A stretch of 64,000 nt of DNA from Pelagimonas varians (GTDB taxonomy: Bacteria; Pseudomonadota; Alphaproteobacteria; Rhodobacterales; Rhodobacteraceae). The position numbers were made by a program, and so were the translations under genes. Position 1 is the stretch's first letter; each line of letters starts with the position of its first letter. Below are positions 1 to 64,000 of this stretch, one piece after another. The notes beneath the pieces were generated by a model. That model saw only the letters and a program-made list of their open reading frames with translations, had not been told where the DNA came from and ran no database searches. The stretch is taken from the NCBI RefSeq assembly GCF_003208435.1, contig NZ_QKMF01000001.1, forward strand, positions 248,001 through 312,000. Direction: 5' to 3'.

Positions 1-507
1 GCCCCCTCGCAGATCCCGCTCAGTGCTGCGCAGCGTCGGATCGAACGACACTACCGGATTGGCCAGGCAAACAGGTCTTATGATGATGCTGTCTTTGTAC
101 ATCAGGTGCAGGCTTTTGAGGGCAATGGTCTTCGCCCTTACCGTCCGGCGCATTTGAAAACGACTGTTTTGGTGGGAGAAATGAACGCGTCAGATTCCGA
201 CGCAGCAGCGAGCATGCCAACTTTGATGGCAGACTTGATGATCTCTTGGGTGCGGCGCACGCGGATCGACGGCGATGATTGGGAAGGGTTCGAGGTGCCG
301 CTTGGGGAGGACAAGGAAACTTATATCGTACGGGTTCAGCAAGGCGACACGATTGTCCGAGAAACCCAAACCGCAGTTGCTCAGTGGACCTATAGCGCAT
401 TGAACCGGTTTTTGGATGGGATCAGTGGGCCCTTTCAGATTGCGGTGGCCCAGGTTTCTGAGCGCTTTGGCCCCGGCCCGTTTGCGGTGATCGATTGTCA
501 ACCATGA
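1..507 (+). CDS. GTA tail/host-specificity protein, C-terminal fragment
   Basis: This is the 3' end of an open frame entering from the left edge; about 168 residues are visible. The fragment carries motifs I recall from the C-terminus of the large tail-tip (megatron, host-specificity) protein of Rhodobacter-type gene transfer agents: a GLRPYRPAHL segment, SWVRRTRIDGDDWEG, VPLGEDKETY and a terminal VAQVSERFGPGPF. That protein sits at the tip of the phage-like particle and contacts recipient cells. The window therefore begins at the end of a GTA structural cluster whose other genes lie upstream, out of view. A GTG at 106 is not the true start because the frame is open and family-like upstream of it. 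The next gene overlaps its stop (ATGA). The identification is from remembered family motifs, not a search. Confidence 0.75.
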   Translation, partial: APSQIPLSAAQRRIERHYRIGQANRSYDDAVFVHQVQAFEGNGLRPYRPAHLKTTVLVGEMNASDSDAAASMPTLMADLMISWVRRTRIDGDDWEGFEVPLGEDKETYIVRVQQGDTIVRETQTAVAQWTYSALNRFLDGISGPFQIAVAQVSERFGPGPFAVIDCQP

Positions 508-800
508 GACCGGTCTTGCCCGGCGATATCAGCGCAGCGGCGCGGGCTTTGTTGCCCGTTCCGCCTGCACAGCGCAGGCAATTGGCGGCAAGACTGCTGC
601 GCGAAGCCCATGCGGCTGATTGCTACCGCAAACGGTTCAAGAAGGCGCACGCAATGTGGGGAAATGGAACCCTGATGGCGGCCGCCTTGAAACGGCCAAC
701 GGGTCGCGAACCGCGTTTGGATGATCAAGAATACCTTGAATGTCAGAGTATTGTATTCAACGCGCTTCAGGTTCGGAACAAATGGAAAAGAACTCCTTGA
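504..800 (+). CDS. Small protein coupled to the GTA tail gene
   Basis: A 98-residue, basic, soluble protein rich in Arg and Ala with no membrane segment. The ATG at 504 overlaps the preceding stop as ATGA; a TTG at 495 is possible but less likely. Coupling to the GTA tail gene suggests it is the last gene of the GTA cluster. Small proteins in this position are common in roseobacters, but I know no function for it. The sequence has a central helix-forming stretch (AQRRQLAARLLREAHAAD) followed by YRKRFKKAHAMWGNGTLM, which could bind nucleic acid or protein; that is inference only. Confidence 0.65.
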   Translation: MRPVLPGDISAAARALLPVPPAQRRQLAARLLREAHAADCYRKRFKKAHAMWGNGTLMAAALKRPTGREPRLDDQEYLECQSIVFNALQVRNKWKRTP

Positions 801-869
801 GACTTGAATACTTCCTTCAAGTGCCAATACTTTCAGGTATTTTTAACTGTGACAGGAGCCATCACAGAA

Positions 870-897
870 TTGCGTTTCGCAAAATGTGTACTATCTG
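870..897 (+). promoter_or_regulatory. Possible cysE promoter
   Basis: A TTGCGT hexamer and TATCTG are separated by 16 bases, about 30 bases upstream of the cysE start. It is the best sigma-70-like pair in the 127-base gap after the GTA-linked gene, but the match is modest. Confidence 0.3.
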
Positions 898-927
898 TTA
901 GTCTGGATTGGTCAAAGGAGATCACTG

Positions 928-1737
928 ATGGCAGAGAGACGCGCAAAACTGGCGGAAATCGATCCCGTCTGGGCTCGCATCATGCGCGAGGCCGAAGAAG
1001 CCGTTGTGGATGAACCGCTGTTGGGCGGTTTGATTCACTATTCGGTTCTGCATCACCCGACGTTGGAACGGGCGCTGAGCTACCGCGTGTCGTTGAAACT
1101 GGCCAATGCAGAAATGTCCGAGCAAATCGTTCGTGAAATCTGCGACGAGGCTTATGGCAATGAACCGGATCTGGCGATGGCAGCGCGTGCTGATATCACC
1201 GCCACCTTTGAACGCGATCCAGCCTGCCTTCGCTTTTTACAGCCTTTGTTGTTTTTCAAAGGGTTCCAAGCGATCCAAGCCCACCGCATTGCAAATTGGT
1301 TGTGGAAACAGGGGCGCAAAGACCTGTCCTACTTCTTTCAGATGCGTTGCTCCGAAGTGTTCGGCATCGACATCCATCCGGCAGCCACAATCGGCCGGGG
1401 CATTATGATCGACCACGCCCATTCCATCGTAATCGGTGAAACTGCGGTTGTGGGCGACAATGTATCGATGTTGCACTCCGTGACTTTGGGCGGCACCGGC
1501 AAAGAAGAAGAGGACCGGCATCCAAAAATTGGCAACGGTGTTCTGATAGGCGCGGGCGCAAAGGTTTTGGGCAATATTCGTGTTGGCCATTGCTCGCGGA
1601 TTGCTGCAGGTTCGGTTGTGCTTGAAGAAGTACCGCCCTGCACAACAGTTGCGGGCGTTCCGGCGCGGATTGTTGGCAAAGCAGGCTGCGATCAGCCGTC
1701 AGTTGAAATGGATCAGCTGTTGCACGGCAAAGCCTGA
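928..1737 (+). CDS. cysE: Serine O-acetyltransferase
   Basis: CysE transfers an acetyl group from acetyl-CoA to L-serine, giving O-acetylserine for cysteine synthesis in the cytoplasm. The 269-residue protein has the family's N-terminal helical domain and a C-terminal left-handed beta-helix of hexapeptide repeats. The expected catalytic pair is present with the E. coli spacing: Asp148 in DIHPAA and His163 in MIDHAHS. TLGGTGKE and GAGAKVLG are also typical. I chose the ATG at 928 because AAAGGAG lies just upstream; the frame is open back to 886 but that part is not family-like. It appears to be monocistronic and ends at a bidirectional terminator shared with the convergent pdhC. Confidence 0.96.
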   Translation: MAERRAKLAEIDPVWARIMREAEEAVVDEPLLGGLIHYSVLHHPTLERALSYRVSLKLANAEMSEQIVREICDEAYGNEPDLAMAARADITATFERDPACLRFLQPLLFFKGFQAIQAHRIANWLWKQGRKDLSYFFQMRCSEVFGIDIHPAATIGRGIMIDHAHSIVIGETAVVGDNVSMLHSVTLGGTGKEEEDRHPKIGNGVLIGAGAKVLGNIRVGHCSRIAAGSVVLEEVPPCTTVAGVPARIVGKAGCDQPSVEMDQLLHGKA

Positions 1738-1757
1738 TAAGTCTCAATGAGCGACAA

Positions 1758-1784
1758 AAAGGCCGGTCTGATTGACCGGCCTTT
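1758..1784. terminator. Bidirectional terminator between cysE and pdhC
   Basis: A perfect 11-bp stem (AAAGGCCGGTC and its complement) with a five-base loop lies between the two convergent genes. Flanking A and T runs allow it to act in both directions. Confidence 0.8.
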
Positions 1785-1805
1785 GGTGTTAGAAAATGGA
1801 TAGGT

Positions 1806-3119
1806 TTAGGCCAACATAACCATCGGGTTCTCTAGGTTCTCCACGATGGCTTGCAAAAGTTGTGCGCCAAGCGCGCCGTCAATCACGCGGTGATCAACAC
1901 TGAGGGTGACAGACATTACGGTGGCCACGGCCAATGCACCTTCGCTGTTCACTACCGGTTTTTTAACCCCTGCGCCGACAGCCAAAATGGCACCATGCGG
2001 TGGGTTGATCACCGCGTCGAAATTGTCGATGCCAAACATCCCTAGGTTTGAAATCGCAAAACTGCCGCCTTGATATTCATGCGGAGCAAGTTTGCGGTCG
2101 CGGGCCCGCGTTGCAAGGTCCTTCATTTCCGCGCTGAGGGCCGAGAGCGATTTGTGATGGGCATCTTGCAAAACCGGGGTGAACAAACCGCCATCGATGG
2201 CAACAGCAACTGCCACATCGGACGGGGTCAATTGCAAGATTTTGTCACCGGCCCAAACAGCATTGGCCTCTGGCACTTGTTGTAATGCATTGGCGCAGGC
2301 CTTGATGATGAAGTCATTGACGCTGAGCTTGATCGAACGTGCTGCTAGCTGCTTGTTCAACTGGCTTCGAAACTCCAAGAGTGCATCAAGCTGGATGTCG
2401 CGGCGTAAATAGAAATGCGGGATGCTTTGTTTGGCTTCTGTCAGTCGCGCGGCGATGGTTTTGCGCATGCCATTTAGTTCAACGACCTGATAATCGCGGT
2501 TCTCGTACATGCGGGCAATGGTGTCGGATGACGGACCGCTGGCGAGGGCCTGACCGGCTGCAACAGCAGGAGACGGTTGGACGCGCGGGGTTTGGGCCGC
2601 GCCCGCTGCAACAGTAGAACCTGCGGTGGCATTTTCAACATCGGCTTTGACAATCCGTCCGCGTGGGCCACTGCCTGTGATCTGCGACAGATCCAACCCT
2701 TTTTGACCTGCTATCCGGCGGGCAAGCGGCGATGCAAAAACGCGCGACCCGTCTTTTGATAGGGCAGGGGCGGCTTTGTCGGAGCCCCCTGCGGGAGCCA
2801 CCTCCGCAGCCGCGGCAGCAGGCTGTGCCTCTGCCGGCGTTTGCGGCGCGGTGGTTGCTATATCATCCGCAGTTTCGCCTTCTTCGAGCAAAATCGCGAT
2901 GGGCGTGTTCACTTTGACATCCGCACTGCCATCGGGGATGAGCACTTTGCCGATGATCCCTTCATCCACGGCTTCGAATTCCATGGTGGCTTTGTCGGTT
3001 TCGATCTCGGCGAGGATATCGCCCGAATGCACGGTATCCCCTTCCTTGACCAACCATTTGGCAAGCGTGCCTTCCTCCATGGTGGGGGAAAGGGCGGGCA
3101 TGAGAATTTCGATCGGCAT
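1806..3119 (-). CDS. pdhC: Pyruvate dehydrogenase E2, dihydrolipoamide acetyltransferase
   Basis: E2 core of the pyruvate dehydrogenase complex; it moves the acetyl group from lipoamide to CoA. The 437 residues show an N-terminal lipoyl domain with the lipoylated lysine in [10 protein letters not shown], an Ala/Pro-rich linker, a peripheral-subunit-binding domain near residues 128-165 (FASPLARRIA, GSGPRGRI), a second linker, and the catalytic acetyltransferase domain ending in the active-site motif DHRVIDGALG. GGAG precedes the ATG. It is the last gene of the minus-strand operon pdhA-pdhB-pdhC. Its lipoyl domain is nearly identical to that of the adjacent pdhB, which suggests duplication or gene conversion. 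Confidence 0.97.
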   Translation of the reverse strand: MPIEILMPALSPTMEEGTLAKWLVKEGDTVHSGDILAEIETDKATMEFEAVDEGIIGKVLIPDGSADVKVNTPIAILLEEGETADDIATTAPQTPAEAQPAAAAAEVAPAGGSDKAAPALSKDGSRVFASPLARRIAGQKGLDLSQITGSGPRGRIVKADVENATAGSTVAAGAAQTPRVQPSPAVAAGQALASGPSSDTIARMYENRDYQVVELNGMRKTIAARLTEAKQSIPHFYLRRDIQLDALLEFRSQLNKQLAARSIKLSVNDFIIKACANALQQVPEANAVWAGDKILQLTPSDVAVAVAIDGGLFTPVLQDAHHKSLSALSAEMKDLATRARDRKLAPHEYQGGSFAISNLGMFGIDNFDAVINPPHGAILAVGAGVKKPVVNSEGALAVATVMSVTLSVDHRVIDGALGAQLLQAIVENLENPMVMLA

Positions 3120-3201
3120 GGGGGTCTCCTGTCGCGGGAGGCTTGGTTGTGAAACGCAGCCGAGGCACCAATGCCCCGAGCTGGTGTGGAAGAGATGTCG
3201 C

Positions 3202-4578
3202 CTAGCGGTATGTCACCTTTTTGACAGCATCAACGACCTCTTGTGAGGTGATCAACGCGTGTTTTTCTAGGTTGGCTGCATAAGGCATGGGCACGTCCTT
3301 ACCGGTGCAGTTGATCACCGGGGCATCGAGATAGTCGAAAGCCTGTTCCATCAAAACGGCCGAGATATGGTTGCCAATCGATCCGACAGGAAAGCCTTCT
3401 TCGACGGTCACACAGCGGTTGGTTTTCTGAACACTGGCGATGACTGTTTCGGTGTCAAGCGGGCGCAGGGTGCGCAGGTCAATGACTTCGGCGCTGATGC
3501 CTTCCTTTGCCAATTGATCTGCGGCGGCAAGAGTGTGCGCCATGCCGATACCAAAACTAACCAGCGTTACGTCGGTGCCGGTCTGCCAAACCCGCGCTTT
3601 GCCAAAGGGAACGGTGTAATCATCAATTTGTGGCACGTCGAAGCTGCGGCCATAGAGGATCTCGTTTTCTAGGAAGATCACAGGATTGGGATCGCGGATG
3701 GCCGATTTAAGCAGGCCTTTGGCGTCCGAAGCGCTGTAGGGCATAACAACTTTGAGGCCGGGGATATGGGCATACCACGCGGCGTAATCCTGAGAATGCT
3801 GGGCTCCGACGCGGGCGGCCGCGCCATTGGGGCCGCGAAACACAATCGGGCAGCCCATTTGGCCACCTGACATATACAGCGTTTTCGCAGCGGAGTTGAT
3901 AATTTGATCAACGGCTTGCATGGCAAAGTTAAATGTCATGAACTCTACAATAGGCCGCAGGCCGCCAAAGGCTGCGCCGACACCAATACCAGCAAAGCCG
4001 TGTTCGGTGATTGGTGTGTCGATCACGCGCTTCGCGCCGAATTCCTCAAGCAGGCCCTGACTGATCTTATAGGCCCCTTGGTATTCGCCAACCTCTTCTC
4101 CCATGAGAAAGACTTCGTCGGTGCCGCGCATTTCTTCGGCCATGGCATCGCGCAGCGCTTCGCGTACGGTTTGCTTTTTGGTCTTGGTACCTTCGGGCCA
4201 AGGCGTTTCGGCTTTCACCGGAGGAAGGGGGGCGGCAGTGTCGGAGCCCCCTGCGGGAGCCGCCTCCGCTGCCGCGGCGACCGATGCCGGAACCGTGGGC
4301 GTTGCTGCAGGCGCGCTGGCCGCTGGCACGTCCTCTCCCTCTTCGACCAAAATGGCGATGGGGGTGTTGACCTTGACGTCGGCAGTGCCCTCAGCGATCA
4401 GGATCTTGCCCATCACGCCTTCGTCGACGGCTTCAAATTCCATCGTTGCCTTGTCGGTTTCAATTTCTGCAAGGATGTCGCCCGATTGGACGGTGTCCCC
4501 TTCTTTGACCAACCATTTGGCCAGTGTGCCTTCCTCCATCGTGGGGGACAGGGCGGGCATTAGAATTTCGGTTGCCAT
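3202..4578 (-). CDS. pdhB: Pyruvate dehydrogenase E1 beta with N-terminal lipoyl domain
   Basis: Beta subunit of the thiamine-diphosphate E1 enzyme that decarboxylates pyruvate. At 458 residues it is longer than the usual E1 beta of about 330 because it starts with a lipoyl domain (residues 1-80, lysine in [10 protein letters not shown]) and an Ala/Pro linker. The transketolase-type domain starts near residue 135 ([27 protein letters not shown]) and continues to a C-terminal transketolase domain. Lipoylated E1 beta is an arrangement known from alphaproteobacteria such as Zymomonas and rhizobia. It is 27 bases downstream of pdhA and 82 bases upstream of pdhC. Confidence 0.96.
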
Positions 4579-4605
4579 CTTGGTATCTCCTGTGGTCCCA
4601 GTGGG

Positions 4606-5601
4606 TTAGGCGTCTGCGTAGATATCCGTCCAAAGCTCATCCAAGGGAGGCTCCGGACTTTCGCGGGCGAAATCGGCGGCGGCGCTGACAACGGCTTTGA
4701 TGTCTTTGTCGATGGCCTTCAAATCGTCCTCGGTTGCGTGTTTACCTTGCAAAAGCAGATCCCGAACATGATCGATCGGGTCCCGCTCTTCACGCATTTT
4801 TTGCACCTCTTCTCGGGTGCGGTATTTGGCTGGATCAGACATGGAATGGCCACGGTAGCGATAGGTCTTGATCTCGAGAATATAGGGGCCCTTACCGGCG
4901 CGGCAGTGCTTGACCGCCTTTTCACCGGCGGCCTTGACCGCCAGTACATCCATCCCATCGACAACTTCGCCTTTGATGCCAAAGGCTTCGCCGCGCATGT
5001 ACAGCTCGGGGGAGGACGTGGACCGGTTTTGCGCGGTGCCCATCGCATATTGGTTGTTTTCAATGACAAAAACCACGGGCAAATCCCACAGCGCTGCCAT
5101 ATTGAAGGTCTCATAGACCTGTCCCTGGTTCGCGGCTCCATCACCAAAATAGGTAAATGTCACACGGCCGTTGCCTTTGTATTTGTCGGCAAAGGCCAAG
5201 CCGGCACCCAATGGCACCTGCGCGCCAACAATACCATGCCCGCCGTAGAAATGCTTTTCCTTGGAGAACATATGCATCGAGCCACCCTTGCCTTTGGACA
5301 AGCCGTCAATCCGGCCGGTCAGCTCGGCCATCACACCGTCCGGTTCCATGCCACATGCCAGCATGTGCCCGTGATCGCGGTACGAGGTGATCCGTTTGTC
5401 ACCTTCTTCGGCGGCGGCCTCAAGGCCGACAACAACGGCCTCTTGCCCGATATAAAGATGGCAAAACCCGCCAATCAGGCCCATGCCATACAGCTGGCCA
5501 GCCTTTTCCTCAAAACGTCGGATCAGCAACATGTCTTTGTAATAAGCTTTGAGCTCATCTGCGGACACATTGGGCTTGGCAGTCGATTTGCGCGCAGCCA
5601 T
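4606..5601 (-). CDS. pdhA: Pyruvate dehydrogenase E1 alpha
   Basis: Alpha subunit of the E1 component, 331 residues, typical length. The thiamine-diphosphate motif is clear: GDGAANQGQVYE followed by a VFVIENN end. The phosphorylation-loop region TYRYRGHSMSDP, conserved in the family, is present, though regulation by phosphorylation is not expected in bacteria. It is first in the pdhABC operon. The leader carries a small inverted repeat (GTTTA-ATGC-TAAAC, 5624-5637) between the likely promoter and the start codon, which could be an operator. Confidence 0.97.
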   Translation of the reverse strand: MAARKSTAKPNVSADELKAYYKDMLLIRRFEEKAGQLYGMGLIGGFCHLYIGQEAVVVGLEAAAEEGDKRITSYRDHGHMLACGMEPDGVMAELTGRIDGLSKGKGGSMHMFSKEKHFYGGHGIVGAQVPLGAGLAFADKYKGNGRVTFTYFGDGAANQGQVYETFNMAALWDLPVVFVIENNQYAMGTAQNRSTSSPELYMRGEAFGIKGEVVDGMDVLAVKAAGEKAVKHCRAGKGPYILEIKTYRYRGHSMSDPAKYRTREEVQKMREERDPIDHVRDLLLQGKHATEDDLKAIDKDIKAVVSAAADFARESPEPPLDELWTDIYADA

Positions 5602-5680
5602 GGCCGTCCCTCCCCAATAATATGTTTAATGCTAAACCATTTTTCAGGTTTGGGAGGAGCGTAGCGCGGGGCGGCGGAGA

Positions 5681-5709
5681 CGTAAAGTGTCCCATTGTCC
5701 CCATGCCAA
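5681..5709 (-). promoter_or_regulatory. Possible pdhABC promoter
   Basis: Reading the minus strand, TTGGCA and TTTACG are 17 bases apart, about 80 bases before the pdhA start. The -35 match is good and the -10 match weak. A dyad GTTTA-N4-TAAAC at 5624-5637 lies downstream, close to the ribosome binding site. Confidence 0.35.
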
Positions 5710-5753
5710 GGACATTTTTGCAAAGTTGAAAATGAAACGGCGGATTTATGCGC

Positions 5754-6056
5754 TTAGTTCACGACAATTTCGTCAGACCGCACAAGGCCCAACACATCCC
5801 GCGATTGCTGATCAAGCAGGTCAAGATCCAGAAATTCATCCGACAAACGCAATGTCAGGTTTTCCATGCGTGCGACTTCGGTGCGCAATCCGTCGACTTC
5901 TTGCGCCAGCTTTTTGCCTTCGACAACGATCTCGGCGCGGCGAAACAGGCCAAAATCACCTTGCACAGCGGCGAAGGTGAAATACGCTGACAAGCTCAGC
6001 GTCACAGCAAAAAAAATCAAGACGCCGAAAGAGGGGCGTGCGGAACGAAGAGTCAT
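5754..6056 (-). CDS. ftsB: FtsB/DivIC-like septum formation initiator
   Basis: A small bitopic cell-division protein of about 100 residues. It has a short cytoplasmic N-terminus, one membrane helix (GVLIFFAVTLSLSAYFTFA) and a periplasmic coiled coil with EVDGLRTEVARMENLTLRL, ending in the conserved LDLLDQQSRDVLGLVR segment. In the divisome FtsB pairs with FtsL and FtsQ. The frame is open upstream to 6146, but I prefer the ATG at 6056 because the protein then has the normal length and an N-terminus like its relatives. Proximity to pdhA, same strand, is common in Rhodobacterales. Confidence 0.85.
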   Translation of the reverse strand: MTLRSARPSFGVLIFFAVTLSLSAYFTFAAVQGDFGLFRRAEIVVEGKKLAQEVDGLRTEVARMENLTLRLSDEFLDLDLLDQQSRDVLGLVRSDEIVVN

Positions 6057-6230
6057 TGAGGTCTGCCCTTTTGCATCTCTTAATTGGATGCGTGACACAG
6101 TTGTGCCACAGGCGACGCAAGGGGAAAAGACATCCTGCATTGCCAAGCGAATCAGTTTGAAAAGCGTTGCATTCCTGCCAAAGCTAACCGTATTCCGAAG
6201 AACGCGGAAAATTTTTGGTGGTGTTGCACG

Positions 6231-7220
6231 GTGATCAAATCTTGGCTTATCCTAATGGTAACGATTGCCCTTGTAGGGTGCGCGCCGCGTGGCACATTTC
6301 ATTTTGAGGAAAACGGGCAAGCGGCGCATGTGGTGCAGCCGATTTATGTGGCCACCAATAGATTGCGCGATGATGACCAAACCCAGGGCTTTTTCCGGCA
6401 GGATTTTGGTGACAACCGCGATTCCCACGTACGGTTCGCCCGTATGGATATCTCAATCCCGCCAAGTCACACCATCGGACGGATTGAATGGCCCGGTCAC
6501 AATCCCCCCAATTCAAACCGGCATTTTGTGGTGCAGGAAAATACCCTGTTCGACGGGGAAAACGGGTTTTTAACCGACTTGAATCATCCTGCGAATTCGA
6601 AGGATGTCATTGTTTTTGTCCATGGTTTTAACGTCAATTACGCCGAAGCCGTTTATCGCTTGGCGCAGGTTGCGCATGATTATCAATCCCAACTTCCGGT
6701 CATTGCATTTTCCTGGCCATCTGCGGGCAGTTCACGTGGCTATGCCTACGATCGTGACAGCGTCACCTTTTCACGTGACAGTCTGGAAACCTTGTTTTCG
6801 CTTTTGGCGCGAAAACACCGAAAGGTGTATTTGGTAGCCCATTCTATGGGCAGTCAATTGGTGGTGGAAACCCTGCGACAAATGTCCATTTCTGGCAATA
6901 GGTCGGCATTGGCGCAATTTGAATCAGTGACTTTGATCAGCCCTGACATCGATGAAGATGTCTTTATACAGCAGTTGCGCCGGATTGATCCCTTGCCGGT
7001 GCCCTTTACGCTGATGGTGTCGCAGCATGACCGGGCGTTGGACATATCCGCCTTTTTGACCGGCAAACCCAATCGCCTAGGCACCATTCAATCGGGTGAT
7101 CGGCTTGGGGATTTTCCGGTCAATGTTGTCGACCTCAGCTATGCAACCGGCGGCGATAGAAGCGGGCATTCCACCGCATTCACATCCCCTGAGGTGATCG
7201 AAGCATTGCGCACGTGGTGA
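6231..7220 (+). CDS. Alpha/beta hydrolase lipoprotein, DUF900 type
   Basis: A 329-residue protein with a lipoprotein signal (MIKSWLILMVTIALVGC; lipobox LVGC, Cys17), so probably anchored in the envelope. The hydrolase core shows the oxyanion-loop motif FVHGFNVNYAEAV, the nucleophile elbow AHSMGS with the predicted catalytic serine, a later DIDEDVF segment, and a C-terminal GHSTAF with a candidate catalytic histidine. This matches the DUF900 serine-hydrolase family (COG4782), whose substrates are generally unknown. It stands alone, convergent with pgk, with a hairpin between them. Confidence 0.85.
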   Translation: MIKSWLILMVTIALVGCAPRGTFHFEENGQAAHVVQPIYVATNRLRDDDQTQGFFRQDFGDNRDSHVRFARMDISIPPSHTIGRIEWPGHNPPNSNRHFVVQENTLFDGENGFLTDLNHPANSKDVIVFVHGFNVNYAEAVYRLAQVAHDYQSQLPVIAFSWPSAGSSRGYAYDRDSVTFSRDSLETLFSLLARKHRKVYLVAHSMGSQLVVETLRQMSISGNRSALAQFESVTLISPDIDEDVFIQQLRRIDPLPVPFTLMVSQHDRALDISAFLTGKPNRLGTIQSGDRLGDFPVNVVDLSYATGGDRSGHSTAFTSPEVIEALRTW

Positions 7221-7228
7221 TCTAACGC

Positions 7229-7258
7229 AAAAGCGCCACCCGAACGGACAGCGCTTTT
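7229..7258. terminator. Hairpin between the hydrolase gene and pgk
   Basis: AAAAGCGC and GCGCTTTT form an eight-base stem around a 14-base loop, located between convergent stop codons. The A and T runs lie within the stem, giving a U-rich end in either direction. Confidence 0.55.
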
Positions 7259-7282
7259 GACGTCAGGGTTTTGAAGTAAGCT

Positions 7283-8470
7283 CTAGCTCAGCGCGGCAAC
7301 TCCGGGCAGTTCTTTGCCCTCCATCCATTCCAAAAAGGCACCACCAGCGGTTGAGATGTAGCTGAAATCATTGGCTGCATCCGCCTTGTTCAAGGCCGCA
7401 ACGGTATCGCCGCCACCGGCGACAGACACAAGTTTACCGGCTGCACTACGCTCGGCTGCGAATTTCGCAGCGGCGTTGGTGGCAATGTCAAAGGGCGCAA
7501 TTTCAAACGCGCCAAGCGGGCCGTTCCAGATCAGTGTCTTTGCCTTGTTGATCGCGTCCTTGATGGCTGCAACCGCTTCGGGGCCCGCGTCCAAAATCAT
7601 CGCATCAGCGGGGCAAGCGTTGGCGGCCACGGTCTCATTCGCTGCACCTTCTTTGAATTCACGCGCCACGACAACGTCGGTTGGCAAAATGATTTCGCAT
7701 CCGGCGTCCGCCGCTTTGGCCAGAATTTCACGGGCGGTGTCAGCCATTTCATGTTCGCAAAGGGATTTGCCGACGTCGATGCCTTGGGCTGCCAAAAAGG
7801 TATTGGCCATCCCGCCGCCGATCACCAGCATATCAACTTTGGCGACCAAATTTCCTAGCAAATCCAGTTTGGTCGAAACTTTTGCACCGCCAACCACTGC
7901 CAGCACCGGACGCTCGGGCTCGGACAGTGCACTTTCCAGCGCGGAGAGTTCAGCCTGCATCAAGCGCCCTGCGCAAGAGGGCAGCAACCGAGCCAACCCT
8001 TCGGTGGAGGCATGCGCGCGGTGCGCGGCTGAAAAGGCATCATTGCAATAGATGTCACCGAGTTTGGCCATTTGCGCAGCCAATTCAGGGTCGTTTTTTG
8101 TTTCGCCAGCATGAAAACGGGTGTTTTCCAGCAAGGCGACTTGACCGTCCTGCAAAGCATCCACCACAGCCGACGCTGCGGGTCCAACGCAATCAGAGGC
8201 AAAAACCACCGGAGACCCAAACACAGATTCAAGCGCCGGAATCAGCGATTGCAGGCTCATGTCCATGTTCCGCTCGCCCTTGGGACGGCCGAAATGCGCC
8301 AGCAAAACAGGCTTTCCGCCGCGATCAAGGATATCTTGAACCGTTGCTGCAATGCGTTCGATACGCGTTGTGTCAGTGACTTTTCCGTCTTCGAACGGCA
8401 CGTTGATATCAACACGCGTCAGCACGCGTTTGCCTGCCAGATCCATGTCGTCGAGGGTTTTCCAGACCAT
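7283..8470 (-). CDS. pgk: Phosphoglycerate kinase
   Basis: Glycolytic and gluconeogenic enzyme exchanging phosphate between 1,3-bisphosphoglycerate and ADP. The 395 residues show the N-terminal substrate-binding motif [18 protein letters not shown], the ENTRFHAGE segment, and the C-terminal nucleotide motif WNGPLGAFE with GGGDTVAA. The open frame extends to 8698, but the start at 8470 ([17 protein letters not shown]) gives the standard N-terminus. It is divergent from the cyclophilin gene pair. Confidence 0.97.
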
Positions 8471-8591
8471 GATTTTGCTCCCAAACCAGTTGGCATTTGT
8501 CTGCCTCTTTCCGGCGCAGAGGTCAACGCCTGCTTGGCATTGGCGCGCAGGCAGGCTACCTGTGCGGTCAGGATTTTTTACGGAGAGAGAC

Positions 8592-9101
8592 ATGGCCGAT
8601 ATCAAGGACCCGGAAAACACTATTCTGATGGAGCTGACTGGCGGGACCGTCACCATCGAATTGCTGCCCGATGTGGCCCCAAAGCATGTGGAACGCATGA
8701 AAGAGCTGGTTCGTGCCGGTGCCTATAATGGCGTGGCATTTCACCGCGTGATCGATGGTTTCATGGCCCAAACCGGCGATGTGGCCTTTGGCAACATGGA
8801 CGGCGAAGACTATCAACCGCGCCGCTGTGGTACAGGCGGTTCCGATCTGCCCGACGTTCCAGCAGAATTTTCCAAGATTCCCCATGCACGCGGGTCTTTG
8901 GGCGCAGCACGCTCTGCGAACCCGAATTCGGCAAATTCGCAGTTCTTTATCAATTTCAAAGACAATGATTTCCTGAACGGCCAGTACACCGTTTACGGTC
9001 AGGTTGCGTCTGGAATGGAGCATGTGGATGCCATCGTCAAAGGCGAGCCACCCGCGAACCCCGACAAGATGATCAGCGTCAAGGTGGCTGCAGATGCGTA
9101 A
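8592..9101 (+). CDS. Cyclophilin-type peptidyl-prolyl isomerase, cytoplasmic
   Basis: A 169-residue PPIase that speeds cis-trans isomerisation at proline during folding. It has the family signatures [15 protein letters not shown] (with the catalytic Arg), [11 protein letters not shown] and [10 protein letters not shown]. No signal peptide is visible, so it should act in the cytoplasm. GGAGAGA precedes the ATG. Its stop is overlapped by eight bases by a second PPIase gene, so the two are translated together. Confidence 0.93.
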
Positions 9102-9639
9102 GCTAGCGTTTGTTTTGGCGCTTTTGGGTGCCCCCGCCTTTGCATCCGGTCTGAAGATCGAAGTTGCTGGCGAAGCCAATGGTGTGATTGAAATTGATCT
9201 GCTCGAAGATGTTGCCCCCGGCCACGTTACGCAGATCACGGCACTGGCGGCAGATGGCAAATATGATGGTGTGGTATTTCACCGCGTGATCGAAGGCTTC
9301 ATGGCGCAGACCGGCGACGTCAAATTCGGCGTTCCTGGTGGTGACATGCGGATGGCTGGAATGGGCGGTTCCGATTTGCCCGATCTAAAGGCCGAATTTT
9401 CCGACATCACCTTTGATCGCGGTGTGGTTGGTATGGCCCGGTCGCAAAACCCCGACAGCGCCAATTCCCAGTTCTTCATCATGTTTGCACCTGGTTCCTT
9501 CCTGGACGGGCAATACACCGTTGTTGGCAAAGTCACCTCTGGTCTTGAGGTTCTGGATGCAATCAAATTGGGCAAGGGCCAAAACGGGTCCGTTGTCGGC
9601 GCGCCTGATCGCATGATCAAAGTAACAGTCACAGACTAA
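9094..9639 (+). CDS. Cyclophilin-type peptidyl-prolyl isomerase, exported
   Basis: A 181-residue paralogue of the preceding gene. It begins with a signal peptide ([19 protein letters not shown]), so the mature enzyme is periplasmic. The cyclophilin motifs [26 protein letters not shown] and FLDGQYTVVG are intact. The eight-base overlap with the cytoplasmic copy shows an operon, giving one isomerase for each compartment. A strong terminator follows. Confidence 0.93.
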   Translation: MRKLAFVLALLGAPAFASGLKIEVAGEANGVIEIDLLEDVAPGHVTQITALAADGKYDGVVFHRVIEGFMAQTGDVKFGVPGGDMRMAGMGGSDLPDLKAEFSDITFDRGVVGMARSQNPDSANSQFFIMFAPGSFLDGQYTVVGKVTSGLEVLDAIKLGKGQNGSVVGAPDRMIKVTVTD

Positions 9640-9669
9640 ACTTGCACGTCGCAGGGTTTTACACATGGG

Positions 9670-9700
9670 GCGCGCCTTTGGGCGCGCTCTTTTTGTTTTT
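9670..9700 (+). terminator. Rho-independent terminator after the cyclophilin pair
   Basis: GCGCGCC pairs with GGCGCGC over a four-base loop and is followed by a T-rich run, CTTTTTGTTTTT. Confidence 0.85.
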
Positions 9701-9830
9701 CGTTCAGGCCACGAAGGCCTTGGGGCAAGCCCCAAACCCCGAAAGCTGCGCTGACATTGGTTCACAACTGCGTATCGTCTCTGGGCAGGTTGGGCATTCT
9801 GCGGCATCTTGGGATCAGGAGGATTGCCCC

Positions 9831-10793
9831 ATGCGTATTATTGCTGCTGTGCTTGCCTGTGTTTTGACAACCGCCGCCAGTGCCGATCCTAATTTTTGGA
9901 AGCACGAATGGCCACAGACAGATTTTGCCAACACATCGGTGAAAAACTGGGTTGAAATCATGTCGGGTGGGCCGCCCAAGGATGGCATTCCTGCGTTAAA
10001 CGACCCGCAGTTTATCGTTGTTGAGCAAGAAAGCGGTATCGCGGGCAACGAACCGGTGATCACCGTCGAGATCGACGGAGAACGCCCGCGCGCCTATCCG
10101 ATCCGATATTTGACTTGGCATGAGATCGTGAACGATCGCATTGGCGGCGTGCCTGTGGCCGTCACTTTTTGCCCGCTGTGTAATTCCGGCATAACGTTTG
10201 ACCGCCGGGTCAAGGGCAGGGTGCTGACGTTCGGTGTGTCGGGCAAGCTTCGCAATTCTGACATGGTGATGTTTGATCGTGAAACCGAAAGCTGGTGGCA
10301 GCAAGCGATCGGAACCGGCATCGTAGGGGATATGAACGGAGTGGAATTGACAGCGTTGCCCAGTTGGATGGAAAGTTGGGACCAGTTCAAGGCTCGAAAT
10401 CCGGATGGATTGGTGATGTCTGAACCGGCGTGGAACCGGTCTTATGGCAGCAATCCTTATCGCGGGTATGACAGTTCTCGGCGTCCTTTTTTATATTCAG
10501 GAGAGATGCCGCCGCATGGCATTGCGCCTTTGATGCGCGTGGTTCGGGTTGGGTCGCGCGCCTGGCCGATGGACCGCTTGGCCAAAGAGCAGGAGGTAAG
10601 CGAGGCTGGGGTGACGTTGTCTTGGCAAGCTGGCCAAGCGTCGGCTTTGGACACAGCCGTGATCGCCAAAGGGCGCGATGTTGGTTCGGTTCGGGTGCGG
10701 GACGGACAAGGTCGGGATGTGCCGCATGATGTGATGTTTGCCTTTGCCTTTCATGCGTTCTGGCCCCATGGCACATGGATGCGCGGACAATAG
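9831..10793 (+). CDS. DUF3179 exported protein
   Basis: A 320-residue protein with a signal peptide (MRIIAAVLACVLTTAASA). The body matches DUF3179: a PRAYPIRYLTWHEIVND segment, the cysteine pair VTFCPLCNSG, FGVSGKLRNSDMVMFDRET and SWWQQAIGTGIVG. The CPLC motif suggests redox chemistry or metal binding, but the family has no established function that I know. AGGAGGA at 9818-9823 decides the start at 9831; the frame is open further upstream through the previous terminator. It is convergent with the acyltransferase-like gene, with only five bases between stops. Confidence 0.85.
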   Translation: MRIIAAVLACVLTTAASADPNFWKHEWPQTDFANTSVKNWVEIMSGGPPKDGIPALNDPQFIVVEQESGIAGNEPVITVEIDGERPRAYPIRYLTWHEIVNDRIGGVPVAVTFCPLCNSGITFDRRVKGRVLTFGVSGKLRNSDMVMFDRETESWWQQAIGTGIVGDMNGVELTALPSWMESWDQFKARNPDGLVMSEPAWNRSYGSNPYRGYDSSRRPFLYSGEMPPHGIAPLMRVVRVGSRAWPMDRLAKEQEVSEAGVTLSWQAGQASALDTAVIAKGRDVGSVRVRDGQGRDVPHDVMFAFAFHAFWPHGTWMRGQ

Positions 10794-10798
10794 GGGTG

Positions 10799-11689
10799 TC
10801 AGGCGGCCAATCGCATCGGAAGATGGCGGGCAAGTGGGGCCAGTGCCCCTTGATGCAGCCAAGTGCCCCCTAATTGGTGAATATACGCGCCAGTTCCAAG
10901 TTTGAAATGCGCCAATCCGGGGGCATCATCACGGTTTAAAAGGCCCAGATCCAACATGTCATGACCTTGGTCAGACAGCCAGTTCATCATCCGCCAAAGC
11001 ACCAGATTCATAGCATTCAACTGTCGGCCTGCCGGTGTTGAGCTGCCAATCTGCCAAGTTGCCATGGACCCGTGCCGCAACACCAGCGCAGCTGCCACGG
11101 GCTTTCCATTGTGGCGCGCCTCAAACACCAATGCCTGGCCGGGATTGACCTTGGAATAAGCGGCGGAAAAGGCCGGTGGCAGACCGCGATACCCACGTTT
11201 GCGGGACTGCGCGATTTCCGCGCCCAAAATCCAGTGACGCGCATCCAGCGCATGCCGTGTCACTTTTAGGCTGGCGGTTTCGGCCTTATTAAGCCTGTTG
11301 CGCCACTTTTGCTTGATGGCGGCCCGCATCTGTTCCCGCGTCCCCAATGGCAGTATTGCCAAGGACGCCGGGGTCATCAAAGGCCAAAATCCGGCGCGGC
11401 GCAAATCAACGGCACCCATGCCGTCCGCATTCAAAATCAATGGCCGGCCATCGTGCCAATGTTGCCAGCGGTCCAGCCAGCTGGCGCGATCGTCTGGCGT
11501 GGCGGCGACAGGCCCGCGTGACACCATATCCACCCGTCCCAAGGGGCCAAATTTGCGCGACTGAATTTGCCACAGCAACCGCACCTCTCCGTGGGCTTCA
11601 CGCTTACACAAACGGATCGGGCGGCCAATCGCATCGCAAGCGCGGGCGTATTCGGGGGATTGGGGCAGGGGTAAATGAAAAGCTGTCAT
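10799..11689 (-). CDS. GNAT/FemAB-like acyltransferase
   Basis: About 296 residues, resembling the GNAT-fold proteins of the FemAB/CelD type. The segment KQKWRNRLNKAETASLKV and the later FEARHNGKPVAAALVLRHG plus YIHQLGGTWL fit an acetyl- or aminoacyl-transferase that works on small molecules or peptidoglycan precursors; the substrate cannot be read. The start is uncertain: ATG at 11689 is preferred, with another in-frame ATG at 11707; neither has a strong ribosome site. It is divergent from a tiny membrane ORF. Confidence 0.7.
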   Translation of the reverse strand: MTAFHLPLPQSPEYARACDAIGRPIRLCKREAHGEVRLLWQIQSRKFGPLGRVDMVSRGPVAATPDDRASWLDRWQHWHDGRPLILNADGMGAVDLRRAGFWPLMTPASLAILPLGTREQMRAAIKQKWRNRLNKAETASLKVTRHALDARHWILGAEIAQSRKRGYRGLPPAFSAAYSKVNPGQALVFEARHNGKPVAAALVLRHGSMATWQIGSSTPAGRQLNAMNLVLWRMMNWLSDQGHDMLDLGLLNRDDAPGLAHFKLGTGAYIHQLGGTWLHQGALAPLARHLPMRLAA

Positions 11690-11736
11690 AGCGTAAATTA
11701 ACGCCATGGAAAGTTTAGGCTGGGTTAATAGCAGCC

Positions 11737-11892
11737 ATGAAACATGATTCTTTGTCCCGAGGGAATTCAGGCCGTCCCGCCAAGGCCGTCAGCCAGCAAC
11801 GGCCCCGCCCGACGATGGCAGCAGCGCTGCTGTTTGCATCGCTGCTTTCTGTGCCATTTCTGGTGTTGGCTGTGGCGCAATTGGTCTTTTAG
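11737..11892 (+). CDS. Possible 51-residue single-pass membrane protein
   Basis: A short frame starting at ATG 11737, between the divergent acyltransferase gene and the convergent tyrS. It encodes a basic, Ser/Arg/Pro-rich head of about 26 residues and then one strongly hydrophobic helix ([20 protein letters not shown]) reaching almost the C-terminus. Its stop overlaps the tyrS stop by a few bases on the opposite strand. The tail-anchored layout and compact fit support a real gene, but there is no good ribosome site and I know no family. Confidence 0.45.
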
Positions 11893-13142
11893 CGGGCCAG
11901 TTTCACCAGCGCGTGCCGTTTTTTGCCTGCGCTTAGCTTGATCGGTGTTGCCAACGCGTCGGCATCCAAAATCAAACCGGCTTCGGACAATGGGGCGTCA
12001 TCCATTTTTGCACCGTTTTCCGAAATCAGACGCTTGGCCTCTTTGCCGGATTTTGCCAGTCCGGACCGCACAATCAATTGCACGATGGAAATCCCATCGC
12101 CAATCTCTTCAGCGCTCAGTTCAAGCGTTGGCAAGTCATCCCCGACGCCGCCTTTTTCAAAGACTTCGCGTGCAGTTGCAGCCGCGGCAGCCGCAGCATC
12201 GGCCCCGTGGCACAGGGTTGTGACTTCATTTGCAAGCACGATTTTGGCGTCGTTGATGTCAGACCCTTCCAAAGCGCCCAAGCGGTCACATTCTTCAACG
12301 GGCAGTTCTGTATACAGCTTGAGGAAGCGGCCTACATCCGCATCTGTGGTGTTGCGCCAGAATTGCCAGAACTCATAGGGCGCGCACATATCCCCGTTCA
12401 GCCAAATCGCGCCGTTCAACGATTTGCCCATCTTTTTGCCATCCGAGGTGGTCAGCAAAGGCGAGGTAAGCCCGTAAATTTCATGGTCGAGCACTCGGCG
12501 CGTCAGATCGATACCGTTGACGATATTGCCCCACTGATCACTGCCGCCCATTTGCAGCAAACAGCCGTAGCGGCGGTTTAACTCCAAGAAATCATATGCT
12601 TGCAAAATCATGTAGTTGAATTCAAGAAATGACAGAGATTGTTCGCGGTCGAGCCGTGATTTCACCGATTCAAACGACAACATCCGGTTAACGCTGAAAT
12701 GGCGGCCAATGTCGCGTAGAAAATCAAGGTAGTTGAGTTCGTCCAGCCATTCCGCATTGTTCAGCATCAAGGCTCCGCCGGGGGTGTCATCATAGCTGAC
12801 GTATTTGGCAAACACTTGCTTGATGCCATCGATATTGGCGTCAATCTGGTCTGGCGTCAGCAATGGTCGTTCATCCGCCCGAAAGGATGGATCGCCGACC
12901 TTGGTTGTGCCGCCGCCCATAAGGGTGATCGGCTTGTGGCCGGTCTTTTGCAGCCAGCGCAACATCATGATCTGGATCAGCGATCCGACATGCAATGATT
13001 TGGCCGTTGCGTCAAAGCCGATATAGGCGGGGACGGTGCCGTCAACCAATGCATCATCCAATGCTTGATAATCCGTGCAGTCGGCCAGAAAGCCGCGCTC
13101 GATCATCACGCGCATGAAGTCCGATTTGGGATGGTAGGTCAT
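11889..13142 (-). CDS. tyrS: Tyrosyl-tRNA synthetase
   Basis: Class I aminoacyl-tRNA synthetase charging tRNA-Tyr, 417 residues. It has the HIGH-type motif HVGSL, the tyrosine-site segment [13 protein letters not shown], the KMSKS-type motif GKKMGKS and a C-terminal S4 RNA-binding domain ([14 protein letters not shown]). Start set at 13142 ([17 protein letters not shown]), which gives the family N-terminus; the frame runs further upstream into anmK. It is divergent from anmK across a 61-base gap that must hold both promoters. Confidence 0.97.
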
Positions 13143-13203
13143 GTGTCCGCCTCTTAGTATTACGCGCAAAGCTATAAGTAAGGTTTGAGCAGAGGGAAAG
13201 ACC

Positions 13204-14304
13204 ATGTTGGGTGCAGATGTGGTGAAAGCGCTGGGGGCGATGTCCGGAACGTCTCTGGACGGTGTCGATGCAGCGCTGATCGAAACCGACGGAGAGCGGA
13301 TCATAGCCTTTGGGGCTTCGGCCTATCATCCTTATTCGGATGAAGAGCGGGCAGTTTTGCGTGCTGCCTTGGGAAAGTGGCAGGGCGATGATTGCGCCGC
13401 CGCCGCTGGTGTTGTTCACCGTGTGCATTGTGAAGTGCTGGCCGAACTACAAGATGCTGATATCGTTGGATTTCATGGCCAGACTTTGGCCCATGATCCG
13501 CATGGACGCGGAACCCACCAATTGGGGGATGGCAATATTTTGGCTGAAACCTTGGGCCTGCCTGTGGTATGGGATTTCCGGTCGGCTGATGTGGCAATGG
13601 GCGGTGAGGGCGCGCCCTTAGCCCCGTTCTTTCACTTTGCCTGCGCCAAATGGATCGGAGCAACCGAGCCAGTTGCGTTTTTGAATCTAGGCGGGGTTGG
13701 CAATCTGACATGGGTCGATCCAAGCAAGTCAAAACCGCAAGAAGACGGCGCATTGTTGGCGTTTGACACTGGACCGGCAAATGCACCGTTGAATGATTTG
13801 GTTGCACTACGGCTTGGGCTGGATTGCGACAGGGATGGAAAACTGGCGGCAAAAGGCAAAGTCGAGGAGGGCGCGTTGGAGCTTTTCCTTGAAGAGGCAT
13901 TCTTTAACAAGATGCCCCCCAAGTCATTGGACCGCGATGACTTTTCCGTCATGCTCGACCTTGTCCGAGAGCTGAATGACGCGGATGCGGCCGCGACAAT
14001 GACAGCGATGGCTGCCACAGCAGTTATGGTAGGGATGGAGCATTGTCCAAGCCCTCCAACTCGCGTCTTGGTTACTGGCGGAGGGCGAAAAAACCCTGTG
14101 ATGATGCGCATGCTCTCGGTTGGTCTGGATTGCCGGGTTGATCCGGTTGAGGCTGTGGGGCTGGATGGGGATATGCTGGAAGCGCAGGCGTTTGCTTTTC
14201 TAGCTGTTCGGGTTGGCCGCGGACTGCCGACTTCTGCGCCCTCGACAACACGTGTTGCTGCTCCTGTTGGAGGCGGGCAAATCAGCCGCCCAGATTCAGT
14301 TTAG
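13204..14304 (+). CDS. anmK: Anhydro-N-acetylmuramic acid kinase
   Basis: AnmK opens the 1,6-anhydro ring of anhydro-MurNAc and phosphorylates it, giving MurNAc-6-phosphate in peptidoglycan recycling. The 366-residue protein starts with [18 protein letters not shown], has [10 protein letters not shown], the [20 protein letters not shown] segment, and the C-terminal CGGG-like [12 protein letters not shown]. All are diagnostic. The divergent tyrS-anmK pair is common in alphaproteobacteria. Confidence 0.96.
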
Positions 14305-14323
14305 GCGTCATGTCATTTGATTG

Positions 14324-14373
14324 TGCGCCTGCGGCGCATGCCTCCGGCGGGGATATTTGCTGGACAGAAGAAA
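14324..14373 (-). repeat. Dispersed hairpin repeat, copy 1 (inverted)
   Basis: On the minus strand it reads TTTCTTCTGTC, a short spacer, AAATATCCCC and then a GC hairpin (TGCGCC-TGC-GGCGCA). It shares this layout with copies at 14506-14552 and 28471-28520. Copies 1 and 2 face each other across about 130 bases, so the whole anmK-moaA gap of 306 bases is bracketed by the two. I see no gene in the gap. Confidence 0.7.
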
Positions 14374-14505
14374 TCAAGGAGCGCAAAAGGCAGGCCGGAT
14401 TTCACACCGACCCGCCTTGAAAGAAGCAAAGCTTCTCCTGTCACGGCCATCGGCGTCCCCGCCTGTTCCGCAATACAAGATTCCGCCAAATTGGTTAATT
14501 ATTGG

Positions 14506-14552
14506 TTTCTTCTGTCTTGAAATATCCCGGGGGTTTGGGGGCAGAGCCCCCA
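14506..14552 (+). repeat. Dispersed hairpin repeat, copy 2
   Basis: TTTCTTCTGTC followed by AAATATCCCGGGGG and a hairpin with stem TGGGGGC / GCCCCCA and a three-base loop. It lies between convergent anmK and moaA and could terminate transcription from either side. Confidence 0.75.
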
Positions 14553-14610
14553 TGAAATATATTCCAATACGCAAGTCGCAAACTTGCTCCCGTGTGATGA
14601 AGTAGCGGAT

Positions 14611-15618
14611 TTATCCGCCGGTATGGCTCATGTGCCGAGACATTTTTCCGTCCACAGATTGACGGGAGTAGTCAAAATCATGACCTTTGGGTTTGAGCAA
14701 AATTGCTGACCGGATTGCGTCTTCCAGTGGGGCTTCGCTGTCGGGGTTATCTCTCAGGGCCGCGCGTAGATCCGCATTGTCTTCTTGGCCCAAACACATG
14801 AACAGTTCGCCGGTACAGGTCAGACGCACGCGGTTGCAGCTCTCACAGAAGTTATGGGTTAGAGGTGTGATAAATCCAATCCGTTGGCCGGTTTCCTCAA
14901 GCCGTACATAGCGTGCAGGGCCGCCGGTGCTGTCGGGCAGATCGGTGACTGTGTAGTGCTCGCGCAAGCGATCGCGTAGATCATCCAGTTTCCAGTATTG
15001 ATCCAAACGATCTTCGTTGCCTATGTCCCCCATGGGCATCACTTCAATCCATGTCAGATCCATATCCCGTTCGGCGCACCATTTGGTAATGGTGAGCAGC
15101 TCAACATCGTTGAATCCTTTCAACGCCACCGCGTTGATTTTGACACGCAAACCAGCCTTCTGCGCGGCATCAATCCCCTTCAGAACCTGCGGCAAGCGGC
15201 CCCAGCGCGTGATGTCTGCAAATTTGGTTTCATCCAGCGTGTCGAGCGAAACATTGACCCGGCGAACCCCGGCTGCATACAGCCCTTCGGCATATTTTTC
15301 CAACTGGGATCCGTTGGTTGTCAGTGTCAGTTCTTTGAGTGCGCCGCTTTCAAGGTGCCGGGACATACCTTGGAAGAACCGCATAATGTCGCGGCGAACC
15401 AAAGGCTCGCCTCCTGTGATGCGCAGCTTTTCAACACCAAGGTTGATAAACGTCGAACACATGCGGTCCAACTCTTCCAGCGTCAGCAACTCCTTTTTGG
15501 GCAAAAAGCTCATGTTCTCGGACATGCAATAGACGCATCTAAAATCGCAACGGTCGGTCACCGAAACGCGAAGATATGAGATGGGGCGATGAAACGGGTC
15601 AATCAGCGGCTGTGTCAT
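14611..15618 (-). CDS. moaA: GTP 3',8-cyclase, molybdenum cofactor synthesis
   Basis: Radical-SAM enzyme for the first step of molybdopterin synthesis, converting GTP to the 3',8-cyclo product used by MoaC. The 335-residue protein has the N-terminal cluster motif [10 protein letters not shown] (CxxxCxxC), the [13 protein letters not shown] motif, the C-terminal second cluster region [15 protein letters not shown], and the conserved C-terminal Gly-Gly (SHTGG) needed for catalysis. It stands alone, with no other moa genes in view. Confidence 0.97.
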
Positions 15619-15696
15619 TAAAAACAGATAGCGCTCGGCAATGAATTGGGCAAGTCTCTGGCAGCAATTGTAACCTCAAGACCAAGGTCGTAGGGT

Positions 15697-16221
15697 ATGC
15701 CCATGAGAGTCCTATTTGTTCCCCTTCTGGCTGTGTCCCTTGCGGGCTGCGCCAATAGTCCGCTTTTCAAAGGCAGTGGCCAGTCGGGCACTGACGCGCC
15801 AATTGCACAAGATGCCGATGGCCAATTGCGCCCACAGTCGCGGCCCGGTGCCTTGGAGGCAAATGCGGCCATTCCTGTTGTTTCGGCCCAAACGCCTGAG
15901 CAGTTCGATACCACCACCGCCGAAGAACGTTTGGCAGCCGCCGCGGCCCCTGAGGATGCCGGAGGCGAAAAACTGTTGGGCGAAACTGTTGCCAGTCTCG
16001 GCGATCCCACAAAACCGGGATTTTGGCTGGAAACACCGCTTGTGTCCAAGCCGACAATCGGGCGCGTACATTTCGTTGGATCAGGGAAATCCGCCCAGGT
16101 TGATTTGATCCCTATAGATGGTCCACCAACCGCAGGCAGCCGGATTTCTCTGGCTGCGATGCGCTTGATTGATGCCCCTTTGACAGATCTTCCAACGCTA
16201 CAGGTGTTTGCAAATGACTAA
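15697..16221 (+). CDS. Lipoprotein of unknown function
   Basis: A 174-residue protein with a lipoprotein signal (MRVLFVPLLAVSLAGC, LAGC lipobox), a long Ala/Glu/Pro-rich low-complexity linker and a compact C-terminal region with WLETPLVSKPTIGRVHF and ISLAAMRLIDAPLTDLP. The C-terminal part may be a small beta domain. I recognise no enzyme. Start at 15697 or at 15703, two codons later. It overlaps the next gene by eight bases, so it is co-translated with the predicted metallopeptidase. Confidence 0.75.
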   Translation: MPMRVLFVPLLAVSLAGCANSPLFKGSGQSGTDAPIAQDADGQLRPQSRPGALEANAAIPVVSAQTPEQFDTTTAEERLAAAAAPEDAGGEKLLGETVASLGDPTKPGFWLETPLVSKPTIGRVHFVGSGKSAQVDLIPIDGPPTAGSRISLAAMRLIDAPLTDLPTLQVFAND

Positions 16222-16942
16222 AGCCATGTTGATCGTTGCGGGCATTCTGGCAGCGGCACCCGTTTGCGCGGATGAGGCCAGTGATACATTTGTCGAAGCC
16301 AACATTTTGGGAATTTTCTACCACGAATTGGGCCATGCCTTGATCGACACAGAAAACCTGCCGGTATTTGGGCAAGAGGAAGACGCAGCAGATGTGTTTT
16401 CGATCCTGCTGGTTGATTCCTTATACGACCACGAGACCGCCGTAGACATGGCCTATGATGTTGCGAACGGGTTCTGGGGCGAAGCTTTGGTGCGGGATCA
16501 AGACAATCAGGATGTGGCTTGGTGGGATGTGCATGGACCCGACGAGCAGAGATTTTACAACACTGTTTGCTTGTTCTACGGCGCTGATCCGGACGCCCGC
16601 GAAGATTTTGCCGCAGATATGGACCTGCCGCAGGAACGGGCCGACTATTGCTACGATGAGTTCTCGAAGGCCTTGGACAGCTGGGGATCGGTGTTGGACG
16701 ACATGGCCGAGCGAAAAAGCGGTGGCACATTGGAATATGCTGGCGGCTCAGACAGTTTGACGGAGCAAATCATTGAGCAAGAAGTTGCGGCCCTGAACGC
16801 TGAATTCCGTTTTGCGCACCCCGTAACGATATCGGTCGAATCTTGCGGAGAGGCGAATGCATTTTATGACCCCCAAGACCGGGCGATTATCATGTGCACG
16901 GAATTTGAAGATCACCTGCGGGCAATGGCTGACCTTCTTTAG
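16214..16942 (+). CDS. DUF4344-type putative metallopeptidase, exported
   Basis: About 242 residues: a signal peptide (MTKAMLIVAGILAAAPVCA) and a zincin-like HELGH motif in GIFYHELGHALIDTENLPV, followed by GQEEDAADVFS that may supply the third metal ligand. This pattern fits DUF4344, a family of predicted zinc peptidases with unknown substrates. There are four cysteines in the mature part, which could form disulfides. The ATG at 16214 overlaps the upstream lipoprotein gene; an in-frame TTG at 16208 is less likely. It ends two bases before the convergent AlkD-like gene. Confidence 0.8.
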   Translation: MTKAMLIVAGILAAAPVCADEASDTFVEANILGIFYHELGHALIDTENLPVFGQEEDAADVFSILLVDSLYDHETAVDMAYDVANGFWGEALVRDQDNQDVAWWDVHGPDEQRFYNTVCLFYGADPDAREDFAADMDLPQERADYCYDEFSKALDSWGSVLDDMAERKSGGTLEYAGGSDSLTEQIIEQEVAALNAEFRFAHPVTISVESCGEANAFYDPQDRAIIMCTEFEDHLRAMADLL

Positions 16943-16943
16943 T

Positions 16944-17624
16944 CTACTTCAGGTATTTACCGGCTTCTTTAACCGCAAAACCCTTCATCTTTGATCCGTG
17001 CTCTTCTAGAAACGCGATGCTGCGCGCAGCGTCGTGTTTCGATAGGTCACGCACCCACCAAGCCACGGCTTTTTGGATAAACCAATCTCTGTCAGACACA
17101 TAATCGGCAGCCCAGCCCAAAACGCGATCCCGCGTTGCAAGATCGGCTTCGGTTGGAAAATTCTGTTTTGTCCAGGGTAGGGTGATTACCAATGCGGCGC
17201 GGCGCGTCCACATGTGTTCGGACACCGTCCAGGCCTCAACCTCATCCAGACGTGATGGATCAGCGACCAGCCGTTTCGATCCCGCACTACAGACGTGATC
17301 GGCAATCGCCCAAGCGTCAAAGCCGGGAACCCATGAGGCAATCAGCGCCCAGACCTGATCGTCGGGACGAATGCGGGCCTGTGTGAGAAGTTTGGCAGCC
17401 GCAACACGGGCCTCGTGGATGTCTGTGTCCCAAAGCTGGACGCACAAAGCAATCCGTTGGTCCAGATCAAGATCCTTGCGCCAATCTCGGGTCAGATCGT
17501 TGATGACCGGATTGGGCGTGCCCAGATAGTCACGCTTGGCCTTGTGATAGGCGGCACTGCCTGCGGCGCGTTCGGGATCAGAATGCGCCCGCAGCGCCTC
17601 TAATGCTGTCTCAACTGTGATCAT
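16944..17624 (-). CDS. AlkD-like DNA alkylation repair protein
   Basis: A 226-residue all-helical HEAT-like protein of the AlkC/AlkD family of DNA glycosylases that remove bulky or cationic alkylated bases. The catalytic residues known from AlkD are recognisable: a Trp and Asp four apart in FDAWAIADHV, an Arg in WTRRAALVITLPW, and the aromatic-rich DRDWFIQKAVAWWVRDL. The start at 17624 (MITVETALEALRAH) lies inside the preceding gene's end, a 14-base overlap, so the two are coupled. Confidence 0.85.
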   Translation of the reverse strand: MITVETALEALRAHSDPERAAGSAAYHKAKRDYLGTPNPVINDLTRDWRKDLDLDQRIALCVQLWDTDIHEARVAAAKLLTQARIRPDDQVWALIASWVPGFDAWAIADHVCSAGSKRLVADPSRLDEVEAWTVSEHMWTRRAALVITLPWTKQNFPTEADLATRDRVLGWAADYVSDRDWFIQKAVAWWVRDLSKHDAARSIAFLEEHGSKMKGFAVKEAGKYLK

Positions 17625-18162
17625 CGGTGACACCGGTTGCAAATCCATCCAAAGTTTGTCCGTTACGTTCTTGCCAATAGGTGTCGATCCCGTCGCGGTC
17701 TTTCTTGCCGGACCAGCTTTCCAGAACCTTGCGGTCCTCTTTGTAGTCAAAGAAGGGCACTGCATACCCGCAGGAGGTCTGAACCATGTCGACGGTCATG
17801 TCATATATCTGCCTTGCGCCGATATCATCAGGGAATTCAGCGTTCAGCACGGCGAATTCCGGATCGCGGAAGTGGTAGGTATGGGCCGTGCCGTAGCAGC
17901 GCAAAATAATCGGGCGGGTTTCAAACCCGCACCACATCAAAGTCATGCGGTTGACCCGTGTCAGATGTCCGGCGGTTTCGTTGCCCGAACCTGTCAGGTT
18001 GCGCCAGATGATCCGGTTGGGTCCTTTGATCCGCAGGCAATCCCCGCCTTTGGGCGATATATTGACCTTGCCGGTTTCAGCAGCGGACCCGACAAAAAAC
18101 AGCTTTTGGTCAGCAATGAAACCGGTGTGGTCGTCGGTGAGGGCAGCAAACTGTTTGCCCAT
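17611..18162 (-). CDS. Pyridoxamine 5'-phosphate oxidase-fold protein
   Basis: A 183-residue split-barrel flavin-binding family protein. KVNISPKGGDCLRIKGPNRI and YLNL-type region RIIWRNLTGSGNETAGHL fit the PNPOx-like family seen beside glmS in many roseobacters. Such proteins bind FMN, F420 or haem; the substrate is unknown. The start codon shares one base with the glmS stop (TAATG) and its end overlaps the AlkD-like gene, so it is translationally tied to both. Confidence 0.8.
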   Translation of the reverse strand: MGKQFAALTDDHTGFIADQKLFFVGSAAETGKVNISPKGGDCLRIKGPNRIIWRNLTGSGNETAGHLTRVNRMTLMWCGFETRPIILRCYGTAHTYHFRDPEFAVLNAEFPDDIGARQIYDMTVDMVQTSCGYAVPFFDYKEDRKVLESWSGKKDRDGIDTYWQERNGQTLDGFATGVTDDHS

Positions 18163-19979
18163 TATTCAACCGTTACAGACTTGGCCAAGTTGCGCGGCTG
18201 ATCGACGTCTGTACCCTTGGCGACGGCGGTGTGATAGGCCAACAGCTGGGCTGGCAAAGCATAAAGCAGGGGTGAAAGAACTTCGGGTACGGCGGGCAGT
18301 ACAACTGTGCGCCAAACGTCTTCACCGGCGGCCTCAGCGCCAGCGGCATCGGTGATCAAAACCACCTTTCCGCCGCGTGCCATGACCTCTTGCATGTTGG
18401 ACACGGTCTTTTCAAACAGGCTGTCTTTGGGGGCAAATACCACCACGGGCATATGTTGGTCGATCAGTGCAATTGGACCGTGCTTCAGCTCGCCTGACGC
18501 ATAGGCTTCTGCGTGTATGTAGCTGATTTCTTTTAGTTTTAACGCGCCTTCAAGGGCGAGCGGATACATTAGGCCACGGCCGAGGAAAAGAACATCACGC
18601 GACTCTGCCAAGCGGCTGGAAATGCTGGAAAAATCAGCATCCCTGTCCAGCGCAGCATTGAAGGTTCCGGGCATTGCGCGCAGCCCTTCAAGGATGTCCT
18701 CAAGCCGGTCTTGGGTCATGCGGCCCCGTTCTACAGCAGCCTTAAGGGCCAGCAATAACAGAACGTTCAACTGGCAGGTAAAGGCTTTGGTCGAAGCCAC
18801 GCCAATTTCTGCGCCTGCGTGGATGGGCAAGGCCAGGTCGCTTTCCCGCGCGATCGAGCTTTCGGAGACATTGACCACCGAGAAAATCTTGTCGGCTTTG
18901 CCTTGGCAATAGCGCAGCGCGGCCAAAGTATCTGCTGTCTCGCCTGACTGGCTGACAAACAGGGCTGCGGTGCCTTTGGTGATCGGGGGTTCCCGGTAGC
19001 GAAACTCGGAGGCAACATCCACTTCGACGGGCATGCCAGCCAGTTGTTCGAACCAGTATTTCGCGGTGAAACATGCGTAGAATGCCGTGCCGCAGGCGAC
19101 CATTGTCAAACGGTCAATCTTGGAAAAGTCGATACCGGGATCGGGCAGGGCGATGCCATGTTCCGTGACATAGGCCGACAAGGCATTGGCCAGAACCGAA
19201 GGTTGCTCGGCTATTTCTTTTGCCATGAAGTGTTTGTAGCCATCTTTATCAACGCGCGCCGCGTCCACCTGAATGGTTTTTTGTTCGCGGTTGACCAATC
19301 GGCCTTCGGCATCGCGGATCTCAACACTGGTCCGGGTCAGGATGGCGCTGTCACCTTCCTCAAGATAAGTGACTTGATTGGTCATCGGTGCCAAAGCAAA
19401 AGCATCAGACCCGACATACATTTCACCGTCACCATGCCCGATGGCAAGCGGAGAGCCTTTGCGCGCGGCGATCATCAAATCCTGCTCGCCCTCAAACAAA
19501 AACGCCAGCGCAAAAGCCCCCTCAAGCCGGCCAAGGGTCGCCATCGCGGCCTCGGTTGCGGATTTCCCAGAGGCTAGGAATTGATGCGTCAGCAGGGCAA
19601 TGGTTTCCGTGTCGGTTTGGGTTTGCGGCTCGATACCGGCTTGGGCCAGTTCTGCGCGCAACTCCTTGTAATTTTCGATAATCCCGTTGTGGACCACCGC
19701 CACATCACCGGCGCGATGCGGGTGGGCATTGGCGACGGTTGGCGCGCCATGTGTCGCCCATCGGGTGTGGCCAATGCCGGATTTCCCGGCCAGCGGATCG
19801 TGGACCAGCAAATCAGACAGATTAACCAATTTTCCGACAGCCCGACGGCGGGCCAGTTTGCCATCGTTGATTGTGGCAATTCCGGCGCTGTCATAGCCGC
19901 GATACTCCAACCGCCGCAGCGCATCGACCAGAATAGGGGCCACCTCATGGGTTCCAAGTACACCGACAATGCCACACAT
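18162..19979 (-). CDS. glmS: Glucosamine-fructose-6-phosphate aminotransferase
   Basis: Makes glucosamine-6-phosphate from fructose-6-phosphate and glutamine, the entry to UDP-GlcNAc. The 605 residues begin with MCGIVGV, whose Cys2 is the glutaminase nucleophile, followed by LEYRGYDSAGIA and the GHTRWATHG motif. Two SIS domains (FVSQSGETADTLAAL; FLGRGLMYPLALEGALKLKE) follow, ending in NLAKSVTVE. The frame is open to 20165, but the conserved N-terminus fixes the start at 19979. It follows glmU by 52 bases. Confidence 0.97.
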   Translation of the reverse strand: MCGIVGVLGTHEVAPILVDALRRLEYRGYDSAGIATINDGKLARRRAVGKLVNLSDLLVHDPLAGKSGIGHTRWATHGAPTVANAHPHRAGDVAVVHNGIIENYKELRAELAQAGIEPQTQTDTETIALLTHQFLASGKSATEAAMATLGRLEGAFALAFLFEGEQDLMIAARKGSPLAIGHGDGEMYVGSDAFALAPMTNQVTYLEEGDSAILTRTSVEIRDAEGRLVNREQKTIQVDAARVDKDGYKHFMAKEIAEQPSVLANALSAYVTEHGIALPDPGIDFSKIDRLTMVACGTAFYACFTAKYWFEQLAGMPVEVDVASEFRYREPPITKGTAALFVSQSGETADTLAALRYCQGKADKIFSVVNVSESSIARESDLALPIHAGAEIGVASTKAFTCQLNVLLLLALKAAVERGRMTQDRLEDILEGLRAMPGTFNAALDRDADFSSISSRLAESRDVLFLGRGLMYPLALEGALKLKEISYIHAEAYASGELKHGPIALIDQHMPVVVFAPKDSLFEKTVSNMQEVMARGGKVVLITDAAGAEAAGEDVWRTVVLPAVPEVLSPLLYALPAQLLAYHTAVAKGTDVDQPRNLAKSVTVE

Positions 19980-20031
19980 GTTCAAATCCTCTTTCTGCTC
20001 AGATCCCCTAAAGGGGGCGCAAATTTTAAAA

Positions 20032-21387
20032 TTAGTCTTTTTGGGCTTGCTGTTTGGCCTTTTTGGCACGCAGCATCGCGAATAATTTCGTTGCAAGCCC
20101 GGGCTTGGAAACTTGTTTGGCGCGGCCAATGGCCAACGCGCCGTCTGGCACATTTTCTGTGACAACCGATCCGCTGGCCGTCATCGCTTCGTTGCCGACA
20201 CTGACGGGGGCCACCAGCATAGTGCTGGACCCGATAAAGGCGTCCCTGCCGATGGTGGTTTTGTGTTTAAACACGCCGTCATAATTGCAAGTGATTGTTC
20301 CAGCACCAATATTTGTGCGTTCCCCGATTTCGGCATCGCCGATATACGTCAGGTGGTTGACCTTGGCACCTTGATGCACCTGCGCGTTCTTGATCTCGAC
20401 AAAGTTGCCGACATGGGTGTCTTCTGCCAGCTCTGCACCGGGGCGCAGACGGGCATAGGGGCCAACTGTTGCGCCGCGGCTGACATGCGCGCCCTCAAGA
20501 TGTGAAAACGCCCGAATGCGGGCTTCGCTTTCGACGGTGACACCGGGGCCGAAGATCACATAAGGCTCCACCTCGGCGTCGCGGCCAATGACAGTGTCCC
20601 AAGCCAAAAACGTTGTGTCCGGCGCATGCATTGTGACACCGTTGTCCAGCAGCTCTGCGCGCGCAAGGGTTTGAAAACCGGCTTCGGCGCTTGCCAGCTC
20701 GGACCGTGAATTTACACCCAGTGTTTCGGCTTCCGGGCAGCGGACAACACCGGCGGTCAGACCGCGTGATTTTGCAATCGCGACAATGTCGGTCAGATAG
20801 TATTCGCCCGAAGCGTTGTTGTTGCCAACGGCGTCAATCAAATCGAATAGCACTTCCGCTTTGGCGGAAATAACACCTGAATTACAAAGCCTTAAAGAAC
20901 GTTCCAGCGGTGAGGCGTCTTTAAATTCGACAATGCGCATCAGCTCGTCGCCATCGGTGATCAAACGGCCATACCGGCCCGGATCAATTGCATCAAAGCC
21001 CAAGACAACAACGTCATTTGAAACGCGGGCCTGTGTGATGGCCGCAAGGGTTTCTTCGCGGATAAACGGAGTGTCACCGTACAAAACGATCGCATCGCCC
21101 TCAAACCCGTCAAGCGCGGGACGGGCCTGTGCGACTGCATGGGCGGTGCCCAGCTGTTCGGTTTGCAGGGCAATCTGGATTTCGGGATCAAACTCATGCG
21201 CCGATGCTTGAACCAAGTCAGCGCCATGCCCGGCAACAACAACAGTTTTTTCCGGCTCAAGCACCAGACCGGCGCGCAGGGCGTGCCACAACATCGGGGC
21301 ATGGGCAATTTTGTGCAGTACTTTCGGCAAATCCGATTGCATGCGGGTTCCCTTGCCAGCGGCAAGTACGATTAAGGCAATGCTCAA
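20032..21387 (-). CDS. glmU: Bifunctional GlmU, UDP-GlcNAc pyrophosphorylase
   Basis: Acetylates glucosamine-1-phosphate and then couples it to UTP, giving UDP-GlcNAc for peptidoglycan and LPS. The 451 residues have an N-terminal nucleotidyltransferase with LAAGKGTRMQSDLPKVLH, QTEQLGTAHAV and YGDTPF, then a left-handed beta-helix acyltransferase with GRDAEVEPYV, HLEGAHV, TYIGDAEIGERTNIGAGT and a basic C-terminal tail. It heads the operon glmU-glmS-PNPOx-like-alkD, and is divergent from gph. Confidence 0.97.
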   Translation of the reverse strand: MSIALIVLAAGKGTRMQSDLPKVLHKIAHAPMLWHALRAGLVLEPEKTVVVAGHGADLVQASAHEFDPEIQIALQTEQLGTAHAVAQARPALDGFEGDAIVLYGDTPFIREETLAAITQARVSNDVVVLGFDAIDPGRYGRLITDGDELMRIVEFKDASPLERSLRLCNSGVISAKAEVLFDLIDAVGNNNASGEYYLTDIVAIAKSRGLTAGVVRCPEAETLGVNSRSELASAEAGFQTLARAELLDNGVTMHAPDTTFLAWDTVIGRDAEVEPYVIFGPGVTVESEARIRAFSHLEGAHVSRGATVGPYARLRPGAELAEDTHVGNFVEIKNAQVHQGAKVNHLTYIGDAEIGERTNIGAGTITCNYDGVFKHKTTIGRDAFIGSSTMLVAPVSVGNEAMTASGSVVTENVPDGALAIGRAKQVSKPGLATKLFAMLRAKKAKQQAQKD

Positions 21388-21491
21388 AAACTCAATCCCA
21401 TTTGTCTTTTGCTTGTCGCCGTTTTATCGCTTTGAACAAATAGGGCAAGCCAAGACTGGTCACGCTTGGTTTCCGGTTATGACAAAGGGGC

Positions 21492-22163
21492 ATGGGCATG
21501 AAGCGATGCGTAATATTTGATCTCGACGGCACACTGGCCGATACCAGCGGCGATTTGATTGCGTCGGCCAATCATTGTTTTGCGCAGATGGGGATAGATG
21601 AGAGGCTTGATCCGCTGTTGGACGCCGGCACAGCGGTGCGCGGCGGTCGGGCAATGCTGACGCTGGGCCTGACCCGTGCGGGATTAATGTCCGAAGAAAC
21701 CGTCACCCGCTGGTATCCCGAATTGCTCACCGCTTATGACGACGCGATTGACCATCACACAGTGATGTACCCCGGCGCGGTTGAGGCCGTCGAAGATTTG
21801 CGCCGCGCCGATTATGCCGTAGGGATCTGCACCAACAAGCCCGCCGCTTTGGCCGAAAAGCTGCTGCGCAGTTTGGGGGTGAGAGACATGTTTGCTTCCA
21901 TGATCGGGGCGGACACGATGCCGACGCGCAAGCCGGATGTCGCCCCGTATTGGGCGGCAGTTGATCGCGCTGGCGGACGGCGCGATGCGTCACTTTTGGT
22001 GGGCGATAGTGTAACGGATCGCAACACGTCCGCGGCGGCCGGGGTGCCGTCAATCTTGGTGACTTTTGCGGTGGGCGGCGAAGATGTGCATCCCCTGAAG
22101 CCGGAAAGCGTGATTGACCATTTTCACGAACTGGTGCCCGAAGTCATACGTCTAATCGGCTGA
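21492..22163 (+). CDS. gph: HAD-family phosphoglycolate phosphatase
   Basis: A 223-residue HAD phosphatase. The catalytic motif I FDLDGTLADTSGD holds the nucleophile Asp; motif III is the Lys in ADTMPTRKPDVAP and motif IV is LLVGDSVTDRNTSAAAG. An alpha-helical C1 cap fits phosphoglycolate phosphatase, which clears 2-phosphoglycolate from DNA repair or oxygenase reactions. The exact substrate of HAD proteins is hard to fix from sequence. The ATG at 21492 follows AAAGGGG; another ATG at 21498 is possible. Confidence 0.85.
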   Translation: MGMKRCVIFDLDGTLADTSGDLIASANHCFAQMGIDERLDPLLDAGTAVRGGRAMLTLGLTRAGLMSEETVTRWYPELLTAYDDAIDHHTVMYPGAVEAVEDLRRADYAVGICTNKPAALAEKLLRSLGVRDMFASMIGADTMPTRKPDVAPYWAAVDRAGGRRDASLLVGDSVTDRNTSAAAGVPSILVTFAVGGEDVHPLKPESVIDHFHELVPEVIRLIG

Positions 22164-22256
22164 TTTCCGGTGAACTATGCATGAAACGACTATTTCCTTT
22201 TTTGAAATGTCGCGAATACGTCTTTCGATCAGATTGCCATCGCGCAAGGATACGGC

Positions 22257-23450
22257 ATGACTGAGAATTTTTCGGGTAGTTTCACCCAACAAGAACCCAT
22301 CCCCCAAGACGGGATCGATGCCGCCTTGGCGGTGATGCAAAGCGGGCGTTTGCACCGCTATAATGTCGCTGAAGGGGAGCTGGCCGAGGCCGCTTTGCTT
22401 GAGCGCGAATTCGCAGAGCAAATGGGCGCGCGATTCTGCGTAGCGGTCGCGTCGGGCGGTTATGCGCTGGCCAATGCTCTGCGTGCGGTTGGGGTTGTGC
22501 CGGGCGATACCGTGCTGACCAATGCCTTTACGCTGGCCCCTGTGCCGGGCGCGATTGCCAGCGTCGGTGCCAAGCCGGTGTTCGTTGGAGTCACCGAAGA
22601 TCTGGTGATTGATCTCGACGACTTGGAGACTAAGCTGGATCAAGCAAAAGTGTTGATGCTGAGCCATATGCGCGGCCATCTGTGCGACATGGACCGCTTG
22701 TTGGAGATGTGCAACGCGACCGGTGTCCAGGTGATCGAGGATTGCGCCCACACTATGGGGGCGAAATGGCGCGGCGTGCCGTCCGGCCGTCAGGGGATTG
22801 TCGGCTGTTATTCTGCGCAAACCTATAAACACGTCAATTCCGGTGAAGGCGGGTTTCTGATCACTGATGACGAAGACGTGGCTGCGCGGGCGATCATGCT
22901 TTCTGGATCATACATGCTGTATGGACGTCACCTTGCTGCACCGTCACCAGAGGTTTTTGAGCGGGTGAAATACACAACGCCAAACGTGTCTGGCCGTATG
23001 GATAACCTGCGTGCAGCGATCTTGCGGCCGCAATTGCGCGATTTGGAGACACAGGTCCGGCGTTGGAATGAACGCTATGAAACCGTTGAAGCCGGATTGC
23101 AGAACACGCCGGGCCTGCGCTTGGTCACCCGCGATGATCGGGCGCGTCCTGTTGGGTCTTCGATCCAGTTTCTTTTGCTGGATTGGTCGCCGGAGCGTGT
23201 GAACAAGGTGATTGCGCGCTGCGCGGATCGCGGAGTTGAGCTCAAATGGTTTGGCGGGGCCGAACCTGCCGGTTTCACTTCGCGGTATGACAGCTGGCGC
23301 TATGCCAACGCCGAGCCGATGCCTGCCAGTGACCGGATTTTGGCTGGCATCGTTGACATGCGCCTGCCGCTGACGTTTTCGCTAGACGATTGCGCCTTGA
23401 TTGCTCGGATCATTCGGGCCGAAGTCGGTGCCGTGTGGCAAACCCCATAA
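22257..23450 (+). CDS. DegT/DnrJ/EryC1/StrS-family aminotransferase
   Basis: A 397-residue fold-type I PLP enzyme. Motifs are CVAVASGGYALANAL (phosphate-binding region), VIEDCAHTMGAKWRG (the Asp that contacts the pyridine nitrogen) and CYSAQTYKHVNSGEGG, whose Lys is the expected Schiff-base residue. Members usually aminate keto-sugars for surface polysaccharides or antibiotics, but there are no sugar genes next to it here, so the substrate is open. It stands alone after gph and ends at a strong terminator. Confidence 0.85.
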   Translation: MTENFSGSFTQQEPIPQDGIDAALAVMQSGRLHRYNVAEGELAEAALLEREFAEQMGARFCVAVASGGYALANALRAVGVVPGDTVLTNAFTLAPVPGAIASVGAKPVFVGVTEDLVIDLDDLETKLDQAKVLMLSHMRGHLCDMDRLLEMCNATGVQVIEDCAHTMGAKWRGVPSGRQGIVGCYSAQTYKHVNSGEGGFLITDDEDVAARAIMLSGSYMLYGRHLAAPSPEVFERVKYTTPNVSGRMDNLRAAILRPQLRDLETQVRRWNERYETVEAGLQNTPGLRLVTRDDRARPVGSSIQFLLLDWSPERVNKVIARCADRGVELKWFGGAEPAGFTSRYDSWRYANAEPMPASDRILAGIVDMRLPLTFSLDDCALIARIIRAEVGAVWQTP

Positions 23451-23478
23451 AACAAGGGCTTTTGTCCACTGCTACTAG

Positions 23479-23510
23479 AAAAACCCTGCGCCTTTTGGCG
23501 TAGGGTTTTT
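23479..23510 (+). terminator. Rho-independent terminator after the aminotransferase
   Basis: A 14-base stem (AAAAACCCTGCGCC with GGCGTAGGGTTTTT, one G-T pair) closes a TTTT loop and ends in six Ts. It isolates the leucine operon from upstream transcription. Confidence 0.9.
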
Positions 23511-23519
23511 TCATGCCGC

Positions 23520-23548
23520 TTGACCCGACTCAGAAAATGCGCTTATTA
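23520..23548 (+). promoter_or_regulatory. Sigma-70-type promoter of the ivd operon
   Basis: TTGACC and TTATTA are spaced exactly 17 bases, 41 bases before the ivd start codon. It is the clearest promoter in the window. The predicted transcription start near 23555 falls inside the operator described next. Confidence 0.65.
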
Positions 23549-23550
23549 AC

Positions 23551-23564
23551 TGAACACACGTTCA
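23551..23564. promoter_or_regulatory. Palindromic operator at the ivd promoter
   Basis: TGAAC-ACAC-GTTCA is a perfect inverted repeat placed just after the -10 box, where a bound repressor would block initiation. The shape resembles sites of TetR-family acyl-CoA-responsive repressors. A second, wider repeat (GCGCTTATT / AATAAGCGC, 23539-23572) encloses it. No regulator gene is in view. Confidence 0.5.
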
Positions 23565-23588
23565 ATAAGCGCGAGGAGGCGCTGCGTA

Positions 23589-24752
23589 ATGTTCCTGGCC
23601 AGCATGAATTTCGACCTTGGTGAAGACGTCAATGCCCTGCGCGACATGGTGCACAAATGGGCGCAAGAGCGGGTCAAGCCGATGGCGGCTGAAATTGACC
23701 GCTCCAATAATTTCCCCAATGAACTGTGGACCGAAATGGGCGAGCTGGGTTTGCTTGGCGTCACAGTGCCCGAAGAATTCGGCGGCGCGCAGATGTCCTA
23801 TCTTGCGCATGTGATTGTGGTCGAGGAAATCGCCCGCGCCAGCGCGTCGGTGTCTTTGTCCTACGGGGCGCATTCCAACCTGTGTGTGAATCAGATCAAG
23901 CTGAACGGCACGGACGAGCAGCGCCGCAAATACTTGCCCGGTCTGCTGTCGGGTGAACATGTCGGCGCTTTGGCCATGTCAGAGCCCGGTGCCGGATCCG
24001 ACGTTGTTTCGATGAAGCTGCGCGCCGAAAAGCGCAATGACCGCTTTGTTCTGAACGGTAACAAATACTGGATCACCAACGGCCCCGACGCCGATACGCT
24101 GGTCGTTTATGCCAAAACCGACCCCGATGCAGGGGCCAAGGGCATCACCGCCTTTATCGTCGAAAAATCCATGACCGGTTTTTCAACCAGCCCGCATTTC
24201 GACAAGATGGGGATGCGTGGATCGAACACCGCTGAGCTGATCTTTGAGAACGTCGAAGTGCCCTTTGAAAACGTGCTGGGCGAAGAGGGCAAGGGCGTGC
24301 GCGTCTTGATGTCCGGCCTTGATTACGAGCGCGTGGTTCTGGCCGGTGTCGGCACTGGCATCATGGCCGCCTGTATGGACGAAGTGATGCCCTATGTGGC
24401 CGAGCGTAAGCAATTCGGCCAGCCAATCGGGAACTTCCAGCTGATGCAGGGCAAGATCGCGGATATGTACACAGCGATGAATTCCGCCCGCGCTTATGTG
24501 TACGAAGTGGCCCGCGCCTGTGATCGCGGCACCGTGACCCGTCAGGATGCTGCGGCGTGCTGCCTATATGCGTCCGAGCAGGCGATGGTGCAGTCACATC
24601 AGGCGGTTCAAGCGCTTGGCGGGGCCGGTTTTCTGGCAGATGCGGCGGTTGGCCGTTTGTTCCGCGATGCAAAATTGATGGAAATCGGGGCTGGCACAAG
24701 CGAAATTCGCCGTATGTTGATCGGGCGCGAGTTGATGGGCAAAATGCTCTGA
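23589..24752 (+). CDS. ivd: Isovaleryl-CoA dehydrogenase
   Basis: FAD acyl-CoA dehydrogenase oxidising isovaleryl-CoA to 3-methylcrotonyl-CoA in leucine breakdown, passing electrons to ETF. The 387 residues show [35 protein letters not shown] and the C-terminal [20 protein letters not shown] and [16 protein letters not shown]. The Glu in [11 protein letters not shown] (about residue 247) matches the catalytic base position of isovaleryl-CoA dehydrogenases, unlike the C-terminal Glu of other family members. GAGGAGG lies ten bases upstream of the ATG. First gene of the operon. Confidence 0.93.
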
Positions 24753-24760
24753 TCACGTGC

Positions 24761-24783
24761 AGGCCGGGCAGGGTGTCCGGCCT
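24761..24783 (+). terminator. Hairpin after ivd, possible attenuator
   Basis: AGGCCGG and CCGGCCT form a seven-base stem with a nine-base loop, followed by CTTTC. The T run is short, so it is more likely to stabilise the ivd message or lower downstream expression than to stop transcription. Confidence 0.45.
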
Positions 24784-24805
24784 CTTTCAAACATCAGGAG
24801 CCCAT

Positions 24806-25282
24806 ATGCGCCTTTTCAGCCTTCTTTGTATTCTGGCCGCCGCGCCCGCCGCTGCGCAGGATTTGAACTATTCGGACCATGCCACTGACGCCTGTATGCA
24901 GAGCGGGAGCGACCATGGTGACTGTATCGGTTTGTCCGCACTTCAGTGTATGCAAGACACGCCTGGCGGGTTTTCGACCTATGGCGAAGGCGGGTGTCTG
25001 AACGCCGAATTGGAGTATTGGGACCGGTTGCTCAACGTCAATTACAAGGCACGCATGGCGGCTTCAAAACGCAATGACGTTGCAAATGACGGCTTTGGTC
25101 CCAGTCAGGCCGAGGCTTTGAAAATGATGCAGCGCGCTTGGATTGCCTACCGCGATGCGAAATGTGATTTTGAGCGCAGTCAATGGGGTGGCGGAACGGG
25201 CGGTGGTCCTGCGACGCTCAACTGTTTGATGTACGAAACCGCGCATCAATCTGTTTTCCTTGGGCTTTATTCGAATTACTGA
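24806..25282 (+). CDS. Exported LprI/DUF1311-like protein
   Basis: A 158-residue protein with a signal peptide (MRLFSLLCILAAAPAAAQ) and several cysteines. The segment LNAELEYWDRLLNVNYKARM followed by LKMMQRAWIAYRDAKCDFE is typical of the LprI (DUF1311) domain, first described in lysozyme-inhibitor-like proteins. AGGAG at 24796 fixes the start. Its stop overlaps the acyl-CoA synthetase start (TGATG), so it is translated within the leucine operon even though it is a periplasmic protein with no obvious link to the pathway. Confidence 0.8.
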   Translation: MRLFSLLCILAAAPAAAQDLNYSDHATDACMQSGSDHGDCIGLSALQCMQDTPGGFSTYGEGGCLNAELEYWDRLLNVNYKARMAASKRNDVANDGFGPSQAEALKMMQRAWIAYRDAKCDFERSQWGGGTGGGPATLNCLMYETAHQSVFLGLYSNY

Positions 25283-26856
25283 TGTTGGAGCGCGGGTTAT
25301 CATATGACGCCCTCAGGGCTGCAGGATTGGGCGATGTTCCAAAACTTTTGAACATGGCCGCACAGGTCTGCGATGATTGGGTGGATCGCAATGCAGATCG
25401 TCTGGCCATCATTGATCTGTCAGAGGGCCCGCGCAAGGACATCACCTATAGCGACCTGCAAAAACTCAGCTGGCAAGTGCAGGCTGAACTGGTGGCGCGC
25501 GGTGTGCGCTCCGGTGACCGAGTAGGCGTCTTGTTGGGGCAATCGCCGCTTTGCGCGGCGGCCCATATCGCGGCATGGCGGATGGGGGCGATTTCGGTGC
25601 CTTTGTTCAAGCTGTTTCGCCATGATGCACTGGCGTCCAGAATAGCCAACTCCGGCATGCAAGCCGTTGTTTCCGATGAAGAAGGGGCCAAAATGCTGGC
25701 CACTTTCGATTTGGATATCGTCTTGCGTTCCGATCTAAGCGATCCAGTGCCGCAACCCAGCGTTCAAACCAATGCCAATGATCCGGCGATTATCATCTAC
25801 ACCTCTGGCACCACAGGCAAACCAAAGGGCGCGCTTCATGCGCACCGCATGCTGAGCGGCCATCTACCCGGTGTGGAAATAAGCCATGATTTTCTGGGTT
25901 TGGAGGGGGATGTTCTTTGGACACCCGCAGATTGGGCGTGGATCGGCGGCCTCTTTGATGTGTTGATGCCTGGCCTTGCATTGGGTGTTCCGGTTGTTGC
26001 TGCGCGTATGGCCCGCTTCAATGTCGAAGAGTGCATTAATATAGTCGAACAAACATCTGTGAAAAATGTATTTTTCCCTCCAACGGCTCTCCGGATGCTT
26101 CGGTCGGAAAGCGCGCAAATCGATGGCCTAAGGTCTGTTGCATCTGGCGGCGAACCGCTTGGGGCTGAAATGTTGGCATGGGGGCGTAAATCGCTCGGCG
26201 TTGAAATCAATGAATTCTACGGGCAGACCGAATGCAACATGGTGGCGAGTTCCTGCGGTGCCTTGTTCACCGCCCGGCCCGGTGCGATCGGCAAAGCCGT
26301 GCCGGGGTTCGACGTGGCAGTGATTGACGAAGACGGTGTTGAGACCGACGGAGAAGGCGATATTGCGGTTCGCTGCGGTGCACCCTCTATGTTGTTGGAA
26401 TATTGGAATAACCCCACAGAAACTGCCCGAAAGTTTCGCGGTGACTGGCTGGTGATGGGGGATCGCGGTGTGATCGAAGACGGTTTTTTACGGTTTGTAG
26501 GACGTGATGATGACGTCATCACCTCTGGCGGCTACCGCATCGGCCCGTCCGAGATTGAAGACTGTTTGCTGACGCATTCTGGCGTCGTAACGGTGGGTGT
26601 TGTCGGCAAACCTGATCCGCTGAGAACTGAAATTGTAAAAGCTTATGTTGTTCAAAAACAAGGCGTTAACCTTTCGGAAATAGATCTTCAGACATGGGTC
26701 AAGGATCGGCTGGCAAGCTATTCTTACCCAAGGGAAATCACGTTTGTAGACGAATTGCCTATGACGGTGACCGGCAAGGTCATCCGCAAAGAACTCAAAG
26801 CCCGCGCAACTGCCGAGGCAAAAATAGACATCTCGAAAGAGCAGGAGGCGACATGA
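25282..26856 (+). CDS. AMP-dependent acyl-CoA synthetase
   Basis: A 524-residue ANL-superfamily ligase that activates a carboxylic acid to its CoA thioester through an adenylate. Motifs are [19 protein letters not shown] (P-loop-like), [29 protein letters not shown] and the C-terminal catalytic Lys in [13 protein letters not shown]. In leucine/isovalerate operons this enzyme is expected to act on a short branched acid or acetoacetate; the substrate cannot be fixed here. The start at 25282 gives TGATG overlap with the previous gene. Confidence 0.88.
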
Positions 26857-28457
26857 AGCTTCAATCCCAAGCCATTGCTTCATCAGAGCAATTTAAAACC
26901 AACAAGGCGTCTCATACCCAAGCGCTTGAGCAAATTCGAGAGGCGGCAGCCCTTGCGGCGGCGGGTGGCGGTGAAAGATCGAGGGAACGCCATGTCAGTC
27001 GTGGCAAGATGTTACCCCGCGAACGGGTGGCCAACCTGCTTGATCCTGGCTCGCCCTTTCTTGAGGTCGGCGCGACGGCTGCGCATGGTCTATATGACAA
27101 TGCAGCCCCCTGCGCGGGTGTGATTGCCGGCATCGGTCAGGTTCAGGGTCGACAAGTTATGGTTGTGTGCAACGATGCAACCGTTAAGGGCGGAACGTAC
27201 TTCCCGATGACGGTCAAAAAGCATCTTAGGGCGCAAGAGATCGCCGAAGAAAACCACCTGCCTTGTATCTATCTTGTCGACAGCGGCGGTGCGAACCTTC
27301 CGCAGCAGGACGAAGTGTTTCCCGATCGTGACCACTTTGGCCGGATCTTTTACAATCAGGCCCGCATGTCCGCCAAAGGCATCGCGCAAATTGCTGTGGT
27401 CATGGGGTCGTGCACAGCTGGCGGGGCCTATGTGCCAGCAATGTCGGACGTGACGATTATCGTCAAAGAGCAAGGCACGATTTTCCTCGCCGGTCCGCCG
27501 CTGGTCAAAGCTGCAACGGGCGAAGTCGTCACCTCCGAGGATCTGGGCGGCGGTGATGTGCACACCCGCCTCTCCGGCGTCGCGGATTACCTTGCCGAAG
27601 ACGACAGCCACGCCTTGGCACTGGCCCGCCGCGCGGTTGGCAATCTAGGTCCCGTCAAAGGGGCGTTGGTCAATCTGCAAAGCCCCGAAGATCCGGCCTA
27701 TGATCCCGACGAAATTCTCGGTGTCGTGCCGGGTGATTTGCGCACGCCTTACGACATTCGCGAAGTCATTGCCCGAATGGTTGACGGATCGCGCTTTGAC
27801 GAATTCAAAGCACGCTTTGGCGAAACCCTTGTAACTGGTTTCGCCCATGTGATGGGCATGCCGGTGGGGATTATCGCCAACAATGGCGTGCTCTTTTCCG
27901 AGGCTGCGCAAAAAGGGGCCCATTTTGTCGAACTGTGCTCACAGCGCGGCATTCCGCTGGTGTTTTTACAAAACATCACCGGCTTTATGGTCGGCCGTAA
28001 ATATGAGAACGAGGGCATCGCCCGTCACGGTGCCAAAATGGTGACCGCCGTTGCCACCACCAATGTGCCGAAAATCACCATGCTTGTGGGGGGCTCTTTC
28101 GGGGCTGGAAACTATGGCATGTCAGGCCGGGCGTATCAGCCACGCTTTCTTTGGACATGGCCCAACAGCCGTATCTCCGTGATGGGCGGCGAACAGGCCG
28201 CAGGTGTTCTGGCAACTGTGAAACGGGACGGGATCGAACGCCGCGGCGAAAGCTGGTCCGCTGAGGATGAAGCCGAATTCAAACGCCCGACCATCGAGAT
28301 GTTCGAGAGACAAGCACATCCCTTGTACGCCTCGGCCCGCCTTTGGGATGACGGTATCATTGACCCGCGCAAATCCCGCCAAACCTTGGCCCTGTCTTTG
28401 CGCGCCGCATTGAACGCCCCGATTGAGGAGACACGTTTCGGCGTGTTCCGCATGTGA
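26853..28457 (+). CDS. mccB: Methylcrotonyl-CoA carboxylase, carboxyltransferase subunit
   Basis: The beta subunit transfers carboxyl from biotin to 3-methylcrotonyl-CoA, giving 3-methylglutaconyl-CoA. The 534 residues contain [19 protein letters not shown], the N-terminal crotonase-like [28 protein letters not shown] and the C-terminal [20 protein letters not shown] and [13 protein letters not shown] signatures that separate MCC from propionyl-CoA carboxylase. ATGA overlap with the synthetase gene. Encoded before mccA, the usual order in this group. Confidence 0.95.
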
Positions 28458-28470
28458 TGCCGTTCTTTGA

Positions 28471-28520
28471 TTTCTTCTGTCTAAAAATATCCCGGGGAGC
28501 GCGAGGGGCTGGCCCCTCGC
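28471..28520 (+). repeat. Dispersed hairpin repeat, copy 3
   Basis: TTTCTTCTGTC, AAATATCCCGGGG and a hairpin of GCGAGGGGC / GCCCCTCGC. It fills the gap between mccB and mccA, inside the operon, where it may affect the ratio of the two subunits. The same layout occurs at 14324-14373 and 14506-14552. Confidence 0.75.
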
Positions 28521-28548
28521 TTGCACCACGTGGTCGAGGAGACCGACA

Positions 28549-30492
28549 ATGATTGATACTATCTTGATCGCCAACCGCGGTGAAATTGCCTGCCGCGTCA
28601 TCGAAACAGCCTCAAAAATGGGGCTGCGCACTGTGGCTGTACATTCTGACGTTGACGCAGGTGCGAAACACGTTGCGATGGCCGACACCGCAATTTGCAT
28701 CGGCGAAGCAGCACCCGCCGCAAGCTATCTGCGCGGCGATGCCATCATCGCGGCGGCCCAAGCCAGCGGAGCGCAATTGATCCATCCGGGCTATGGTTTC
28801 CTGTCCGAAAACCCGGATTTCGTAGACGCGGTCGAAGCGGCGGGTCTGATCTTTGTTGGCCCCTCGGCCCATGCGATCCGCTCTATGGGACTAAAAGACG
28901 CTGCCAAACGGCTGATGGACCATGCGGGGGTGCCGATCGTCCCGGGCTATATGGGCGAAAATCAGGACCCTGCGCATCTGAAATCAGCGGCTGATGGCAT
29001 TGGGTATCCGGTCTTGATCAAGGCCGTTGCTGGCGGCGGCGGCAAAGGGATGCGCTTGGTCGAAGACCCTAAGGATTTCCTCGATGGGCTCACAAGCGCT
29101 CAGTCCGAAGCGCGTACCGCCTTTGGCAATGATCATGTGTTGATCGAAAAATACATTCAAAAACCGCGTCATATCGAAGTGCAGGTCTTTGGCGATGGCA
29201 CTCATGCGGTGCATCTGTTTGAGCGCGATTGCTCGTTGCAGCGCCGCCACCAAAAAGTCATCGAAGAAGCCCCAGCGCCGGATATGCCCCCAAAAGTCCG
29301 CAAGGCTATGGGGGACGCGGCTGTCCGTGCCGCCGAAGCCATCGGCTACAAAGGGGCAGGGACGGTGGAATTCATTGTTGACGGGGCAAATGGCCTGCGT
29401 CCGGACGGGTTCTGGTTCATGGAAATGAACACGCGTTTGCAGGTCGAGCATCCCGTGTCGGAACTGATCACCGGTGTTGATCTGGTGGAATGGCAAATCC
29501 GGGTTGCCGCGGGCGAAAGCCTGCCTGCCCAACAAGACGAATTGTCAATCAATGGACATGCTTTCGAGGCGCGTCTTTACGCCGAGGACGTTCCAGCCGG
29601 TTTCTTACCTGCCACGGGCCGCCTTGCGCATTTGTCCTTTCCGGAAGGGGTGCGCGCCGATAGCGGTGTGCGCTCTGGTGATACCATTAGCCCGCATTAC
29701 GATCCGATGATTGCCAAAGTGATTGTCCACGGACCAACCCGCGCTGTGGCTTTGCGGCAATTGGCACGCGGCTTGCGTGATACGCAAGTGGCGGGCACAG
29801 TGACCAATCTGTCCTTTCTCGGTGCCTTGGCCGAACACGAAGGATTTGGCCGCGGCGAAGTGGATACAGGCCTGATTGCCCGCGACCTTGAGGCATTGGT
29901 ACAACAACCCGGGGTCAATCTGGTTGCACGGGGCTTGGCTGCCCTGATCGCGGCCGGTCTGACAGAGCCAGAGCAGACTTTGAGTGGTTTCACTTTATGG
30001 GAGCCCTTGCGCCGCACAGTTCTGATCGAAGAGGCCGGAGAGGCGCATGAGGTACAGCTGCGCCTTTCGGGAGCAAACACCTGCCTGATTGACACCGGCG
30101 GCGACACGATTACTGCACAGCGCAGCGATGCGGGTTGGACGTTGAATGGACAACGGGCACCCGAATTTGCTGTGGCCGGTGATGATATCACTGTGTTCGC
30201 AGACTATGGCCGCAGCTACCGCATAATTGACCCGTTGGCGCGCGATACCGCTGGCGGTGCGGATGCAACCTTGACCCTTGCCCCGATGCCGGGACGGGTG
30301 GTTTCTGTGCATGTGTCTGCTGGTGAAGCCGTATCCGAAGGTGACAAACTGGCCGTTCTTGAAGCCATGAAAATGGAACACACCATGTTGGCCGGCCGCG
30401 ACGGCGTGATTGCCGAAGTTCTGGTTTCGGGTGGGGACCAAGTAGAGGCGGGGGCCCCGCTGATCCGTCTGGAAGACGAAGCAGAGGGCTAA
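28549..30492 (+). CDS. mccA: Methylcrotonyl-CoA carboxylase, biotin-carrying subunit
   Basis: The alpha subunit carboxylates its own biotin using ATP and bicarbonate. The 647 residues comprise a biotin carboxylase (IANRGEIACRVIETA; the glycine-rich VAGGGGKGMRLV; FERDCSLQRRHQKVIEEAP; MEMNTRLQVEHPVSE), a linker domain, and a C-terminal biotinyl domain with the acceptor Lys608 in EAMKMEHTM. BirA, encoded at 55773, would add the biotin. The start follows a purine-rich site (GGTCGAGGAGA). Confidence 0.95.
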   Translation: MIDTILIANRGEIACRVIETASKMGLRTVAVHSDVDAGAKHVAMADTAICIGEAAPAASYLRGDAIIAAAQASGAQLIHPGYGFLSENPDFVDAVEAAGLIFVGPSAHAIRSMGLKDAAKRLMDHAGVPIVPGYMGENQDPAHLKSAADGIGYPVLIKAVAGGGGKGMRLVEDPKDFLDGLTSAQSEARTAFGNDHVLIEKYIQKPRHIEVQVFGDGTHAVHLFERDCSLQRRHQKVIEEAPAPDMPPKVRKAMGDAAVRAAEAIGYKGAGTVEFIVDGANGLRPDGFWFMEMNTRLQVEHPVSELITGVDLVEWQIRVAAGESLPAQQDELSINGHAFEARLYAEDVPAGFLPATGRLAHLSFPEGVRADSGVRSGDTISPHYDPMIAKVIVHGPTRAVALRQLARGLRDTQVAGTVTNLSFLGALAEHEGFGRGEVDTGLIARDLEALVQQPGVNLVARGLAALIAAGLTEPEQTLSGFTLWEPLRRTVLIEEAGEAHEVQLRLSGANTCLIDTGGDTITAQRSDAGWTLNGQRAPEFAVAGDDITVFADYGRSYRIIDPLARDTAGGADATLTLAPMPGRVVSVHVSAGEAVSEGDKLAVLEAMKMEHTMLAGRDGVIAEVLVSGGDQVEAGAPLIRLEDEAEG

Positions 30493-30546
30493 ACGCATTG
30501 CATGTCCCGCTGACAGGGGCATGCGATCAAACGAAAGGGAGGTTCC

Positions 30547-31215
30547 ATGACTCAAGAGATCATTCGCGTCCACAATGTTCCGTATTCACGCGGGTTTCGG
30601 GTTCTTTGGCTGCTCGAAGAGCTGGGCCTGAGCTATGATGTTGTGAACTATAAGATCGGGGATCGCTCGATGCGTGAGGGCGGGCTGGACGCTTTGTCGC
30701 CTGCCACCCGTGTGCCAGCAATTGAAATCGGTGATTTGGTCATGGCCGAAAGCGGCGCGATTGTTCAGCACCTGATCGAGACCCACGGGCCGCAGTTCGG
30801 CCGCCCTGTTGGTGATCCAGAACGTCCGGCCTTTTTGCAGTGGCTGCATTATTCCGAAACCATGGCATCTTTGGTCGAGCAGTTGAACCTCAACCACGTG
30901 TTCTTGCGCCCACCTGCCAAGCCAAGCGCCATTGTGATCAAGCTAAACACAGCGCGCCTGCGCCAGTCACTGGCCGGAATGGAGGCGCGTTTGGGCAATC
31001 ATGACTTCCTGCTGCCCGGAGGCTTTTCGGGGGCGGATATCATGATGGGTTTTAACCTGTATGCGGTTCCGTTCTACGTCGATTGCTCGGAATTCCCAAA
31101 GCTGTTGGCCTACCGAAAACGGCTTGAGGCGCGGCCAGCCTATCAAACGGCTTTGGCTAAGGAAGGCCCACAAGAATTCTACGACCGTGATTTCTATCCG
31201 GTCCCCGAAGAATAA
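30547..31215 (+). CDS. Glutathione S-transferase family protein
   Basis: A 222-residue protein with an N-terminal thioredoxin-fold domain (VHNVPYSRGFRVLWLLEELGLSYD split over residues 7-30, then the cis-Pro region TRVPAIEIGD and the MAESGAIVQHLIE glutathione site) and an all-helical C-terminal domain. The role in the leucine operon is not known; GSTs in catabolic operons sometimes remove reactive intermediates. AAAGGGAGG lies just upstream. I cannot name a subclass with confidence. Confidence 0.85.
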   Translation: MTQEIIRVHNVPYSRGFRVLWLLEELGLSYDVVNYKIGDRSMREGGLDALSPATRVPAIEIGDLVMAESGAIVQHLIETHGPQFGRPVGDPERPAFLQWLHYSETMASLVEQLNLNHVFLRPPAKPSAIVIKLNTARLRQSLAGMEARLGNHDFLLPGGFSGADIMMGFNLYAVPFYVDCSEFPKLLAYRKRLEARPAYQTALAKEGPQEFYDRDFYPVPEE

Positions 31216-31244
31216 CCTGATCGCTCGGGCATAGGATAAAGAAC

Positions 31245-32102
31245 ATGTCGCAATATGTTGAAATATTTGAAGTAGGTCCACGTGATGGTCTGCAAAACGA
31301 AAAGCGGGAAATCCCAACTGCGGATAAAATCGCGCTTGTGGATTGCCTGAGCGGTGCCGGTTTCAAACGGATCGAATGCGCCAGTTTTGTCAGCCCGAAA
31401 TGGGTGCCCCAAATGGCGGACAGTGCCGAGGTGCTGGCCGGGATTACGCGCGCCACAGACATTTCATATGCGGCGCTGACCCCGAATATGAAGGGTTTGG
31501 AAAACGCGATTGCCGCCAAGGCAGACGAGGTTGCGATCTTTGGCTCGGCCTCCGAAGGGTTCAGCAAGGCCAATATCAACGCCTCCATTGCCGAAAGTCT
31601 GGAGCGGTTCAAACCTGTGACCGAAGCGGCGAAGGCGGCAGGGTTGCCGGTACGGGGCTACGTGTCATGCGTTGTGGAATGCCCATATGACGGGGCCATA
31701 GATCCCGCCTCGGTGGCCCGTGTTGTGGCCGCCTTGCGCGATATGGGCTGCTATGAGGTGTCGCTGGGTGATACGATCGGGCGCGGCAAGCCCGAAGCGA
31801 TCGCCGCAATGTTAGCTGCCGTGTTGCAAGAGCTACCGGCAACGCAACTGGCGGGGCATTTTCACGATACGGGCGGGCAGGCGCTTGCTAATATCGAAGT
31901 GGCTTTGGAAAAGGGGCTGCGGGTGTTTGATGCGGCGGTCGGCGGATTGGGTGGATGCCCTTATGCCCCCGGTGCCGCGGGCAATGTGGCCACCGAGGCG
32001 GTGCATGATCGCGTCTTGGCTTTGGGGTATGAAACCGGTCTCGACCGCACCATTTTAATGCAAGCCGCAGCAATGGCCCGCGCGATGCGAGGAGATGCCT
32101 AG
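31245..32102 (+). CDS. mvaB: Hydroxymethylglutaryl-CoA lyase
   Basis: Splits HMG-CoA into acetyl-CoA and acetoacetate, the final step of leucine catabolism. The 285-residue DRE-TIM metallolyase starts with EVGPRDGLQNEKRE (metal-binding Asp and catalytic Arg), has FHDTGGQALAN with the metal-binding His, and the catalytic-Cys loop GGLGGCPYAPGAAGN. The gene ends where the hydratase gene begins, with no gap, so the two are coupled. Confidence 0.95.
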   Translation: MSQYVEIFEVGPRDGLQNEKREIPTADKIALVDCLSGAGFKRIECASFVSPKWVPQMADSAEVLAGITRATDISYAALTPNMKGLENAIAAKADEVAIFGSASEGFSKANINASIAESLERFKPVTEAAKAAGLPVRGYVSCVVECPYDGAIDPASVARVVAALRDMGCYEVSLGDTIGRGKPEAIAAMLAAVLQELPATQLAGHFHDTGGQALANIEVALEKGLRVFDAAVGGLGGCPYAPGAAGNVATEAVHDRVLALGYETGLDRTILMQAAAMARAMRGDA

Positions 32103-32885
32103 ATGTTTGAAACGATAGCAATCCAGACGGATGATCGCGGTGTGGCAACGCTGACGCTGGACCGTGCCGAAAAACACAATGCCATGTCGGCGCAGATGAT
32201 CGCCGAATTGACACAGGCGGCGGTGCAGTTGGGCGCGGATGAAACCGTGCGGGCGGTTATTCTGACCGGCGCAGGCCGCAGTTTTTGCGCGGGTGGTGAT
32301 TTGCGTTGGATGCAAGACCAGATGGCAGCGGATGCCGCGACACGCTTTGTCGAGGCGAAAAAACTGGCGATGATGCTCAAAGCGCTGAACGAGCTGCCAA
32401 AACCGTTGATTGGCCGCGTGCAGGGGCAGGCCTTTGGCGGCGGCGTTGGTATGGCGTCGGTCTGTGATGTGGCGATTGGCGTCGACACGGCCAAATTTGG
32501 CCTGACGGAAACCAAGCTGGGGCTGATCCCGGCCACCATCGGCCCCTATGTTCTGGCCCGCTTGGGCGAAGCTATGGCGCGGCGGGTCTTTATGTCTGCG
32601 CGCATCTTCAAGGCCGATGAGGCGGTGACCTTGGGCCTATTGGCCAAGGCGGTGCCTGCGGATGAACTGGACGCCGCTGTCGAAGCCGAAGTCGCCCCCT
32701 ATCTTTCCGTAGCTCCGGGCGCGGTGGCCGAGGCCAAGCGCTTTACCCGCTGGCTTGGCCAACCCATCACCGAAGAGATTATTGATCAGACCATTCAAGG
32801 GCTCGTCGATCGGTGGGAAGGGGCCGAAGCCCAAGAGGGAATCGGAGCCTTTTTCGACAAACGCAAACCCGCCTGGCTGCGCTAG
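32103..32885 (+). CDS. liuC: Methylglutaconyl-CoA hydratase-type enoyl-CoA hydratase
   Basis: A 260-residue crotonase. The oxyanion-hole motifs GAGRSFCAGGDLRWMQD and GQAFGGGVGMASVCDVAIG, and the TETKLGLIPATIGPYVLARLG segment, are clear. Its place directly after HMG-CoA lyase supports hydration of 3-methylglutaconyl-CoA to HMG-CoA rather than general fatty-acid oxidation, but the assignment of substrate is from context. It is the last gene of the operon and is convergent with a hypothetical gene one base away. Confidence 0.88.
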   Translation: MFETIAIQTDDRGVATLTLDRAEKHNAMSAQMIAELTQAAVQLGADETVRAVILTGAGRSFCAGGDLRWMQDQMAADAATRFVEAKKLAMMLKALNELPKPLIGRVQGQAFGGGVGMASVCDVAIGVDTAKFGLTETKLGLIPATIGPYVLARLGEAMARRVFMSARIFKADEAVTLGLLAKAVPADELDAAVEAEVAPYLSVAPGAVAEAKRFTRWLGQPITEEIIDQTIQGLVDRWEGAEAQEGIGAFFDKRKPAWLR

Positions 32886-32886
32886 T

Positions 32887-33378
32887 CTATTCGGCACAGA
32901 CCGCGATTTTGGAGACAATCCAATAGACTTCGGTCTCTTGCTTATAGAGACCGATTTCGAGCGCCTGCGGAGAGTTTTCAGGATTGATGTGCAGCCAAAG
33001 GTGGTGCGGCGTGCCATCGGCTGACAAAAAGTCCACTCCGACTCCTTCGTCGACGCTGTCGCGTATGTCTTCACATGAATAACTGCGTGGCGGCGTTCCT
33101 ATAATTTCAACGCGGTCGGCGACTGCGCAAAGGGCAATGTCGCGCTCAAAGCGAATATGGCGGACGTTTTCTGGCAATTCCAGAAATCCGCCTGCGATGG
33201 GGGCTATCCCGAGTTCCTGGCTTTCGCCGTCGCAGTCATGGCCTTGGGATCTGGTTTGTGTTTGGTTTTCCGCCAGAACCACGGGCGGATTTGAAGACTT
33301 CGCTGGTGGCATCAATGGCTGCGAAAAAAGGGCTGTCATGCTTGATAACAAGGTGAAAATTGCAATAAATTGGGTCAT
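32887..33378 (-). CDS. Hypothetical exported protein
   Basis: 163 residues with an N-terminal hydrophobic signal (MTQFIAIFTLLSSMTALF), then a Pro/Asn/Gln-rich segment and a mixed alpha/beta body with three cysteines (one in YSCEDIRD, one in SQGHDCDGESQ, one at the C-terminus). I recognise no domain. It is divergent from the membrane protein gene at 33472 and faces the end of the leucine operon. Confidence 0.6.
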   Translation of the reverse strand: MTQFIAIFTLLSSMTALFSQPLMPPAKSSNPPVVLAENQTQTRSQGHDCDGESQELGIAPIAGGFLELPENVRHIRFERDIALCAVADRVEIIGTPPRSYSCEDIRDSVDEGVGVDFLSADGTPHHLWLHINPENSPQALEIGLYKQETEVYWIVSKIAVCAE

Positions 33379-33471
33379 AAATCGGGGCTCCTACAAAAAA
33401 CAGGTTGGGAAATTGCCGCGGGATGTCGTCTAGGATACCATAGATCGAAGCTATTTCGAAACGGGGGCATT

Positions 33472-33858
33472 ATGACCACTCAGATTGCTCATTTATTTGC
33501 GACAGGTTGTATCGCAATCTGTTTCTTTCAAATCGCGCTGATCGCAGGTGCACCTTTGGGGGAATTCACCCAAGGAGGCCAGAATCGCGGAGCCTTGCCG
33601 CTGAGTGGCCGCGTTATTGCCGCCGTATCGATTCCCATTTTGGTGTTTTGTGGTTTGGCAATTGTGTCTGCCGCCGGCTTTCCGGGGCTGAACTGGTCGC
33701 GAAAGGCAGGGTGGGTGGCCCTTGCTGTTATGACAATAAGCGCAATTTTGAACTGGATCACCCCCAGCGCCAAAGAGCGGGCCGTTTGGGGTCCGATAAT
33801 GACCGTTATGGCCGGATTTTCGGCGCATGTGATGATCGCAACCGGAGATCTGGGTTGA
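33472..33858 (+). CDS. Hypothetical small integral membrane protein
   Basis: A 128-residue protein with four probable membrane helices: one beginning at residue 4 (AHLFATGCIAICFFQIALIAG), then SGRVIAAVSIPILVFCGLAI, GWVALAVMTISAILNWI and WGPIMTVMAGFSAHVMIA. The conserved-looking loop PLGEFTQGGQNRGALPLSGR lies between helices 1 and 2. I know no named family. The ATG at 33472 follows CGGGGGC; the longer frame to 33370 gives an unlikely cytoplasmic head. Confidence 0.6.
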   Translation: MTTQIAHLFATGCIAICFFQIALIAGAPLGEFTQGGQNRGALPLSGRVIAAVSIPILVFCGLAIVSAAGFPGLNWSRKAGWVALAVMTISAILNWITPSAKERAVWGPIMTVMAGFSAHVMIATGDLG

Positions 33859-34020
33859 AGTGAGGCAGGCAAAGAAATCTGTTTCCGCGACGCATGCGCG
33901 CGCCTTACGCTGGAACTGGACTGTGGTGTCTGTAGTAAGTGCTTGTTATTAATAGGTACAAATGAAAGTTGGGCCTCTGTTCGTGGTTGATATCAAACTA
34001 TTGAATATCTCTGCGCCTTG

Positions 34021-34049
34021 TTGACCCTGCCTGCCCATAGGGCTAAGGC
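34021..34049 (+). promoter_or_regulatory. Possible nuo operon promoter
   Basis: TTGACC and TAAGGC, 17 bases apart, end 48 bases before nuoA. The gap 33859-34097 has no gene; it also holds a TTGATATCAA palindrome near 33990. The operon may have further promoters here. Confidence 0.35.
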
Positions 34050-34097
34050 ATGCCTGAACCGATTTGCGCGTTTTCGCGCCTTAGAAGGAGCCGCCTC

Positions 34098-34463
34098 GTG
34101 GAAGAGATGCTGCGGGAATACCTTCCCATCCTCGTCTTTACGGCCATTGCCGTAGCCATTGGTCTTGTTTTTCTATTCGCTGCGATTCTGATTGCGGTGC
34201 GGAACCCGGACCCGGAAAAAGTGTCGGCCTACGAATGCGGATTCAACGCATTTGACGACGCCCGAATGAAATTCGACGTCAGGTTTTACCTCGTTGCGAT
34301 CTTGTTTATCATCTTTGATCTTGAAATTGCCTTCCTGTTCCCATGGGCGGTGGCGTTGCAGGACATCTCGATGGTGGGCTTTTGGTCAATGATTGTATTC
34401 CTCGGAGTATTGACCATCGGATTTGCTTACGAATGGAAGAAAGGGGCGCTCGAATGGGAGTGA
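34098..34463 (+). CDS. nuoA: NADH-quinone oxidoreductase subunit A
   Basis: Membrane subunit of complex I, 121 residues, normal length, with three helices and the conserved cysteine-containing loop [21 protein letters not shown] split over residues 46-66. I chose GTG at 34098, seven bases after AAGGAG; the ATG at 34107 would shorten it by three. First gene of the nuo operon. Its end overlaps nuoB. Confidence 0.94.
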
Positions 34464-34984
34464 TGACAGGGACCCAGGTTGGCGCGGACAAAGAAGTCGC
34501 CACTCAGGCCATCAACCGCGAACTGCAGGACAAAGGTTTTCTGCTGACTTCGACGGAAGACATCATTAACTGGGCGCGCACCGGCTCGCTGCACTGGATG
34601 ACCTTCGGGTTGGCCTGCTGTGCGGTTGAAATGATGCACACCTCAATGCCGCGGTATGACGCCGAACGGTATGGGATTGCCCCGCGCGCCAGCCCCCGTC
34701 AGTCCGACCTGATGATTGTGGCTGGAACGCTGACCAACAAAATGGCTCCGGCATTGCGCAAGGTTTATGACCAGATGCCGGAACCGCGTTATGTGTTGTC
34801 GATGGGCAGCTGCGCCAATGGCGGCGGCTACTATCACTACAGCTATTCGGTTGTGCGCGGCTGTGATCGCATTGTGCCTGTTGATGTCTATGTGCCGGGC
34901 TGCCCGCCTACGGCTGAGGCGCTGCTGTATGGCCTGATGACGCTGCAAAAGAAAATCCGCCGGACGGGGACTCTTGTACGATGA
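34454..34984 (+). CDS. nuoB: NADH-quinone oxidoreductase subunit B
   Basis: Peripheral-arm subunit that holds iron-sulfur cluster N2, next to the quinone site. The 176 residues show the ligands in [31 protein letters not shown] and [14 protein letters not shown]. The ATG at 34454 follows AAAGGGGC and overlaps nuoA by ten bases; an alternative ATG at 34463 would give a TGATG junction. nuoC starts within its last codons (ATGA). Confidence 0.95.
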
Positions 34985-35589
34985 CCGAAGCACTTAAAGA
35001 ACTGGGCGCATTGATCGAAGCCAAGCGCCCCGATTGCGTCCTTGGCTATAGCATCGCGTTTGACGAGCTGACTGTTGATGTGGCTCCGGCCAATATCAAA
35101 GGGTTTGTTGAGTTCCTAAAAACCGACCAGAACTGCAAATTTTCGTCACTGGTGGATATCACCGGAATCGATTTCCCGGAGCGCGGCAAGCGGTTCGACA
35201 TCATCTATCACTTCTTGTCGATGTACCAAAACCACCGCATCCGGTTGCGGGTGTCGGTGCGCGAAGATGAAATGGTGCCGTCGATTGTGGATGTGCACCC
35301 CTCGGCCAACTGGTTCGAGCGCGAAGTTTTTGACATGTTCGGCGTGCTGTTTTCCGGCCACCCCGACCTGCGCCGTATTCTGACCGACTACGGGTTCCGT
35401 GGCTATCCGCTGCGCAAGGATTTCCCAACCACCGGTTATACCGAAGTGCGTTATGACGAAGAGCTGAAACGCGTCGTCTATGAACCCGTTTCACTGGTTC
35501 AGGAATACCGTCAGTTTGATTTCATGTCTCCCTGGGAGGGCGCGAAATACGTGCTGCCCGGTGATGAGAAGCAAGAAGAGGCGAAATGA
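34981..35589 (+). CDS. nuoC: NADH-quinone oxidoreductase subunit C
   Basis: A 202-residue hydrophilic subunit of the connecting module of complex I (30-kDa homologue). Diagnostic motifs are [22 protein letters not shown] and [19 protein letters not shown] (given here in pieces under 20: [30 protein letters not shown]). Both ends overlap neighbours by four bases, so nuoB-C-D are translated together. Confidence 0.95.
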
Positions 35590-36809
35590 TGGACGGCTCC
35601 AAAGGTTTCGACGACGCCCAGACGGGCGAACAGAAAATCCGCAATTTCAACATCAACTTCGGGCCTCAGCATCCGGCGGCACACGGCGTGTTGCGCATGG
35701 TGCTTGAGCTGGACGGCGAGATTGTTGAACGTGCAGATCCGCATATTGGCCTGCTGCACCGCGGGACCGAAAAGCTCATGGAGAGCCGGACCTATTTGCA
35801 AAACCTGCCTTATCTGGACCGCCTCGACTACGTGGCCCCGATGAATCAGGAACATGCTTGGTGTCTGGCGATTGAAAAGCTGACCGGTGTCGAAGTCCCG
35901 CGTCGCGGCTCTTTGATCCGCGTGCTGTTTTCGGAAATTGGGCGGGTACTGAACCACCTGTTGAACGTGACTACGCAGGCGATGGACGTGGGGGCGCTGA
36001 CGCCGCCGCTCTGGGGCTTTGAAGAGCGTGAGAAACTCATGATCTTTTACGAGCGCGCATGCGGTGCCCGTCTTCACGCCAATTATTTCCGCCCCGGCGG
36101 TGTCCACCAAGACCTGCCTCAGGCACTGTTGGATGATATCGTCGAATGGTGCGGGACGTTTCCGGCTGTACTCGAAGATATCGACGGCTTGCTGACGGAA
36201 AACCGGATTTTCAAGCAGCGGAACTGCGATATCGGTGTGATTTCTGAACAAGAGATCCTCGATTGGGGCTATTCCGGTGTTATGGTGCGCGGCTCCGGCC
36301 TTGCTTGGGATTTGCGCCGCTCGCAGCCCTATGAGTGCTACGATGAATTCGAGTTCCAGGTGCCTATCGGCAAAAACGGCGATTGCTACGACCGTTATCT
36401 TGTCCGCATGGAAGAAATGCGCCAGTCGGTGTCGATCATCCTGCAAGCTATTGAAAAGCTGAATGCCCCCGAAGGGCAGGGCGATGTTCTGGCCCGTGGC
36501 AAGATCACACCTCCGAAGCGCGCGGATATGAAAACCTCGATGGAAAGCCTGATCCACCACTTCAAGCTCTACACCGAAGGGTTCAAAGTTCCTGCTGGTG
36601 AAGTTTATGCCTGCGTAGAAGCGCCCAAAGGCGAATTTGGCGTGTTCATGGTCTCGGATGGCACCAATAAACCATACCGTGCAAAACTACGGGCACCCGG
36701 GTTCTTGCATCTGCAATCCATGGATCACGTGGCCAAGGGACACCAGCTTGCTGATGTTGCGGCGATCATCGGTACCATGGACGTTGTGTTTGGGGAAATC
36801 GACAGATGA
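35586..36809 (+). CDS. nuoD: NADH-quinone oxidoreductase subunit D
   Basis: The 49-kDa-type subunit, 407 residues, related to the large subunit of NiFe hydrogenases but without the metal ligands; with NuoB it forms the quinone pocket. [33 protein letters not shown], the [11 protein letters not shown] segment and C-terminal [13 protein letters not shown] are typical. ATGATGG at the start gives two possible ATGs, 35586 and 35589. The next gene starts in its last codon. Confidence 0.96.
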
Positions 36810-37375
36810 TGATACGGGCGGCGGTCCTTCTTTCGGCCGCTATGGCCCTTCCGCTTTCGGCGGAAGGGATTCCTGTGTTTGACGAAACCTTGGGGTTTGA
36901 AATCTCGGGGCTTGCCTTGGATGGCGGGCTTTTGGTGAACAATGCTGGGCAGGGGTTCTTTTGCGATGTCGATGACAGCGAAAAGGCCACCCATCTGGTT
37001 TTGAGGTCGTGCATTCCGTTTCTTGGACCTTTGGCTGCGGCTGCGTTGAATGATTCATCATCAGCAGATGGTCCGCTGGAAGCCGGTTTTGTCGCTGGTC
37101 TGGAAACTCTTCCCGAACCCGCCTTTACGCCCGCGATTGTTGATGCCTTTACCGAAATGGGCTGTGTGATCGATTTTAATGGCGGCGAAGATGCCTTTAT
37201 CGCTGAGGTGGCGCATCAATTGGCGCGTTCAACCGGCTATACCGGTCCGGTCACTGATGTATCCTTCGAGGCTGTCAAACATTTGTCTGAACCCGCGGCA
37301 GACGCAATGGTAGAGCAAGGCCGCATTGTTTTGGACCGCGATGCCATGACCGCCACGTTTACCGAGTGTCAGTGA
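36806..37375 (+). CDS. Exported cysteine-paired protein in the nuo operon
   Basis: A 189-residue protein with a signal peptide ([19 protein letters not shown]) and four cysteines in the mature part. The ATGA overlap with nuoD shows it belongs to the operon. The C-terminal half (MGC...LSEPAAD...VEQGRIVLD...FTEC) aligns loosely with the whole of the next small lipoprotein, suggesting a shared domain. Function is unknown. A periplasmic location would put it on the outer face of complex I's membrane arm. Confidence 0.7.
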
Positions 37376-37427
37376 CGGGCGTTGATATCGCCCAGTGTGA
37401 CTTAAAGAATGCCCAGAAAGGCTGAAG

Positions 37428-37718
37428 ATGAAGAAACTCGTTCCCGCTCTTGCTGCAATGGCTTTGACAACGGCCTGTGTGATGCCCCCCAAAGATGTGA
37501 CCGACGAAGATCTGGTCGCCTATGATGCGGCTGTGGCTTCGATCGGGTGCGATCTTCGGTCCGAGTCTGATTACCTGCCTGTTGAATTGCAAACGGGCCT
37601 GACACGCGAAAAAATCATTGAAATCGGTCAATACAAACTCTCGACCGAAGAAGTTGTGGCATTGGAAGGCGGCGGTGTCCGTCTTGTCACTGGTGCCTGC
37701 GCGCCCACAGCGGCGTAA
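37428..37718 (+). CDS. Small lipoprotein in the nuo operon
   Basis: 96 residues with a lipoprotein signal (MKKLVPALAAMALTTAC; lipobox LTTAC) and a short domain bounded by two cysteines (SIGCDLRSE ... VTGAC). An AGAAAGGC site lies upstream. The domain pattern, GC then helix, LSTEEVVALEGGGVRL and a final Cys, resembles the C-terminal half of the preceding gene. I know no function. Confidence 0.7.
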   Translation: MKKLVPALAAMALTTACVMPPKDVTDEDLVAYDAAVASIGCDLRSESDYLPVELQTGLTREKIIEIGQYKLSTEEVVALEGGGVRLVTGACAPTAA

Positions 37719-37817
37719 TCCCAATTCGCCAAAGGGTGCGCGGCATCCTTTGGCATGAAAACAAACAGTCACCGGGCGTTGACCTTTGTCCGGATAGCCA
37801 ACCGAAAGACCAAAGAT

Positions 37818-39113
37818 ATGCTGCGTCGTTTGCACTCCGAACAACCTGAAAGCTTTGAATTCACACCGGCCAATCTGGCCTGGGCCCAAAGTCAGGTCAG
37901 CAAGTATCCGCAAGGCCGTCAGGCCAGCGCGATTATTCCGCTGCTCTGGCGCGCGCAAGAACAAGAAGGCTGGCTGACCCGCCCCGCTATTGAATATGTC
38001 GCGGACATGCTGGACATGGCCTATATTCGTGCGCTCGAAGTGGCGTCTTTCTACTTTATGTTCCAGCTGCAACCGGTTGGATCCGTCGCCCACATCCAGA
38101 TTTGCGGTACGCTGTCTTGTATGATTTGCGGCGCAGAAGATCTGATGGCGGTTTGCAAAGACAAGATTGCCGCCAAGCCACACGCATTGTCAGCCGACGG
38201 CAAATTCAGTTGGGAAGAAGTCGAATGTCTGGGCGCTTGTACCAATGCTCCGATGGCGCAAATCGGCAAAGATTATTACGAAGATCTGACCGCCGAAAAG
38301 CTAGGTCAGTTACTGGATGATATGGCCGCTGGAAAAGTGCCTCAGGTTGGTCCGCAAAATGGACGTTTTGCGGCAGAGCCGTCTTCTGGGATTTCGTCAC
38401 TGACGGAATTTGTGAATGGCTCGATCAAGCTGAATGCCTCGGCGCAACTTGCAGCCGAAATCGGTGATACAATCAAGCGGATCGACGGCACAGAAGTTCC
38501 GGTTATTCAAGGTTGGGAAGATCAGTCTGACGGCGGCGCAGAGGCGGCGATTGCCTCGGTCGGGACACCTGCAAACACAGCTACGGCCCCTAAGGCACCC
38601 GCGGTGAAACCTGCTGCTGTGGCCGAAGAGACCGTGGAAACAGCCCCCGCCGAGCCGCTTTTGAAAGCGTCTAAACCACTTGCCGGTCAGGCGGAGCTGG
38701 CTGGGAAAAAAGGCACCTGGCGCTATGAAGGCGGCGATAAACCTGCGTCAGAGGGTCAAAAAGCCGAAAAACCTGCGGCTACGACCAATGTCGCGGACAC
38801 CCCTTCAGAGCAGGCGGAAGGTGAGAAACCTTCGACTTTGGACGCAGCCCGAGAGGGCGGTGCAGATGATCTGAAACTGATCAAGGGCGTTGGCCCAAAG
38901 CTGGAAAAAATGCTTAATTCCATGGGGTTCTACCACTTTGACCAAGTCGCGTCCTGGAAGGCGAGCGAGTTGGCTTGGGTGGATCAAAACCTTGAAGGTT
39001 TCAAGGGCCGCGCGACTCGGGACGAATGGGTGGCGCAAGCCAAAACCCTTGCGTCAGGGGAAGAAACCGAATTTGCTACCCGTGCTAAAAAGGACGACAT
39101 CTATAAAGACTAG
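37818..39113 (+). CDS. nuoE: NADH-quinone oxidoreductase subunit E with C-terminal H3TH-like extension
   Basis: The first 180 residues are a normal NuoE (24-kDa type), a thioredoxin fold binding the N1a [2Fe-2S] cluster through Cys96, Cys101, Cys137 and Cys141 (CGTLSC and CLGAC). A 250-residue extension follows: a low-complexity Ala/Pro/Glu linker, one [17 protein letters not shown] motif (about residues 290-306), and a C-terminal helix-hairpin-helix domain (residues 346-412; [28 protein letters not shown]). Total 431 residues, about twice the usual. The extension's domain recurs in the next two genes. The start at 37818 ([13 protein letters not shown]) gives the family N-terminus. Confidence 0.92.
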
Positions 39114-39145
39114 ATGTGCATAGACGCGGATAGGGAGATTCGAAG

Positions 39146-40147
39146 ATGAGCAACGTGACTGGCGGGCAGGGATGCCCGATGAAATGTTGGTCAGCGGCAG
39201 GGGTGATCGGTGTTGTGACAGCACTGATCCTGATTGCTGTGGCTGGCAAGGGTGTAATGGCAGGTTTGATCCTTGGGATCTTGGCAGCGGTGCTGCTTGG
39301 GCTGCTGTTCACGTGGTTATTTTGTGCTCCCGTTCCCGCGATTGGTGCATCCGGCAATGTCGCTGACGCAGCGGTTGCCTCTGCCGAACCGGCGGCTGTG
39401 ACGCCATCCCCAGCCCCGATTGCACAGCCGGTTGTGGCTGAGCCGGTGGCTGCAGTTCCCGAAAAGCCGGTTGAAGCCGCGCCCGTTGTGGCGGAAGCGG
39501 CTGACGCAGCTGCGGATGTTAAAGAGTCAGAGGTCGAGGCTTCAGATACGGTTGTAAAGCCAACCGCCGCTCTGGCAGGGCAAGACGAATTGTCCGGTAA
39601 AAAAGGCGATTGGCGCTACGAAGGCGGCGAAGCGCCTCAGACAGAGACCACTGAGGCGGCGCAAGCCCCGGACGCTCCGGTTGCAGCCGAATCTGTTGTT
39701 AAACCGTCAACAGCTTTGGCCGGTCAGGCTGAACTTGCCGAAAAAAAGGGCACTTGGCGCTATGAGGGCGGCGATGCTTTGCCCAAAGCGGATGAAAGCC
39801 CTGCGGTTGATGCTGGTAAAGACTATGACGGCGACGGCATTTTGGAAGGCACCGAAGAGGGCACGCGCCCTGCGTTGTTGGACGGGCCGGGTGAAGGCGG
39901 TGCGGATAATCTCAAAGAGATCAAAGGCATCGGACCGAAGCTTGAAAAAGTGTGCCATGGTCTTGGCGTCTATCACTTTAGCCAGATTGCAGCATGGAAC
40001 GAAGATGAAGTCGCTTGGGCCAACGCCAATCTGGTTGGTTTCAAAGGCCGGGTAACCCGTGACAACTGGGTTGAGCAGGCAAAAATACTGGCAGCGGGCG
40101 GCGAGACGGAATTCTCGAAACGCGTTGACAAAGGCGGGGTCTACTAG
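39146..40147 (+). CDS. Membrane-anchored protein with WRYEGG repeats, EF-hand-like loop and H3TH-like domain
   Basis: 333 residues of unknown function. Two membrane helices (about residues 15-35 and 38-60) are followed by a 75-residue Ala/Pro/Val/Glu linker, two copies of the GQxELxxKKGxWRYEGG motif (WRYEGG at 156-161 and 204-209), a perfect EF-hand-like loop (DYDGDGILEGTE, 226-237) and a C-terminal helix-hairpin-helix domain (252-315; IKGIGPKLEKV, GFKGRVTRDNWVEQA). The last domain is the same as in NuoE and the next gene. It follows nuoE by 32 bases and ends before a terminator-like hairpin. AGGGAGA lies upstream of the ATG. Confidence 0.85.
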   Translation: MSNVTGGQGCPMKCWSAAGVIGVVTALILIAVAGKGVMAGLILGILAAVLLGLLFTWLFCAPVPAIGASGNVADAAVASAEPAAVTPSPAPIAQPVVAEPVAAVPEKPVEAAPVVAEAADAAADVKESEVEASDTVVKPTAALAGQDELSGKKGDWRYEGGEAPQTETTEAAQAPDAPVAAESVVKPSTALAGQAELAEKKGTWRYEGGDALPKADESPAVDAGKDYDGDGILEGTEEGTRPALLDGPGEGGADNLKEIKGIGPKLEKVCHGLGVYHFSQIAAWNEDEVAWANANLVGFKGRVTRDNWVEQAKILAAGGETEFSKRVDKGGVY

Positions 40148-40235
40148 GACCCTGCGACACCACTATGTCTTGCGTGCTGCGCTGCAGTATGCGAGGCGTA
40201 AACCGGCACTGTTGGGGAGGAACGGGGCTTTAATT

Positions 40236-40257
40236 GCGCAGACGGTCTGCGCTTTTT
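40236..40257 (+). terminator. Terminator-like hairpin inside the nuo operon
   Basis: GCGCAG and CTGCGC (extendable to eight bases) close a tight loop and are followed directly by TTTTT. It lies between the membrane-anchored H3TH protein and the next H3TH gene, within the nuo cluster, so it would act as an attenuator or split the operon. Confidence 0.75.
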
Positions 40258-40276
40258 AATTGCTTGGAGCGATGAC

Positions 40277-41098
40277 GTGACCATTACGACCCCCATGATG
40301 AAGATGACACCAGATTTTACACCTGTTGCCCGTGCATTCGCACTGCAAACCCGTATCGCCGGACAATCGAGCGAAACGATGATGCGTTTGGCGATGTTGC
40401 CTTGGAACAGCTGGACTGCTGGCGTGACTGCTTTGAAGACAACTCCGGCAGCGAAACCTGCTGCCAAACCCCAAGCCGCCCCTGTTGCGGTGGCCAAGAA
40501 AGCCGCGGTTGCCAAGCCATTGGCCAAAAAAGCTGCACCAAAGACGCCAGAGAAATCCGTTGCAGACGTCGCTGCGAAACCTGTAGCGCTGGTCGCCGAA
40601 ACACCTGTTGCTGCAAAGCCGGTCGCTGTGAAGCCCGAGGCTGCTGCCCCGGTGGCTCCGGCGAAAATCGTTGCTGCACCTGTCGCTGACAAGCCGGTTG
40701 CAAAAGCCAAACCTGTTGATTCGAAACCTGCCGCGCCCGTTGCCGCAGTGGTTGCAGAGACCAAGCCCGTACCAAAGGCCGCGGCCAAAGTTGAAGCCAA
40801 GCCGGAAATCAAAGCCGCAGCCAAGGTCGCGCCAAAGGCAGAGACCAAAGCCGATGCAGACAAGCCTGCGATGCTTAAGGCGGCGCGTAACGGCCAGCCG
40901 GATGACCTAACGCAATTGAAAGGTGTTGGCCCCAAGTTGGCTTTGGCCTTGCAAGAGGCGGGCATCTACCACTACGACCAGATCGCGGAATGGACAGATG
41001 TTCAAACCGCTTGGGTTGACGAAAATATCGCTGGTGTGCGTGGCCGTGCGTCGCGCAATGAATGGGTCGAACAGGCCCTAGAACTGGCAACGGCATAA
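40277..41098 (+). CDS. Histone-H1-like linker protein with C-terminal H3TH-like domain
   Basis: 273 residues. The first 50 form a short helical segment (FALQTRIAGQSSETMMRLAM, with WNSW) faintly like phasins. Residues 55-200 are a low-complexity run of Ala, Lys, Pro and Val (KKAAVAKPLAKKAAPK and similar), resembling histone H1-type tails. Residues about 205-270 are the third copy of the helix-hairpin-helix domain (LTQLKGVGPKLALALQ, WVDENIAGVRGRASR). A basic tail plus this fold suggests nucleic-acid binding, which is inference. GTG at 40277 follows GGAG by eight bases. Confidence 0.85.
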   Translation: MTITTPMMKMTPDFTPVARAFALQTRIAGQSSETMMRLAMLPWNSWTAGVTALKTTPAAKPAAKPQAAPVAVAKKAAVAKPLAKKAAPKTPEKSVADVAAKPVALVAETPVAAKPVAVKPEAAAPVAPAKIVAAPVADKPVAKAKPVDSKPAAPVAAVVAETKPVPKAAAKVEAKPEIKAAAKVAPKAETKADADKPAMLKAARNGQPDDLTQLKGVGPKLALALQEAGIYHYDQIAEWTDVQTAWVDENIAGVRGRASRNEWVEQALELATA

Positions 41099-41113
41099 AC
41101 CTTGGGGGCGGAC

Positions 41114-41332
41114 ATGCGCGATAAGGCCAATCAGGCACGGCAGGGACGGGCGATTTCGCTTGTGATTGCAGGTGTTGCGATTGGCTGGATCGCCATGACC
41201 GCCCTTGGGCAAGCGTTGGATTGGACCCAGCGCACACGCGTCTTGTTTGATCTTTTGGCTTTGGCCGGATTCGCAATGGCGATATGGATGATTTACGGAC
41301 TCTGGCGGGATCGCCAGAAAGACAAGGACTAG
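41114..41332 (+). CDS. DUF5337-type small membrane protein
   Basis: 72 residues, two membrane helices ([18 protein letters not shown] and [20 protein letters not shown]) with basic ends ([20 protein letters not shown]). This layout matches DUF5337, a Rhodobacterales family that I recall next to nuoF. It could be an assembly factor or accessory subunit of complex I; there is no direct evidence. The ATG at 41114 follows GGGGGCGG. The gene ends seven bases before nuoF. Confidence 0.75.
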
Positions 41333-41339
41333 GGTGGCT

Positions 41340-42638
41340 ATGCTTCAGGATCAGGATCGGATCTTTACCAACCTCTACGGAATGCATGACCGGACACTGG
41401 CCGGCGCGCAAAAGCGCGGCCATTGGGATGGGACTGCGAAGATCATTCAAAACGGACGCGATTGGATCATTGATCAAATGAAGGCGTCGGGCCTGCGTGG
41501 TCGCGGCGGGGCGGGTTTCCCGACCGGTCTGAAATGGTCCTTCATGCCAAAAGAAAGCGACGGTCGCCCGTCCTATTTGGTGGTGAACGCAGACGAATCC
41601 GAGCCAGGCACCTGTAAAGACCGCGAAATCATGCGCCATGATCCGCATACGCTGATCGAAGGGTGCTTGATCGCCTCTTTCGCGATGCAGGCCAACAAAT
41701 GCTACATCTACATTCGCGGCGAATACATCCGCGAAAAAGAAGCGCTGCAAGCGGCAATCGACGAAGCCTATGAAGCGGGTTTGCTGGGTAAGAACGCTGC
41801 TGGCTCTGGCTGGGACTTTGATTTGTTCCTGCATCATGGAGCTGGCGCGTATATTTGCGGTGAAGAAACCGCTTTGCTTGAAAGCCTTGAAGGCAAGAAG
41901 GGCATGCCGCGGATGAAACCGCCATTCCCTGCGGGCTCTGGCCTGTATGGTTGCCCGACCACGGTGAACAATGTCGAATCAATCGCAGTTGTTCCAACTA
42001 TTTTGCGCCGCGGCCCTGAATGGTTTGCGGGCTTTGGCCGTCAGAACAACGCGGGTACAAAGCTGTTTGCGATTTCCGGCCACGTCAACAACCCATGTGT
42101 TGTTGAAGAGGCGATGTCGATTTCCTTCGAAGAGCTGATCGAGAAGCACTGCGGTGGTATTCGCGGCGGTTGGGACAATCTGCTGGCAGTAATTCCCGGC
42201 GGGTCGTCGGTACCTTGTGTGCGCGGTGAGCACATGAAAGACGCGATCATGGATTTCGACTACCTGCGCGGCGAACTTGGCTCCGGCCTTGGGACTGCGG
42301 CGGTGATCGTCATGGACAAACAGACTGACATAATCAAAGCGATCTGGCGTCTGTCCAAGTTTTACAAACATGAAAGCTGCGGCCAGTGTACCCCTTGCCG
42401 CGAAGGCACGGGCTGGATGATGCGCGTGATGGATCGTTTGGTGCGCGGCGAAGCAGACGTCGAAGAAATCGATATGCTTTGGGACGTGACCAAGCAGGTC
42501 GAAGGCCACACAATTTGCGCCCTTGGCGATGCGGCTGCTTGGCCGATTCAGGGTTTGATCCGCAACTTCCGCGAGGAAATTGAAGACCGGATCAAAGCTC
42601 AAAAGTCCGGAAAAGTCAGCGCAATCGCGGCTGAGTAA
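41340..42638 (+). CDS. nuoF: NADH-quinone oxidoreductase subunit F
   Basis: NADH-binding subunit of complex I, carrying FMN and cluster N3, 432 residues. The NADH/FMN loop [13 protein letters not shown], the [13 protein letters not shown] segment and the cluster ligands [13 protein letters not shown] and later [10 protein letters not shown] are all present. An in-frame GTG at 41334 is possible, but ATG 41340 ([14 protein letters not shown]) fits the family. It is followed by a terminator-like hairpin. Confidence 0.96.
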
Positions 42639-42662
42639 CAGACAGTTCCAAGACGTATCAGG

Positions 42663-42687
42663 CGGGGGCATTTTGTGTCCCCGTTTT
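42663..42687 (+). terminator. Terminator-like hairpin after nuoF
   Basis: CGGGGGCA and TGTCCCCG (one G-T pair) make an eight-base stem with a five-base loop, followed by TTTT. With the hairpin at 40236 it brackets the third H3TH gene, the DUF5337 gene and nuoF. Confidence 0.65.
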
Positions 42688-42871
42688 GAGTCTGCGTCCT
42701 ATCCCATGCAAACCGAATGCGTTTGTGAACTCTGTAGGCTTGACCTATTGTCACGCAAACGCAAAACTGATTGTTGCCAAGACATTCATTTGGCTTATTG
42801 ATTTATGTCGTTTAGAGTATCATCACAGCTTTTAGCCGCAATTTCGCGCCGCTGTGCAGAGGAGGCCAATC

Positions 42872-43222
42872 ATGGAACGTCTTGCAATTTTAGTAATGAT
42901 GGGGCTCGCGGTCTCTGGGTGTTCGAACATTGGCCTGCTGTCGCATAAAAATGATCCCATGTTTGATGGCATCCGGTTTGGCGGCAAAGCCAAGGCGCAA
43001 GATGCGAATACGGAGCGCCAGCATTTTGTTTCAACGGTCAAACCCGTTTCGAAGTCATTCGACGGCGCACGTGAGGCCGCGGAATACAAAGGTATTCGTC
43101 ATTGTATTGAATACTTTGGTACGTCTGAAATCGACTGGCAGGTTGGCCCGGATACAGATCCAGCCGCACTTGTGATTGAAAATGATAGCGTGACCTATAT
43201 GGGCACATGCCGCGACGCATAG
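42872..43222 (+). CDS. Small lipoprotein between nuoF and nuoG
   Basis: 116 residues with a lipoprotein signal (MERLAILVMMGLAVSGC; lipobox VSGC) and two later cysteines, one in IRHCIEYFG and one in MGTC near the end, likely a disulfide. The body has one helix and a short beta region (IDWQVGPDTDPAALVIEND). AGGAGG lies upstream of the ATG at 42872. No known domain. It may have its own promoter in the 190-base stretch after the nuoF hairpin. Confidence 0.7.
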   Translation: MERLAILVMMGLAVSGCSNIGLLSHKNDPMFDGIRFGGKAKAQDANTERQHFVSTVKPVSKSFDGAREAAEYKGIRHCIEYFGTSEIDWQVGPDTDPAALVIENDSVTYMGTCRDA

Positions 43223-43343
43223 GCGGAAAACTGGCCTCGATTGGTCGAAACTTGCCGATTTTCAGGCAAATAGCCCGCTGATATTGAATAACACAACAGG
43301 TTGCACCCATGTTTGGGGGACTTAGTAACCTTGGAGGCCGCCG

Positions 43344-43754
43344 ATGCGCCCGATTCCCGTTGTTGTGTTTACCCTTGTCCTTGCTTTGACCTTTCCCCTA
43401 GCGGGCCCCGCCTTGGCAAAGGTTCCGCTGAGCAAAGTCTCCGCGATTGATGATTCCCTGATGGAGGTCGCGATCGCTGACGAGATTCGCAAGCAGTGCA
43501 ATGGTATTAGCGCACGCATGTTTCGTGCCTTGGGCCGGCTTGAGGATTTGAAGGCCTTGGCGCTTTCGATGGGTTACAGCAAAAAAGAAATCGAAGACTA
43601 TGTGACGTCGAAGTCGGAAAAACGGCGTATGCGCAGCAAGGCAGAGGCGTTTTTGTCCGGGCAGGGCGTTAACCCTAAGGACAAATCGCAATTATGCCGG
43701 TTTGGCTCGGCCGAGATGAAACGCGGCACTGGGATCGGCACATTGCTGCGGTAA
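43344..43754 (+). CDS. DUF5333-type exported protein
   Basis: 136 residues: signal peptide (MRPIPVVVFTLVLALTFPLAGPALA in the first 25), then a helical body beginning LSKVSAIDDSLMEVAIADEI and containing ALSMGYSKKEIEDYVTSKSEK. This pattern matches DUF5333, a Rhodobacterales family found near nuo genes. Two cysteines could pair. Its role in complex I assembly or envelope function is unknown. Confidence 0.75.
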   Translation: MRPIPVVVFTLVLALTFPLAGPALAKVPLSKVSAIDDSLMEVAIADEIRKQCNGISARMFRALGRLEDLKALALSMGYSKKEIEDYVTSKSEKRRMRSKAEAFLSGQGVNPKDKSQLCRFGSAEMKRGTGIGTLLR

Positions 43755-43821
43755 TTGCGCAATTTTGACGCAAGGCCAGGCCGGGGGGCTTTGGCGGGCG
43801 GTGCGCGTGTTTTCAGGTTTG

Positions 43822-43858
43822 GCCCCGTATCTGTTAACTATGCTTACCAATACGGGGC
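43822..43858. other. Hairpin in the DUF5333-nuoG gap
   Basis: GCCCCGTAT and ATACGGGGC pair perfectly around a 19-base loop. The T run after it is weak (TATTT), so it may be a poor terminator or an RNA-stabilising element. The 290-base gap 43755-44044 otherwise has AT-rich sequence (TATACATTCATAAATATGC) that could hold a promoter for nuoG. Confidence 0.5.
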
Positions 43859-44044
43859 TATTTCTTGAATATACATTCATAAATATGCATTTAACCGACC
43901 CCAATTCCGAGGGGGCGCGGCGATTTTTCCCGCTTTTCCTGCCTCTAACGTCTGGCGCTGCACGTGCACACAGGCTAGAAGGCGAAGGACCGCAGCCTGC
44001 CATAAAGGTGCGCTGTGCCAGCCATTAACGTGGAAGGGCCGGGC

Positions 44045-46063
44045 ATGTCCGAATTGCGCAAGATCATCATTGATGACCATGAAGTAGAAGTAGATGGTGC
44101 GTTGACGCTCATCCAGGCTTGTGAAGAAGCCGGGATCGAGGTGCCGCGCTTCTGCTATCACGAACGACTCTCTATCGCAGGCAATTGCCGGATGTGCTTG
44201 GTCGAGGTTGTGGGCGGTCCGCCCAAGCCCGCCGCGTCCTGCGCGATGCAGGTGCGCGATTTGCGCCCTGGCCCTGAAGGGCAGCCTCCGGTTGTAAAAA
44301 CCAATTCCCCCATGGTCAAAAAGGCCCGCGAAGGTGTGATGGAGTTTATGCTCATCAACCATCCGCTGGACTGCCCGATTTGTGATCAGGGCGGCGAATG
44401 TGACCTGCAAGACCAAGCTGTGGCTTACGGGGTGGATTTCTCACGCTTTACCGAAGCCAAGCGGGCGGTTGACGATCTCGACCTCGGACCTTTGGTTGAA
44501 ACGCACATGACACGCTGCATCAGCTGCACGCGCTGTGTTCGCTTCACATCTGAAGTGGCGGGAATCACCCAGATGGGCCAAACGGGTCGCGGCGAAGACG
44601 CCGAGATCACAAGCTATCTGAACCAGACGCTTGATTCGAATCTGCAAGGCAACATCATTGACCTGTGTCCGGTTGGGGCGCTGGTTTCAAAACCCTATGC
44701 CTTTACTGCCCGTCCGTGGGAATTGACCAAGACCGAAACCATCGATGTGATGGACGCGCTAGGATCAAACATCCGTGTTGATACCAAGGGCCGTGAAGTG
44801 AAGCGGATTTTACCGCGCAACCATGACGGTGTGAATGAGGAATGGATTTCCGACAAGTCGCGTTTCGTCTGGGATGGTTTGCGCCGCCAACGCTTGGATA
44901 CACCTTATATCCGTGAGAACGGAAAATTACGTCCGGCCACTTGGCCAGAGGCTTTGGGTGCTGCGGCTGTTGCCATCAAGGGCGCTTCTAAACTTGGGGC
45001 GCTTGTTGGCGACCTTGCCTCGACCGAAGCGGCGTTCAGCGTCAAGCAACTGGTCGAAGGGCAGGGCGGTATCGTCGAATGCCGTGTCGATGGCGCGCGT
45101 CTTCCTGCGGGCAACCGCTCTGGTTACGTTGGCACGGCCAGCATCGAAGACATTGATACTGCCAAGTATATCATGTTGATCGGCACAAACCCGCGCGAAG
45201 AAGCGCCGGTGTTGAATGCCCGCCTGCGCAAGTCTTGGATCAACGGCGCAAACGTTGCGTTGATTGGTGAAAAGGTCGACCTGACCTTTGACTATGTCCA
45301 CATGGGCACCGACCGCTCTGCGCTTGAAAAGCTCACTGAACATGAATTTGGCGAAGTCCGCGATGTGCCTTCATTGGTGATCGTTGGCCAAGGCGCTTTG
45401 ACCGAAGCAGACGGCGCTGCTGTTCTGGCTGCCGCCCAACAAGTGGTTGAACGCACCAACGGCAAATTGCTTGTGTTGCACACAGCGGCTGGTCGGGTTG
45501 GCGCACTGGATGTTGGCGCAGTCAATGATGGCGGGCGCAACGCCGTGTCGGATTGCGATGTCATCTATAACCTTGGCGCGGATGAAGTTGAAATCGCTGC
45601 CGGTGCATTTGTTATCTATCAAGGGTCGCATGGGGATCGCGGGGCACACCGTGCCGATGTGATCTTGCCAAGCGCGGCCTATACCGAAGAAAACGGTTTG
45701 TTTGTAAACACCGAAGGGCGTCCGCAACTTGCGATGCGCGCGGGGTTTGCACCGGGTGAAGCCAAGGAAAACTGGGCTATCTTGCGTGCCTTGAGCGCCG
45801 AGATCGAAGCGACCCAGCCTTGGGATAGCCTTGCAGCATTGCGTCAGGCATTGATTGAGGCGGTTCCGCACTTGGCCAAAGTGGACACTGTGCCGGAAAA
45901 TGACTGGCAGGCGGAAGCAATGGACAAGCTGGGCAAGGCGGATTTCCGCAATGCAGTCAGTGACTTCTATTTGACCAACCCGATTGCACGGGCGTCGAGC
46001 CTGATGGCTGATCTGTCGCGTTCCGCAAAAGAACGTGCCAACACGCCTTTGGCGGCCGAATAA
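44045..46063 (+). CDS. nuoG: NADH-quinone oxidoreductase subunit G
   Basis: The 75-kDa-type subunit, 672 residues, carrying several iron-sulfur clusters that relay electrons from NuoF to NuoB. The N-terminal [2Fe-2S] ligands are in [19 protein letters not shown] (19 residues), then [15 protein letters not shown] and [16 protein letters not shown]. The C-terminal part is a molybdopterin-oxidoreductase-like fold without its cofactor. I chose ATG 44045 ([14 protein letters not shown]); the frame extends ten codons upstream. Confidence 0.96.
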
Positions 46064-46066
46064 GCA

Positions 46067-46465
46067 ATGCGCAACGTCGCCCTCATATCCCTTGTTGGCA
46101 TGGCCAGCAGCCTTAGCGCCTGTACGGAACAATCCGAACAGGTCGAGCTGCCCTTTGTCCCGGAATATGGCGGTGTCGAAACGCGGCTTTTGGATGGTGA
46201 TCTTGTGAACTTCCACGTGAAAATGCGCGGTGCGCGTACGGTCACGGATGTGGATGACTATGCCGAATGTGCGGCGGCGCAATATGCGTTGATCCGCGGT
46301 TACGGCTTTGCGCGGCATTTGCGCACGACTGTGAACGAAGAGGGTGGCCTCTGGCGAGGAGATGCGGTTTATACCATCTCGCCGGCGCTGCCCCGCGGGC
46401 TAAAGACGATCGACGCAGAAGTCGTCGCCTCGGCCTGTACTGAGAACGGAATACCGATGGTATGA
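46067..46465 (+). CDS. Small lipoprotein between nuoG and nuoH
   Basis: 132 residues with a lipoprotein signal ([19 protein letters not shown]; lipobox LSAC) and two cysteines in the mature part ([15 protein letters not shown] and VASACTENG) likely to form a disulfide. The mature domain has [17 protein letters not shown]. It begins four bases after the nuoG stop and ends eight bases before nuoH, so it is firmly part of the operon. Function unknown. Confidence 0.75.
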
Positions 46466-46472
46466 GGACCTG

Positions 46473-47510
46473 ATGGCTGAATTCTTTACCACAACCTACC
46501 TAGGCATCGCGATTGTGATCGTGGCACAAATTCTCGCGGTTCTTGTACCACTGCTGGTGGCCTTGGCCTTTTTGATGTGGGGCGACCGCAAAATCTGGGC
46601 GGCTGTCCAGATGCGCAAAGGCCCGAACGTCGTTGGTTTCTTTGGACTTGCCCAAAGTTTCGCCGACTTCATCAAATATATCGTCAAAGAAGTCGTAGTG
46701 CCTGCGGGCGCAGACCGCTTTGTCTATTTCTTGGCCCCGATGATTTCTTTGGTGATGAGCTTCATCGCCTGGGCAGTGATCCCCTTTAATGACGGCTGGG
46801 TGATTTCGGATCTGAACATCGCCATTCTTTACGTCTTTGCAGTTTCCTCTTTGGAAGTTTACGGCGTGATTATGGGCGGTTGGGCGTCGAACTCGAAATA
46901 TCCTTTCTTGGGGTCTCTGCGCTCTGCGGCGCAGATGGTTTCCTACGAAGTGTCGATCGGTTTGATCATCATTGGTGTTGTCATCTCCTCTGGATCTATG
47001 AACTTTGGCGAAATCATCAAGGCCCAGGATGGAATGGGTTTGCTCAGCTGGTACTGGATCCCGCATTTCCCGATGCTGATCTTGTTCTTTGTCTCGGCTC
47101 TGGCAGAGACCAACCGCCCTCCGTTTGACCTTCCCGAAGCGGAATCAGAACTGGTGGCTGGCTATCAGGTTGAATACAGCTCGACACCTTTCTTGCTCTT
47201 TATGATTGGCGAACTGACCGCTGTTGTTTTGATGTGCGCACTGATCTCGGTGATGTTCTTCGGCGGCTGGTTGTCCCCGATCGAAGGTTTGCCAGACGGT
47301 TTGTTCTGGATGGTCATCAAAATGATCATCGTCTTCTTCTTCTTCTCGATGGTGAAGGCGATCACACCGCGCTACCGCTACGATCAGTTGATGCGTCTGG
47401 GTTGGAAAGTATTCTTGCCAATGTCGTTGTTCTGGGTGGTCTTTGTGGCCTTCGCGGCAAAGTTCGACTGGTTCTGGGGCATCTACGCCCGCTTCGTAAC
47501 CGGGAGCTGA
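46473..47510 (+). CDS. nuoH: NADH-quinone oxidoreductase subunit H
   Basis: Membrane subunit at the junction of the two arms, 345 residues with about eight helices; it forms part of the quinone channel. Motifs: [20 protein letters not shown], the [20 protein letters not shown] loop (20 residues) and [19 protein letters not shown] lies upstream of the ATG. It is followed by a GC hairpin and an acidic-protein gene before nuoI. Confidence 0.97.
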
Positions 47511-47550
47511 TGGGTGAAATTGGCAAAGTGTTCAGCAGATTTGGTCAAAG

Positions 47551-47569
47551 GGGGTGCCCGAGGCACCCC
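47551..47569. other. GC hairpin in the nuoH gap
   Basis: GGGGTGCC and GGCACCCC pair perfectly over a three-base loop. No T run follows, so it is not a standard terminator; it may stabilise the 3' end of the upstream message. Confidence 0.5.
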
Positions 47570-47617
47570 TGAAACGCCGGTGCTGACATGTGCTTTGTTT
47601 CAGGATTTGGAGGCAGT

Positions 47618-47941
47618 ATGAGCGATCTAAAAGATAGCCTTTTGAATGCAAAATACATCGACATCATTTCGCTTGCGGATTTTGTCGTTCGTGATTGCGG
47701 TCTGCCGGATATGGACGAAGACGGCAATTTGATGCCGCAAGCCAACGAAGTTGCAGCGGCCTTGTTTCGCTGGGCTGCCGGAGCACATGCGGCGCCCGGC
47801 ACACTAGAGACACTGGATGATGCCGCCACCGTGGATGCATCCTTTGATGAATTTGATGAAAACGGGGATCCGCTGATGGATGCGGAGACTGCCGAAAAGC
47901 GAGAGGCCGAAATCAAGGCCCAAGCCGAGGAGACAAATTGA
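47618..47941 (+). CDS. Small acidic protein between nuoH and nuoI
   Basis: 107 residues, highly acidic in the second half ([20 protein letters not shown]), soluble, with no signal or membrane segment. The sequence DENGDPLMD has spaced acidic residues reminiscent of a metal-binding loop. TTGGAGGCA fixes the ATG at 47618. The stop overlaps the nuoI start (TGATG-type junction). I know no family or function. A chaperone-like role in loading the iron-sulfur subunit NuoI would be speculative. Confidence 0.65.
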
Positions 47942-48435
47942 TGGCAACCATCGATTATGGCCGCGCTGCCAAATATTTTCTGCTGGCAGACTTTGTTAAG
48001 GGGTTCCAACTTGGGTTCAAATACTTTTTTGCCCCCAAGGTGACGCTGAACTATCCACACGAGAAGGGGCCTTTGTCGCCTCGGTTCCGCGGTGAACACG
48101 TGTTGCGCCGGTATCCTAATGGTGAAGAACGCTGCATCGCCTGTAAGCTTTGTGAAGCGATATGTCCTGCTCAGGCGATCACCATTGATGCTGAACCTCG
48201 CGAAGACGGTTCGCGTCGGACCACGCGGTATGACATCGACATGACCAAATGCATCTACTGCGGTTTCTGCCAAGAAGCCTGTCCGGTGGACGCGGTGGTC
48301 GAAGGTCCCAATTTCGAATTCGCCACGGAATCGCGCGAAGAACTGTTCTACGACAAAGCAAAACTGCTTGAGAACGGTGATCGCTGGGAGGCCGAAATCG
48401 CCCGCAACCTCGAACTTGATGCTCCTTACCGCTAA
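47941..48435 (+). CDS. nuoI: NADH-quinone oxidoreductase subunit I
   Basis: Ferredoxin-like subunit, 164 residues, with two [4Fe-4S] clusters (N6a and N6b) bound by [12 protein letters not shown] and [12 protein letters not shown]. The N-terminal helix [19 protein letters not shown] anchors it at the membrane surface. Normal length. It is coupled to the acidic gene upstream. Confidence 0.97.
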
Positions 48436-48447
48436 GGCCCGATTGTT

Positions 48448-48963
48448 ATGATCCTCCGTTCTTCCCTTGTTGCGCTATGTGCCGTCGCCGTTCAGGCGTC
48501 TTCGGCCAGCTCGGCTGTGGCAGCGGATGATATGGGCAGTGCCGGTTGGATCGCTCAGCGGGCGCAGTTGTTTTCGCAGGTTTGTATGGCTGCGGCACCG
48601 ACGTTTCTGGATTTTGAAACGCACGCAAAGGCGGCTTCGTTGAGCGAGACTGAAAACGGATGGCATATGGCGCCTGAGGTTTTGATCGACGTTTTGCAAC
48701 ACGATAGCTTTTGCAGCTGCTTCATGACCGTGATGGCCCCTGATCAAACTGCAATGATCACTGCGATCCACGCGCAATTGATGCAGGATTATGGCAGTGA
48801 TTATAGCGGACCGAAATCCGGCCTTGCGACGGTCGCGCCGTTTGATCGTTCCGGAGTAGAGGTCGTATCGATCCTTGAGCCCCGTGAATTCAACGGAGAC
48901 AAATGGGTTGCCGCGCGCCTATCGGTGTTTGGCACCTGTGCAGAGGCGGAGAAAACCAAATGA
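48448..48963 (+). CDS. Exported protein between nuoI and nuoJ
   Basis: 171 residues with a signal peptide (MILRSSLVALCAVAVQASSA, Ala/Ser-rich to residue 26) and four cysteines in the mature part, among them one in FSQVCMAAAP, two in DSFCSCFMT and one in FGTCAEA. No recognised domain. It starts 12 bases after nuoI and its stop overlaps the next gene (ATGA). Like the other exported accessory genes in this operon, it has no known role. Confidence 0.7.
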   Translation: MILRSSLVALCAVAVQASSASSAVAADDMGSAGWIAQRAQLFSQVCMAAAPTFLDFETHAKAASLSETENGWHMAPEVLIDVLQHDSFCSCFMTVMAPDQTAMITAIHAQLMQDYGSDYSGPKSGLATVAPFDRSGVEVVSILEPREFNGDKWVAARLSVFGTCAEAEKTK

Positions 48964-49367
48964 GTGACGGAAAAACCCCCTTTGAGCTGATGATGGAACA
49001 GGCTCAGGAAATGACCAAGGCCTTTAATCCGGCCATGACGTCGTTCGATCCCAAGGGCATGGAAAAGCTTTGGCCAACGATGGGCAAAGATGCCATGGAG
49101 ATGTTTTTCGGCAAGGGGATGTCCAAGAATGGTTTGGACGCCAAAACCCGCCTTTTGCTGACCCTGGCTGGTCTGACAATGCAAGGTGCACAGGCCGAAG
49201 CGCCTTTGCGCCTGACGGTTCGCCATGCCCTTGAGGCTGGTGCCACCGAAGAAGAAATCGCCGAAACAATCGCACAAATGTCGATGTTCGCTGGAATTCC
49301 CGCCATGACACGGGCCATGGAAATGGCAAAATCTGTCATGGCAGATCAAAAGGATGATGAGACATGA
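48960..49367 (+). CDS. Carboxymuconolactone decarboxylase-like protein, cysteine-free
   Basis: 135 residues. The central helices [19 protein letters not shown] and [19 protein letters not shown] match the CMD/AhpD fold. AhpD-type enzymes use a CxxC pair, but this protein has no cysteine at all, so a peroxidase or disulfide-reductase role is unlikely; a decarboxylase-like or structural role is possible. Its N-terminal 45 residues are Met- and Phe-rich. It overlaps both its neighbours by four bases, which shows tight coupling to nuoJ. Confidence 0.8.
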
Positions 49368-49972
49368 TGGTCTTTGCCTTCTATCTGTTTGCACTAGGCG
49401 CCATTACGGGCGGGCTGTTCACTGTGATCAGCCGCAATCCGGTGCATTCCGTACTTTGGCTGATCCTGGCCTTTATCTCCTCGGCCGGATTGTTCGTGCT
49501 GATGGGGGCCGAATTTGTCGCCATGTTGCTGATTATCGTCTATGTCGGCGCGGTGGCAGTTCTGTTCTTGTTTGTGGTTATGATGCTCGACATCGACTTT
49601 GCTGAACTCAAGGCCGAAATGGCGCGGTATTTGCCGCTGGCTTTGTTGATTGGCCTGATGATCCTGATGCAACTGGCCATGGCTTTTGGTGCTTGGGACT
49701 TTGCCGAAGTGGCGCAATCGCAGCTTGCAGCTCCGACACCGGATGCTTCGGAAATTCACAACACGCAGGCGCTGGGTTTGATTTTGTATGACCAGTATTT
49801 CCTCTTGTTCCAATTGGCCGGTTTGATCCTGCTGGTTGCGATGATTGGTGCGATCGTACTGACGCTGCGCCACCGCACAAATGTCAAACGTCAGGACATC
49901 CTGGCACAGATCTACCGTGATCCGGCCAAGGCGATGGAATTGAAAGACGTAAAACCGGGGCAGGGGCTGTGA
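49364..49972 (+). CDS. nuoJ: NADH-quinone oxidoreductase subunit J
   Basis: Membrane subunit (ND6 homologue), 202 residues with five helices. [18 protein letters not shown] and [20 protein letters not shown] are the conserved helices 2 and 3. The soluble loop after helix 4 is followed by a long basic C-terminal tail ([21 protein letters not shown]). Its stop overlaps the next tiny gene (TGATG). Confidence 0.95.
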
Positions 49973-50088
49973 TGATAGAATTGGTGATTGCAGCGTTGAT
50001 CTTTGGGGCGGCTTTGCTGCTTGCCCCGAAACCCCAGCCCAAGCGCATTTTGGTCAAGGCCGAGCGCAAGCGGCGCGGATTGAACTAA
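49972..50088 (+). CDS. 38-residue single-pass membrane microprotein
   Basis: A very short frame whose ATG overlaps the nuoJ stop (TGATG). It encodes a helix ([19 protein letters not shown]) and a basic tail ([15 protein letters not shown]). The coupling, the clean helix-plus-basic-tail layout and the lack of any competing frame make it likely to be translated. A tiny extra subunit or assembly factor of complex I is the natural guess, but I know no homologue. Confidence 0.55.
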
Positions 50089-50099
50089 GCAGAGCTCCG

Positions 50100-50132
50100 G
50101 TGTCCCCGGATCTGCGGGCCTTTCGGGGCCAC
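50100..50132. other. Structured RNA region before nuoK
   Basis: GTGTCCCCG and CGGGGCCAC pair (one mismatch) around a GC-rich loop, and a second small hairpin (CGGG / CCCG with GTGCAAG in the loop, 50147-50157) follows. The 121-base gap has no gene. It could modulate nuoK translation or message stability. Confidence 0.4.
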
Positions 50133-50209
50133 TACATACGAAGCGACGGGTGCAAGCCCGCTACGGAATTAGACGAGGCGGCTGCTATGCTGCAAAAAGG
50201 ACGAGGGAT

Positions 50210-50515
50210 ATGATCGGATTGGAACATTACCTGACGGTGGCAGCGGTGCTGTTTGTCGTTGGGATTTTCGGGCTCTTCCTGAACCGCAAGAACGTCATCA
50301 TTTTGCTGATGTCGATTGAACTTATGCTGCTTGCGGTGAATATCAACCTTGTCGCCTTTTCGACCCATCTGGGCGATCTGGTTGGCCAGGTCTTCACGCT
50401 CTTTGTACTGACAGTTGCGGCTGCAGAAGCTGCGATTGGCCTCGCCATTCTCGTCTGCTTCTTCCGGAACCGCGGTACGATTGCCGTGGAAGACGTTAAC
50501 GTGATGAAAGGCTGA
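50210..50515 (+). CDS. nuoK: NADH-quinone oxidoreductase subunit K
   Basis: Membrane subunit (ND4L homologue), 101 residues, three helices, standard length. The two membrane glutamates important for proton transfer are in [15 protein letters not shown] and [12 protein letters not shown]. The ATG at 50210 follows ACGAGGG. Confidence 0.97.
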
Positions 50516-50520
50516 CCCTG

Positions 50521-52656
50521 ATGGAGAGCATCATCCTTTTCGCCCCACTTGTGGGCAGCTTGATCGCAGGATTTGGCTGGAAATTCATTTCGATCCGCGG
50601 CGCACAGTGGGTGACCACCGGCCTGCTGTTTTTGGCCTGTGCGCTAAGCTGGATCGTGTTCCTGACACATGGGCCTGAAACCCAGCACATCCAAGTGATG
50701 CGCTGGATTGAAAGCGGCACACTTAGCACAGACTGGTCAATCCGTCTGGACCGTCTGACATCGATCATGTTGATTGTTGTCACCACGGTTTCTGCGGTCG
50801 TGCACCTGTATAGCTTTGGCTACATGGCACATGACAGCCAGTTCAAAGACGGCGAGGAAAGCTACCGCGCCCGGTTCTTTGCGTATCTGAGCTTTTTCAC
50901 ATTCGCGATGCTTATGCTCGTGACCTCGGACAATCTGGTTCAGATGTTCTTTGGCTGGGAAGGTGTGGGCGTTGCGTCATACTTGTTGATCGGTTTCTAC
51001 TATCGCAAACCTTCGGCCAACGCGGCTGCAATGAAAGCCTTCATTGTGAACCGTGTCGGTGACTTCGGCTTTGCGCTTGGTATCTTTGGCCTGTTCTATC
51101 TGACCGACAGCGTTAAGTTTGACGACATTTTCGCCGCCGCTCCGGCGCTGGCTGAAACACAGCTTCATTTCCTCTGGGGCACTTGGAACGCAGCCGAAGT
51201 TCTGGCGGTTCTGCTCTTTGTCGGGGCGATGGGTAAATCTGCTCAATTGTTCTTGCACACTTGGTTGCCTGACGCGATGGAAGGCCCGACACCTGTTTCG
51301 GCGCTGATCCACGCGGCGACCATGGTGACTGCCGGTGTCTTCCTTGTGTGCCGGATGTCGCCATTGATGGAGTTCGCTCCGAACGCGACAGCCTTTATCA
51401 CGTTCCTCGGGGCCACAACCGCGTTTGTTGCGGCGACCATCGGCTTGGTTCAAAACGACATCAAACGCGTTATCGCTTATTCAACCATGTCCCAGCTGGG
51501 GTACATGTTCGTGGCGGCTGGTGTTGGCGTCTATTCGGTCGCGATGTTCCATTTGTTCACACACGCATTCTTTAAGGCGATGTTGTTCTTGGGGGCCGGT
51601 TCGGTCATCCACGGCATGCATCACGAACAAGACATGCGGAACTATGGCGGCTTGAAAGACAAAATGCCCAAGACATTCTGGGCAATGATGATCGGCACGC
51701 TGGCCATCACCGGTGTTGGCATTCCGCTGACGCATATCGGTTTCGCCGGTTACCTGTCCAAAGACGCAGTGATCGAAAGCGCATGGGCTGGCACGCAGGG
51801 CGGCTATGCCTTCTGGATGCTGGTGATCGCGGCTTTGTTCACCAGCTTCTACAGCTGGCGCCTGATGTTCCTGACCTTCTTTGGCAAACCGCGCGGCGAC
51901 AAGCACACGCATGAACATGCCCACGAAAGCCCGACTGTTATGTTGGTGCCTCTCGGAGTTCTGGCCTTGGGTGCGATCTTCTCGGGTATGCTTTGGTACG
52001 GGTCGTTCTTTGGTGACCACAACAAGGTGAACGCTTTCTTCGGTGTCCCGGCACATGCCGAGGCAGCTGAACACGGCGATGATCATGCGGCACCTGCTGC
52101 TGATGACCATGCCGCTGATGAACACGGTGAGGCGAAAGAGCACGTTGCGATGCACACCTCTGATGATCACGCTGCTATGGCAGTTGAGCATCACGGGGCA
52201 GCCCCTCAAGGCGCGATCTTCACCCATCCTGACAATCACGTTATGGACGACGCGCATCACGCCCCGATTTGGGTCAAGATCAGCCCGTTCATCGCGATGG
52301 TGATTGGGTTCATCACAGCCTATTGGTTCTACATCGTGAACCCGTCGCTGCCCAAACGTCTGGCTGATACGCAGCGTCCGCTGTATCTGTTCTTGCTGAA
52401 CAAATGGTACTTTGACGAAATCTACGATTTCCTCTTTGTCCAGCCGTCCAAAATGATCGGTCGCTTCCTTTGGAAGAACATCGACGAAGCGATCATCAAA
52501 GGCGGGCTGAACGGCATTGCCATGGGCATCGTTCCTTTCTTCACACGGCTTGCCGGTAAGGCGCAGTCTGGTTTCATCTTCACTTACGCCTTTGCGATGG
52601 TGATCGGCATGGCCGTTCTCATCACCTGGATGACGCTCAGCGGAGGAGCGCACTAA
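50521..52656 (+). CDS. nuoL: NADH-quinone oxidoreductase subunit L with a His-rich insert
   Basis: Antiporter-like proton-pumping subunit (ND5 homologue), 711 residues, longer than E. coli NuoL by about 100. The core motifs are intact ([20 protein letters not shown], 20 residues; [20 protein letters not shown], 20; [17 protein letters not shown]). Two histidine-rich loops occur near the C-terminus: four His at residues about 461-469 and about 14 His in residues 512-580, which would sit outside the membrane. The loop is then followed by the usual lateral-helix region and last helix. Confidence 0.96.
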
Positions 52657-54212
52657 TGGGTAACTTGCTTTCCATAGTCACCTTCCTGCCGGCCCTTGCG
52701 GCGCTGATCATGGCTGTGTTCTTGCGCGGCGGGAATGCCGCGGCAGACCGAAACGCAAAGTGGCTGGCGATGTTCGCCACTGGCGCAACATTTATTATCT
52801 CGCTGTTCATTCTGTTCCAGTTTGACCAAGCGGATACTGGGTTCCAGATGGTCGAAGAACGCGACTGGCTTCTGGGCCTTCAATACAAAATGGGCGTCGA
52901 CGGGATTTCGGTTCTGTTCGTGATGCTGACAACCTTCATGATGCCACTGGTGATTGCTGCCAGCTGGGGGATTGATCATCGCGTCAAAGAATACATGATT
53001 GCTTTCTTGTTGCTTGAAACACTGATGCTTGGTGTGTTCATGGCGCTTGATCTGGTCTTGTTCTACCTGTTCTTCGAAGCCGGTTTGATCCCGATGTTCC
53101 TGATTATCGGTATCTGGGGCGGCAAGGAACGGATCTACGCATCGTTCAAATTCTTCCTCTACACGCTGTTTGGCTCGGTGCTGATGCTGGTTGCCATGGT
53201 GGCGATGTTTGCGGATGCCGAAACAACAGACATTGTCGCGCTGCTGAGCCACAACTTTTCCACCGAGAATTTTGACATTCTGGGCATTCACGTTGTCGGT
53301 GGATTGCAAACGATGTTGTTCATCGCCTTCTTCGCAAGCTTTGCGGTGAAGATGCCAATGTGGCCGGTGCACACCTGGTTGCCAGAAGCGCACGTTCAGG
53401 CACCAACGGCCGGTTCGGTTGTTCTGGCAGCGATCTTGTTGAAAATGGGCGGCTATGGTTTCTTGCGGTTCTCGCTGGCGATGTTCCCGGTTGGCTCAGA
53501 TGTGATGGCGAATTTTGTCTTCACCCTGTCTGTCATCGCGATCATCTATACGTCGCTGGTGGCGCTGGTGCAGGACGATATGAAAAAGCTGATCGCTTAT
53601 TCATCCGTTGCCCATATGGGTTATGTCACCATGGGTATTTTTGCTGCCAACCAACAAGGTGTGGATGGCGCGATCTTCCAGATGCTGAGCCACGGCTTTA
53701 TCTCTGGCGCATTGTTCTTGTGTGTTGGCGTGATCTACGACCGGATGCACACACGCGAAATCGACGCATACGGCGGTCTGGTGAACCGGATGCCGGCCTA
53801 TGCGCTGATCTTCATGTTCTTCACCATGGCCAATGTCGGCCTGCCGGGCACCTCTGGCTTTGTCGGTGAATTTCTGGTTCTGGTTGGTGTTTTCCAAGTC
53901 AACACATGGGTTGCCGCTGGTGCCACTACAGGTGTGATCTTGTCGGCGGCCTATGGTCTGTGGCTGTATCGCCGCGTGGTTATGGGGGATCTGATCAAGG
54001 AAAGCCTGAAAACCATCACCGATATGAACCTGCGCGAAAAGGCGATCTTTGCACCGCTGGTCTTCATGACGATTTGGCTTGGTGTCTATCCAGCTCCGAT
54101 CCTTGACCGTATCGGCCCTTCGGTGTCGGCACTTGTACAAAATTATGACACGGCAGTTGCCGCGGCGGACCTTGGTGCGCATGCGGAAACCGCCGAAGTC
54201 GAACATCATTAA
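52656..54212 (+). CDS. nuoM: NADH-quinone oxidoreductase subunit M
   Basis: Antiporter-like proton-pumping subunit (ND4 homologue), 518 residues, about 14 helices. The functional Glu is in [12 protein letters not shown] and the Lys residues in [20 protein letters not shown] (20 residues) are conserved. The first base overlaps the nuoL stop (TAATG). A short His-rich tail ([10 protein letters not shown]) ends the protein. Confidence 0.97.
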
Positions 54213-54224
54213 GGGGGCGGGGCT

Positions 54225-55667
54225 ATGATCTCGGCTGATCTCAATCTCATCCTGCCGGAAATTGTGCTAGCGCTGTTCGCTATGGGCGCATTGCTGGGCG
54301 CGGTTTATACCGGCAAGGACAAGCTGGCGCAGGCCATGGTCTGGGCAACAGCGGCATTGTTCCTGGCCTTGGCGTTCTGGATCGGTGTTTCCGGTGAGGG
54401 GACACAAACCGGCTTTGGCGATATGTTCGTTGTTGATGGCTTTGCCCGTTTTGCCAAAGTTGTGATTTTGCTGTCTGCGGCCTGTGTGTTGCTGATGAGC
54501 GAAGGCTACATGACGCGCCGCGGCTTGTTGTTGTTTGAATATCCTGTCCTGATTGTCCTGTCGGTTATCGGCATGATGGTCATGGTGTCGGCAAGCGATT
54601 TGATGGTTCTGTATATGGGCCTCGAATTGCAGTCCTTGGCGCTTTATGTTGTGGCGTCCTTTCGCCGTGACAGTTCCAAGTCGACAGAAGCTGGCCTCAA
54701 GTACTTTGTACTTGGCGCGCTCAGCTCGGGCTTGCTGCTCTACGGTGCGTCTTTGACCTATGGTTTTGCCGGAACAACAAAGTTCACAGGCATTATCGAA
54801 GCGGCTGTCCACGGACACGTGACGGCAGGTTTGCTGATTGGTCTGGTGCTTTTGATTGCGGGTCTTGCATTCAAAGTATCTGCGGTTCCATTCCACATGT
54901 GGACACCGGATGTTTACGAAGGCTCGCCCACACCGGTCACAGCATTCTTTGCGACCGCGCCCAAAGTGGCCGCAATGGCGATGTTTGCCCGTGTGATGTT
55001 TGACGCCTTTGGTCAGGCCATCCCGGACTGGAGCCAGGTTGTTGCGCTGCTGTCTGTGTTGTCGATGTTCCTCGGTGCGATCGCCGCCATTGGTCAAACC
55101 GACATCAAACGCCTGATGGCATATTCATCGATTGCCCACATGGGGTTTGCTCTGATGGGCTTGGCCGCTGGGACTGCCTTTGGCGTGCAGGCGATGCTGA
55201 TCTATATGGCGATCTATGTGACCATGAACATCGGAACGTTTGCCTTCATCATGTCGATGGAACGTGATGGGCAGCCGGTCACAGACGTCAAATCCCTTGG
55301 CATGTATTCGACCCGCGAACCTCTCAAGGCACTGGCGATGTTGGTGCTGCTGTTCAGCTTGGCAGGTATTCCGCCGCTGGTTGGCTTCTTTGGCAAGTTC
55401 TACGTTTTGCGTGCGGCCTATGATGCCGGTTTGGCGTGGTTGGCGGTTGCCGGTGTTATCGCTTCGGTGATCGGTGCCTTCTACTACCTGCGTATCGTCT
55501 TCTTCATGTATTTTGGCGAAGAGCAGGAAGAAGCGCTGGAAACCAACCGGTCAGTGGTGCTGAAGGGCTTTTTGTATGCCTCTGCCTTTGTGATGGTCGC
55601 TGGTGTGATCAATCTCTTCGGTGTCGAAGCCATGGCCCAAGCGGCAGCGGCTACACTGGTTCAGTGA
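54225..55667 (+). CDS. nuoN: NADH-quinone oxidoreductase subunit N
   Basis: Third antiporter-like proton-pumping subunit (ND2 homologue), 480 residues. [38 protein letters not shown] and [18 protein letters not shown] are diagnostic. GGGGGCGGGG precedes the ATG. It is the last nuo gene; a strong hairpin follows. Confidence 0.97.
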
Positions 55668-55691
55668 ACCGTTTAACGGAACTGTAATTTG

Positions 55692-55724
55692 AAATGACGC
55701 GCCCCTTGTGGCGCGTCATTTTGT
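55692..55724 (+). terminator. Terminator at the end of the nuo operon
   Basis: A 12-base perfect stem (AAATGACGCGCC / GGCGCGTCATTT) around a six-base loop is followed by TTGTTT. It separates nuoN from birA, though some read-through is likely since the next gene begins only 49 bases later. Confidence 0.85.
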
Positions 55725-55772
55725 TTGAAATCCACAGCAACGTGGATAGGATCTTTGTCAAAGGCGCGTTTT

Positions 55773-56513
55773 ATGGCTTGGCCGGATGGATATGGAAAAC
55801 GGGGGCTGCCCGTGGTTGATAGCACCAATGCCGAGGCAGGCAGGATTGCCAAGGATCTGTCTGGCCCCGAATGGATTTTGGGTCTGCAACAGACTGCTGC
55901 GCGCGGTCGGCGGGGACGCGCTTGGGTCAATCCCCTAGGCAATTTTTCCGCTACCTTGGTTTTGCGGCCCACCGAAACACCGGATATTGTCGCTTTGCGC
56001 AGCTTTGTTACAGCGCTGGCGCTGTATGACGCATTTGAGGCGCTGACCGGAACCGCGTCCGGATTGGCGTTGAAATGGCCCAATGATGTTTTGCTCAATG
56101 GGGGCAAAGTTGCCGGGATTTTACTTGAGGGGATCGGCGGTCCGGGCGGGCATCTGGCGATTGGGATTGGCGTCAATCTGATTGCAGCTCCGGATGTGTC
56201 GCAAGTTGAGGCAGGGGCCGTTGCCCCGGTTAGTCTGCTGGCAGAAACTGGCGTGCGGGTAAGCCCCGAAAAAATGCTCGAGGCTTTGGCCTCCGCTTAT
56301 GCGGCACGCGAAGAAAGCTTTGTGACCTACGGATTCGCTCCAATCCGAACGGCTTGGATGGCCCGTGCGGCCCGAATTGGCGAAGTGATCACAGCCCGAA
56401 TGGCCACAAGAGAGGTCACTGGCACCTTTGAAGAGGTGGACGAGCAGGGCAACCTTATCTTACAGACTGCCAAAACCCGCGAAATGATCGCGGCGGCAGA
56501 TGTTTTTTTCTGA
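55773..56513 (+). CDS. birA: Biotin-[acetyl-CoA-carboxylase] ligase, without DNA-binding domain
   Basis: Attaches biotin to carboxylases such as AccB and MccA. The 246 residues contain the ligase loop QQTAARGRRGRAW, KWPNDVLLNGGKVAGILLE and the C-terminal SH3-like domain (GTFEEVDEQGNLIL). The N-terminal helix-turn-helix of E. coli BirA is absent, so it is a monofunctional ligase and does not repress biotin genes. I chose the ATG at 55773 after AAAGGCG; the frame runs 16 codons upstream. Confidence 0.93.
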   Translation: MAWPDGYGKRGLPVVDSTNAEAGRIAKDLSGPEWILGLQQTAARGRRGRAWVNPLGNFSATLVLRPTETPDIVALRSFVTALALYDAFEALTGTASGLALKWPNDVLLNGGKVAGILLEGIGGPGGHLAIGIGVNLIAAPDVSQVEAGAVAPVSLLAETGVRVSPEKMLEALASAYAAREESFVTYGFAPIRTAWMARAARIGEVITARMATREVTGTFEEVDEQGNLILQTAKTREMIAAADVFF

Positions 56514-56524
56514 AAGGCGCGAAT

Positions 56525-57307
56525 ATGCTTTTGGCAATTGATTGCGGCAACACCAATACGGTTTTTTCCATATGGGATGGAACCAAATTCTTGTGCACGC
56601 TGCGCACGTCGACCCATCATTCGCGCACGGCAGATGCCTATTTCACATGGTATACGACGCTGGTGAACCATTACAAACTGGACGTGGACATCACCGATGT
56701 GATCATCACGTCGACCGTGCCGCGCGTTGTCTTTAACCTGCGGGTGTTTGCGGACAGGTTCTTTGGGTGTCGTCCTTTGGTGGTTGGCAAGCCCGGATGT
56801 GAATTGCCGATCCAGTCGCGTGTTGATGCCGGAACCGCAGTTGGTCCGGATCGTTTGGCCAATGCTGCCGCCGCTTATGATCGCCACGGCGGCGATGTGG
56901 TTGTGGTTGATTTCGGCACCGCGACGAACTTTGACGTTGTGGCCGAAGACGGCGCTTATGTTGGCGGCGTGATCGCACCGGGCGTGAACCTTAGCCTGGA
57001 GGCTTTGCATCAAGGGGCCGCCGCGCTGCCGCATGTTGATATTAGCCAGCCGGATCAAGTGATTGGCACGAACACGGTGTCGTGTATTCAATCCGGGGTG
57101 TTTTGGGGATATGTCGGTTTGATCCAAGGCATCACCGCGCGCATCAAAGCCGAATACGGCCGCCCGATGAAAGTTGTCGGCACAGGCGGACTTGCCCCTT
57201 TGTTTGCGACCGGCGAGGTGCTATTCGACACCATCGAAGACGACCTGACCATGCATGGCCTGACCGTCATTTATAATTATAACAAAAACGGGGGCCGCAG
57301 CTCATGA
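56525..57307 (+). CDS. coaX: Type III pantothenate kinase
   Basis: First step of CoA synthesis from pantothenate, potassium-dependent. The 260 residues begin with LLAIDCGNTNTVFSIWDG (ASKHA-fold phosphate loop) and contain GPDRLANAAAAYDRHGG, VDFGTATNFDVV and GVIAPGVNLSLEALHQGAA (19 residues). The stop overlaps the rnj start (ATGA), which makes birA-coaX-rnj a short operon, a gene order common in alphaproteobacteria. Confidence 0.96.
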   Translation: MLLAIDCGNTNTVFSIWDGTKFLCTLRTSTHHSRTADAYFTWYTTLVNHYKLDVDITDVIITSTVPRVVFNLRVFADRFFGCRPLVVGKPGCELPIQSRVDAGTAVGPDRLANAAAAYDRHGGDVVVVDFGTATNFDVVAEDGAYVGGVIAPGVNLSLEALHQGAAALPHVDISQPDQVIGTNTVSCIQSGVFWGYVGLIQGITARIKAEYGRPMKVVGTGGLAPLFATGEVLFDTIEDDLTMHGLTVIYNYNKNGGRSS

Positions 57308-58971
57308 GTTCCGAGCGCTTAATTTATCTTCCTTTGGGGGGCGCCGGCGAGATCGGCATGAACTGCTATGTATACGGCTACGGTAAACCGGGCAAAGAAC
57401 GGCTGATTGTTGTCGATCTGGGCGTGACTTTCCCCGATATGGACAGCACACCCGGTGTTGACCTGATTTTGCCAGACATCACGTGGCTCAAGGAAAATCG
57501 CAACCGGATCGAGGCTGTGTTTATCACCCACGCCCATGAAGATCACGTTGGTGCGGTTGGTCATCTGTTTGGTGATCTGGGCGTGAAAATCTATGCCCGC
57601 GCCTTCACATCCAACATTGCCCGCCACAAACTTGCGGAATACGGCATTGAGGGCGGCGCGGTGCAAACCGTTGGTAAATGGCCTGAAACTGTTACCACTG
57701 GCCCGTTGACCGTTGGTTTCTTGCCGATTTCACATTCGATTCCCGAAAGCAGCGCTTTGGTCATCGACTCTCCAGACGGCCGGATCATTCACACCGGTGA
57801 CTTCAAACTCGATACCACACCCTTGGTGGGCGAGGCATGGGATCCCGAGCTATGGGCCGATGTGTCCAAAGATGGCGTCAAAGCCCTGATTTGCGATTCG
57901 ACCAACGTGTTTTCCCGCACGGCCGGCCGGTCAGAAGCCATCGTAACCCCAGCCGTTGAAAAACTGGTGGCCGAAGCAGATCAAATGGTTGTGGCGACAA
58001 CTTTTGCGTCCAACGTTGCGCGGGTGAAGTCTCTGGCTGAGGCCGGTGCTAAAGCCGGTCGTTCTGTGTGCCTTTTGGGCCGCGCAATGCGCCGGATGAT
58101 CGAAGCGTCAAATGAAACCGGCGTTCTTAAAGGGTTTCCGCCGGTGATCGGGCCCGAAGATGTGGTGAAACTGCCACGCGACAACGTTATGCTGATTGTG
58201 ACGGGCAGCCAAGGCGAACGCCGGGCGGCTTCGGCGCAGCTGGCACGTGGCAAATTCAATGGGATCACCCTTAAAGAGGGCGATTTGTTCCTGTTTTCGT
58301 CCAAAATCATTCCGGGCAATGAGCGCGGCGTGATTCGGGTCATGAACCAGTTTTCCGAAAATGGTGTTGATATTGTTGATGATTCCGATGGTGATTACCA
58401 CGTTTCAGGCCATGCAAACCGACCTGACCTGGAGACCATGCAAGATGTGGTCAATCCCCAGATTGTTGTTCCGATGCATGGGGAACACCGCCATTTGCGT
58501 GAACACGTCAAGATGTCCGAGAGCAAGGGCCGGCAGGGCGTTTTGGCTATCAACGGCATGATGATTGACCTGTCTGGCAATAAGCCAAAAGTGGTTGAAT
58601 ACATCGAAACCGGCCGCACGTATTTGGATGGCTCGGTCCAGATTGGCGCGTTGGACGGCGTCGTGCGTGACCGGATTCGTATGGCATTGAATGGCCACGT
58701 TCTGGTGACCGTCATCATGGACGAAGATGACGAAGCACTTGGGGAACCATGGTGCGAAGTCATGGGTTTGCCGACCCAAGGTCGGAGCCATGCACCTTTG
58801 ACAGATATTCTTGAAGCGGATTTGGCGCAGTTTATGGGGCGGGCCGGAGATAAAACTTTGACCGATGACAATAAGCTTGAAAATGAGTTGCGCAAACTCA
58901 CTCGGCAAAGCTGTCTCAAAGAGATCGGCAAAAAGCCAGAAGTCACCGTTGTGATCAGCCGACTTTCCTAA
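57304..58971 (+). CDS. rnj: Ribonuclease J
   Basis: A 555-residue metallo-beta-lactamase-fold nuclease (beta-CASP family) with endo- and 5'-3' exoribonuclease activity, important for RNA maturation and decay in alphaproteobacteria. The zinc site is ITHAHEDHVGAVGH, with the later HTGDFKLDTTP. The beta-CASP motifs include DSTNVF, FASNVARV and VPMHGEHRHLREHVKM. A C-terminal domain follows residue about 450. It ends in a strong double hairpin. Confidence 0.96.
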   Translation: MSSERLIYLPLGGAGEIGMNCYVYGYGKPGKERLIVVDLGVTFPDMDSTPGVDLILPDITWLKENRNRIEAVFITHAHEDHVGAVGHLFGDLGVKIYARAFTSNIARHKLAEYGIEGGAVQTVGKWPETVTTGPLTVGFLPISHSIPESSALVIDSPDGRIIHTGDFKLDTTPLVGEAWDPELWADVSKDGVKALICDSTNVFSRTAGRSEAIVTPAVEKLVAEADQMVVATTFASNVARVKSLAEAGAKAGRSVCLLGRAMRRMIEASNETGVLKGFPPVIGPEDVVKLPRDNVMLIVTGSQGERRAASAQLARGKFNGITLKEGDLFLFSSKIIPGNERGVIRVMNQFSENGVDIVDDSDGDYHVSGHANRPDLETMQDVVNPQIVVPMHGEHRHLREHVKMSESKGRQGVLAINGMMIDLSGNKPKVVEYIETGRTYLDGSVQIGALDGVVRDRIRMALNGHVLVTVIMDEDDEALGEPWCEVMGLPTQGRSHAPLTDILEADLAQFMGRAGDKTLTDDNKLENELRKLTRQSCLKEIGKKPEVTVVISRLS

Positions 58972-58980
58972 AACTAAAAC

Positions 58981-59062
58981 AGCCCCGACTTTACTGCCGG
59001 GGCTATTAATACAAGAAACAAAAATGCCTTGCGAAGACTTTAAGATGTCTTCGCAAGGCATT
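58981..59062. terminator. Double hairpin between rnj and the helicase gene
   Basis: AGCCCCG / CGGGGCT (58981-59004) is followed by a perfect 16-base stem, AATGCCTTGCGAAGAC with its complement (59023-59038 and 59047-59062), around an eight-base loop. A T-rich run follows on the plus strand and an A-rich run precedes it, so it should stop transcription from both convergent genes. Confidence 0.85.
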
Positions 59063-59085
59063 GATTTTTAGACTGATATGCGGAT

Positions 59086-60516
59086 TTAACCAGCGCGACG
59101 TTCATCAAAGCTAAGAGCAATGAAGTCAGGCATATGGTCGCCCATTCCAACAATTGTATTGTCACGACCGCCACCGGATCGGCGGTTGTCTGTTTTTGGT
59201 TTGTCGGCATAGCGACTGCGCGGCGTGTTTGTGTCGCGCGGTTGATCAGCTTTGCTGCGGGTGGATTTCGCAGCTGTTTCTTTGGGCGGCGTTTCTTTTT
59301 TCTCAACCCGAGCGCGAACCGGTTTTTCAACTGGTTTTGCCGGCTTTTCAGCAGGTTTTTCGGCTGCCTTAATCGGGTTTTCAATACGGGGAATTGGCTT
59401 TTGAAGCAGCGCTTCAACCGCATCCAAATATTTTTCATCGCGAGGAATCACAATTGTGATCGCCTTGCCATCACGTCCCGCGCGGCCGGTTCTGCCAATG
59501 CGGTGAATATAGTCTTCGGCGTGGCTGGGTACGTCGAAGTTGAAAACGTGGCTGACAGATGGAACATCCAATCCGCGCGCAGCAACATCTGACGCAACCA
59601 AAATACGAAGGTCGCCGTTGCGGAATCCATCCAGTGTTTTTGTCCGCTGTGCTTGATCCAGATCGCCATGAATAGGAGCAGCGTCATAGCCGTATTTTTT
59701 CAGAGACTTAGATACGATATCGACATCAACCTTACGGTTGCAAAAGATAATCGCATTGGTGCATTTTTCACCTTCGCCGTCGATCAGCGCACGCAAAACA
59801 CGGCGCTTTTCTGTGGCTTCGCGGTCGCGGCGCGACGCTTTGAACACCACAGCGCCTTGCTCAATCGTTTCCGAGGCAGAGGCCTGACGGGCTACTTCGA
59901 TGCGGGCAGGGGCCGACAAGAAGGTGTTGGTGATTCGCTCGATCTCGGGGGCCATAGTGGCAGAGAAAAATAGGGTCTGGCGCGTGAAAGGTGTCAGGCT
60001 GAAGATGCGTTCAATATCCGGGATGAACCCCATATCGAGCATGCGGTCAGCTTCGTCGACAACCATAACTTGCACACCGGTCAACAGCAGTTTTCCGCGT
60101 TCAAAATGGTCCAGCAACCGGCCGGGTGTCGCAATCAAAACGTCAACGCCTTTGTCGATCAATGCGTCTTGTTCCTTGAACGACACGCCGCCGATCAGCA
60201 GGGCTTTGGTCAGTTTGACATGCTTGGAATAGGTGTCAAAGTTTTCCGCCACCTGCGCCGCAAGTTCGCGGGTCGGGCAGAGAACCAAGGACCGAGGCAT
60301 GCGCGCGCGGGCGCGCCCACGGGCCAACATGGTGATCATTGGAAGGGTAAAGCTGGCGGTTTTGCCGGTTCCGGTCTGGGCGATGCCCAAAACGTCTTTG
60401 CCCTCAAGCGCCGGAGGAATCGCTCCTGCTTGGATCGGGGTTGGCGTTTCATAGCCAGCCTCATCAATCGCTTTAAGAACTTTCGGGCTTAGGTTCAGGT
60501 CACTGAATTTTGTCAT
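59086..60516 (-). CDS. RhlE-type DEAD-box RNA helicase
   Basis: A 476-residue ATP-dependent RNA helicase. In order: Q-motif (YETPTPIQAGAIPPALEG), Walker A AQTGTGKTASF, PTRELAAQV, DEAD box VVDEADRMLDMGF, SAT, and HRIGRTGRAGRDGKAI. Residues 365 to the end form a low-complexity tail rich in Lys, Arg and Pro (KPAEKPAKPVEKPVRARVEK), likely for RNA or RNase contact. Length and tail fit the RhlE group, which acts in ribosome assembly and cold adaptation. Convergent with rnj. Confidence 0.93.
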   Translation of the reverse strand: MTKFSDLNLSPKVLKAIDEAGYETPTPIQAGAIPPALEGKDVLGIAQTGTGKTASFTLPMITMLARGRARARMPRSLVLCPTRELAAQVAENFDTYSKHVKLTKALLIGGVSFKEQDALIDKGVDVLIATPGRLLDHFERGKLLLTGVQVMVVDEADRMLDMGFIPDIERIFSLTPFTRQTLFFSATMAPEIERITNTFLSAPARIEVARQASASETIEQGAVVFKASRRDREATEKRRVLRALIDGEGEKCTNAIIFCNRKVDVDIVSKSLKKYGYDAAPIHGDLDQAQRTKTLDGFRNGDLRILVASDVAARGLDVPSVSHVFNFDVPSHAEDYIHRIGRTGRAGRDGKAITIVIPRDEKYLDAVEALLQKPIPRIENPIKAAEKPAEKPAKPVEKPVRARVEKKETPPKETAAKSTRSKADQPRDTNTPRSRYADKPKTDNRRSGGGRDNTIVGMGDHMPDFIALSFDERRAG

Positions 60517-60714
60517 TCGGGTCCGTTATCTGTGCGGACACTTGCCTGGCCCGCGCGTCTGTCAGAGGTCAGGCCCTGATGGCCCTGCATGTATGCAATC
60601 AACAACCTCTTGGCGCGTGGTTTAGTTAAAACAAGGGCTGAGGTCAATCATGGCGGTGATTTAGGGCCATTTATCATACCTATGATGTTTCCATTCAGGC
60701 AACTATTTGCCGGT

Positions 60715-61692
60715 TTAGAGGGTATTGATGCCTTGAAAGTGCTTTTCTTGCAGTTTGGGCAAGTTCAACTTGTGGCTCCGAAGCAATCCGTTGGCCTTTA
60801 GCCTTAAGCAAAGTTCGATATCGGCCACGCAAATCTCCTGAAAAAACGCTTTCAGCGCGAATTCACCCCCCTCAGATTCGATGGATTGGAACAGGTCATG
60901 CAAATTGGGTGCTCCATCCGTGCGCACCTGTGGTTTTAGCTCTGAGCGGTAAGACCCTTTTTCCAAGCGAAACCGGTAGGCTTGGAAAAAATGTTGCCAG
61001 CTGTCGGCGTGGAAATGACCCAATTCGATGTTGGGGCATTCGGTATGGCCGGGGTTTTGAACGCCATCCAGAACGACGTTGTGGATCTTGATTTGTAGAC
61101 CCTTTTGACCCGTGCGAAAGAACAGTTTGCCTGCCACATGAGACAATAGTCCGCCTGGCAAAAACTGTCCCCAGGTTGGAAAACAGGCTTGTGCGGCTGC
61201 CTGCCGTTTTTTTTGGTCAAGATGGAACGCCTTGAAGGCGGTTTCGTCGGGGTCCACGGCATTGCCATGAGCCAGCGCTTCGACGGGGCGCATTCGGGCG
61301 CACGCGATGTCAGCGGGCAGGGACGCCAAGATCCCGCCAATGTCGCCGTCGGGCAGCATGAATTCATCGACATCAATATGCGCGAGCCAGTCAACTTCGA
61401 CGCGGCGATTGTTGGCATGGCGGGCATTCAGGCTTTGACGCACCTGATGTTTTTCGGGGCGGCCTTTGCGCTTGTTCCAATAGGCGGCATCGGTGTGCAT
61501 GGCCTTGATTTTGGGGTGTGAGCGCAGGGCGGCCAAGGTGTTTGGCGCGTCTTCATCCAAATAGAGATACAATCGGTGCGCGCCCAATTCCAAATGCCAT
61601 GCCGCAAAGTTCAAAATTGCGGGTAAGGGGGCTTTGATCGTTGAAACGACGCCCCATTTTGCACGGGGATGTGGCTGGCTTTGGTGGTTCAT
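60715..61692 (-). CDS. Glycosyltransferase 92-like protein
   Basis: 325 residues. The segment KWGVVSTIKAPLPAILNFAA, the LGAHRLYLYLDEDAPNTLA region and the metal-binding HIDVDEFMLPD (DxD-type) match the GT92/DUF23 glycosyltransferase fold. It should transfer a sugar at the cell envelope or surface polysaccharide, but donor and acceptor are unknown. ATG at 61692 overlaps the preceding gene's stop (ATGA). It is a paralogue of the C-terminal half of that gene. Confidence 0.8.
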   Translation of the reverse strand: MNHQSQPHPRAKWGVVSTIKAPLPAILNFAAWHLELGAHRLYLYLDEDAPNTLAALRSHPKIKAMHTDAAYWNKRKGRPEKHQVRQSLNARHANNRRVEVDWLAHIDVDEFMLPDGDIGGILASLPADIACARMRPVEALAHGNAVDPDETAFKAFHLDQKKRQAAAQACFPTWGQFLPGGLLSHVAGKLFFRTGQKGLQIKIHNVVLDGVQNPGHTECPNIELGHFHADSWQHFFQAYRFRLEKGSYRSELKPQVRTDGAPNLHDLFQSIESEGGEFALKAFFQEICVADIELCLRLKANGLLRSHKLNLPKLQEKHFQGINTL

Positions 61693-63437
61693 GGCAGTCG
61701 TCCAAACACCCGCGTCACACTGGCATCGAAATCGAACCGGTGGTGCAGCAGCATTTTTCGATCCGCCAAGCGACGGCGCAATTCCGGGGTGTCGGCGCAA
61801 ACCTCGTCAAAGAAGGCGCGCAGGCCTTCGTCACCCTCTTCCTCGCTTAGAAACCGCAGCAGTTCTGCCTGTCCCAGTTCCGGCCGGTCAGAGCGCGGGC
61901 GATAGCTGCCTTTGGTTTGGCGAAATTCAAGATGGTCGTAGAAGTGCTGCCAGCTGGACGCGTGGAAATGCGCTAAAAACAGCCCATCCGGTTTTTCACG
62001 GTTTGTGGCGTCTTCGCCAAGGTATTTCAGGGTGTGAATGCCCAAGCGGGTGTCGGGAATTCCGGTTCGCGCAAAAACCTTGCCGGAACTATGGGACAAG
62101 AACCCGCCATACAGGTGCATTCCAAAGGTGGGATAGACGTCTTGAAGTTCGGATTTCTTTACCGCCGCTTGTTTGTGGGTCAGCTTGAAATGCTCGGGCT
62201 CGCCGGTTTCAGGCGCAAGGCATTCTGCTGGCGGTATACGGGCCATGGCAATCGCAGGCCCAACCGCGGCCAGTTTGTGCGCCACGGGCTGCGATGTCAA
62301 AATGAACTCATCGACGTCGATATGCCCAAGCCAGTCCAAGCTGTCCGCCTGCGTACGCAGGGTTTGAGTGGCGTTATAGGCTTGGCGCAGTTGATGCGCC
62401 TCCATGCGGGGTTTGCCGCTGACCTTCCAATAGGCATCGTCACATTGCGTGACATGGATTTTTGGATGCTGCGAAAGGAACGTGGCGGTTGGGGCGTCTG
62501 GCGCATCCAAATAGATATGGAGCGCCTCTGCCCCCAGCTCGAGATGATGCGCAGCAAAGCGGGCGATCTGCGGCAAGGGGGCTTTGATGGTGCTGACAAG
62601 GCCCCAGCGCAAACTGTCCGCGTTTTGGTGCAAGCGATCGACGGGCACCGGTGCAATGTTGGATTTGGAACGCGGTTTTGCCTTGGTGTCTAACTGCCTG
62701 AGTTTGCGTTGCCGCATGGTTTGCAGGCGTCGAAACAGCGTGCGGTCGTCATGGATCAGCAAATCCAGCAGGTGATGGGCAAGGGAGGCAATCACCGGAT
62801 CGGATTCTGCCTCTTGCCACAGCCGCGCAATCAAATTGACATCCAGCCCGCCGTTGGTGATCGAATAGCTGTCCATTTCCAGAGGCAGTTTTGACTGCGC
62901 CTTGCTGTCAATCGTATAGGCGCGGTCCGGTGTCAGGCCGGAATACAATCGTTCGGATTCGTACAGTTTCATTGTGCCAAAGAGCGCGGTCAGCGCCAGC
63001 CCCGTGGCGCGCTGCGTGGTGCCAGTGCCGTGATCGCCAAAGGTCGTGACGGCCGACACCAGCCAGCGTTGGTCAAGCTCTGCGATCAATTGCGGACCAT
63101 GTTCGGCCCAGAGCCGCACAAAAAGCGCCGGTGCGTGATCCGGCCAGTCGCGTTTTCGCAAATGGGCAATCAACATGCCGTTCAGATAGGCCAATTCGGA
63201 CAGGCCTTGCAGCTCATGGCGCAATTGAAACCGCTTGCGGTGGAATGACGACAAGAAAGGCCGGTCTTCGCCGGAAATTCCAGTTGGGTCCGTGATGCTT
63301 TTTCCTGCAAGCGCCATTAGATCACAGTCCAGCAGCGGCAAGCCTTCGCCCGACGCATAGGAAAAACTGTCTCGGCGGCCTTCATATTGGGCCAGCAAGG
63401 CGTTGATTCCGCCTTTATATGTCGGTGATCTGCTCAT
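61689..63437 (-). CDS. Two-domain glycosyltransferase 92-like protein
   Basis: 582 residues. The C-terminal half (from about residue 260) repeats the GT92-like domain: RWGLVSTIKAPLPQIARFAA (20), LGAEALHIYLDAPDAPT and HIDVDEFILTS. The N-terminal half is a helical domain of unknown type (PLLDCDLMALAGKSITD; ISGEDRPFLSSFHRKRF) that is absent from the next gene. The start at 63437 (MSRSPTYKGGINALLAQYEG) is chosen over an open frame to 63614. The two genes form a short operon, divergent from tgt. Confidence 0.8.
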   Translation of the reverse strand: MSRSPTYKGGINALLAQYEGRRDSFSYASGEGLPLLDCDLMALAGKSITDPTGISGEDRPFLSSFHRKRFQLRHELQGLSELAYLNGMLIAHLRKRDWPDHAPALFVRLWAEHGPQLIAELDQRWLVSAVTTFGDHGTGTTQRATGLALTALFGTMKLYESERLYSGLTPDRAYTIDSKAQSKLPLEMDSYSITNGGLDVNLIARLWQEAESDPVIASLAHHLLDLLIHDDRTLFRRLQTMRQRKLRQLDTKAKPRSKSNIAPVPVDRLHQNADSLRWGLVSTIKAPLPQIARFAAHHLELGAEALHIYLDAPDAPTATFLSQHPKIHVTQCDDAYWKVSGKPRMEAHQLRQAYNATQTLRTQADSLDWLGHIDVDEFILTSQPVAHKLAAVGPAIAMARIPPAECLAPETGEPEHFKLTHKQAAVKKSELQDVYPTFGMHLYGGFLSHSSGKVFARTGIPDTRLGIHTLKYLGEDATNREKPDGLFLAHFHASSWQHFYDHLEFRQTKGSYRPRSDRPELGQAELLRFLSEEEGDEGLRAFFDEVCADTPELRRRLADRKMLLHHRFDFDASVTRVFGRLP

Positions 63438-63533
63438 GATTGTATCATGAGTCGGACGGGCGTTGGGGGCAAGGGGCAGGGTGCGCAGCACCGGCAGCTT
63501 TTGCAACCTGTGTCCCATGCAACGCGCATCTGA

Positions 63534-64000
<467 letters not shown>

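Follow-up and report, generated by a model that had tools for sequence, protein, structure and literature searches.

Three consecutive proteins of the complex I operon of Pelagimonas varians end in one homologous helix-hairpin-helix (HhH) domain of about 75 residues. The genes lie in a window of 64,000 nucleotides, the whole stretch of DNA that was analysed, and all features given below are on its forward strand. It is an added module that occurs essentially in Alphaproteobacteria and is shared with the phasin PhaH; by analogy with PhaH the tails are read tentatively, with a little less than even confidence, as tethered nucleic-acid-binding modules through which electron-transport complexes would be held at the nucleoid. 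Should the tails bind DNA, the chromosome would serve as a tether for a respiratory complex, a kind of cellular organisation proposed in none of the titles and abstract openings listed by the literature searches, and a single domain would connect the positioning of granules with respiration, photosynthesis and ribosomes throughout the Alphaproteobacteria.

Genes, shared domain and fold

The gene nuoE (37818-39113; 431 aa) encodes the core of the complex I 24-kDa subunit (about residues 1-235), a long linker and the C-terminal HhH domain (38829-39053, residues 338-412; located by BLASTP and an AlphaFold2 model). The second gene (39146-40147; 333 aa), a homologue of protein-O, encodes a membrane hairpin, an acidic linker, the domain (39869-40093, residues 242-316) and a C-terminal tail. 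The third (40277-41098; GTG start, 273 aa) encodes a short N-terminal segment, a linker and the domain (40865-41089, residues 197-271), with no tail. Their downstream boundary is a gene defined by position and translation (41334-42638), presumably nuoF as judged from its place in the operon and its family, which was used as NuoF probe in the census. A terminator-like stem-loop followed by TTTTT lies between the second and third genes (40236-40252); it is weak evidence, because the scan gave five such structures in the region against 3.8 expected.

The sequence-only reading, that the same domain ends all three proteins, was confirmed by BLASTP of the C-termini: NuoE and the second protein are 53 % identical over 153 aa (E 5e-49), NuoE and the third 52 % over 83 aa (E 7e-28), and the second and third 41 % over 83 aa (E 1e-22), so the likeness of the tails is not due to chance. 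The consensus drawn by eye in that reading was correct overall and off by three letters: the third protein has LTQLKGVGPKL, with T and L in place of K and I/V, while VYHF in the second has V in place of F/I. Whole-genome searches gave four copies of the domain, the three described here and a degenerate one on ribosomal protein L21. The domain tree (75 columns, 137 rows) interleaves the protein classes and leaves many forks without resolution; one sequence (L010) was left out of the domain statistics as a duplicate of G053.

Assignment to the HhH type was upheld by sequence profiles, for which NusA AR2 and RadA rank among the best matches of solved structure, and by the predicted structure. The AlphaFold2 model of NuoE residues 336-431 (mean pLDDT 82.7) is helical and has a two-hairpin HhH fold, and a GxG hairpin between two helices (GVGP or GIGP) is present in all three domains. 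Structure comparison of the domain model gave the RadA N-terminal domain (Z 6.6, rmsd 2.9, 61 aligned residues), NusA AR2 (Z 6.3) and the LEAFY oligomerisation domain (Z 4.9), values below 8, which may reflect merely a common arrangement; Foldseek alone gave no match below E 0.18. The predicted fold is thus that of NusA AR2 and the RadA/Rad51 N-terminal domain, at low identity (ca. 10-26 % among the matches listed). None of the three proteins reached the curated Pfam cut-off of any HhH family: HHH_5 scored 15.5 bits for NuoE and 24.2 for the third protein (cut-off 27), HHH 17.3 for the third (cut-off 24), and the second matched only IMS_HHH (14.4 bits; cut-off 24.4). Of 45 domain rows, 20 gave a match to HHH_5 at E ≤0.01 and 23 one to Cdd1. 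Of the model of full-length protein-O (mean pLDDT 55.7; all Foldseek matches E ≥0.4) only the membrane hairpin and the domain are usable.

The domain of the three proteins may be that of COG3743. The earlier link to FEN1-like (H3TH) nucleases was dropped, as the Pfam search matched no nuclease family; FEN1 and other 5'-nucleases are also missing from the structure matches listed, where absence proves nothing. A link to trypanosome mitochondrial L21 was likewise discarded: chain BS of 6yxx was matched structurally, but L21 in the entries concerned is chain AV.

Hosts of the domain and occurrence of the NuoE copy

The domain is not specific to complex I, since ribosomal proteins L21 and S2, several membrane proteins and PhaH carry it as well. 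The PhaH family NF045508 matches NuoE, the second and the third protein with E 4e-18, 5e-15 and 3e-15 (66.3, 56.4 and 57.3 bits, short of the cut-off of 250 bits); the matches cover the C-terminal domain and extend into part of the linker in NuoE and the third protein. PhaH of Caulobacter has the same C-terminal domain behind a low-complexity linker, whereas its N-terminal part does not match the three window proteins; three PhaC_N matches are present in the window genome. According to a review, PhaH binds DNA nonspecifically through its HhH domain and positions granules on the nucleoid, and deletion of phaH disorganises the granules. L21 and S2 with a C-terminal HhH extension (NF008915, NF008916, NF008966) carry the same domain on a ribosomal host.

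NuoE is found at the cytoplasmic tip of complex I. The window protein matches PF01257 and, as the only one of the three, exceeds the cut-off of NF009040 (NuoE with C-terminal extension) over residues 1-427 (E 1.1e-175; 585.2 bits, cut-off 514); it fits this family in full, and the family name gives the extension no function. The 239-aa NuoE of 8qby (chain E), from what we take to be Paracoccus, aligns to residues 1-235 only. In a census of 99 genomes of the family (one further genome, G032, with Photo_RC and no NuoE match at 1e-40, was left out), the domain was not seen on NuoE in 19, one of which (G022) is cut by a contig end. The domain is therefore dispensable for complex I as such. Protein-O was not seen at 40 of the 99 nuo loci. 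A small number of these absences may not be genuine, since contig ends truncate G022 and G028, and NuoE of G098 is split between two contigs.

Both sets of absences count against a tether, and those on NuoE, together with the low complexity and variability of the linkers, are what would be expected if the domain were a nearly neutral passenger, in the sense of a mobile C-terminal tag that gene conversion has spread and that hardly affects its hosts. This is quite improbable given how strongly the domain is conserved from host to host (in 45 diverse rows, two positions are invariant and a further 14 reach at least 90 %) and NuoE-domain fusions in two further families (L111, L117).

The NuoE domain and protein-O co-occur (54 genomes with both, 26 with the NuoE domain only, 5 with protein-O only, 14 with neither; Fisher p 0.0015 over 99 genomes, kinship ignored), and their domains are more alike within a genome than between genomes (0.668 versus 0.630; permutation p 0.0002, 54 genomes), with extremes of 93 % in G003 and 84 % in G013. 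Concerted evolution of the two domains is seen across these 54 genomes. It does not extend to the window pair, which is not homogenised (61 % against a mean of 67 %), or to the third class, which gave no within-genome signal (p 0.48 and 0.42, in only 10 and 11 genomes). Codon identity at residues shared by the two domains is also higher within genomes (0.57) than between them (0.49), which codon bias alone could produce.

The co-occurrence and the likeness within genomes would suit a protein-protein adaptor, in which the HhH domains contact one another or a common protein partner and so hold NuoE, protein-O and the third protein together; in phototrophs this would bring complex I close to the reaction centre. 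Self-assembly of the three proteins, one of the earlier guesses, may still apply. The fold matches to NusA AR2 and the LEAFY oligomerisation domain, and the linker motif described below, which NuoE and protein-O share and nothing else in the genome matches, point the same way; that NusA AR2, of like fold, is a protein binder (as in 6ib8, its complex with SuhB) speaks against the tether. Homogenisation can, however, be gene conversion without function, and the adaptor is further weakened by the window pair, by the third class and by the charge of the hairpins (see below); we regard it as somewhat unlikely.

The protein-O homologue and photosynthesis

The second protein matches 8yy9_O with E 3.3e-44. 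It has the architecture of protein-O: an N-terminal hairpin of two predicted membrane helices (39179-39325, residues 12-60; helices 12-32 and 37-60) with cysteines at its ends (Cys10, Cys14 and Cys60), followed by the linker and the HhH domain. With the N-terminal part alone, 9lts_A (E 0.038) and 8yy9_O (E 0.094) were matched, and an unrelated tetraspanin gave E 0.022 in the same search. A DYDGDGILEG loop (39821-39850), seen in the sequence directly before the HhH domain, is presumably calcium-loop-like, by pattern only; the pattern DxDxDGxxEG occurs in 15 of 60 protein-O sequences.

Protein-O is known as a cryo-EM chain of the RC-LH1 complex of Dinoroseobacter shibae (PDB 8yy9 chain O; PMC12079452). 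Its hairpin was resolved between RC-L and LH1, its gene lies between nuoE and nuoF, as does the window gene, and the authors noted its likeness to NuoE C-termini and called its function obscure (PMC12079452). The two proteins are alike in the hairpin with its Cys pair, the long linker, the HhH domain and the place of the gene; the window protein is longer (333 against 239 aa, with two copies of the linker motif) and, whereas D. shibae protein-O is a reaction-centre chain, the window genome (99.99 % complete) has no match to Photo_RC (PF00124). The second protein cannot therefore be a reaction-centre subunit here and is a homologue only.

That it is an assembly subunit of the reaction centre which happens to sit in the nuo operon, with an incidental tail, is suggested by the position of the 8yy9 chain but is very improbable. 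The frequency of protein-O hardly differs between genomes that lack reaction centres (35/62) and genomes that have them (24/37; Fisher p 0.53, 99 genomes), so photosynthesis is not its general role, and the Cys pair of the hairpin is kept in 27 of 35 copies without Photo_RC and in 14 of 25 with it. A photosynthesis-specific role of the second protein is contradicted by the absent match and the census; a reaction-centre role could hold only as secondary recruitment in phototrophs. The reading of protein-O is corrected accordingly: it was found in a reaction centre, yet is about as common in family genomes that have none.

Charge, proposed tether and linkers

The hairpin segments, which were delimited after conservation had been seen, carry a mean charge of +5.4 in NuoE (81 sequences) and in protein-O (60), and the residues outside them -7.0 and -6.3, respectively. 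A hairpin charge of at least +3 was found in 161 of 169 domains examined; the three window domains have +6, +5 and +5, with basic residues on both hairpins. Six of eight conserved basic positions lie inside the hairpins (P 0.0013) and none of seven conserved acidic ones. Two conserved arginines of the hairpins are at domain positions 61 and 64. Judged from sequence, two basic hairpins would be as expected for binding to the DNA backbone; those of NusA AR2 are, in our reading, acidic. On the other side, the domain taken as a whole has a small net negative charge (mean -1.6 in NuoE, -0.9 in protein-O, -2.4 in the third class), and in the L21 copy of the window genome the second hairpin is missing along with its charge (0), both of which argue against the tether.

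The three tails would then be one mobile alphaproteobacterial module of PhaH type on long flexible linkers, the two basic hairpins of which most likely grip the DNA (or RNA) backbone irrespective of sequence. The NuoE copy would be suspended at the cytoplasmic tip of complex I, that of the protein-O homologue from its membrane hairpin and that of the third protein from its N-terminal segment. Electron-transport complexes of the membrane would then probably be leashed loosely to the nucleoid, which may space or cluster complex I relative to the DNA, as PhaH reportedly spaces PHB granules. In favour of the tether, the proteins that carry the domain either belong to large assemblies (complex I, L21, S2) or lie in the membrane; the similar frequency of protein-O with and without reaction centres counts on the same side. 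The earlier guess that the peripheral arm is tied to RNA or the nucleoid has, for the nucleoid, a precedent in PhaH.

Binding of rRNA or mRNA instead, by which membrane complexes would be translated close to where they are assembled, would fit the occurrence of the domain on L21 and S2 and a profile match to ribosomal protein eL32/L32e (E 6.7e-05). It is unlikely, as the L21 copy of this genome is degenerate and, in the literature searched, the only activity reported for the module is DNA binding by PhaH. The same searches gave no binding data for NuoE or protein-O, which counts against the tether.

A more far-reaching form of the nucleoid tether, which we consider doubtful, has complex I, its membrane partner and, in phototrophs, the reaction centre share the DNA-gripping tag of PHB granules; in Rhodobacteraceae the electron-transport chain would be physically leashed to the nucleoid, and the linker motif would add a second contact from either NuoE or protein-O. 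This motif of about 22 residues, which like the membrane hairpin and the tail below the first reading had missed, occurs once in NuoE (38673-38738; 86 % identical to a copy in the second protein) and twice in the protein-O homologue (39566-39634 and 39707-39781), and a search of the genome up to E 10 gave no further match. In genomes that lack protein-O the motif is present on NuoE in 4 of 26, against 2 of 54 where protein-O occurs (p 0.08), no more than a hint of motif exchange between the two proteins.

Linker charge ranges from -34 to +28 in protein-O and from -27 to +15 in NuoE. Positive and negative linkers number 35 and 35 among 74 NuoE (7 of 81 had no measured linker), 20 and 37 among 60 protein-O and 6 and 6 among 12 of the third class; in the window the values are -6 (NuoE), -21 (protein-O) and +15 (third protein). 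As the linkers have no common charge, there is no conserved polycation to aid binding, and a polycation tether of the histone H1 type was rejected as a general rule because the sign varies among relatives.

The third class (n=12) was defined by rule, as the HhH domain with fewer than two membrane helices, and includes a copy outside the nuo locus (G082) and several with other N-termini. The +15 linker of the window protein is rich in Lys, Ala and Pro (146 residues), and its N-terminus, TPDFTP..LAMLPW, has the same pattern in four genomes (G002, G020, G025, G086). Assignment of the third gene as a phasin by its N-terminus gained no support: the N-terminal parts of four third-class proteins gave no Pfam phasin match. 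A C-terminal tail that starts with ETEF and ends in IY or VY is common to NuoE and the protein-O homologue and absent from the third protein.

The shared C-terminal domain in the window

Translation of the window bore out the three consecutive nuo-operon reading frames of the sequence-only reading, nuoE (37818-39113), the gene of a second protein (39146-40147) and that of a third protein (40277-41098), and BLASTP between the C-termini placed the homology of their ends beyond doubt. The observation that all three end in one helix-hairpin-helix (HhH) domain is right, but under-described. The domain is some 75 residues long and follows the pattern D-D-L-K[10 protein letters not shown] ... G-x-Y-H-F-D-Q-I-A-x-W ... 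F-K-G-R-x-x-R-D-x-W-V-x-Q-A, and beyond it NuoE and the second protein have in common a linker motif and a C-terminal tail. A genome-wide search found the domain in the three nuo-operon genes only, plus a degenerate copy on ribosomal protein L21 (locus L006, 1102-1683), which is shortened and lacks the second hairpin.

NuoE satisfied NF009040, the NCBIfam NuoE entry, which covers the extension too. The 239-residue NuoE of 8qby (Paracoccus complex I) could be aligned to residues 1-235 of the window NuoE only, so the extension begins where the 8qby protein ends. The second protein matched chain O of 8yy9, the photosynthetic RC-LH1 complex of Dinoroseobacter shibae (E 3.3e-44); most of the score came from domain and linker (148.9 bits), and the membrane hairpin contributed 12.6 bits. 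It also matched PDB 9wqv_a, "41 kd complex I subunit" (E 4.7e-27), and its hairpin weakly matched 9lts_A, "Protein LRC" (E 0.038). In the D. shibae study, the protein-O gene is located between nuoE and nuoF, the N-terminal membrane hairpin carries a Cys10-Cys59 disulfide and sits between RC-L and LH1, and the C-terminal domain, absent from the resolved structure, is said to resemble NuoE C-termini, the function being described as unknown (PMC12079452).

In the third protein, a short N-terminal segment without a Pfam match is followed by a basic linker of Lys, Ala and Pro (net +15). Between the second and third genes lies a terminator-like stem-loop with a T run (40236-40252), one of five such sites in the scan against 3.8 in shuffles, which may separate their expression. 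Further small frames lie among the nuo genes and resemble the "unidentified reading frames" known from nuo operons in Rhodobacter: one is DUF5333 by Pfam (43344-43754), and five gave no Pfam match up to E 1 (36806-37375, 37428-37718, 42854-43222, 46067-46465 and 47588-47941).

Protein-O and photosynthesis in the family

The Rhodobacteraceae were sampled with 100 genomes, one per genus and including that of the window, and the nuo loci were fetched wherever NuoE was found (99 of 100; the exception, G032, has a photosynthetic reaction-centre match, Photo_RC). Photo_RC was matched in 38 of the 100 genomes; the window's genome, 99.99% complete, gave no match. By script, the domain was present on NuoE in 80 of the 99 genomes, and a two-helix HhH protein (protein-O) adjoined NuoE in 59. 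Protein-O was similarly frequent with Photo_RC (24/37) and without it (35/62; Fisher p 0.53), and by a rule-based count its Cys pair is conserved in 27 of the 35 copies whose genome lacks a Photo_RC match and in 14 of the 25 whose genome has one. Because it is similarly frequent without Photo_RC and keeps the Cys pair there, the role of the protein-O family extends beyond the reaction centre, and its presence in RC-LH1 may represent a recruitment.

NuoE domain and protein-O co-occurred above expectation (54 genomes with both, 26 with the NuoE domain only, 5 with protein-O only and 14 with neither), at p 0.0015, which is optimistic since the census genomes are related to one another. The NuoE domain was rarer with Photo_RC (25/37) than without it (55/62; p 0.016). 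In G015 (L022), which has Photo_RC, NuoE is 225 residues long without the domain and protein-O retains it; G023, G053, G077 and G083 are arranged likewise. G082 carries a second domain copy away from its nuo locus (L110, 1645-2277), on a protein predicted to have a single membrane helix, together with a long, apparently helical stretch.

Fold, charge and further hosts of the domain

The NuoE domain was modelled as all-helical with two hairpins (mean pLDDT 82.7). Its best structural matches were the RadA N-terminal domain and a part of human polymerase theta (both Z 6.6) and NusA AR2 (Z 6.3), where Z below 8 may reflect a common arrangement only; Foldseek alone gave no match to this model below E 0.18, and a profile search also named RadA (E 0.0005) and NusA AR2 (E 0.0009). 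The hairpin segments (domain positions 16-24 and 57-64) have a mean charge of +5.4 in NuoE and protein-O, against -7.0 (NuoE) and -6.3 (protein-O) for the residues outside them. This pair ranked first of 3540 possible pairs, a rank that is descriptive only, the segment borders having been set after conservation was seen. A hairpin charge of at least +3 was found in 161 of 169 domains (78/81 on NuoE, 58/60 on protein-O, 11/12 on proteins of the third-gene class and 14/16 on others), and Arg61 and Arg64 are conserved in 83-100% of every class. By contrast, the corresponding hairpins of E. coli NusA AR2, a protein binder seen with SuhB in 6ib8, read as acidic in sequence.

NCBIfam adds the phasin PhaH as a further host. 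Among 190 genomes of the class, the PhaH-family search matched 20 and the domain search 19, three being of the window's family; of the 14 genomes used as controls, the former matched Caulobacter vibrioides and Methanocaldococcus jannaschii as well, with one of these two matches above the cut-off. Among 200 genomes of the phylum, the domain was found in 42: 39 are from the window's own class, 8 of them from its family (the window's genome included), and three, all of one genus, lie outside the class (E 1e-8 to 1.4e-7). The domain was recovered by script from 18 of the 20 PhaH-search loci, the window itself being one. The hosts were ribosomal L21 (L113-L116, L122) and S2 (L123), NuoE of two other families (L111, L117), NuoE of a family member together with protein-O of the same locus (L112), proteins that are hydrophobic at the N-terminus, in some of which long segments of helical appearance come next (L118, L119, L121, L124, L126, L128), another family's membrane protein ending in two tandem copies (L127, frame from 219) and a short frame that is hard to classify (L125).

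A proposed nucleoid tether, and the linker motif

DNA binding by PhaH was the sole reported activity of the domain found. As described in a 2025 review, the N-terminus of PhaH binds granules, its HhH domain binds DNA nonspecifically, and loss of phaH leaves the granules disorganised (PMC13052382). By analogy, we infer that the C-terminal tails of NuoE and protein-O would tether their complexes to the nucleoid. Against such a tether stand the slightly acidic whole domain, linkers that share no common charge (in the window both acidic, -6 in NuoE and -21 in protein-O), the absence of one or both parts from many relatives, and the use of the HhH fold for protein binding as well. NuoE and protein-O domains were more alike within a genome (0.668) than between genomes (0.630; p 0.0002) and interleave in the domain tree, which gene conversion or a joint role could explain; the window's own pair, at 61%, shows no raised likeness. 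No proposal of a nucleoid tether for complex I was found in the titles and abstract openings searched, which were mostly of openly accessible literature. The domain is already present in databases, and part of the pattern was noted by one paper; new points, to our knowledge, are that protein-O does not depend on photosynthesis and that the domain is linked to PhaH, together with the split of charge within the domain, the linker motif and the third gene.

NuoE has one copy of the linker motif and the second protein two, and a genome search matched no other gene. The pattern LAGQxELAxRKGxWxYE was found in 16 of 60 protein-O copies, in 6 of 81 domain-bearing NuoE proteins and in none of the 12 proteins of the third-gene class. 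NuoE bears it in 4 of the 26 genomes that lack protein-O, against 2 of the 54 that have protein-O (p 0.08). The motif behaves like a separate, putative docking peptide of the nuo operon. A further NuoE (G078; L101, 123-989) has the motif at its very end and no HhH domain, suggesting that the motif can act independently.
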